DNA of 32,930 nucleotides from assembly GCA_024638655.1 (NCBI GenBank), contig JAHEJW010000024.1, positions 3,106 through 36,035 on the forward strand, written 5' to 3'. Below are positions 1 through 32,930 of the stretch, in pieces; position 1 is the stretch's first letter, and each line of letters begins with the position of its first letter. A model generated the notes under the pieces. It did not search any database. It saw only the letters and a program-made list of their open reading frames with translations, and was not told where the DNA came from. The DNA comes from a bacterium (lineage in GTDB: Bacteria; Actinomycetota; Acidimicrobiia; Spongiisociales; ZC4RG35). The translations under genes were made by a program, and so were the position numbers.

Positions 1-167
1 CTCGGGATCAGGTCGTAGCGGCGCTTCAACTCGGTCTCCACATTCGACCATGAGTTGACAATGAGCTGACGGAGTTTCACCAACCGGTTGTAGACGGCGA
101 CCCACCACGCGCCGACCAGGACAACGGCCACCAGCCCGACGACTAGAAGGTTGTTGAGGTCGATCAT
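1..167 (-). CDS. LemA family protein, N-terminal part (runs off the window)
   Basis: The reading frame starts at the ATG at 165-167 and leaves the window at position 1, so only about 55 residues are visible. They form a membrane segment at roughly residues 6-26, rich in Val, Leu and Ala, then a stretch with the LemA signature (VYNRLVKLRQ, then a Trp-Ser-Asn-Val-Glu segment and LKRRYDLIP). LemA proteins are membrane-anchored helical-bundle proteins of unknown biochemical role. The start overlaps the stop of the upstream 228-residue membrane protein by four bases (ATGA), so the two are probably co-translated. A second, complete LemA gene lies at 18946-19494. Family assignment is secure; the function is not known. 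Confidence 0.88.
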   Translation of the reverse strand, partial: MIDLNNLLVVGLVAVVLVGAWWVAVYNRLVKLRQLIVNSWSNVETELKRRYDLIP

Positions 168-850
168 GAGACTCCGCCGTACCGCTCCTCCGCAAGCGGC
201 GGGATTCGATCTTCGAATTCCATCGCCAACTCGGCGAAGTGACCCATTTGCTCCCAAGGCATCTCGCGGGTCGCCAGAACCATTCGATCGCCGTTGATCT
301 CGAGATGGCAGTCTCTTGCTCGGGCGAGAAGCCATTCGATCATGCCGGGGTCGATCAACGTGAAGGCGAAGTCCCGGTCTGCGCTGAGGACTTTGAACTC
401 CCGATTGAACTCGTCGGACTCGAACTGAACATCATTTCCAACACCAATGGCGTTTAGGAAACGCCTACCGAGGCTCTCCGGTGTGATCTCGATCCAGGGC
501 ATCGAGTGCTCCATGCGCACCACGCAGAGACTGAGCCGATAGTCATGATTGGTCGTGTTTCCCTGCGCATCCCGTGTGACCTCGGTATAGACGAAGTCGC
601 AAAGCGCGAGCTGGCGTCCCCTGAGGCTTCCGTGCACGGTGGTATCGATCCTTCGTCGATCTCCCTTGCGAAAGAGCTGGTGGGGCAACTGAACGAGATC
701 GAGTGGGTCCCCTTTCGCATACTGGAGACCCAGTCCATTGGCCGTAGCGAGGGCCGCGTCCCGTCTCTGTGCCGCACGGACGATCCCGTACACCAGGACG
801 CCCACGGCGATCAGGGCGAAGAGCACGAAGATCGTGCCGCCGCCTGCCAT
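164..850 (-). CDS. Membrane-anchored conserved protein of unknown function, linked to LemA
   Basis: A 228-residue protein with an N-terminal hydrophobic anchor (about residues 3-26) followed by a soluble domain. The soluble part has the conserved-looking segments EFNREFKVLSADRDFAFTLID and GMIEWLL; I have seen this pattern in uncharacterised actinobacterial proteins, but I cannot name a function. The ATG at 850 is preferred over the adjacent in-frame GTG at 853 because a G-rich ribosome-binding-like stretch (GGGGG) precedes it. The stop overlaps the LemA start by four bases. The CoA ligase gene lies upstream on the same strand with a gap of only about 25 bases, so ligase, this gene and LemA may form one transcript. 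Confidence 0.75.
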   Translation of the reverse strand: MAGGGTIFVLFALIAVGVLVYGIVRAAQRRDAALATANGLGLQYAKGDPLDLVQLPHQLFRKGDRRRIDTTVHGSLRGRQLALCDFVYTEVTRDAQGNTTNHDYRLSLCVVRMEHSMPWIEITPESLGRRFLNAIGVGNDVQFESDEFNREFKVLSADRDFAFTLIDPGMIEWLLARARDCHLEINGDRMVLATREMPWEQMGHFAELAMEFEDRIPPLAEERYGGVS

Positions 851-875
851 CACAGCCCCCGGGTCTTCGTTGTCG

Positions 876-2378
876 TCAACTCGTCTCCGCCATGCGCTTC
901 AGTTCGCCACGGTTGACTTTGCCGAGGTGAGTCTGGGGAAGCTCCTCGACGAAGAAGACCCGGCGCGGGTGTTTGTAGGCCTCGAGTCGGGCGAGCACCC
1001 AGTCGACGAGGTCGGCTTCCGACACCCCGTTCTCGGCGACGACGAAGGCCACCGGCTTCGCCAGGCCGGAATCGTCGGTCACGGCCACCACGGCACACTC
1101 CTTGACCGATTCGTGGTCGAGCAGTGCCGACTCGACTTCCTGTGGCCGGAACCACTTGCCCTTCACTTTGATGGCATCGTCGGCGCGACCCCGGTGGGTC
1201 ACATAGCCATCGTGATCGATCGAGACCAGATCTCCCCCCACGAACCAGCCATCTCGGAACGCCTCCTCGGTCATCTCCGGCTGCTCCCAATAGCCGAGCC
1301 CCAGCGAGTCCCCCTTCACCCATAGCCGGCCCACCTCCCCAGGGACGACTTCCACGCCGTCGTCATCGCAGGCCTTGATCTCGAAGCCCGGCACGACCTT
1401 GCCGAGAGTTCCCGGGCGGACGTCCCCGAGGGTGTTGGTGATGAAAATGTGCCACATCTCCGCGGTGCCGAGACCATCGAGCAACTCCACGCCGAACATA
1501 TCTTTCCATCGGTGATAGAGAGTCTCGGGAAGCGCCTCCCCGGCCGCCGTCGCGAATCGCAGTGAGGACAGGTCCCGACGTTCGGCGCCGGGATGACTGA
1601 CGATCTGATTGATCGCCGATGGGACGTTCACGAGGACCGTGGGTCGATGTCTCTCGATCTGGCCGAACAGAATCTCGGGAGTCGGGTGCTCCTCGAACAG
1701 CACGGAGGATGCCCCTACCGAGAACGGAAAGAGCAGGTTCGAGCCGGTGGCATAGCCGAAATAGAGCTTGGGAACGGCCATGGTGATGTCGTCGGGTAGC
1801 AGACCCAACGCTCCGTGGCCGTAGAGCCGGGTGGTGTTCACCAGACTGCGATGAGTTTGCACCACCGCCTTGGGCTCTCCGGTGGTCCCGCCGGAGAAGA
1901 GCCAGATCGCAGGATCTTGCGCTCCGGTGGGGTAGGTGCCGACGTCCTGGTCGGAAGACGGTTCGGAGCCGTCGACTTCGATGACGACTGGCTCCCATCC
2001 AGAGGCTGCGGATCGGTAGTGGTCGAGATGGCGACTATGGACAAACGCGGCACTCGCCTTCGAACGATCGATGATTGATCGCATCGAGTCGAGGGAGAGC
2101 CCGGGATTGAGCATCACCACCACCGCTCCAACCCGGAAGATGCCAAACAGCGCGGCAGCAAAGTCGACGGTGTCGGGTAGAACGACAAGCACCCGATCTC
2201 CCGGCGAGGTGCCGGCCTCGATGAGACGCTCCGCCCAACCCGAGGCGAGACGGTCCACCTCCGAAAAGGTGTAGACACTCTCTGCCTCACGAACCGCGAT
2301 GCGATCGCCGTGCCCTTCCTCGATCCGAGACCGGAGAAAGAAGTGGTCGGCGTTGATCTGATCCGGCCAGTCGGTCAC
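876..2378 (-). CDS. Benzoate-CoA-ligase-family AMP-forming acyl-CoA ligase, possibly anthranilate-CoA ligase
   Basis: A 500-residue ANL-superfamily enzyme that would activate an aromatic acid with ATP to the acyl-AMP and then the CoA thioester. The P-loop-like motif LFSGGTTGEPKAVVQ is near residues 160-175. The stretch with YFGYATGSNLLFPFSVGA is typical of the benzoate-CoA ligase branch rather than fatty-acyl ligases. The hinge region (RADDAIKVKGKW) and the catalytic lysine near the C-terminus (LGKVNR, about Lys487) are intact. The start is GTG with no clear ribosome-binding site. The gene is divergent from an SDR-TDO-kynureninase operon, with only about 31 bases between start codons. Because kynureninase makes anthranilate, I infer that 2-aminobenzoate is a likely substrate; benzoate or another aryl acid is possible. 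Confidence 0.9.
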   Translation of the reverse strand: MTDWPDQINADHFFLRSRIEEGHGDRIAVREAESVYTFSEVDRLASGWAERLIEAGTSPGDRVLVVLPDTVDFAAALFGIFRVGAVVVMLNPGLSLDSMRSIIDRSKASAAFVHSRHLDHYRSAASGWEPVVIEVDGSEPSSDQDVGTYPTGAQDPAIWLFSGGTTGEPKAVVQTHRSLVNTTRLYGHGALGLLPDDITMAVPKLYFGYATGSNLLFPFSVGASSVLFEEHPTPEILFGQIERHRPTVLVNVPSAINQIVSHPGAERRDLSSLRFATAAGEALPETLYHRWKDMFGVELLDGLGTAEMWHIFITNTLGDVRPGTLGKVVPGFEIKACDDDGVEVVPGEVGRLWVKGDSLGLGYWEQPEMTEEAFRDGWFVGGDLVSIDHDGYVTHRGRADDAIKVKGKWFRPQEVESALLDHESVKECAVVAVTDDSGLAKPVAFVVAENGVSEADLVDWVLARLEAYKHPRRVFFVEELPQTHLGKVNRGELKRMAETS

Positions 2379-2409
2379 CGGGTAGAAGTTAGTGATCTAG
2401 CGTGGTCGC

Positions 2410-3231
2410 ATGCGCGTGGCGATGGTGACGGGTGTCTCCTCCGGAATTGGACGTGTCACCGCCCTCGAGCTCGGCCGCCGAGGCTTTCACCTGGTAGGCG
2501 CGGGCAGGTCCGCGGACAGGACCATGCCCGTTGTCGAACAGATACGGTCGGCGGGCGGGTCCGCCGAGTACCTGGAGCTGGACCTGATGAGACTCTCGTC
2601 TTGTCTCGATGCCGCCCGCCGGTTCGTCGAATCGGGACGGACGCTCGAGCTCCTGGTCAACAATGCAGCAGTGGGAGGCACACGCGGCATCACACCGGAC
2701 GGATTCGAGATCCACTTCGGTGTGAACCATCTCGGCCATTTCATGCTCACGATGGGCCTCGGAGACTCGATCAGGGATGGAGCCCGTATCGTCCAGGTGA
2801 CGAGCGCAGCCCATTTCAACGCCGACGGCATCGACTTCGAGCGGGTTCGGGAGAGGACAAAGTCGCTCTTCGGCTGGAAGGAGTACGGAACGTCCAAGTT
2901 GGCCAACATGCTCTTCGTCAGAGAGCTGGCCAAACGAGCTCCGCGTCTACACGTCTACGGAGTGCATCCGGGTATGACTGACACCAACATCATCCCGAAG
3001 ATCGCCAAGCCATTCCTGCGAGGGCGGCTGTTCACCGTCGAGCAGGGTGCCGATACCGTGATTTGGTGCGCAACCTCGGACGAGGTCGCCGACCAGTCGG
3101 GTCTCTATTACCGGCGCCGGGAGTCACGGCCCCCTTCGGATGCTGCTCTCGACGATGTGTTGGCCAATCGGCTCTGGGAGCAGTCGGAAACGTGGTGTCT
3201 GGAGACGGGCCTAGATTCTGAGGGGCCATGA
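2410..3231 (+). CDS. Short-chain dehydrogenase/reductase (SDR)
   Basis: A 273-residue NAD(P)-dependent oxidoreductase. The glycine-rich nucleotide-binding motif TGVSSGIG is at residues 7-14, the NNAAVGG motif is mid-protein, and the catalytic pair Tyr159/Lys163 sits in YGTSK. The segment GVNHLGHFMLT places it close to retinol-dehydrogenase/WWOX-like SDRs. Substrate cannot be read from sequence. It overlaps the tryptophan 2,3-dioxygenase start by four bases (ATGA), so it is the first gene of the tryptophan-degradation operon. A role in oxidising or reducing a CoA-bound ring intermediate is possible but speculative. The ATG at 2410 is chosen because the nucleotide-binding strand begins immediately after it. 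Confidence 0.9.
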   Translation: MRVAMVTGVSSGIGRVTALELGRRGFHLVGAGRSADRTMPVVEQIRSAGGSAEYLELDLMRLSSCLDAARRFVESGRTLELLVNNAAVGGTRGITPDGFEIHFGVNHLGHFMLTMGLGDSIRDGARIVQVTSAAHFNADGIDFERVRERTKSLFGWKEYGTSKLANMLFVRELAKRAPRLHVYGVHPGMTDTNIIPKIAKPFLRGRLFTVEQGADTVIWCATSDEVADQSGLYYRRRESRPPSDAALDDVLANRLWEQSETWCLETGLDSEGP

Positions 3232-4313
3232 ACGAAGACCCTCTCTACTACCCGGCCTACCTCCATCTGGACGAGCTCCTCGGTGCCCAGGGGCTGGAGA
3301 GTGCCAAGAGGGGTGCACCTGTCCATGACGAGATGCTCTTCATCATCGTCCACCAGGCCTATGAGCTCTGGTTCAAGCAGATCATCTGGGAGATCGACAG
3401 CATCATCGAGCTCTTCTCACAAGAGAGGGTCCCGGAACAGGACATGGGGACTGCGGTGGCAAGACTGCGGCGGATAAACGAGATTCAGGACCTGCTGATC
3501 GCCCAAGTCGGCGTTCTGGAGACGATGACACCGCTCGACTTCCTCGACTTCCGCGATTACCTGTTTCCCGCATCGGGATTCCAATCGGCCCAGTTCCGAT
3601 TGGTCGAAAACAAACTCGGCCTCCGCGAGAGGGACCGACTCAAGCTCGCCGGAGCCGACTACACCGCGCGCTTTGACACCGAGGATCGAGAGGCGGTTCT
3701 CGAATCTTCGAGCCAGCCCTCGCTCTTTGGTTTGCTGGAGCGCTGGTTGGAGCGGACTCCGTTTCTGGACCAAGGAGGATTCGATTTCTGGGAGGCCTAC
3801 CAGAAGGCGGTACACACCCGGATCCAGGACGACCGCAACGTTGTCGAGCAAAACCCAAACCTGACCGACGACGAGAAGGAGTCTCAGCTGAAGGACTTCC
3901 AATTGGTCCTGAAGCAGTACGAGGCAATCTTCGACCCAGACAAATACGTGCTGGAACAGTCAGCCGGTCGGCTCAGGCTCAGCCATAGGGCGTTCCAGGC
4001 GGCGCTGTTCATCACCTTGTACCGGGATCAGCCCGCCCTCCAGGAGCCGTTCCGTCTGCTCGAGCTGCTGATGGACATCGACGAGAGCTTCACCGCCTGG
4101 AGGTACCGACACGCCCAGATGGCGCTGAGAATGATCGGCCGTCGGATCGGCACCGGGGGTTCTGCCGGGGCGAAGTACCTGGAGAAATCGGCCGAACGCA
4201 GCCGGGTCTTCTCGGACCTCTTCAGCCTGTCAACCTTCCTCGTCCCGAGGGCCGACCGCCCCGAGCTCCCTCCGGAGATCGTGGAGTCGATGCGGTTCCG
4301 CTACGAGGGATGA
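3228..4313 (+). CDS. kynA: Tryptophan 2,3-dioxygenase
   Basis: A 361-residue haem enzyme that opens the indole ring of L-tryptophan with O2 to give N-formylkynurenine, the first step of the kynurenine pathway. Family signatures are intact: HDEMLFIIVHQAYELWFKQI near residues 33-52, FRDYLFPASGFQSAQFR mid-protein, and the C-terminal YRHAQM segment, in which His295 is the expected proximal haem ligand, followed by the GTGGSAGAKYL substrate loop. It is longer than the common proteobacterial enzyme (about 280 residues) and closer to animal-type lengths. It overlaps both neighbours by four bases, so SDR, TDO and kynureninase are tightly coupled. No kynurenine formamidase is visible in the window. 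Confidence 0.96.
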   Translation: MNEDPLYYPAYLHLDELLGAQGLESAKRGAPVHDEMLFIIVHQAYELWFKQIIWEIDSIIELFSQERVPEQDMGTAVARLRRINEIQDLLIAQVGVLETMTPLDFLDFRDYLFPASGFQSAQFRLVENKLGLRERDRLKLAGADYTARFDTEDREAVLESSSQPSLFGLLERWLERTPFLDQGGFDFWEAYQKAVHTRIQDDRNVVEQNPNLTDDEKESQLKDFQLVLKQYEAIFDPDKYVLEQSAGRLRLSHRAFQAALFITLYRDQPALQEPFRLLELLMDIDESFTAWRYRHAQMALRMIGRRIGTGGSAGAKYLEKSAERSRVFSDLFSLSTFLVPRADRPELPPEIVESMRFRYEG

Positions 4314-5446
4314 GCCTGAAAACCTCGTTCTCCAGGTTTCTCGAGTCGAGGCCCGAACGGCTTCACTTCGCCGCCCACTCGCATCATCCATGGCCGGACG
4401 TCAGCTACGCGGCACACGCCCGAGCCTGGACCGATGCCGCAGCGATGATGGACGACAAGTGGGAACACATCTTCGGGCAGGTCTTCGCCGGAGCCAGACG
4501 GCGCATCGCCGACCTCATTGGCGTGGACGATCCCGACACGATCACCTTCGCTCCCAACACCCACGAATTCGTCTCGAGGATCTTCTCCTGCCTCGAACCT
4601 CCGGTCCGCATCCTGACATCCGACGCCGAGTTCCACTCGTTCAACCGGCAGTCGAGACGATGGGAGGAAGAAGGGCTCGCAATCGTCGACCGGGTGCCCT
4701 CCGAGCCTTTCGACACCTTCGCCGAACGTTTCACCGCAGAGGCAAGACCCGGTATCCACGACTTGATCTTCCTGAGCGAGGTGTTCTTCGACTCGGGTTT
4801 CGTGGTGCCTGGCCTCGACCGCATCGTCTCCTCCGTTTCAGACCAGAGAGCCTTCATCGTCATCGACGGCTATCACTCGTTCATGGCGAGGCCGGTGAAC
4901 ATCGGCAGCATCCAGGACCGGGTCTTCTACCTCTCAGGCGGTTACAAGTACGCCATGGCCGGCGAGGGGGCCTGCTTTCTCCACGCCCCCGACGGCTACG
5001 GGCCGCGTCCGGTCAACACCGGCTGGTATGCCGGATTCGGCCAGCTCGAAGCAGGCTTGTCCGGCGGAGTGCCCTATGCGACCGACGCCTCCAGGTTCGC
5101 CGGAGCGACATTCGACCCGTCAGGCATCTACCGACTGGAGGCAGTGCTCGGCTGGCTCGACCAGGAGGGGGTCGGGCCCGGCGAGATCTCCCGGCACGTC
5201 AAGTCACTTCAGACGGCTTTCATGGAGAACGGTCCTAAGCCAGGAGAGCTGATGCCGCCCGAGGGGCTGGAACGGGGGAACTTCCTGACCTACCGAACCG
5301 AGCGTGCCGCGGACCTCTACCAAGGACTCCATGACAAGCAGGTCATCACCGACTACCGGGCGGGCCGGCTCCGAATCGGTTTTGGCATCTACCACGACAA
5401 CGACGACGTAGAGCGTCTGATGGAGACACTCAGAGAAGTCATCTGA
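4310..5446 (+). CDS. kynU: Kynureninase-like PLP enzyme (aminotransferase class V fold)
   Basis: A 378-residue fold-type I PLP enzyme. The Schiff-base lysine is Lys213 in SGGYKYAMAGEGACF, matching the YKY pattern of kynureninases, and the aspartate of DGYHSF would hold the pyridine nitrogen. The C-terminal segment RIGFGIYHDNDDVERLM is typical of the family. Kynureninase hydrolyses kynurenine to anthranilate and alanine. The placement directly after tryptophan dioxygenase (ATGA overlap) is the strongest argument for this function. It is slightly shorter than typical kynureninases (about 400-420), and a related class V activity cannot be excluded. Confidence 0.85.
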   Translation: MSLKTSFSRFLESRPERLHFAAHSHHPWPDVSYAAHARAWTDAAAMMDDKWEHIFGQVFAGARRRIADLIGVDDPDTITFAPNTHEFVSRIFSCLEPPVRILTSDAEFHSFNRQSRRWEEEGLAIVDRVPSEPFDTFAERFTAEARPGIHDLIFLSEVFFDSGFVVPGLDRIVSSVSDQRAFIVIDGYHSFMARPVNIGSIQDRVFYLSGGYKYAMAGEGACFLHAPDGYGPRPVNTGWYAGFGQLEAGLSGGVPYATDASRFAGATFDPSGIYRLEAVLGWLDQEGVGPGEISRHVKSLQTAFMENGPKPGELMPPEGLERGNFLTYRTERAADLYQGLHDKQVITDYRAGRLRIGFGIYHDNDDVERLMETLREVI

Positions 5447-5468
5447 GATCTGCCGATAGGCTCTCCGG

Positions 5469-6245
5469 ATGCCACACATGCCCGTGCTCCGTGTGGTGCC
5501 GCTCGCTCGCATAAGGCGCCACGAGGAAGTCGACCCGCTCCGCGTGGCGCGTCTACGTGACAGGATTCAGGAAGACCGGACCCAACTCAACCCTATGGTG
5601 TGCACCAAGGCCCCGGGTGGAGAGCTTGTCCTGTTGGACGGGGCCACCCGGACGGAGGCGCTCAAGAGCATCGGTCTGGAGCATGCTGTGGTGCAGTTGG
5701 TCGACTCCGAAGAGGTCGGCCTCGAGACATGGCACCATGTGATCCGTCACGTCCCTCCTCTGGATGTCGTTGCCGCCATTTCGGCGCGACCGGAGGTTCT
5801 CTTGTCCGAGGACCAGGGGACTCCCCGCATTGTCGTTGCCGAACAGGGAGCGCGCTCGGTGCTTGGGACCGGTGCGAGCCCAAACGCGACCTTGACTGCA
5901 TTGGTGTCCAGCTACGTCGGCCGCTGGACCGTGAGCAGGGTCACCGACCCAGACCAGGAGACCATTGCTTGGCGGTTCCCCGACTGGTCCGTGATCGTGG
6001 AGTTCCCGGCATTGAACGTCGAGCATGTGATGAAAGCAGCCGTCGGCGACGATCTGCTCCCGGCGGGCGTGACCCGGTTCCTGGTCCCGGAGCGAGCCTT
6101 ACGCCTCAACATAGATCTATCGGTCTTGGCGGGTCCGGGGAGCACCGAGGTGAAACAGCAGGCCCTGGACTCTCTCCTGGCGGCCAGGGCTCGGGCCGGT
6201 CGAATCAGACGCTACGAAGAGACGATCGTCATATTCGACGACTGA
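5469..6245 (+). CDS. SbnI/SerK-like ParB-fold protein (possible free-serine kinase or regulator)
   Basis: A 258-residue protein with an N-terminal ParB/sulfiredoxin-type domain. Visible motifs are RRHEEVDP (Glu19/Glu20), a Leu/Arg helix, the LVLLDGATRTEAL loop near residues 53-65, and VQLVDS followed by ETWHHVI. This arrangement recalls SbnI and the free L-serine kinase SerK, in which a glutamate in the N-terminal part acts as base and the DGxxRTxAL loop binds nucleotide. There is no helix-turn-helix like that of chromosome-partitioning ParB. It lies 22 bases after the kynureninase gene on the same strand, so it is probably in the same transcript. Serine kinase activity is an inference; a regulatory role is the alternative. 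The start could also be the ATG at 5478. Confidence 0.7.
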   Translation: MPHMPVLRVVPLARIRRHEEVDPLRVARLRDRIQEDRTQLNPMVCTKAPGGELVLLDGATRTEALKSIGLEHAVVQLVDSEEVGLETWHHVIRHVPPLDVVAAISARPEVLLSEDQGTPRIVVAEQGARSVLGTGASPNATLTALVSSYVGRWTVSRVTDPDQETIAWRFPDWSVIVEFPALNVEHVMKAAVGDDLLPAGVTRFLVPERALRLNIDLSVLAGPGSTEVKQQALDSLLAARARAGRIRRYEETIVIFDD

Positions 6246-6254
6246 CCTACTGCG

Positions 6255-6662
6255 TCAGCCCCCATCTGGGACCACTGCAACACAAACGAGCTCGACTAGA
6301 GCCTTCGGGTCGAACAGCTCGGCGACGCCGATGAGTGCCATCGGTGGGAAGTGCCTGTCGAAGACCTCACGATAAGCCGCCCCGATCGGCTTCAGGTTCT
6401 TGCGATACTCCTCGAGCGCCGGTGTGTAGATGGTCATCGACACCAGGTCACTGGGAGATCCGCCGGCCTTCTCGATGACCAGGGCAACCGAGCGGCACGC
6501 CTGGGCGAACTGGGAGACGATGTCATCTTCGATCGACTCGTCTGCCTTGTGCCCGGTGAGACCGGCAATGTGGAGCAAACGACCCTCGGCCGGTAGAGAG
6601 CCGTAGGAGAAGCCCTTGGCCGGTGGCATCCCGTCGGGATCGAATAGCTCGTGACGGCTCAT
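6255..6662 (-). CDS. Rid (YjgF/YER057c/UK114) family protein lacking the catalytic arginine
   Basis: A 135-residue protein of the trimeric Rid fold (LLHIAGLTG, then a central helix QFAQACRSVALVIEKAG, then DLVSMTIY). By hand alignment with E. coli RidA, the arginine that binds the imine carboxylate (Arg105) is replaced by Met108 in the FPPMALIGVAEL strand, so archetypal enamine/imine deaminase activity is not expected. I chose the ATG at 6660-6662 because it overlaps the stop of the upstream crotonase by four bases (ATGA); an in-frame upstream start would add only four residues. Rid proteins without the arginine often sit in catabolic operons with poorly defined roles. The gene ends nine bases from the convergent SerK-like gene. 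Confidence 0.88.
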   Translation of the reverse strand: MSRHELFDPDGMPPAKGFSYGSLPAEGRLLHIAGLTGHKADESIEDDIVSQFAQACRSVALVIEKAGGSPSDLVSMTIYTPALEEYRKNLKPIGAAYREVFDRHFPPMALIGVAELFDPKALVELVCVAVVPDGG

Positions 6663-7486
6663 CGGCCCTTCCACTCCGCGTCTCTCTTCCCGGTGAAGGC
6701 CCGGTAGAACTCGGCATGGTCCTCGGTGGTCATCAGCAATGCCTGGGTGACTGCCTCCAGTTCGATTGATGATCCGAGGTCCATGTCCAGCTCCCGGCTC
6801 AACAGGATCTTCGTCGCCCCGTAGGCCAGTCTCGGGCCGGCGGCCAAATGCGCGGCCAGATTCGACGTCTCCACCGAGAGGCGGTCGTCGGACACGACCC
6901 TCGACGCCAGGCCCATCGCGACAGCGTCGGTCGGAGCAACCCTGTCGCCCAGAAGCAAGAGTTCAGTCGCACGACCGAGACCAACGACCCGCGGGAGCAA
7001 ATAGGCCGAGCCCATGTCCGCCCCGGCCAGACCGACTTTGGTGAAAAGGAAATGAAACGATGCCGACTCGGCGAGCAGACGAATGTCTGAAGCAAGCGCT
7101 ATCACCGCCCCTGCGCCAGCAGCCACCCCGTTCACCGCCGCAATGATCGGAATGGGGAGACGGCGCATCCTCTCGACAACTGCTCCGGTCATTCGGGTGA
7201 ACTCCAGAAGCCCTTTCGTGTCCATCTCGAGTAGCTGCGCAATGATGTCGTCCACGTCTCCGCCCGAGCAGAAACCCTTCCCTCGACCGGTCAAGACCAT
7301 CACACCGATGTCCTCACGGTGCTCCAACTCCCCCAGAAGGTCTCTCAGGTCTGCATAGACGTCGAACGTGAGGGCGTTGAGCTTCTCAGGGCGATTGAAG
7401 GTGACGGTGGCGACTCCGTCACCGATTTCGAACCCGAAATGCTGCCACTCCTCAGTGAAGCCGGGTGACGCTCGAAAGGGGCTCAC
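6659..7486 (-). CDS. Crotonase (enoyl-CoA hydratase/isomerase) family protein, non-classical active site
   Basis: A 275-residue crotonase-fold enzyme acting on a CoA thioester. The oxyanion-hole motifs GFCSGGD (71-77) and NGVAAGAGA (119-127) are intact. Hand alignment to rat mitochondrial enoyl-CoA hydratase suggests that the two catalytic glutamates (Glu144 and Glu164) are replaced: the first by Val128, the second by a hydrophobic or polar residue in the SFHFLFTKVG segment. An aspartate in AGADMGSAYLLPR (Asp157) sits where isomerase-type crotonases such as PaaG often have an acidic residue. It is therefore unlikely to be a standard hydratase. The start is GTG at 7486. It overlaps the downstream Rid gene by four bases. 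Confidence 0.9.
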   Translation of the reverse strand: MSPFRASPGFTEEWQHFGFEIGDGVATVTFNRPEKLNALTFDVYADLRDLLGELEHREDIGVMVLTGRGKGFCSGGDVDDIIAQLLEMDTKGLLEFTRMTGAVVERMRRLPIPIIAAVNGVAAGAGAVIALASDIRLLAESASFHFLFTKVGLAGADMGSAYLLPRVVGLGRATELLLLGDRVAPTDAVAMGLASRVVSDDRLSVETSNLAAHLAAGPRLAYGATKILLSRELDMDLGSSIELEAVTQALLMTTEDHAEFYRAFTGKRDAEWKGR

Positions 7487-7525
7487 GGCGCCGCAGCGTA
7501 CCCGCAGCGCCGTGAGGGCATCGGC

Positions 7526-8710
7526 TCAGACGTCGGCCGTCTCCATTGCCCTGGCGGGCTCGGCTCTCAGGTATGTGAAGATCCCGTGCAGCAGGGCCAA
7601 GCCGAGGATGGGCGTGAAGATCCGCTTGGTCACAGCGTTCTCCGCGAGCAAACCCACGGCAAAACCGACCACACCGACGGTCAGACCCCAGAAGATGATC
7701 CTGTTCGCCGTTTCGGAGACCTCAGACCCTCTAGCCATCATGGCGAAGATGAGACTGGTCGAGACCAAGAGGAAGTTGATGTGGTCCATGGCCAGAGCTA
7801 CTCCGAGCAGATCCGTGAACTCGGCTCCGCCCACGATCTCGGTGATCAGATAGGCGATGAGCACCACGACGGCAACGAGTCCGAGCACGGCGACCCGAAC
7901 GAACTTGCGCTCCGTATCTCCGGCCCACTCTGCGGGTGCCAGCCTCTTTCCATGTCGGCCGAGGAGGATGATCGCACCGATCACCTGGAGGGGCACCCCG
8001 ACCTGCAGAAGCTCTTCGATGTTGAGCAGGAAGCCGAGGACCAACACGACTCCCGCGATGAGCAGTAGCAGCATCTGCGCTGCCCCAATCTTCGACTCAC
8101 TCACCTTGGGCACCTTGTCCTGGATGAGCCACTCGATCAGGGCCAGGCCGGCGAGGACGACGAAACCGGCCACCATGGCCCCGGGATGAGACTCGGCAAG
8201 GCGCTCGGCGTTCTCCGGTGCGACTATCTCGACGTCGGCGAGTTGCAAGCCGAGCAGCACCCCCAAGACCGCCCCGAATACGAGGAAGGCCAGGGCGAGG
8301 ACCATCCCGAATTGAGCTACGTCGTAGCCACGTCCCCGCATCGAGCTCAGCGCCCACCAGAACACCCACACCATGGCGATGAAGGCCAGCGTGCCCCCGA
8401 TCGGTCTCTGGATGCTGACCGTGTCGGTCAGGTCTACCGACCAAAAGGCCAACACATAGGCAGCAACGGCCAATATCGAGAAGTTGGCCATGGCCCGTGT
8501 CGAATCGTCACCTCCAATCATCCAGATAGCCCCAGCGAACACACCGAGGGTTATCCAGCCCAGGGTTCCGGCGTGTACGTGGGTGAGGAGCGTGTTCCGC
8601 GGCGGATCCCAGACATCGATGCCATTGAGGATCCCAATGACAACCGTGACGATGAAGATCACAAGCGCCGCCCGGAACAGGTTGCGAGAAGCAGAAGGCA
8701 TGCCTTCCAT
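7526..8710 (-). CDS. 12-helix membrane protein resembling a degenerate haem-copper oxidase core (or NnrS-like)
   Basis: A 394-residue integral membrane protein with about 12 hydrophobic segments. Histidines lie at positions reminiscent of cytochrome oxidase subunit I: His44 and His46 in helix 2 (LTHVHAGTLGW), His175 followed by Pro at the start of helix 6 (ESHPGAM), and His310 in helix 10 (MDHINF). The adjacent histidine pair expected in helix 7 for copper B is absent. NnrS proteins, which are also 12-helix haem/copper proteins of this size, have a similar HxH motif in helix 2. A good ribosome-binding site (AAGGGGA) precedes the ATG at 8710. It may bind haem and sense or handle a gas, but no function is established. 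It is divergent from the small helical gene at 8788. Confidence 0.8.
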   Translation of the reverse strand: MEGMPSASRNLFRAALVIFIVTVVIGILNGIDVWDPPRNTLLTHVHAGTLGWITLGVFAGAIWMIGGDDSTRAMANFSILAVAAYVLAFWSVDLTDTVSIQRPIGGTLAFIAMVWVFWWALSSMRGRGYDVAQFGMVLALAFLVFGAVLGVLLGLQLADVEIVAPENAERLAESHPGAMVAGFVVLAGLALIEWLIQDKVPKVSESKIGAAQMLLLLIAGVVLVLGFLLNIEELLQVGVPLQVIGAIILLGRHGKRLAPAEWAGDTERKFVRVAVLGLVAVVVLIAYLITEIVGGAEFTDLLGVALAMDHINFLLVSTSLIFAMMARGSEVSETANRIIFWGLTVGVVGFAVGLLAENAVTKRIFTPILGLALLHGIFTYLRAEPARAMETADV

Positions 8711-8787
8711 GTTTCCCCTTTCCGGTTGTGGGCTATTTGTAGCAACCGCAGCCCGGGTGTGACGCCGAGACGGGTAACTTCATCAGC

Positions 8788-9171
8788 ATGGAACCCAACC
8801 TCGAACAAGTCAGACGCGAGTTGACCGACATCCACGAGGAGTTGTTGGCCCTGCCCACTGACGATTTCGCCCGTCGCAGCGAGTTGAAGGAGCGTCAGAA
8901 CGAGCTCCGCCAACTCTCCCACAAGCTTCTCGAGGGTGAGCCGTTACACAATGCCGAGACGCTTCGAGCCGCCTTCAACCGCCTTCAGGAGGTTCGCGAC
9001 CGTCTGCTGGAGAAACGTCTCTCGACAGGTGTGGCGACCTCTATCGGGGATGCCGGGATCGATGCCGACTTCACCTCGGTGGTGAACAAGGCCATCGAGG
9101 CGGGTATCGGCATCGATGAGATCGAAGCGAGAATGAAAGAGATCCTCGAGCAACTGCGCAGCTCGTCCTAA
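8788..9171 (+). CDS. Small charged helical protein of unknown function
   Basis: A 127-residue soluble protein, strongly predicted to be helical and coiled-coil-like in residues 1-75 (long runs of Glu, Leu, Arg and Gln such as LKERQNELRQLSHKLL). A short glycine-containing linker and a second amphipathic helix (about 95-125) follow. There are no Cys, no signal peptide and no membrane segment. I do not recognise a named family. It is followed after eight bases by an acyl-CoA dehydrogenase on the same strand, so the two are probably co-transcribed. Codon usage matches its neighbours, and no convincing longer frame covers this region. Confidence 0.72.
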   Translation: MEPNLEQVRRELTDIHEELLALPTDDFARRSELKERQNELRQLSHKLLEGEPLHNAETLRAAFNRLQEVRDRLLEKRLSTGVATSIGDAGIDADFTSVVNKAIEAGIGIDEIEARMKEILEQLRSSS

Positions 9172-9179
9172 GACCGAGG

Positions 9180-10286
9180 ATGGAGGATCATCCCCTCGTC
9201 TCGGAGACCGAGCGCCTCGGCCAGACGCTCGTGCCCATCGCCGAAAGCGGGCGTCCCGGGCATCTGAACCGGGACCTTGTCCGCGCCCTTGCCGCAGCCG
9301 GCCTATTCGAATTGGTCTTCGGCGAAGATGGTGTGAGCGCCAGGGATTTGTGCCGGCTCCGGCAGGGGCTCGCCCGTGTTTGCCCGGAGGCAGAGACCGC
9401 CCTCGCAGTCCAGGGCCTGGGCGGGACTCCCATTCATCTCTTCGGGTCAGAGGGGGTCAAGCGAGATTGGCTGCCGAAGCTGAAAGCCGGGGAAGTCGCC
9501 GCGGCGTTCGCCTTGACCGAGCCCGGGGCCGGCTCGGACGCCGCTGCCCTAGAGATGAAAGCCGAACCGGACGGCACCGGATTCAGACTGACCGGGGAGA
9601 AGCGATACATATCGAATGCACCCGAGGCCGACGTCGCCACTGTGTTTGCACGCACGACTCCCGACGCCGGCTCGCGAGGTGTCACCGCTTTCGCTCTCGC
9701 CATGGACAGTGAGGGGATCACCGGCGAGAGTCTCGAGATGGTGTCCCCACACCCGCTGGGACGCTGGGTGATGGACGGCGTGTACGTGGACCGTGACCAC
9801 GTACTCGGCGAGATCGACCACGGTTTTCGGGTCGCCATGCAGACACTGGACCTGTTCCGCCCGAGTGTCGGTGCATTCGCATTGGGAATGGCGGAGGCCG
9901 CCCTCCGCATCGCGGTCGACCACGCCCGCTCACGACAGGCATTCGGCACCACGATTTCAGAATTCCAGGGGGTATCTCATCAGCTCGCAGACGTGAAGCT
10001 CGCCATCGAGGCCGGGTCGCACCTGGTCTATTCGGCGGCCGAGACCTATGACGGTGGCGACAGAGAGAGCCTCACGGCTCGTTCCGCGATGGCCAAGCTC
10101 TGGGCGACGGAGACGGCCCAGAGGGCCGTCGATGTCGCCATCCAGGTCCTCGGGGCCCGAGGGCTCGAGGCTGACTCGACGCTGGCCCATCTGTATCGGG
10201 AGGTGCGCGCCACCCGCATCTACGAGGGCACTTCCGAGATCCAGCGCAACATCATCGCCAGGGAGCTGTTCAAAGGGACGATCTAG
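9180..10286 (+). CDS. Acyl-CoA dehydrogenase
   Basis: A 368-residue FAD enzyme that would introduce a 2,3-double bond into an acyl-CoA, passing electrons to electron-transfer flavoprotein. Hallmarks are FALTEPGAGSDAAAL (flavin and substrate loop), LTGEKRYISNAPEADV, the RSRQAFGTTISEFQG helix, and the C-terminal IYEGTSEIQRNIIAREL segment containing the catalytic base Glu349. It is slightly short at the N-terminus. It starts eight bases after the upstream small helical gene and ends only seven bases from a convergent CoA-binding protein gene. Substrate is unknown; the surrounding aryl-CoA ligase, crotonase and thioesterase suggest an aromatic or alicyclic CoA ester. Confidence 0.95.
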   Translation: MEDHPLVSETERLGQTLVPIAESGRPGHLNRDLVRALAAAGLFELVFGEDGVSARDLCRLRQGLARVCPEAETALAVQGLGGTPIHLFGSEGVKRDWLPKLKAGEVAAAFALTEPGAGSDAAALEMKAEPDGTGFRLTGEKRYISNAPEADVATVFARTTPDAGSRGVTAFALAMDSEGITGESLEMVSPHPLGRWVMDGVYVDRDHVLGEIDHGFRVAMQTLDLFRPSVGAFALGMAEAALRIAVDHARSRQAFGTTISEFQGVSHQLADVKLAIEAGSHLVYSAAETYDGGDRESLTARSAMAKLWATETAQRAVDVAIQVLGARGLEADSTLAHLYREVRATRIYEGTSEIQRNIIARELFKGTI

Positions 10287-10293
10287 CCGTTCT

Positions 10294-10692
10294 TCAGACG
10301 CCCACAGGACGGCCCTGCACCATCACACAGGCGTTGGCCAGCCAGTTGAAGTCGCTCGATTCGAGTTTTGGCCGCATCTCCTCGGAGAAGGCTCCCGGCT
10401 GGATCCAGATGTTTTCGATGCCGGCCTCCGCACACTCGTCGATGACACCCAAACCCCGTTTCGCCGGGATCACGAACACCGCGATGGTGGGAGTCTCGGG
10501 GAGGTCTTTCACGGTCCGCCAGCAGCGGTCGCCATCAACGGTATCCCTGTAAGGATTGACCGCGTAGACCGGGTATCCCTTGGCCTTCATGTCCCGGTAG
10601 ATGATCCCCCCGTACTTCCCGGGCCGGTCGGTGGCCCCGATGATGGCGAGAGAGGTTCCTGGCGTGTTCAGCAATCGAGCTAGATCGGTCAT
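10294..10692 (-). CDS. CoA-binding domain protein (YccU-like)
   Basis: A 132-residue single-domain Rossmann protein of the CoA-binding type that is also found at the N-terminus of succinyl-CoA synthetase alpha. Visible features are SLAIIGATDRPGKYGG, VYAVNP, and the late segment GIENIWIQPGAFSEEM. Stand-alone members bind CoA or a CoA ester, but their physiological role is poorly known. The ATG at 10690-10692 is chosen because the family motif begins about a dozen residues after it; the frame stays open upstream but runs into the thioesterase gene with unlike composition. It follows the thioesterase gene by 28 bases on the same strand. Confidence 0.9.
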   Translation of the reverse strand: MTDLARLLNTPGTSLAIIGATDRPGKYGGIIYRDMKAKGYPVYAVNPYRDTVDGDRCWRTVKDLPETPTIAVFVIPAKRGLGVIDECAEAGIENIWIQPGAFSEEMRPKLESSDFNWLANACVMVQGRPVGV

Positions 10693-10720
10693 ACACCGAC
10701 CAACGCCAACGACCCTCCGG

Positions 10721-11128
10721 CTAATCCCTGTCGACGGCCGGCCCGAGCGCGTCGCGGATCTCCTCGGGGACCGGAGACGGCCTGAAGCTGTCCGCATGGA
10801 CGAACACGTATATGGCCTTTCCCGAGACGACTGTCGCACCATCGGACGACCTCCTGGTTTCGATGCGTGTCGTCATGGATGTGTTGCCGAAACGCTCCAC
10901 CTCGATCGTGGTTTCGAGGGTCTCCCCAAGGCGAGCCGGCTCTTTGAAGTCCATCTCGAGCCTCGCCGTCACGACGTCGGTGCCGATGCCGCCCAATGCC
11001 TCTCCGCCGAAGCCGGCCTCCTCGACCCAATCGGTCAGGGCATCGTCCCAATAGCGCGCATAGTTCCCGTTGAAGACGATCCCCTGGGGATCGCAGTCCG
11101 AGTATCGGATCTTCTGGGTGGTGGCCAT
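10721..11128 (-). CDS. Hotdog-fold acyl-CoA thioesterase (4HBT/YbgC type)
   Basis: A 135-residue single-hotdog protein. The catalytic motif of 4-hydroxybenzoyl-CoA thioesterases is clear near the N-terminus (YSDCDPQGIVFNGNYARYW, with Asp13 as the likely nucleophile or base). It would hydrolyse an acyl- or aryl-CoA to free acid and CoA, perhaps rescuing CoA from dead-end intermediates. The gene is divergent from hutH with a 64-base spacer and is followed by the CoA-binding protein gene. With the ligase, crotonase and acyl-CoA dehydrogenase nearby, an aromatic CoA ester is a plausible substrate. Confidence 0.92.
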   Translation of the reverse strand: MATTQKIRYSDCDPQGIVFNGNYARYWDDALTDWVEEAGFGGEALGGIGTDVVTARLEMDFKEPARLGETLETTIEVERFGNTSMTTRIETRRSSDGATVVSGKAIYVFVHADSFRPSPVPEEIRDALGPAVDRD

Positions 11129-11192
11129 GGAGCAGCGAAGCTAGCCCCAAGCCCGGTCCCGAGCATCGGGGCGGAGCACTAGCGTCTCGTCG

Positions 11193-12695
11193 ATGGAGGA
11201 ACTGATCGTCGACGGGGGGCCTCTGACGCCAAGTGAGGTCGTCGATGTCGCCTATCGCCGCATCGTGGCGCGACCAGCAGCTGATCTCGACGCCAGGCTG
11301 GGCCCGGCAAGAGAGGTCGTCGAGAGAGCTGTGGAGTCGGGCGACGTCGTCTATGGGATAACCACCGGCTTTGGAGCCCTGGCGAACACCCACATCGGGA
11401 GGGAAGAAACCGAGTCGCTCCAATACAACCTTCTTCGCTCCCATGCCGCCGGGGTCGGAGAGCCGGTGTCCGACGAGCTGGTTCGTGCGATGCTCGTTCT
11501 TCGTGCCCGCACTTTGGCTCAAGGTCATTCGGGCGTGCGTCCGGTCATAGTCGAGAAGCTCCTCGAGATGCTGGACCGGGACATCCTTCCGATTGTGCCG
11601 TCTCAGGGATCGGTGGGCGCCTCTGGTGATCTCGCGCCGTTCGCCCACCTGGCGCTGCCGATCATCGGCGAAGGCATCGTGAAAGTAGACGGGAAAGTCG
11701 TGCCCGCGTCGGAATCCGGCCTCGAGCCGGTTCGTCTCGGCACCAAGGAGGGTCTGAGCCTGCTGAACGGCACCGAAGGCATGACGGCCATGGGAGTGCT
11801 CGCTCTCGACCTGTGCCGCAATCTGGTCGTTGCAGCCGACATCGCAGCGGCTCTGTCCGTCGAGGCTCTGCTCGGGAGCGCCGGCCCCTTCCAGCAGCGA
11901 GTCCATGACCTTCGCCCCCATCCCGGCCAGGCTGCGTCCGCGCAGCGAATCGCCTCCTTGCTCGACGGATCTCCCATCGTCGCCAGCCACGCCGACGACT
12001 TCGACCATGCCGTCCAGGACGCTTACTCGCTTCGCTGCGCTCCCCAGGTACACGGGGCGGTGAACGACACTCTCGACCATCTCGAATCGGTGCTCACCAG
12101 GGAGATGTCCTCGGTGGTCGACAACCCAATCGTCTTCCCTGAGAGCGGTGAAGTGGTCTCGGGGGGCAATTTTCATGGTCAGCCGCTCGCCTTCGCCCTG
12201 GACTTCTCCACGATTGCAGTGGCCGAGCTGGCCTCCATCGCCGAACGCCGCACCGACCGTTTGCTCGACCCGACACGCTCTCAGGGCCTGCCGGCGTTTC
12301 TGGCACGCGATCCGGGTGTCAACACCGGGTACATGATCGGCCAATACGTCCAGGCGGCACTGGTTGGGGAGAATCGGGTCCTGGCCCATCCGGCTTCGGT
12401 CGAGTCCATCCCGACCTCCGGGAGTCAGGAAGACCACGTATCGATGGGCTGGGGGGCCGGAAAGAAGCTCTTCGAGGTCATCGACAACGTAACTCATGTC
12501 ATTGCCATCGAGATCCTCTGTGCGGTGCAGGGCCTCGACTATCGAAAGCCACTCACACCTGCAGCCGGGACGGGCCGAATCGCCGACCTGGTCAGGGACG
12601 AGATCCCACCATTGGAGGGAGACCGGCCACTCACAGCAGAATTCGAGGCCGCAGCGACCATGATCCGCGACAGGTCACTCACGTCGGGCGTGTGA
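11193..12695 (+). CDS. hutH: Histidine ammonia-lyase
   Basis: A 500-residue enzyme that removes ammonia from L-histidine to give urocanate. The Ala-Ser-Gly triad that cyclises into the MIO electrophile is at residues 143-145 within SVGASGDLAPFAHLAL, and Tyr54 in YGITTGFG is the conserved active-site tyrosine. The late segment TSGSQEDHVSMG is also typical of the histidine-specific enzyme. Length matches the family (about 500-515). It is the first gene of a tightly packed operon; its stop TGA overlaps the ATG of hutI by one base. The divergent thioesterase gene lies 64 bases upstream, and this spacer should hold the operon promoter. Confidence 0.97.
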   Translation: MEELIVDGGPLTPSEVVDVAYRRIVARPAADLDARLGPAREVVERAVESGDVVYGITTGFGALANTHIGREETESLQYNLLRSHAAGVGEPVSDELVRAMLVLRARTLAQGHSGVRPVIVEKLLEMLDRDILPIVPSQGSVGASGDLAPFAHLALPIIGEGIVKVDGKVVPASESGLEPVRLGTKEGLSLLNGTEGMTAMGVLALDLCRNLVVAADIAAALSVEALLGSAGPFQQRVHDLRPHPGQAASAQRIASLLDGSPIVASHADDFDHAVQDAYSLRCAPQVHGAVNDTLDHLESVLTREMSSVVDNPIVFPESGEVVSGGNFHGQPLAFALDFSTIAVAELASIAERRTDRLLDPTRSQGLPAFLARDPGVNTGYMIGQYVQAALVGENRVLAHPASVESIPTSGSQEDHVSMGWGAGKKLFEVIDNVTHVIAIEILCAVQGLDYRKPLTPAAGTGRIADLVRDEIPPLEGDRPLTAEFEAAATMIRDRSLTSGV

Positions 12696-13876
12696 TGTCG
12701 GGCATGCTGCTCACTGGCATCGGCCATCTCACCACCAATCTCGGTGAGCCCATCGAGCGGGGAGCGGTGTCGATCCGGGATGGGCACATCGCCTTCGCCG
12801 GCGCCGAGGCCGACGCTCCGGAGCAGGGACCATCGGACCGTCTCGATTGCGAGGGCCGCGCGGTCATCCCCGGTTTCGTTGACGCTCACACTCATCTGGT
12901 CTTCGCCGGAGAGCGCTCCAAAGAGTTCGAGAGTCGGCTGGCCGGAGAGCCCTATACCGGCGGGGGGATTCTCTCGACGGTCGAATCAACGCGTACGTCC
13001 TCCACGGAGGAGCTCTACGACCTCGCCTCCGGAAGAGTGCGTCGCATGATCGCCAATGGGACAACCACCGTCGAGATCAAGTCCGGCTATGGATTGGACC
13101 TGGACACCGAGCTGAGGCTGCTGGAGGTGGCGACACGCTTGGGCGAGACGCATCCGGTCACCGTGAAGACGACCTTTCTGGGCGCACACACGGTGTCGAC
13201 TGAGTACCGAGATGATCGAGATGGATACGTTGAACTCGTGGTCGAGGAGATGCTCCCCAGGGCTGTCGGGCTGGCCGACTACTGCGATGTGTTCGTCGAG
13301 GACGGGGTGTTCTCGGTCGACCAAGCCGAGCGGATCTTCGCTGCGGCGGCGTCTCTGGGCCTACCCGCAAGGGTTCACGCCGACCAGTTGTCTCGGTCCG
13401 GCGGAGCAGGTCTCGCGGCGAGAATCGGGGCGGCATCGGCCGACCACCTGGACCACGTCACCGAGGAGGACGCCGATGCGCTGGCAGCTGCAGGCGTCTC
13501 GGCCGTCCTCGTGCCCGGGGCTTCCTTCTCGCTCCGCTCCCCCCAGGCCCCGGGGCCGATGCTTTGGGAAGCCGGGTGCACCGTGGCACTGGCAACCGAC
13601 TGCAACCCAGGCACCTCCTACGTCGAAGCCATGGGTTTCGTCATCTCCCTGGCGGTCGTCCAGATGGGTTTGACCGTGGACCAAGCGATCTGGGCGGCTA
13701 CGCGAGGAGGCGCCCTCTCACTCGGATTGGAGGACAGAGGTGCGCTGGCCGAAGGAATGCAGGCGGACCTGGTCGTGCTCGACGCTCCATCCCCGGCGCA
13801 CATTCCCTATCGTCCGGCCACCAATCACATCTGGACCGTGATCCAGGACGGAAAGCAGTCATACCGAAGGGACTAG
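12695..13876 (+). CDS. hutI: Imidazolonepropionase
   Basis: A 393-residue amidohydrolase that opens 4-imidazolone-5-propanoate to N-formimidoyl-L-glutamate. The metal motif HTH (His65, His67) lies in FVDAHTHLVFAG. Further conserved pieces are GGGILSTVESTR, the IKSGYGLD segment, VHADQLS and the aspartate of ATDCNPGTS. The start is the ATG at 12695, which gives a TGATG overlap with hutH; a GTG three bases upstream is an alternative. Its presence implies urocanate hydratase (hutU) is encoded elsewhere, because no gene for it is in this window. Confidence 0.96.
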   Translation: MSGMLLTGIGHLTTNLGEPIERGAVSIRDGHIAFAGAEADAPEQGPSDRLDCEGRAVIPGFVDAHTHLVFAGERSKEFESRLAGEPYTGGGILSTVESTRTSSTEELYDLASGRVRRMIANGTTTVEIKSGYGLDLDTELRLLEVATRLGETHPVTVKTTFLGAHTVSTEYRDDRDGYVELVVEEMLPRAVGLADYCDVFVEDGVFSVDQAERIFAAAASLGLPARVHADQLSRSGGAGLAARIGAASADHLDHVTEEDADALAAAGVSAVLVPGASFSLRSPQAPGPMLWEAGCTVALATDCNPGTSYVEAMGFVISLAVVQMGLTVDQAIWAATRGGALSLGLEDRGALAEGMQADLVVLDAPSPAHIPYRPATNHIWTVIQDGKQSYRRD

Positions 13877-13888
13877 TCGAGGAAGGTC

Positions 13889-14938
13889 ATGGACAAGGAG
13901 AGAATCGAAGCCTTCCTCGGGAGGTTCGTGGAGATTGCATCGGGTGCCACCACCATCGGTCTGCTCGCCGTTGCCGACAGATCGGGCCTGACTGCATACC
14001 TGGGTGAGGCAGGCGGTGGAACCGCCGAGGAGATCGCCAGGGGGGCTGGCCTCGAAGAGCGATACGTCCAGGAGCTCCTCTCCGGGATGGCTGCAGCCGG
14101 CGTGGTGGAATATGACCCCACTGACGCCACCTTCACGCTCCCGGCGGAGCATGCGCTATTCCTCGCGGACGTGTCCAGCCCGTACTTCATGGGCGGCTGG
14201 CTGGACATGATCCCTGCCGGGTTCAGACAGATAGACGGCATCGCCACAGCCACCGTGCACGGTGGCGGCGTGGGGTTCGAGGAGTTCGGCCCGGAGATCA
14301 TTCGGGGCATAGATCGAGGGAATGCGCCATCCCAGCGTGCGTTCCTGGTCAGCAAATGGCTTCCCGCGGTTCCGGGACTGATCGAACGGCTGGAGAGGGG
14401 AGTGAGGGTGGCCGACATCGGTTGCGGATCCGGCACGGCACCCATCCTCATTGCAGAGGCCTTCCCGAACACCAGAGTGCACGGCTACGACGCCTCTCCC
14501 GACTCGATCGCCGTCGCCAGGTCGCGCGCCGAGCATCTCGAGAACATCGAGTTCCATGCCTACAAGGCCAGAGAGGTGCCCATCGACCCGGCTTTCGACC
14601 TGATCACGACGTTCGACGTGATTCACGATCTCTCCGATCCTCAGGGCGCTCTGGAGCACATACGAGACGCTCTCCGGCCCGGTGGGTCCTACCTGATGAT
14701 GGAGCCCAACGCCAGCTCCCGGCTCGAGGACAACCTCCACGATCGCGGGGCTCTCCTGTATGGCATCTCCGCTCTGCATTGCATGACCCAGTCTCTGGCC
14801 AGGGACGGGGCCGGCCTCGGCGCTGCCTGGGGTGCCCAGCAGGCAGAGGACCTGGCCCGGACCGCAGGTTTCTCGTCCTTCGAGAGGCTGGACGACATCA
14901 CCAATCGATTCTCGGCGTTTTACCTGCTCGGGGTATGA
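13889..14938 (+). CDS. Class I SAM-dependent methyltransferase with N-terminal winged helix (Rv2258c-like)
   Basis: A 349-residue protein. Residues about 15-90 form a winged-helix-like dimerisation domain seen in O-methyltransferases and Rv2258c-type proteins (segments GLTAYLGEAGGGTAEEIARG and RYVQELLSGMAAAGVV). A Rossmann methyltransferase domain follows, with the SAM-binding motif VRVADIGCGSGTAP (172-185) and an acidic loop (GYDASPDS). The later TTFDVIHDLSDP and LRPGGSYLMMEP segments are standard post-motifs. Its substrate is unknown. It sits 12 bases after hutI and overlaps hutF by four bases, so it is embedded in the histidine operon, which is unusual. Confidence 0.88.
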   Translation: MDKERIEAFLGRFVEIASGATTIGLLAVADRSGLTAYLGEAGGGTAEEIARGAGLEERYVQELLSGMAAAGVVEYDPTDATFTLPAEHALFLADVSSPYFMGGWLDMIPAGFRQIDGIATATVHGGGVGFEEFGPEIIRGIDRGNAPSQRAFLVSKWLPAVPGLIERLERGVRVADIGCGSGTAPILIAEAFPNTRVHGYDASPDSIAVARSRAEHLENIEFHAYKAREVPIDPAFDLITTFDVIHDLSDPQGALEHIRDALRPGGSYLMMEPNASSRLEDNLHDRGALLYGISALHCMTQSLARDGAGLGAAWGAQQAEDLARTAGFSSFERLDDITNRFSAFYLLGV

Positions 14939-16251
14939 CGGCGACCATCTCGCTTGTCGTTCAGCATGCCTGGCTGGGTGGGGACGAACTGGCATCAGAC
15001 GTTCAAATCACGATCGAGGATGGGAGGATCTCGCGAATCTCCACAGGAGAGACGCACGGAGGAGGCCGGCGTCTGGCCGGTGTCGCCCTTCCGGGACTGG
15101 TCAACACCCACTCTCACGCTTTCCATCGGCTGCTACGTGGGCTAACCCACGACGAAGGAGGAGACTTCTGGGCCTGGCGCAGCCGCATGTACGAAGCCGC
15201 GACAACGCTGTCCCCCGAACGCTATGAGGAAGTTGCGGGTGCTGTCTTCGTCGAGATGGCCCTGGCCGGCATCACAACCGTCGGCGAGTTCCACTACCTG
15301 CATCATCAGCCGGATGGGACGCCGTACCAGGACCCGAACGAGATGGCGCATGCTCTCATCCGCGCCTCGCGAAGAGCGGGCATAAGGATCGGCCTCCTCG
15401 ATGCGTGTTATCTCGCCGGGGGCCTGTCGGGTGAGCCACTCGACACCTCGCAGCTGCGATTCAGCGATGGCAGCGCCGAGAATTGGCTCCGACGCGTCGA
15501 TGCCCTGCGGCTTTCCTACACCGACGACGAAGATGTCACCGTTGGGCTGGCGCCGCATTCTGTCCGCGCCGTCCCCGAAGGAGATCTGCGGCACCTCGCC
15601 GCCAATGTGCCCGACGGCTCACCGATTCACATCCATCTCTCCGAACAGCCCGCCGAGAACGAGGCGACTCTCTCTGCCCATGGCGTCACTCCCACCGGGC
15701 TCCTCGCGGACATCGGTCTCCTGGGGGACCAAACGACCGTGGTGCACGCCACGCATGTCACGGAAAAGGACATCGCGACGTTGGCTAGATCGGACACCGG
15801 AGTCTGCTATTGCCCCACGACGGAGAGGGACCTGGCCGACGGGATCGGCCCGACCGGGGCATACCGTGACGCCGGCCTGAGGATCGCTGTCGGATCGGAC
15901 TCGCATGCGATGATCGATCTCTTCGAGGAGATGCGGGGCGTCGAGCTGCACGAACGTTTGCGCTCTGGGAGAAGGGGGACGTTCACCGCACCCGAGCTGG
16001 CTGAGATTGCGACCGCCAACGGAGCTCGCGCTCTCGGTTTCGATGGGGGCCGTCTGGAGGCCGGAGCCCCGGCGGACATCATCATCGTGTCCAAGGAGTC
16101 TCCGAGATCCGCAGGACCTGGTGGCGATCTCGGATCGGTCGTCTTCTCGGCGACGGCGGCCGACGTCACTCATGTCATGGTGGCCGGCAAGTGGGTTGTC
16201 GAGGGAGGCCATCACCCCGAATGGGAGTCGGTCAGGACTGCTCTGGGCTAG
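14935..16251 (+). CDS. hutF: Formimidoylglutamate deiminase
   Basis: A 438-residue amidohydrolase that converts N-formimidoyl-L-glutamate to N-formylglutamate plus ammonia, the branch used in place of HutG-type direct hydrolysis. The metal motif HSHAFHRLLRG has His59 and His61. HIHLSEQPAENEA, VHATHV and GSDSHAMIDLFEEMRGVEL carry the remaining ligands and the family's characteristic arginine/glutamate segment. The ATG at 14935 is chosen because it overlaps the methyltransferase stop by four bases; the frame is open upstream but only as a shadow of that gene. The expected partner N-formylglutamate deformylase is not in the window. The stop codon overlaps the convergent M15 peptidase stop. Confidence 0.94.
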   Translation: MTATISLVVQHAWLGGDELASDVQITIEDGRISRISTGETHGGGRRLAGVALPGLVNTHSHAFHRLLRGLTHDEGGDFWAWRSRMYEAATTLSPERYEEVAGAVFVEMALAGITTVGEFHYLHHQPDGTPYQDPNEMAHALIRASRRAGIRIGLLDACYLAGGLSGEPLDTSQLRFSDGSAENWLRRVDALRLSYTDDEDVTVGLAPHSVRAVPEGDLRHLAANVPDGSPIHIHLSEQPAENEATLSAHGVTPTGLLADIGLLGDQTTVVHATHVTEKDIATLARSDTGVCYCPTTERDLADGIGPTGAYRDAGLRIAVGSDSHAMIDLFEEMRGVELHERLRSGRRGTFTAPELAEIATANGARALGFDGGRLEAGAPADIIIVSKESPRSAGPGGDLGSVVFSATAADVTHVMVAGKWVVEGGHHPEWESVRTALG

Positions 16252-17060
16252 CCGAGCCACTCCGGTAGCGATGCCGCCCCCATGCCACCGGGACATCGTT
16301 CGAGGTCGTGGATCACGGCTGCGGCCGGGCCCTCGACGGTGAGCCCCATCGCTTGGGGGATGCCGCAGTAGACCAGGGCGGTGCCTACCCAGACGAACTC
16401 CCATGGCTCGGGGTTGGGCCCCTGATTCTCGACGTCATCCGGGTATGAGGGAATCAGGCCGTGTCTCTTCGGCACTGCGAAGTTGTCCGCAGCCAGCCAG
16501 GCGTAGTCAGGTGTCGATCGAAACTCTCCGAAAGTTCCCGATGGATACCTGAAGTCGAGGGCGTAGCCGGCGTGGTGCTTCGAGGTGCCGGGAAGGGAGT
16601 ACCAGCGCAAGGCGGCGCTGATTGCGCTGTCGGAGGTCCCCTCCAGCTTGGAGAGGAACTGGGCCCGCTGTGATGCCGGTGATCGGTAGGCGGAGGAGAC
16701 AGTGAACCCCATTCCCGCAGTGTGGGCCTCCTCACGGAGCGCCAGCCACGCTTCGGCCGCTCCAGGTTGCATCGGCACACCGGCCACGCTGACCAATTCA
16801 CCATTGGCCGTCGGTTGCAGCCGATATCCCCGGTCGAAGGCTGCCCCCCAGATGCGCTCATCCAGCTCGGCGTTCCCGGTGACCGGCTCCTGGCCTGCCG
16901 GCGTTTCGAGAGCCGCCAGCGTGTTGGAAATGGCGTACTCGTAGAGTGCCTGGAACTCCGTCCCGCTGTATTCGGGAAACTCCGGGCCTTCTGCGGCGCC
17001 GGCGCCGAGCGGCATGGCGCAGAGGGCTACTGCCAGCAACACGACTGTGACGGATCTCAT
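16248..17060 (-). CDS. Exported M15 (VanY-type) peptidase with altered zinc site
   Basis: A 270-residue protein with a signal peptide (about residues 1-22) and a D-alanyl-D-alanine carboxypeptidase-like domain. The core motif SxHxxGxAxD is intact at 160-169 (His162, Asp169), preceded by SSAYRSPASQ. The second catalytic motif, normally Glu-x-x-His, reads EPWEFVW at 218-224: Glu218 (general base) is present, but the usual third zinc-ligand His is Glu221. It may bind metal differently or be a peptidoglycan-binding relic. It lies 33 bases downstream of the DUF2207 gene on the same strand. Cell-wall modification is the likely area of function; activity is uncertain. Confidence 0.87.
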   Translation of the reverse strand: MRSVTVVLLAVALCAMPLGAGAAEGPEFPEYSGTEFQALYEYAISNTLAALETPAGQEPVTGNAELDERIWGAAFDRGYRLQPTANGELVSVAGVPMQPGAAEAWLALREEAHTAGMGFTVSSAYRSPASQRAQFLSKLEGTSDSAISAALRWYSLPGTSKHHAGYALDFRYPSGTFGEFRSTPDYAWLAADNFAVPKRHGLIPSYPDDVENQGPNPEPWEFVWVGTALVYCGIPQAMGLTVEGPAAAVIHDLERCPGGMGAASLPEWLG

Positions 17061-17093
17061 TTCGACCCGGGATACGGTAGGTAGAGGAGGCGC

Positions 17094-18944
17094 CTACCAG
17101 GCGCCTCCACCGCCGCCACCACCGCCTCCTCCGCCACCGCCGGAGAACCCGCCTCCGCCGCCGCTCGACGGTGGCGTGAAGGCGCCGGAGAGTGCCGAGT
17201 TGAGACCGGCGAACGCGTTCTCCGAGTGACCGCCGGAGTATCCGTAATTGCCGAACCAATAGATCGAAGAGCTGGTCTCCAATTCGGGGGGTGCATGGAG
17301 TCTCGCTTGTTCCAGGACCTGCTCGGCGACACCAAACGTGATTGCGTAGACCAAATATCGATCCCAGAGGTCGAGCGAGATGACCGGCGCCTCCTCTAGG
17401 CGACTGAAGTCGGACAGGTAACGCCGGAACGCGTCCCACCTGGCGGCTTCCAGAGCACCAGCCGAGGTCCTCCTGGTGCGCACCCTGCGGAAGAGAAGCA
17501 GGATCGTCATCGCCACGCCGCCGATGATCATGCCGAGGATGATCAGGAAAACCAGGATCTCACCTCCCGGCCGGTCTCCAAGCATTCCTGGGAGGATGAG
17601 GAAGGCCGCGATCACAAGACCGACCACCATGAGGAATGCCCCGAGGGCGATTCCTCCCCCACGATCGTCCATGAGCTGCCCTCTCCGGATTGCAGCCAGG
17701 ACCCGGTCTCTGAAAGTCTGATAAGTCTCGGCGTTGGCAGAGGCGTCCTCCCGTATCCCCTGCTTGAACTCATGGAGCGGCCGAGGTCCCAGTTCGAGGA
17801 CTCTGCGGACGACCGTCATGACGGACTGCTCGAAGTCGCGCAGTCCGGTCTCCACAGATCCCAGGGATAGGACAAGGTCGGTGATTGTCTCTGTTCGCAA
17901 ACCCGCCCACGTGACACGCTCGACCTGGGACGGCTCGGCGTCGATCGCGCCCTTTCGGATGAGATCAAAGAGGGTGGCGGTGAACTCTTGCTCGGCCACC
18001 GCGCCCTGAGTCAGGAGTGCACCGACCTCCGCAGGCGTCAGCTCGCTCGGAGGCTCCTGCTCGTACTCGCGGTCATAGGCCACCCTGGGCTCTCGGCCAT
18101 AGAACCAGTAGACGGACCCACCGAGCCCGGCCACTATCAAGATCGCCAGCGTCCCACCCACGAACAGACCGGTACGACGAGCCGACGCCGCGGCAGCCTC
18201 CTCGTCGGCAAAGAGAGCTTCCTCCTCCAATATCGCCTCGAGCCCGTCGCCGGCAACACGTGTCGCACCCTGCGTGCTCCCGAGCAGGTCGGCCGGGAAC
18301 GCGACTCGAAGCTCCACCCACTGCTCAGCCGGCACGTCGAACGCCTCGAGGGAGGGCGACACACCGTCTTCACCGAGGGAAGTCGACCCATCCACACCGA
18401 TGGGATGACCCCAGACGCGGACCTCTCCGGGGGAGGCTTCACCGGGAATCTGCAGCCTGGCGACGAGGCGCTCGAGCCCAACGGGCCACTGGTCTCCCCA
18501 AACCTTGAGGTTGACGTCGACCACGTCGTCATAGGCAACCGCGAGGCCGGTCACCCGATAGACGATCTGAAAGGTGCGTTTCACGTCCTGGCTCTGGTGA
18601 TGCCACACGACCCTGGTCAACCCGGGACGCTGCTCGACCCCATATAGCCCCGGGGGTGACGAACAGCCGAGGACGGTGCAGCCCCCCAACTCGTAGGTCC
18701 CGGATTCGTCGGCAACGGACATGACCTCGATGGACTCGCCCGAATCGCTGGGGATGTCGCGGTAAGCGCCAGAGAACGACCCGTCGAAGTCGAAGGTCAG
18801 GTTCTCGGTCACGAGGAGGCTGCCGTCGTCATTGACCACCACGGTGACGTCGGCACCGGACATCCAATAGGACTTTGCCGCGGCGGGCAAAGCCGGCACG
18901 GCGATGAGGACCAGGACTGCGGCGCCCCGCAGCAGTCGCTTCAA
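17094..18944 (-). CDS. DUF2207 family membrane protein
   Basis: A 616-residue exported membrane protein of unknown function. From the TTG at 18944 it has a clear signal peptide (residues 1-23, KRLLRGAAVLVLIAVPALP). A DUF2207 extracellular domain follows with YWMSGADVTVVVNDDGSLLV and the typical SGAYRDIP segment. There is then a membrane helix near residue 275, a cytoplasmic region, two further helices, and a tail with a long glycine-only run ending GGAW. Starting at this TTG puts the gene one base after the LemA stop; the frame stays open upstream for 28 codons, but that stretch lies inside the LemA gene and delays the signal peptide. LemA-DUF2207 pairs are common in bacteria. Confidence 0.9.
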   Translation of the reverse strand: MKRLLRGAAVLVLIAVPALPAAAKSYWMSGADVTVVVNDDGSLLVTENLTFDFDGSFSGAYRDIPSDSGESIEVMSVADESGTYELGGCTVLGCSSPPGLYGVEQRPGLTRVVWHHQSQDVKRTFQIVYRVTGLAVAYDDVVDVNLKVWGDQWPVGLERLVARLQIPGEASPGEVRVWGHPIGVDGSTSLGEDGVSPSLEAFDVPAEQWVELRVAFPADLLGSTQGATRVAGDGLEAILEEEALFADEEAAAASARRTGLFVGGTLAILIVAGLGGSVYWFYGREPRVAYDREYEQEPPSELTPAEVGALLTQGAVAEQEFTATLFDLIRKGAIDAEPSQVERVTWAGLRTETITDLVLSLGSVETGLRDFEQSVMTVVRRVLELGPRPLHEFKQGIREDASANAETYQTFRDRVLAAIRRGQLMDDRGGGIALGAFLMVVGLVIAAFLILPGMLGDRPGGEILVFLIILGMIIGGVAMTILLLFRRVRTRRTSAGALEAARWDAFRRYLSDFSRLEEAPVISLDLWDRYLVYAITFGVAEQVLEQARLHAPPELETSSSIYWFGNYGYSGGHSENAFAGLNSALSGAFTPPSSGGGGGFSGGGGGGGGGGGGGAW

Positions 18945-18945
18945 C

Positions 18946-19494
18946 TCAGAACTCGACGACGGGTGCTTCTTGCGCTTCCTCCCCGGCTTCGAAGAATTCA
19001 CGGACCTCGAACCCGGTGAGTGAGGCAACGATGTTCGTCGGGATCTGCTGCACTCGGTTGTTGTAGGTCAGGACGGTGTCGTTGTAGATCTGCCGGCTGA
19101 CTGCGATCTTGTTCTCGGTATCGGCGAGGTCCTGCTGGAGCGACTGGAAGTTCTCCGAGGCGCGCAGCTCCGGATAGGCCTCGGCCACCGCGAACAACTG
19201 GCGTAGCGCCTGCGTGAGGAAGTTCTCCGCTTGAGCCTGCTCTCCCGGAGTCTCGGCGGCCTGTGCCCCCTGACGCGCCAATGTGACCTGCTCGAACGTC
19301 TCGCGCTCGTGGCTGGCATAACCCTTGACGGTCTCCACCAGGTTGGGGATGAGGTCGTAGCGACGCTTCAGCTGGACATCGACCTGGCTCCAAGCGTTGT
19401 CGACCCTGTTCCGGTCGCGGACCAGGCTGTTGTAGATCGCTACGAAGGCAACGACCACCAGACCGACGACGACCAAGGTGATGATCAGTTCCAT
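18946..19494 (-). CDS. LemA family protein
   Basis: A complete 182-residue LemA protein. Residues 1-24 form a hydrophobic N-terminal anchor ([18 protein letters not shown]). The family core follows: [39 protein letters not shown], then [20 protein letters not shown], and [20 protein letters not shown] near the end. LemA proteins are membrane-anchored helical bundles thought to act with partner membrane proteins; their activity is unknown. It sits directly upstream of DUF2207 and 46 bases downstream of the large cyclase gene, all on one strand. Confidence 0.95.
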
Positions 19495-19540
19495 GAGGCT
19501 CGGAGTCTAGGTGTGATCTGTAACGGTCACGGCCGATACC

Positions 19541-22500
19541 TCAAACGGCAACCTCACCCCGTTCTTCGGCCACCAGCGCAACCGGTCCCTCGAGGTAGAT
19601 GCCAACACCATGCTCCTGGAAGAAGCGTCGCGCCTGCTCTGCCTTCTCGGCTGCAACCGGATGATCCACCCCCACGGTGAGAGCGAACAGCGCTCGAGCC
19701 CGGGCCAGATCCATCGGCGTAGCCACGACCGACCACAGCTCGTCGGAGGCGAGGAAGTAACGAGTCGCCTTCTCCGTCTCGCGATCGAGCGCGGCCATGA
19801 ACGCCCTGCCTAGCAAGGCAAGGCCCTTGCAGACCCTTCCTCTCGGATACCAGGTCTCCGCGAAGTCAACGAATTGCACCAGGGCGTCCCGATCCTGGGC
19901 CAGCACGGCCGCATAGATTCCACTCTGAGTGATCGAGGGATATGAGTCCAGGTTGTCCTGGTTTTCCAGATACCAGTCGGCCGCCTCCTTGTAGCGACCG
20001 TTGTGGAACATCCGGCGCCCTATCTCGAACCTCACTCCTGAGACGAGCTGGGGGTCCTCGGTGTCGGCGTAGCGACCGAGTATCTCCTCTTGCCTCCGGG
20101 CGCGCTCTTCGTCCCAGCCATCCGCGTATTCGTCGATGCTGAGCCCGGCGTGCTCGTACCAGTCACTCCAGAAGGGGGACAGATCGCCCTGGCTGCCGAT
20201 CTCCAAGTGCTCCTTTGCCTCACTCAAGAGACCCTGCTCCATCAACGTCAGCGCCACGAAGAAGTGATGCCTGACCAGGGCGGCCTCGTTCCCGCTGCGT
20301 TCCACGAGGCTGCTCAGCTCAGCGAGCGTCTCGAGATCGTTCTGGTTGTCATTGGTTGTTGTCGCCGACAGGTTGTTGAGAGCCCTGCCCTGAGTCATGA
20401 CGAGATCCCGATCGCGGGCGACGTGAGCCACCCCACGCAGCACCGCAGTCGCTTCCAGCCAGCGGCCTTGGAGCCCAAGCGCCGTCGCCTTGCTGATGAG
20501 CGTGTTCAGAAGATCTTCGATCATCTCGAGCTCCTCCATCACCGGGATGGCTGCGTCGGCGACTTCAATTGCCTCATCCGGACGATCCGAGAGCATCAGT
20601 GCCCGTGCAGTGTCCTGAGCAAGATGAGCCCAATCCGGATCCTTGCTAACCGGCGTTCCCTCATAGACCGGGAATATCAGCTCGGACGCCCGCTCAGCGC
20701 TGAATGTGCCGGCGAGAACGTGTGCGAGGACGGTGACAGCTCGCACTTCCCCGGCCGCGTCGTCATGAGATCGGAACCACTCCAGCGCCTCCTCCGCCAG
20801 TTCCACAGCCCGGTCCTCCCGGGCAGTAGCACCAAGGCATCTGGCCGACTCGAGTCGGAGCTCGACGGCCTCCCTTTCCTGTGACGTCATGTCTGCGGCG
20901 CGCTCGTAGAGGGTCGCTGCTTGGGTATCGGACTTGAGACTCTCTGCCCTTTGCGCCGCCTGAATGACTGAGTCCCGGGCCCTGCTCACCAGTTCGGCGT
21001 TGTTCGGATCGGCCTCCACTGCGTAGCCGTAGTGTGTGGCGATCACCATCGCCAGCTCGGGATCGTCGGCTTCCTCTAGAAGCCTCGCGACCTCGAGGTG
21101 GCGCTCCACCCTCTCTTGACGCGACAACCGGCCGTAGGCGACCTCCCGGATGAGACTCTGGACGAATCTGTACTGGCCTCGCTCAGGCGACCGTGGATCC
21201 TCTTCGAGCTCGAAGACCTCGCGTCGCACCAGCTCACGAAGGAGCCCTTCTAGTTCCTGCGGCTCGACGCCACGCACGTTCGCCAGATGCCCGAGGCCAA
21301 AGCTGAGGCCGAGAACCGAAGCGTCTTTGATCACGTCGAGCGTGGAGGGCTCGAGGCGGTCGAGACGGGCGCTGATTATCGCGTTGACCGTGTCCGGAAC
21401 GGCCAGGTCGGCGCTCGACCCAACGAAGCTGAAGCGGTCTCCCTCCCGGACCAGATCCCCCGTGTTGAGCAGCATGCGCACGAACTCCACGGCATGGAGC
21501 GGGACACCGGCCGTTCGATCTGCGATCTGGTCAACCATCTCCTCGGACATCCCCGGAGCCAGGCCCGCGACCAGCATTCGCATCGATCCAGAGTCGAGCC
21601 GGCTCAAGTGCATCGCCAGGGTCCGCTTCCGGCTGGCCGCCCAGTCGGGCCGGCGATCGAGGAGCTCTGGCCGGGTAAGGCAGATGACGAGGATTGGGTG
21701 CATCGTGGTTCGCTCGACAAGCTCTTCTATGAAGTCGAGGAGCCCCTCGTCCGCCCAGTGGAGATCCTCGAAGACCATGAGCACGGTGCCCTGCTCCGAG
21801 ATGGCCTGAAAAAAGGCCCGGAGGGCGGCGAACAGCTCCGACCTGTCGCCTGGAGGCATCTCAGTCAGCCCGATCAACGCAGCCAGACGGGGCTCGATCC
21901 AACGCTGATCCTCCTCCGAAGGCGCGAACTCGGACACCATGGTCCGTAGCTTGATCCTGCTCTTCCCCGGCTCCTCCCCTTCCAGGATCCCCGCCCTCTG
22001 TCGGATCATCTCTCCGAGAGCCCAGAAGGTGACGCCGTCGCCATATGAGGGGGACCTGCCGCTGTGGTAGTAGATGGGATCCTTGATCCCGTCGATGTAT
22101 CGGAGCAGCTCCTGGGAGAGGCGGGTCTTGCCGATGCCACCCTCCCCTATCACCGAGACCATTCGGGCCTTCGCCTCCCGACCGGTGGCATGCAACTGAT
22201 CCTTGAGGAGCCTCAGCTCGTCGTCACGACCTACGAAGGGCCCGTCGGGCAGATCACCGCCCTTGCGTTGGGTCGAGAGGGCGAGGACACGCTTTGCCTG
22301 GAAGACAGAGACCGGGATCTCCTTGCCCTTGACCGTCTGCTCGCCGATGGACTCGAACTCGATGGCGCCTCCGACGAGCGTTCGGGTCGGTTCCCCTACG
22401 AACACACCTCCGGGCGGAGCTATCGATTGGAGACGTGAAGCTGTGTTGACCAGGTCGCCTACGACCAGGCCATGGAGATTGCCTCCCGATCCCACCGATG

Positions 22501-23035
22501 CCTCACCCGAGAGGACCCCGGCACGCGCCGACAACTCCGCGACCCCGAGCTCGCCCCCGAGCCCCGAGACCATGTCGACGAGCTCGAGAGCAGCTCGTGT
22601 CGCCCGCTCGGCGTCGTCTTCGTGCGCGCCGACGGCTCCCCACACTCCCATGACGGCATCGCCGATGAACTTGTCGGTGGTCCCTCCGTAACGATCGATG
22701 ATCTCCCGACACCGGTCGTAGTAGCGGGTGAGCATCGATCGCACGTCTTCGGGGTCCCGGCTCTCCGAGAGGGTCGTGTACCCGACCAGGTCGGCGAAGA
22801 TCACCGATACCAAGCGCCGTTCGCCGCTGTCGACGACCGGGTCTGCAGCAGGGACAGGGGCGGCCGGGGCTGCGTTCGCTCCCGAGAGGTTGGTGCCGCA
22901 GTTGAAGCAGAACTTGTTGGATGGCTCGTTGTCGGTCTGACAGTTGGGACAGGTTCGTTTCAAGGAATTGCCGCAGTTGGGGCAGAAGGCGTGCCCCTCC
23001 TCGGTGTCAAACCCACAGTTACTGCAACTGATCAT
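19541..23035 (-). CDS. Zinc-ribbon / class III adenylate cyclase / AAA ATPase / TPR signalling protein
   Basis: A 1164-residue multidomain protein. Two zinc ribbons occupy the N-terminus (Cys4, Cys7, Cys18, Cys21 and Cys29, Cys32, Cys43, Cys46). A class III nucleotide cyclase domain covers about residues 74-250, with both metal-binding aspartates (Asp82, Asp126), Lys122, and the transition-state residues Asn197 and Arg201 all present, so it looks catalytically competent; Lys122 and Asp194 favour ATP as substrate. An AAA/NACHT-like ATPase follows with P-loop GEGGIGKTR (297-305) and Walker B VLMVFEDLHWAD. The C-terminal half is helical with TPR-like repeats. No DNA-binding domain is seen. It probably couples ligand or protein sensing to cAMP production. 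Confidence 0.92.
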   Translation of the reverse strand: MISCSNCGFDTEEGHAFCPNCGNSLKRTCPNCQTDNEPSNKFCFNCGTNLSGANAAPAAPVPAADPVVDSGERRLVSVIFADLVGYTTLSESRDPEDVRSMLTRYYDRCREIIDRYGGTTDKFIGDAVMGVWGAVGAHEDDAERATRAALELVDMVSGLGGELGVAELSARAGVLSGEASVGSGGNLHGLVVGDLVNTASRLQSIAPPGGVFVGEPTRTLVGGAIEFESIGEQTVKGKEIPVSVFQAKRVLALSTQRKGGDLPDGPFVGRDDELRLLKDQLHATGREAKARMVSVIGEGGIGKTRLSQELLRYIDGIKDPIYYHSGRSPSYGDGVTFWALGEMIRQRAGILEGEEPGKSRIKLRTMVSEFAPSEEDQRWIEPRLAALIGLTEMPPGDRSELFAALRAFFQAISEQGTVLMVFEDLHWADEGLLDFIEELVERTTMHPILVICLTRPELLDRRPDWAASRKRTLAMHLSRLDSGSMRMLVAGLAPGMSEEMVDQIADRTAGVPLHAVEFVRMLLNTGDLVREGDRFSFVGSSADLAVPDTVNAIISARLDRLEPSTLDVIKDASVLGLSFGLGHLANVRGVEPQELEGLLRELVRREVFELEEDPRSPERGQYRFVQSLIREVAYGRLSRQERVERHLEVARLLEEADDPELAMVIATHYGYAVEADPNNAELVSRARDSVIQAAQRAESLKSDTQAATLYERAADMTSQEREAVELRLESARCLGATAREDRAVELAEEALEWFRSHDDAAGEVRAVTVLAHVLAGTFSAERASELIFPVYEGTPVSKDPDWAHLAQDTARALMLSDRPDEAIEVADAAIPVMEELEMIEDLLNTLISKATALGLQGRWLEATAVLRGVAHVARDRDLVMTQGRALNNLSATTTNDNQNDLETLAELSSLVERSGNEAALVRHHFFVALTLMEQGLLSEAKEHLEIGSQGDLSPFWSDWYEHAGLSIDEYADGWDEERARRQEEILGRYADTEDPQLVSGVRFEIGRRMFHNGRYKEAADWYLENQDNLDSYPSITQSGIYAAVLAQDRDALVQFVDFAETWYPRGRVCKGLALLGRAFMAALDRETEKATRYFLASDELWSVVATPMDLARARALFALTVGVDHPVAAEKAEQARRFFQEHGVGIYLEGPVALVAEERGEVAV

Positions 23036-23130
23036 CCTGTCCCGTCTCTCGATTCACCGGGTGGATTCAGACTATTCAGCATGTCATTCCCCCCAGCAAA
23101 ACCGCACTGGATTCAATGGACCTTTGAACG

Positions 23131-23793
23131 TCATCTCTTCGGCGGAGGTGCGAGACCATCGACTGCTTTGGCCCACTCGGTCGGCAGCTCGATCGGTGAA
23201 GGCCGGGAGACCAGACGCAGGTATATGTCGGATGCACCGCCCTCGATCGTGTGGTCGGGGTCCCCGTCGCCGTAGAGCCAGGTCCTGTCCAAATCGGTGG
23301 CTACCACCTCCATCGTGGGCAGATCACCCATGTGTGGCTTCCACATGAGAGGAAACTCTTCGAGTGCGCACGCGACCACATGGTCGGTCAGCTTCTCATT
23401 GCGTCCCACCGCCTGCTCAGCATCCCACCGATGGACACCGGTCTCGATCACCATCCGTAGCTCCCAGAATCCGAGCTTTTGCTCCGGCCCGAAAGCCCAG
23501 CAGGGCGTCTCCGGATCCATATCCCGGAGAGCAGCGAGCATTTCCTCGAGGGTCTCGTCGTACCAGTCGATCGGGTCCATTCCCTCGGGCGTTCGAGGTG
23601 CGGAGATCCTCTCTTTGGGCAGCTCGCGGCAGATGATCACTGTTCGGCCGTGGATCGAAGCCGTATGGGAGGCGAGGTCCCTCAGGGTCCAATCCGGGTA
23701 CTGCGGCACTGAGCCCTCCGGGTCGGAGTGGGCGGCTTTCGACAGTCTCCTCCCCTCGGACTCGATTGAAGCCAGGTTCTCAGCCGAGAGCAC
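23131..23793 (-). CDS. Mycothiol-dependent maleylpyruvate isomerase-type protein (DinB fold)
   Basis: A 220-residue protein of the DinB-like metal-binding family associated with mycothiol in actinobacteria. The N-terminal helix bundle has [15 protein letters not shown], and the metal motif continues in [19 protein letters not shown] sequence ([12 protein letters not shown] here), supplying Glu and His ligands. A smaller C-terminal domain follows. The particular thiol-transfer or isomerase reaction cannot be assigned. Its start overlaps the end of sucD by 14 bases, suggesting translational coupling, though a functional link to succinyl-CoA synthetase is not obvious. Mycothiol-linked proteins support an actinobacterial host. 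Confidence 0.85.
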
Positions 23794-24703
23794 GGAACAT
23801 GGCCTCCCCCATGTCCGACGGCGTCTCCGCGACCACGATCCCCGCCTGGTTCATCGCTTCGATCTTCGCGTCGGCGGTGCCCTTGCCCCCGGACACGATG
23901 GCTCCGGCGTGACCCATCCTCTTCCCCGGTGGGGCGGTGGTTCCCGCGATGAACCCTGCCACCGGCTTGGTCATCCCGCTACGTACGAACTCGGCCGCCT
24001 CCTCCTCCGCGGTGCCACCGATCTCGCCGATCATCACAACCCCCTGGGTCTCGTCGTCGGCCTCGAACATATCGAGGACGTCGACGAAATTGGTGCCGTT
24101 GACCGGGTCGCCGCCGATTCCCACCGCAGTCGTCTGCCCGAGGCCGAGCTGGGTCAGCTGATGCACGGCCTCATAGGTGAGCGTGCCGGACCTCGACACA
24201 ACGCCGATTCGCCCCCGTTCGTGGATGTAGCCGGGCATGATCCCGATCTTGCACTCGCCCGGAGTGATGACTCCCGGGCAATTTGGGCCCACCAACCTGG
24301 TCGGCTTGCCCTCCAGGTAGCGCTTGACGACGACCATGTCCGCCACCGGGATGCCCTCGGTGATGGCGACGACAAGCTCGAGACCCGCAGCCGCCGCCTC
24401 CATGATGGCGTCGGCGGCGAACGGGGGCGGTACGTAAACCACAGAAGCGTTGGCCCCGGTCGCCGAAACGGCTTCCCTTACCGTGCCGAAGATGGGTAGG
24501 TCGACCGAATAGGTGTCGTCCCTTCCTGGCACGCCGGAGTGATCGGTCTCACCCTCGAAGTGGAATTCAGTCCCCGCCCGCGTGGGGTGGACGGCGGCAA
24601 CCATCTGGGTTCCATAGGCGATCGCTGTATCGGTATGGAACTGACCCGTGCTACCCAGGCCCTGCACGATCACCTTCGTGTTCTTGTCGACGAGGACGCT
24701 CAT
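23780..24703 (-). CDS. sucD: Succinyl-CoA synthetase subunit alpha
   Basis: A 307-residue subunit that binds CoA and carries the phosphohistidine. The N-terminal CoA-binding domain has [36 protein letters not shown] is the family signature. The active-site histidine is His265 in [18 protein letters not shown]. The ATG at 24701-24703 overlaps the sucC stop by four bases (ATGA). It is about 18 residues longer than the E. coli subunit, mostly from an acidic insertion around residues 52-70. The complex interconverts succinyl-CoA and succinate with nucleotide triphosphate synthesis in the TCA cycle and may also drain methylmalonyl-CoA-derived succinyl-CoA here. Confidence 0.97.
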
Positions 24704-25935
24704 TGCGACCCTCCTCCGGTCAACTCGACGATCTTCTCGGCACCATCCTTGAGACTGTCGGCGTTGACAACGTCGAGGCCGGAATCGGCGATTATCTGCT
24801 TGCCCAACTCCACGTTGGTGCCTTCCAACCTGACCACCAGCGGCACCTCCAATCCGACTCGCTGGATGGCCTCCACGATCCCATTGGCGATCACGTCGCA
24901 CCGCATGATCCCGCCGAAGATATTGACGAAGATGCCCTTCACGGCCGGGTCCTTGGTGATGATCTGGAAACCGGTGGTCACCTGATCGGCGGTGGCTCCG
25001 CCGCCGACGTCGAGGAAGTTGGCCGGCTCGGCGCCGGCGAGTTTGATCGTGTCCATGGTTGCCATGGCCAGACCGGCCCCGTTGACAAGACATCCAATCG
25101 TTCCATTGAGCTTGATATAGCTGAGGCCGGCGTTCTTGGCCTCCAGCTCGGCTGAGTCCTCTTCGGTCTCGTCGCGCATCTCGGCGATGTCCGGATGCCG
25201 GTAGAGGGCGTTGTCGTCGAACGTCATCTTGCCGTCGAGAGCCATGACCGATCCGTCTGTGGTCACGACGAGGGGGTTGATCTCGATGAGACTCGTATCC
25301 AGCTCACCGGCGGCCGCTGCCAGTGATTTCACGAACCTCTTGAAGTTCTTGGCTGCGTCAGCGCTGAGCTCGAGACCCATTGCGAGCTCGTTGGCCTGGA
25401 AGTCCGCCAGACCGATCGCCGGATCCACCTCGGCGCGGAGGATCTTCTCCGGTGTCTCCTCCGCCACCTTCTCGATCTCCATGCCCCCCTCGGTCGACGC
25501 CATGACGATGTTGCGCGAAAGCGCTCGATCGAGCAAGACGGCCAGATAGAGCTCCCGGTCGATGGAGATGCCCTGTTCGATGTAGAGCCGGCTGACCACC
25601 TTGCCCTCTTCACCGGTCTGAATGGTGACGAGTGTGCTTCCCAGCATCCTCTTTGCCAGCTCCCTGACCCTTTCCTCGGCGGCGCTGGGACCCCCGTCGA
25701 TGCCGTCGGTGATCACGTTGACGCCGTGGACGTCGGGATGCTCCTTGAAGGTGCCCTTCCCGCGTCCCCCGGCGTGGATCTGTGCCTTGACGACAACCAC
25801 CGGATTGCCCGACTCCTCGATGAGCGGGCGAACTGCGGCCACGGCCTCGTCGACCGACCTGGCTACCCGGCCCAGTGGAACAGAGATGCCCCTTGCGGCC
25901 ATGAGCTGTTTGGCCTGATGCTCGTGGATCTTCAA
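24700..25935 (-). CDS. sucC: Succinyl-CoA synthetase subunit beta
   Basis: A 411-residue ATP-grasp subunit. The N-terminal signature [19 protein letters not shown] is followed by [18 protein letters not shown] (nucleotide site), [11 protein letters not shown], and [20 protein letters not shown] with [13 protein letters not shown] (CoA-ligase domain). The start codon is TTG at 25935, preceded at good distance by AAAGGAAG; no nearby ATG would keep the conserved N-terminus. It overlaps sucD by four bases. A 25-base spacer separates it from the upstream cobalamin-binding gene, so all three are likely co-transcribed. Confidence 0.97.
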
Positions 25936-25960
25936 TTGCTTCCTTTCTGTGCGACCGAGT

Positions 25961-26356
25961 TCATACCCGCTCCGGAACGTTCTTCTCCACCCAGTCGGCG
26001 ATGTCGTCGAGCGGTGTGCCCGGCGTGAAGACGGCAGCGATCCCAGCCTCCCGCAACCGCGGTATGTCGGACTCCGGGATCACACCGCCGCCAAAGACCA
26101 GCACGTCATCGGCATCCCGCTGCACCAGCTCCTCGACTACTTGGGGAAACAGGGTGCGGTGAGCTCCGGAGAGAGACGAGAGCCCGATCGCGTCGACGTC
26201 TTCCTGTACCGCAGTCTCAGCGATCTGCGAGGGCGTCTGATGCAGACCGGAGTAGATCACCTCGAACCCGGCATCGCGAAGCGCACGGGCGATTACCTTC
26301 GCCCCTCGATCGTGGCCATCGAGACCGGGCTTGGCGATGAGGATTCGGCGTGGCAT
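25961..26356 (-). CDS. Stand-alone cobalamin-binding subunit, methylmalonyl-CoA mutase type
   Basis: A 131-residue protein corresponding to the C-terminal B12 domain of methylmalonyl-CoA mutase. The base-off/His-on motif DxHxxG is intact (DGHDRG, His15 as lower cobalt ligand), followed by the SLSGAH segment and [10 protein letters not shown], which bind the nucleotide tail. Such a small subunit pairs with a separate catalytic alpha subunit, which is not in the window. Placement just upstream of sucCD fits a propionate/methylmalonyl-CoA to succinyl-CoA to succinate route. It could alternatively serve a related acyl-CoA mutase (isobutyryl or ethylmalonyl type). Confidence 0.93.
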
Positions 26357-26414
26357 TGACGGGGTCGGAGGCTAGTGGTCGTGTCCCGCCCGTCCTACCT
26401 GGCCCAACGGTCTG

Positions 26415-26855
26415 TCAGCGTCCGGCCTCGGCTTCTTCGAGCCAACCAACCGTCTCCCTTATCCGCGCCACCAGAACGCGGATTATCTCCATGGCAACTT
26501 CGGGATGGTTCTTCAACACGACTTGAAACTGATAGCCGGCCAGGAAGAGGCCTTGCCCCGGCCGGGTAGCCACCACATCGACCATGTGTGGTGCTCCATC
26601 GAGCAGAGACATGTCGCCGACGTAATCCCCCGGACCGAGGACTTTGAAGAGCCTATCTCCACGACGGACCTCCATTTCCCCTTCGACGAGGAGCAACAAT
26701 CCATCGTTGGGGGAACCTTCAGTAGCGATGGTGTCGCCACTTTGGAACTGCTTCTCGATCGTATGGTCTGCCAACGCATCGAGGACCTCTGGCGCCAGAC
26801 GTGCAAACAAGGGCACCTGTCGCAGGGCAGCCGCAATTGAACTCGCATCGCTCAT
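26415..26855 (-). CDS. Stand-alone cyclic-nucleotide-binding domain protein
   Basis: A 146-residue protein made of one CRP-type cyclic-nucleotide-binding beta-barrel (FQSGDTIATEGSPNDGLLLL, VEGEMEVRR, GPGDYVGDMSLLDGAPHMVDV) and a C-terminal helix ending in EEAEAGR. The phosphate-binding cassette reads GDMSLLDGAPHMVDV, lacking the usual Arg of the R-x-A/S motif, so cAMP affinity is uncertain. No DNA-binding helix-turn-helix follows. The ATG at 26853-26855 is chosen because the upstream extension of the frame covers the divergent transaldolase promoter and gene start. It could relay a signal from the class III cyclase at 19541-23035. Confidence 0.85.
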   Translation of the reverse strand: MSDASSIAAALRQVPLFARLAPEVLDALADHTIEKQFQSGDTIATEGSPNDGLLLLVEGEMEVRRGDRLFKVLGPGDYVGDMSLLDGAPHMVDVVATRPGQGLFLAGYQFQVVLKNHPEVAMEIIRVLVARIRETVGWLEEAEAGR

Positions 26856-26949
26856 GTGAAGAACTCCCCAGGCGAAGCTAGCAAGCACGATCGGCAGCTG
26901 TCGGGTCATGTGTGCCACCAAGGCCCGTCGGGTACGTACCCTTACGGAC

Positions 26950-28047
26950 ATGCCCAAATCGAACCTCCATGGACTGTCAAACGCAGGCGTCAGCGTTTGG
27001 TCAGACCAAATCTCCAGAAACATGCTCGACTCCGGGGAACTGGCCCGTCGCATCGAGCACGACGCAGTCAGCGGTGTGACTTCCAACCCGACGATATTCG
27101 CCAAGGCGATCGTCGGATCTTCCGACTACGACGATCAGCTGCAGGAGCTCAAATCGGCCGGGACCCCAACGGAAGAGATCGTCAAGACGATGATGGCCGA
27201 CGACATCAAACGAGCCTGCGACGTGCTCGCCGTGGTTTATCGAGAAGCCAAAGGGATGGACGGGTTTGTCTCGGTCGAGGTTTCGCCTCTGCTCGCCGAC
27301 GACACAGAGGCAACGGTCGCCGAGGCCCGGGATTGGGTTAAACAGATCAACCGACCCAACCTCCTGGTCAAAGTGCCGGCGACGCCAGAGGGGATCCCGG
27401 CCATCCGGCGGTTGATCGGTGAAGGCATCTCCATCAACGTGACGCTGATCTTCTCCCTCGAGAGATACGAGGAAGTCATGGACGCCTACATGTCCGGGCT
27501 CGAGGACTTCGCAGCAACGGGCGGCGACCTCGGAACTGTTTCGTCAGTCGCTTCGTTCTTCGTTTCCCGTTTCGACACTGAGGTCGACAAGCGTCTCGAG
27601 GCCAGCGGCACCGAGGAGGCACTCGCCTTGCGCGGAGAGACGGCGGTGGCCAACGCTCGCGTCGCCTACGGCCGGTTCCTCGAGGCCTTCAACTCGAGGC
27701 GGTTTGAAGTGTTGGCCTCGCAGGGGGCTCATCCGCAACGCCCCCTCTGGGCATCGACCTCGACCAAGAACCCGGCCTACGACGATCTTCTCTACGTCGA
27801 GGAGCTGGTCGTTCCCCGCACGGTCAACACGATGCCGTTGGAGACCATCGACGCCTATCAGGACCATGGTGATCCGAATCCGTCTCCGTTCGACGCCGGC
27901 GACATCGAGGAGGCTCGCCGAACACTTGACCGGATGGCCGAAGTCGGTGTCGACTACGACGACGTGGTGCAAACTCTCGAAGACGAGGGTGTTGAGAAGT
28001 TCGCCGACAGCTGGAAGGAGCTGCTCGAAGGCGTCGAGAACGTCTGA
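26950..28047 (+). CDS. tal: Transaldolase
   Basis: A 365-residue enzyme of the actinobacterial/plant-type transaldolase group, moving a dihydroxyacetone unit in the non-oxidative pentose phosphate pathway. The N-terminal GVTSNPTIFAKA signature is present, and the Schiff-base lysine is Lys141 in NLLVKVPATPEG. The late STKNPAYDDLLYVEEL and GPNTVNTMP-like (here PRTVNTMPLET) segments match the family. The ATG at 26950 is preferred over upstream in-frame starts because the protein's conserved NLHGLSNAGVSVW begins there. No transketolase or glucose-6-phosphate dehydrogenase neighbours are in the window. Confidence 0.96.
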   Translation: MPKSNLHGLSNAGVSVWSDQISRNMLDSGELARRIEHDAVSGVTSNPTIFAKAIVGSSDYDDQLQELKSAGTPTEEIVKTMMADDIKRACDVLAVVYREAKGMDGFVSVEVSPLLADDTEATVAEARDWVKQINRPNLLVKVPATPEGIPAIRRLIGEGISINVTLIFSLERYEEVMDAYMSGLEDFAATGGDLGTVSSVASFFVSRFDTEVDKRLEASGTEEALALRGETAVANARVAYGRFLEAFNSRRFEVLASQGAHPQRPLWASTSTKNPAYDDLLYVEELVVPRTVNTMPLETIDAYQDHGDPNPSPFDAGDIEEARRTLDRMAEVGVDYDDVVQTLEDEGVEKFADSWKELLEGVENV

Positions 28048-28234
28048 CCGGCACAGTGCCCGGACCCCCTGTCTAGCGGTTCTAACTCTGGGTGCCAATC
28101 GAGGACCTTCGGCCCTAGCCCGGTTCTCGCCTCACGATAAGTTCGAGCCGAGTGGTCGAATCGGCCACGCCGGATTCGTGTCTGTTCGTGTCGGTTCGCC
28201 AGCCAAGTCGATGGACTGAAGGAGGCGGCGGGGC

Positions 28235-30037
28235 ATGGGCACCCGCGGGGATAGGGCCGAGATCAGACGCGCGCGAGTCCGGCGTGGCCGGAGCCGCTTG
28301 GTCTCCTCGCCGCGCATTCTCGTTGTTGTCTTCGTCACGACTCTCTCGATGGGCGTGGTGTTCGCCCACTGGTCTTCGGAAACTGGCGCAGCGATGGAGT
28401 TGGCGACGGGGGACGTCGCTCTGAACGTAACCGGGGATCTGACGTTCGACTTCCCTGGTTGCGCGCCGGGCAATGAATCGACCACATGCGACAAGTTCGA
28501 AGGCAGCGACATCGGCACTTCGGACATATCGCATTCCGCAGACGGTGCGACATTCACCATCACGGGCTGGGTATACAAGGGCGGCGACTCATCTGAGCCA
28601 GTGGGGTTCTATTACACGATCACTGGTGGCACCGTCGACATCGTCGTCAAGTCAGGCAGGAACCTGGACCCGGCGACCCTTCCCGAGGGCTCGGGATACT
28701 GGCTGAACCCCGCCTGCGAGGGCGACCCTGGGCCTGGCAAAGCCGTCACATGCACACCCAAGAACACCAATTCCGTCTCGAACATCGAGTTCTGTGTCAA
28801 GGTTTCGACCCCACCCACATGTCTGCCGCTCATGCGATCAGTGGTGGCGTCCAACGTCGGTTCGATCCCGTTTGACCTGAACCTGTCGCTGATCGGCCCG
28901 GAAGGTGACGGGTCGGACTATTGCGGGGTCTTCGATCTGACGATTCAGAGGGTGATCGACGGCAGTCCTGCTGATCCTCCCCAATACGAGGGACCGCTAT
29001 GCGATCCGATCGGCGCGCCCTTCTCCCTTTCGGAACAGATCGATCCCGGCGGCTCGGAGGTCTACAAGCTGACCTTGGCCTTTGCAGAACCCACTTCCGA
29101 CTTCAACGGGACTACGGGCGGTTTCACGGTCAGGTTCCAGGCCACCCAATGGAATCAGGCCGGTGGCTGGGCGGATCTGGTCGATCTACCAATGGCCATC
29201 TCGGTGGGTGCTGCCCCACCGTCGAGTGTGAGCTCGGAGACCATCTCGCCAGTGACCTCTGCTCGGATCGTGACACAGACCGTGGCGGCTTTGGTCAACT
29301 CTGCGCTCCCCGCGGTCATCGATGTCCTCGGGCGCTCTGAGGTGACCATCACCTCTTGGGCACTCGATCCGTCGGATCCTTCAGCGGTTCTCGGCTTCGA
29401 GTTCACCGTGAAGGGCGATCCCGTCTACGTGGAGGTCCAGCGTGGAGCCCTGGGCTGGGTCGATGAGCGGTGGGAAGAGGAGAATCCACATGTCTGGCAC
29501 GACCCGTACGGGGTGGACTCTCCCGAAGCGAGGCCGATCACTTACATCGAATTCGCACCGGTGCCACTTCCCGAGGAGATCGCAGCCGAAGAGCTTCCGG
29601 CGGAGAAGCCGCCGGCCGAAGAAGCCCCGGCGGAGGAGCCGCCAGCTCCCGATCCAGCCGCGCTGAGCGGCATCGTCTGGCTCGACGAAGACGGCGACGG
29701 GGTGCGTGCGAGCACCGAGTCGGGTATGGCCGGTGTCGTGGTCCGTCTACTGGCCGATGGTGTCGTGGTGGCGACCATGACCACCGATGCCGGCGGGTCG
29801 TACAGCTTCCTCGACCTCGGCCCGGGCGATTACACGGTGGAGATCGAGGCGCCCACAGGTTACGTGTTCGCAGCCAGCGGTCAGGGCGGGGACCCGGCGT
29901 TGGACAGCGACGTTGCGCCGGATCCGGGCGACGGTCCGCAGACAGGACTTGCAGCGGTGTCCCTGAGTCCCGGAGCCAACTCTGGGATCGCCGACGCAGG
30001 GCTCAACTCGGCGACGACCGGGGGCAATGGGTCATGA
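28235..30037 (+). CDS. Exported SipW-type surface protein with C-terminal SdrD-B-like domain
   Basis: A 600-residue secreted protein. A basic N-terminus (residues 8-27) precedes a hydrophobic core and a SipW-like boundary FAHWSSETG (43-51). The exported region, about residues 52-315, is beta-rich, has eight cysteines, and contains the motif QWNQ at 305-308. A second beta region follows (about 335-445). A Pro/Glu/Ala linker (about 450-474, repeated PAEEP-like units) leads to an SdrD-B/Cna-like domain (about 477-590) with a DEDGDG calcium-binding-like loop. There is no sortase motif and no C-terminal helix. GGAGG lies nine bases before the ATG. Likely a fibre or adhesin component; specific function unknown. 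Confidence 0.82.
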   Translation: MGTRGDRAEIRRARVRRGRSRLVSSPRILVVVFVTTLSMGVVFAHWSSETGAAMELATGDVALNVTGDLTFDFPGCAPGNESTTCDKFEGSDIGTSDISHSADGATFTITGWVYKGGDSSEPVGFYYTITGGTVDIVVKSGRNLDPATLPEGSGYWLNPACEGDPGPGKAVTCTPKNTNSVSNIEFCVKVSTPPTCLPLMRSVVASNVGSIPFDLNLSLIGPEGDGSDYCGVFDLTIQRVIDGSPADPPQYEGPLCDPIGAPFSLSEQIDPGGSEVYKLTLAFAEPTSDFNGTTGGFTVRFQATQWNQAGGWADLVDLPMAISVGAAPPSSVSSETISPVTSARIVTQTVAALVNSALPAVIDVLGRSEVTITSWALDPSDPSAVLGFEFTVKGDPVYVEVQRGALGWVDERWEEENPHVWHDPYGVDSPEARPITYIEFAPVPLPEEIAAEELPAEKPPAEEAPAEEPPAPDPAALSGIVWLDEDGDGVRASTESGMAGVVVRLLADGVVVATMTTDAGGSYSFLDLGPGDYTVEIEAPTGYVFAASGQGGDPALDSDVAPDPGDGPQTGLAAVSLSPGANSGIADAGLNSATTGGNGS

Positions 30038-30101
30038 AGGGGTTTCTACGTGACAACAGAAGGGAGAGACATACGAGACGGAATCAGTGAGGGATAGGAG
30101 T

Positions 30102-30141
30102 GCGGCAATCGGGGAGCCGCCAAGAGGGCCGAAGACCCTCT
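30102..30141 (+). other. Two hairpins in the leader of the second SipW-type gene
   Basis: Between the first and second SipW-type genes, a five-base-pair stem (30102-30106 with 30116-30120) is followed by a perfect six-base-pair stem (30123-30128 with 30136-30141). The second ends eight bases before the GGAGG ribosome-binding site at 30149-30153. They may tune translation or processing. No known riboswitch consensus is visible. Confidence 0.4.
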
Positions 30142-30157
30142 GAGCACTGGAGGAAAA

Positions 30158-30988
30158 GTGAAAATATTCAGAAAACGAGGCACCCGTTCGAGTGTCGCGC
30201 TGTTCTCGGTAGCAGCGCTGGCCTTGGCAATGACGGGGATCCTCTACGCGCATTGGACCGACACGCTGGAGGCCCATGGGGTTGTGGAGACCGGTTCCAT
30301 CGACCCGCAGTGGACCCTCGAAGGGACCAGTGACGATGGCGTACTCAACTATGACGGGGACAGCGAACCGAGGCTGAGCCCGGACCTGGACCTCTGGGAC
30401 GACGATCCCCCGGAGCCTCAGACCAGCAGCGGCGATCAGACCTTGATCAACGGTGACTTACTCAACCTTTCCAAGGACGTGGCGAGGTGTACAGCCGAAC
30501 TTGCCGAGGACGAAGCCGGTGATGAGAACGACGCTCTGTTCATGACAATCGAGAACGGATATCCCAGCTACTACTGCCTGGTCAAGGCTGATCTGCACAA
30601 CTTCGGAAGTGTCCCGGTCAAGCTGCAAGGGATCGAGTGGGTGGCGATGAAGACCTTCGACGGTGTAGCGACTGATGTCGAAATATTCGAAGGGCCGACC
30701 CCCGATGGGTTCCAGTACTTCATCGACGCGGCACCCGATATGGACACCGATGTCGACCTGGAGTTCAGCTGGACGATCACCGATGACCTCGGGGACGATG
30801 TACTCCTCGATTGCGGCTATCAGCTGGATCCTGGTGAGGAGTTCAGTGTGTTCGTTGACGCTGAGTTCCATATAGATCAGGACGCAATGCAGGATGCCTT
30901 GTACGAGATCTGGATCGCCTACGAGTGGGTGAACTGGAACGAGTACGACGAATCGCTGTGCGAGCCCGCCATACTCGACCTCAGCTGA
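30158..30988 (+). CDS. SipW-type (TasA/CalY-like) exported protein
   Basis: A 276-residue exported protein. It has a SipW-like N-terminus: basic start, hydrophobic core to residue 31, then AHWTDTLEAHGVVETGSID (31-49). This resembles the Trp-[ST]-x-Thr-Leu...Thr-Gly pattern of TasA/camelysin-like proteins. The mature part is acidic and beta-rich with four cysteines (in ARCTAE, YYCLV, LLDCGY, SLCEP), and ends in a VNWNEYDESLC segment. The start is GTG at 30158 with GGAGG just upstream. It is paralogous to the next gene, 11 bases downstream. It is predicted to be surface-exposed, possibly fibre-forming; this is inference from the signal type. Confidence 0.82.
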   Translation: MKIFRKRGTRSSVALFSVAALALAMTGILYAHWTDTLEAHGVVETGSIDPQWTLEGTSDDGVLNYDGDSEPRLSPDLDLWDDDPPEPQTSSGDQTLINGDLLNLSKDVARCTAELAEDEAGDENDALFMTIENGYPSYYCLVKADLHNFGSVPVKLQGIEWVAMKTFDGVATDVEIFEGPTPDGFQYFIDAAPDMDTDVDLEFSWTITDDLGDDVLLDCGYQLDPGEEFSVFVDAEFHIDQDAMQDALYEIWIAYEWVNWNEYDESLCEPAILDLS

Positions 30989-30999
30989 GGGGAGGCGAA

Positions 31000-31773
31000 A
31001 TGAAGAGATTCGCCAAACCACAGGCTGTATTGCTCTCGGTGAGCATGGTCACTTTGGCATTGGCCGGTGTCCTCTACGGGCATTGGACTGACACTTTGGA
31101 GGCCCATGCGGTTGTCGATACCGGGGAGATCAAGGCTGGATGGATCACCGTAAGGTGTGTTGAATCCACGTTCCCAGGGGTTCAAGTAACCCCCGGACCT
31201 GGTGGTGGTGACATCACGGCCACCGAACCGGGATTCGTCGCTCCTCCTGAGTGGAGTGGCCCAACTCCAGACGAGAGCACAGCTGGCACTCCCTTCTGGG
31301 TATGGGAGACCAACAAGAACGTTGCACATCGGGCGGTACCTGCATTCCTCGATGACAACAGGACGGTCGAGTTGATGTGGTTCAACACCTATCCCAGTTT
31401 CACGGGAGACTGCGAGATGGAGTTTCGTAATACCGGGACTCTGCCAATCGCGGTCCCTTACCTGGTGATCATGCCGGGTGAAGAGACCACTCTGGCCAGC
31501 GATATTTTCGCCGACGACGGTGAGATCTGGATCGATTGGAGCAGTGGCACCCCACCCAATCTCCAAATCGACCCCGGCGAGAGAGAAACCGCCAGTCTGA
31601 AGCTGCATGTCGAGCAGAGTGCCGAGCAGGACCGCACCGGGGACGGCGCCTACACCTTCTTGGTGCAGGTCTGCTACCACAACTGGAACGAGCCGACCGA
31701 CGTCGAAGACGACGTCTGCGATCTATATGAAGAGGGTGACGGGAAGATCGTCATCCCGGACCCATTTAGCTAG
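31000..31773 (+). CDS. SipW-type (TasA/CalY-like) exported protein, paralogue
   Basis: A 257-residue exported protein whose N-terminus closely matches the preceding gene (LYGHWTDTLEAHAVVDTGEI at residues 25-44 versus LYAHWTDTLEAHGVVETGSI). The mature part is acidic and beta-rich, with four cysteines and a C-terminal YHNWNEPTDVEDDVC segment that again mirrors its neighbour, while the middle has diverged strongly. GGAGG (30991-30995) precedes the ATG by four bases; the gene begins 11 bases after the previous stop, so the two are one operon. It is followed by a strong hairpin terminator. No C-terminal anchor is present. Confidence 0.82.
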   Translation: MKRFAKPQAVLLSVSMVTLALAGVLYGHWTDTLEAHAVVDTGEIKAGWITVRCVESTFPGVQVTPGPGGGDITATEPGFVAPPEWSGPTPDESTAGTPFWVWETNKNVAHRAVPAFLDDNRTVELMWFNTYPSFTGDCEMEFRNTGTLPIAVPYLVIMPGEETTLASDIFADDGEIWIDWSSGTPPNLQIDPGERETASLKLHVEQSAEQDRTGDGAYTFLVQVCYHNWNEPTDVEDDVCDLYEEGDGKIVIPDPFS

Positions 31774-31797
31774 GAAGCAATACTGACTGGCCAAGAG

Positions 31798-31836
31798 TCG
31801 AGGACTGGTGGGCATCAGAAACCCGCCAGTCCTCGA
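31798..31836 (+). terminator. Strong stem-loop after the SipW-type genes
   Basis: A 15-base-pair stem (31798-31812 with 31822-31836, one G-U wobble) and a nine-base loop, 24 bases after the stop of the last SipW-type gene. No long U-run follows, as is common in GC-rich actinobacteria. It most likely ends the surface-protein transcript or stabilises its 3' end. Confidence 0.75.
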
Positions 31837-32047
31837 TTCACTCTGCGCGGACCGCTCCTCAGCTAGCTCAGAGTCCTCTGCTTCTTTGAGCTGATCCATC
31901 GGTAGCATCTGCGGCCCGTGACCACCATTAAGTCTTCTTTGTGACCCGGGCAGGTTCGCAACGAACGAAGCGAAAGGACACTCCTACCGACGCAGGCACT
32001 GGGCCACCGCAATCATCAGTGTGGAGGCGGCTAAAGATCATTCTGTT

Positions 32048-32107
32048 CGCCGGCCATGTAGGCAGACATGGTCGGCGCCGGCCACTATTCCCCGGCTCCT
32101 ACCGGGG
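32048..32107 (+). other. Tandem hairpins, candidate regulatory RNA or leader
   Basis: Two consecutive stems: 32048-32059 pairs with 32066-32077 (12 base pairs, six-base loop), and 32090-32095 pairs with 32102-32107 (six base pairs, all G-C). They lie about 120-180 bases before the most likely start of the signal peptidase. They could be a leader structure, a processing site or part of a small RNA. They match no family I know. Confidence 0.4.
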
Positions 32108-32225
32108 CCGTCACGCGCACGGCAAGGCTCTTCGAGCCGCGACCCAACCATTCGAGGTCGCCGCGCCGCCAGTCTCGATTAGTGGGGCGGGAGATCAGCT
32201 AGGCGCCACCGGACTGGCCTTGGGG

Positions 32226-32930
32226 ATGCTCGTTGCTGTCTGGTTCACACAACGTCCTCTGACGACCTGGACGAGCGGCAACCCCGGCCTCAACTTCTAC
32301 GTCGTCCAGCCGGTCATATGGTCTGCATTCGCCGTCCTCGCCTGGCGGCTCTATCGGCGACTCCCCGACGCTCTGCCATACAGCCGCACCCTCGCCCGAA
32401 TCGGGTTCCTGGCGGGCCTCTTCCAGGCTTCGGTCTTCATCCTCACCGGGCTCGCTGTCGGATTCGGTGACAACCCACTGGCGGGCGAGCTCGTCAACTA
32501 TCCCCTCAACGTCCTGTACTTCACGACCCTGGCCGCAGGCATCGAGCTGACCCGTGCCACGGTCTTTCACACGTGGCGACGAGTCAACGAGCCGGGTGCA
32601 TTCGTCGCTGTCGTGGTGCTGTTTGCTGTTGCGGCAATTCCGTTGGGACAGCTGGACTTGATCATCGATGTCGACACCGCCTTTCGGGTCGGGGTCGGCC
32701 GATATGTGCCCGCCCTGACGCTGTCGGCTGTCCTCACCTCGTTCACCGCCGGTGGCGGGATCCTGGTCTCTGCTGCCTACCGATGGCCTTTGCTGGCGAT
32801 GCTGTGGACGTTCCCGATACTCCCGAACCATGACTGGCCGGTTCAGGCCTTGATCGACACCGCCCTGCCGCTCCTCGCGCTGATCGTGGCTCGCACGCTC
32901 TACGAAGGCACGGCCGAATTCGCCCTGAGA
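32226..32930 (+). CDS. SipW-like signal peptidase I, N-terminal membrane domain (cut by window end)
   Basis: An open frame of 235 codons from the ATG at 32226 to the window end. It contains about six hydrophobic segments, with pieces typical of the N-terminal multi-helix domain of archaeal/SipW-type signal peptidases found in Chloroflexota and Clostridia: YPLNVLYFTTLAAGIELTRA, then SAAYRWPLLAMLWTFPILPN and WPVQALIDTALPLLALIVAR. In such proteins the Ser-x-Met-Glu-Pro catalytic region follows, which would lie beyond the window. Location after three SipW-type substrates supports the call. The start is uncertain: GTG codons at 31941 and 32019 are in frame, but none has a good ribosome-binding site. 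I recognise the family from memory, not from a search. Confidence 0.68.
   Translation, partial: MLVAVWFTQRPLTTWTSGNPGLNFYVVQPVIWSAFAVLAWRLYRRLPDALPYSRTLARIGFLAGLFQASVFILTGLAVGFGDNPLAGELVNYPLNVLYFTTLAAGIELTRATVFHTWRRVNEPGAFVAVVVLFAVAAIPLGQLDLIIDVDTAFRVGVGRYVPALTLSAVLTSFTAGGGILVSAAYRWPLLAMLWTFPILPNHDWPVQALIDTALPLLALIVARTLYEGTAEFALR

Follow-up and report, generated by a model that had tools for sequence, protein, structure and literature searches.

An actinobacterial locus of four genes, located at the end of a contig, is predicted to export three proteins (P1, P2 and P3) and to assemble donor-strand fibres like those of the archaeal protein AbpX, with an ER-type signal peptidase fused to a membrane domain. 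This reading is given a probability of about 0.7. The window, i.e., the whole stretch of 32,930 nucleotides analysed, ends where the contig (36035 bases) ends, so that nothing further is present in this assembly. The reading frames of P1, P2 and P3, the open frame downstream of them and the Trp-Asn-Gln/Glu triplets (converted from residue positions) all lie where a first-pass annotation had placed them (Table 1). That annotation had also proposed a secretion system for matrix or surface fibres of the TasA type. The type of secretion, the peptidase and a sequence basis for fibres have stood; the TasA type has not.

Table 1. Features of the locus (positions in the window).
Feature	Position	Strand	Remarks
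P1 gene	28235..30037	+	600 aa, predicted exported, SipW-type signal, C-terminal SdrD B-like domain
P1 predicted signal peptide, residues 1-44	28235..28366	+	AHW boundary; cut predicted after Ala44, modelled on where the AbpX chain begins
P1 predicted donor strand, His45-Gly59 (Trp46+13 = Gly)	28367..28411	+	boundary spacing
P1 Trp-Asn-Gln, residues 306-308	29150..29158	+	
P1 SdrD B-like domain, residues 478-569	29666..29941	+	PF17210
P2, AbpX-like subunit	30158..30988	+	276 aa
P2 predicted signal peptide, residues 1-31	30158..30250	+	sequence boundary
P2 predicted donor strand, His32-Gly46	30251..30295	+	boundary spacing, AbpX alignment
P2 Trp-Asn-Glu, residues 260-262	30935..30943	+	
P3, AbpX-like subunit	31000..31773	+	257 aa, start inside ORF 30925-31773
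P3 predicted signal peptide, residues 1-27	31000..31080	+	sequence boundary
P3 predicted donor strand, His28-Gly42	31081..31125	+	boundary spacing, AbpX alignment
P3 Trp-Asn-Glu, residues 229-231	31684..31692	+	invariant in 21/21 aligned sequences
P4, N-terminal part of membrane-domain S26 signal peptidase	31941..32930	+	open frame, truncated by contig end
P4 multi-helix membrane domain	32103..32930	+	without library family

A common signal boundary

The three exported proteins do share the SipW-like boundary noted for them at the outset: AHWS, AHWT and GHWT, or [A/G]-His-Trp. In each a Gly is found exactly 13 residues past the boundary Trp. An x-Trp boundary with Gly at Trp+13 occurs in 35 of the 35 sequences compared, a count that rests on sequence only and refers to a predicted mature N-terminus. 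It includes P0026, P0029, P0031, P0032, P0034 and P0037; for P0019 the boundary Trp was read by eye from the alignment, the script having chosen an earlier Trp. The P1 homologue of G106 likewise has the boundary Trp and the Gly at Trp+13.

The window was also scanned for a hydrophobic stretch with [AGS]xW and Gly at Trp+13, with T, S, V or A immediately before the Gly. Reading the window in six frames gives 316 stop-to-stop ORFs of 60 aa or longer; P1, P2 and P3, and no others, carry this motif. When the proteins were shuffled, 50 rounds yielded 0.02 hits on average and never more than 1. Since the motif was tuned on the P1-P3 family, the scan rules out compositional coincidence but is not an independent test of discovery. 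L021 and L081 pass the same scan. G508 (E 7.7e-4) was dropped, as it matches the signal and first strand only. The even cysteine counts proposed as a common trait hold for the mature proteins of the window (8, 4 and 4 in P1, P2 and P3) but not for the family, some relatives having odd numbers; mature cysteines number 3 in P0037, 5 and 3 in L095, and 4 and 1 in L096.

AbpX as the solved relative of P2 and P3

Of solved proteins, AbpX (archaeal bundling protein X; PDB 9sj2, 9rhp), and not TasA, is the relative of P2 and P3 found by sequence. When profile A9 of the P2/P3-family substrates was compared with PDB sequences, AbpX was matched at E 7.4e-8 (9sj2_C) and 1.7e-5 (9rhp_A), and the alignment to 9sj2 takes in positions 28-58, which form the N-terminal strand, as well as 99-195, which form the core. 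The narrower profile A5, built without 6 of the 27 homologues (the same six listed above), gave E 1.6e-5 for 9sj2 and 0.002 for 9rhp. A single relative, L096:1257-1760, by itself matches AbpX residues 1-97 (E 4.8e-8). AbpX was absent at E up to 1 when P1 alone was compared with PDB sequences. The deposited 9sj2 chain opens Q-W-S-E-T-L, with a Trp-to-Gly spacing equal to that of the P1-P3 family. This suggests that mature AbpX begins one residue ahead of the Trp and that P1-P3 are cut before His-Trp, with the donor strand behind the cut. In our reading, 9rhp appears to carry the N-terminal strand at its C-terminus, as in a self-complementing construct. From the profile match, the locus is predicted to make surface fibres in which each subunit lends a strand to the next. 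Differences from AbpX are the bacterial host, the larger subunits with their conserved C-terminal Trp-Asn-Glu, and the occurrence of several distinct subunits in tandem.

An ordinary matrix-fibre locus of the TasA/CalY type (camelysin, PF12389), merely located in an actinobacterium, is an unlikely explanation. TasA/CalY and SipW of Bacillus do resemble the present system in the aromatic P2' residue, in the ER-type peptidase adjoining its substrates and in donor-strand assembly, which is predicted here. However, P1, P2 and P3 had no match to PF12389 at E up to 1, and the solved chain retrieved by sequence is AbpX. The host has a true PF12389 protein, encoded with its own S26 peptidase in a separate locus on another contig, and this protein, aligned as a single sequence to profile A9 with hhalign, proved dissimilar (probability 0.5). 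On the absence of PF12389 and this comparison, TasA/CalY membership was rejected. None of the NCBIfam SipW-dependent substrate models was matched by P1-P3 at E up to 1, or by any of 21 relatives. A distant relative gives one match to TIGR04090 that stays under the cut-off (E 0.06). A fold search with the predicted P3 model (mean pLDDT 78.4) returned common beta-sandwich matches only, which exclude neither TasA nor other families.

An improbable alternative is that P1-P3 are SipW-processed adhesins or surface-layer proteins that remain monomeric, their common N-terminus being a processing signal only. This would suit the SdrD-B domain of P1, which occurs in staphylococcal adhesins and is found in many other long frames within the order, and the fibres are a prediction. 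Conservation nevertheless reaches to the 13th residue after the Trp, farther than a peptidase would be expected to read, and the conserved segment aligns without offset to AbpX, the deposited chain of which begins there.

The probable signal peptidase and its membrane domain

P4 is likely to be a signal peptidase of ER type behind a membrane domain. The part missing from the window is supplied by P0001, a protein identical to P4 across the overlap. Through P0001 the SipW-like peptidase with an N-terminal multi-helix domain, as first described, is supported as an ER-type S26 enzyme, and the Ser-x-Met-Glu-Pro motif sought beyond the window end is present as GISMEP. The catalytic part also contains HR and GDN. 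These motifs are invariant in 13/13 aligned sequences, and in P0001 the catalytic pair is Ser and His, not Lys. P0001 scores 69.9 bits against TIGR02228 (ER/archaeal-type signal peptidase I; cut-off 51.85), and the peptidase profile matches SEC11C at E 5.7e-10. The enzyme resembles TIGR02228 and SEC11 proteins in its Ser, His and Asp motifs but differs from them in an N-terminal multi-helix domain of ~250 residues that belongs to no library family. It differs from Bacillus SipW in this domain as well, and P0001 stays below the SipW equivalog cut-off (NF046067, 44.9 bits against 190). A tblastn search of plasmids with the L096 peptidase gave 17 records, and the 15 matches listed cover the query only from residue 270 on, the catalytic end.

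The P4 window fragment had no match in Pfam or NCBIfam at E up to 1, three relatives' proteins matched nothing outside peptidases at E up to 0.1, and a comparison of the membrane domain with PDB sequences gave nothing, even with E values up to 10 admitted. Weak membrane-domain matches in G488 (E 4.2e-4) and G517 (E 5.6e-4) were dropped; none of the larger ORFs in these loci was seen to encode an S26 enzyme.

The substrate profile matches 6 of 138 genomes of the order. In all six the membrane-domain gene is found downstream on the same contig, either directly or past one gene of a third type, which bears out the linkage of the peptidase to its presumed substrates (the G130 contig stops at the third-type gene, so that the profile match of this genome falls within that gene). 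Gene order is identical in two genomes of another class. Two contig scans for further loci yielded none and one (L007), respectively. No report of such a locus in actinobacteria was seen in the literature that the search covered. In a very improbable alternative, the membrane domain would be the central component, acting in transport or as some other enzyme to which a signal peptidase became fused, and the exported proteins would be its accessory binding proteins. In favour of this, G129 has the membrane domain without the catalytic part, G036 has the peptidase with its membrane domain and no detected substrate, and the G598 protein has one SemiSWEET match below the cut-off (E 2.2e-4). Against it, the gene is kept beside a substrate in every substrate-matching genome and the library and PDB searches above point to no such protein.

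P1 and a predicted route of assembly

The SdrD-B-like domain ascribed to P1 is real (PF17210, E 3.9e-24; 85.4 bits, cut-off 29.7). P1 is matched in 60/138 genomes of the order, and this domain alone accounts for nearly all of the matches listed. The substrate profile matches the signal segment of P1 at E 3.3e-5. A homologue on G106:C26 has an AHWT boundary, a body matching at E 1e-10 and an SdrD-B domain, and is followed, at the contig edge, by the start of a P2-like gene. Going by this homologue, P1 is a conserved part of the locus in one relative. P1 resembles staphylococcal surface adhesins in its SdrD B-like domain; in contrast to them it has a SipW-type signal and lacks a sortase-type C-terminal tail (translation read by eye).

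An aromatic P2' residue hampers LepB, whereas SipW cleaves TasA, according to PMC10269814. Just as E. coli LepB is impeded by the aromatic P2' residue in TasA, ordinary signal peptidases would be kept from efficient processing of P1-P3 by the Trp at P2', and we infer that the linked ER-type enzyme therefore cuts all three. Two further papers describe an N-terminal donor strand that builds TasA fibres (PMC9674648) and donor-strand-exchanged fibres of TasA, ABP and ABPx (PMC11952670). For the AbpX-like fibres proposed here, cleavage between Ala or Gly and His would release an N-terminal strand, from His-Trp to Thr-Gly, that would enter the beta-sandwich of a neighbouring subunit. The membrane domain may hold or present precursors at the membrane, coupling cutting to polymerisation. 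P1, with its SdrD-B domain, would be a minor tip or surface-contact subunit; the cap or anchor role first suggested for it is a guess. A bolder proposal is possible, if doubtful: the fused domain could be an unnamed assembly platform for bacterial donor-strand pili, docking precursors while the attached ER-type peptidase frees the donor strand, which would pass to the growing fibre in one coupled maturation-polymerisation reaction. The platform of G129 would then use another peptidase.

If the AbpX-like reading is true, a fibre type solved in archaea occurs also in actinobacteria, with a dedicated peptidase fused to a membrane domain. It would also explain, in a form open to testing, how such fibres, lacking chaperone and usher, are started at the membrane by donor-strand exchange. 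It would also provide a search signature for such loci: x-Trp, Gly at Trp+13 and a downstream ER-type peptidase.

The boundary of the exported proteins

Three consecutive predicted exported proteins (P1-P3) precede a truncated peptidase gene (P4), and the overall reading is that of a putative fibre system with its own ER-type signal peptidase. In each protein a hydrophobic stretch leads into Ala-His-Trp (P1, P2) or Gly-His-Trp (P3), and a Thr-Gly follows whose Gly lies at exactly Trp+13. A motif scan of the window returned only these three among 316 ORFs (shuffle mean 0.02). The common boundary reported by the first-pass annotation is borne out, with the added Gly in each protein.

Features of the locus and of related loci
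Feature	Location	Strand	Description
P1	28235-30037	+	ORF
P2	30158-30988	+	ORF
P3	31000-31773	+	ORF
P4 start	31941-32930	+	open frame, peptidase N-terminal part
Second SipW-type locus (G000, contig C29)	L004 7304-8218; 8235-9911		PF12389 protein; TIGR02228 peptidase
Contig ends at locus	window 32930; starts of L007, L040; G106 C16, C26; G130 C55; G036 C96, C55

The same register is found in homologues. For 35 boundaries (the 21 sequences of substrate alignment A5, P3 among them, with P1, P2, two proteins of locus L043, six further homologues, and two each from L095 and L096), Gly preceded by Thr or Val stands at Trp+13 in 34 as picked by script; in P0019 the script picked an earlier Trp, and the boundary taken from the alignment, YAHWT, has the same spacing, giving 35/35. 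The boundary His and Trp are invariant in all 21 sequences of A5. In proteins of a distant class Trp is kept and the His position is Trp or Arg. The His-Trp aromatic pair first described is better taken as a fixed Trp at P2' next to a freer P1'. SipW-like boundaries also occur elsewhere, as GAWFTD in genome G008 (L081 1943-2677) and AYWTA in G508 (L103 1253-1786).

The substrate profile A2 matches P1 in its signal only, with nothing outside, and a search with P1 alone for AbpX, an archaeal bundling-pilus protein, found none. P1 has matches in 60 of the 138 genomes of the host's order; among the matches listed nearly all fall on the SdrD B-like part. The exception among these, encoded on contig C26 of G106, is at most 752 residues long and has an AHWT boundary, Gly likewise at Trp+13, an SdrD-B domain, and a body 26% identical to P1 (E 1e-10). 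Landmarks of P2 and P3 (Gly-Ser-Ile-Pro, Gln-[Ile/Leu]-Asp-Pro-Gly, Gln-Trp) can be seen by eye in both bodies. Directly after this homologue, at the edge of C26, a gene start resembles a P2-type signal; contig C16, in gene direction, carries the end of a P2-like gene, a third-type gene (a further exported protein of some relatives) and the fused peptidase. The two contigs may adjoin, and if so the order would be P1, P2-like, peptidase, as in the window. This homologue helps the overall reading.

A probable signal peptidase fused to a membrane domain

The genome comprises 2.87 Mb in 75 contigs. The window spans bases 3106-36035 of contig C38, and its end coincides with the contig end, which breaks P4 off after 330 residues. 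That fragment has no Pfam or NCBIfam match (E up to 1). Searches of the assembly for its missing half, with the fused-peptidase profile A3 and the relative P0006, match only the C38 fragment and another peptidase, on C29. The missing half is supplied by P0001 (380 residues, on a 1437-base contig), 100% identical to P4 across 71% of the query and continuing beyond the overlap with GISMEP, FIHRI and TKGDN. All three catalytic motifs are invariant in 13/13 aligned peptidases. P0001 scores 69.9 bits against TIGR02228 (cut-off 51.85) and misses the Bacillus SipW equivalog cut-off (44.9 of 190 bits); for PF10502 (cut-off 22.9), P0001 (19.5) and P0010 (20.8) fall below and P0006 (23.8) above. The catalytic motif and the TIGR02228 score support the SipW-like peptidase, with its multi-helix N-terminal domain, first proposed from the fragment. 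The closest solved relatives are SEC11C and SEC11A. The G598 peptidase (L095 4018-6504) has Ig-like and fibronectin type III domains C-terminal of its catalytic part.

The multi-helix domain, N-terminal to the catalytic part, covers ~250 residues. A predicted structure (weak, mean pLDDT 57.8) places ~8 long helices ahead of the helix entering the catalytic part, and a hydropathy scan of P0006 and its relatives P0002, P0010 and P0039 gives 4 or 5 clear segments. The domain has no PDB sequence match (E up to 10). In the G598 protein, residues 231-306 give a sub-cut-off SemiSWEET (NCBIfam) row (E 2.2e-4, 21.4 of 100 bits), which counts slightly against the overall reading.

Linkage across genomes

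Profile A2, whose sequences came from G000 (the host), G055 and G129, matches six of the 138 order genomes, G106, G130 and G109 being new to it. The membrane domain occurs in these six and in G036; 25 further order genomes match A3 only from position 276 onward. In 6/6 genomes the substrate match lies upstream of the membrane-domain gene on the same contig. The substrate directly precedes that gene in G000 and G109, and one third-type gene intervenes in G055, G106 and G129. In G130 the A2 match sits within the third-type gene itself, at a contig end, which weighs slightly against the overall reading. With the G106 homologue on one side and the G130 and SemiSWEET rows on the other, the likelihood of that reading stays as it was. 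Third-type proteins share core motifs related to the substrates and, where the start is seen (G055, G106, G129), have an ordinary-looking signal that lacks the x-Trp boundary. One of them (L038 9264-10751) contains a DUF11 domain and ends in a hydrophobic tail at the C-terminus; related proteins occur in L007, L039 and L043.

The G129 membrane-domain frame ends before any catalytic part, and A3 finds nothing beyond it in this 76% complete genome; this stand-alone gene (L043 3385-4191) lies downstream of two substrates with AHWT boundaries. In G036 the A2 order search gives no substrate match, and the peptidase is split across two contig ends. A contig end falls in or directly beside the locus in six of the seven order genomes having the membrane domain, G129 being the exception, as if repeats or strain variation there defeated assembly.

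Class-wide (395 genomes), these seven remain the only genomes with a match to the membrane domain. Phylum-wide (396 genomes) it matches G000, G598, G713 and two marginal rows, which were dropped. The phylum-wide A9 search gives four matches, one marginal row and G000, G598 and G713, which had themselves contributed rows to that substrate profile. G598 and G713 are the only genomes of 36 in their class with the membrane domain, and in both x-Trp exported proteins precede the fused peptidase.

Predicted processing and standing of the locus

PMC10269814 states that LepB of E. coli cleaves proteins with an aromatic P2' inefficiently and that 0/143 verified LepB substrates have one. The paper names SipW, an ER-type peptidase, as the enzyme that processes TasA, whose P2' residue is Phe. 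Because the deposited AbpX chain (9sj2) starts Gln-Trp-Ser-Glu-Thr-Leu, the cut in the P1-P3 precursors is predicted by analogy between Ala/Gly and His; Trp would therefore occupy P2'. The boundary and its register, the AbpX similarity, the P0001 catalytic motifs and the linkage are seen directly at the level of sequence. The fused enzyme would cut its substrates in front of His-Trp, the strand so freed may complete the sheet of a neighbouring subunit, and the membrane domain may couple cutting with assembly. P1 could be a minor subunit at the tip or at a contact.

The host has a second SipW-type locus, on C29. Its PF12389 (TasA/camelysin) protein (29.1 bits, cut-off 22.5) lies upstream of a peptidase with a long C-terminal part (TIGR02228, 80.2 bits) that matches A3 in the catalytic part alone. 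The PF12389 protein has no similarity to profile A9, and the two systems are therefore taken as distinct.

The locus finding holds up and exceeds its original label. Donor-strand fibres having a dedicated ER-type peptidase are already known; the novelty here lies in the group to which the host belongs, the relationship to AbpX and the membrane domain fused to the peptidase.
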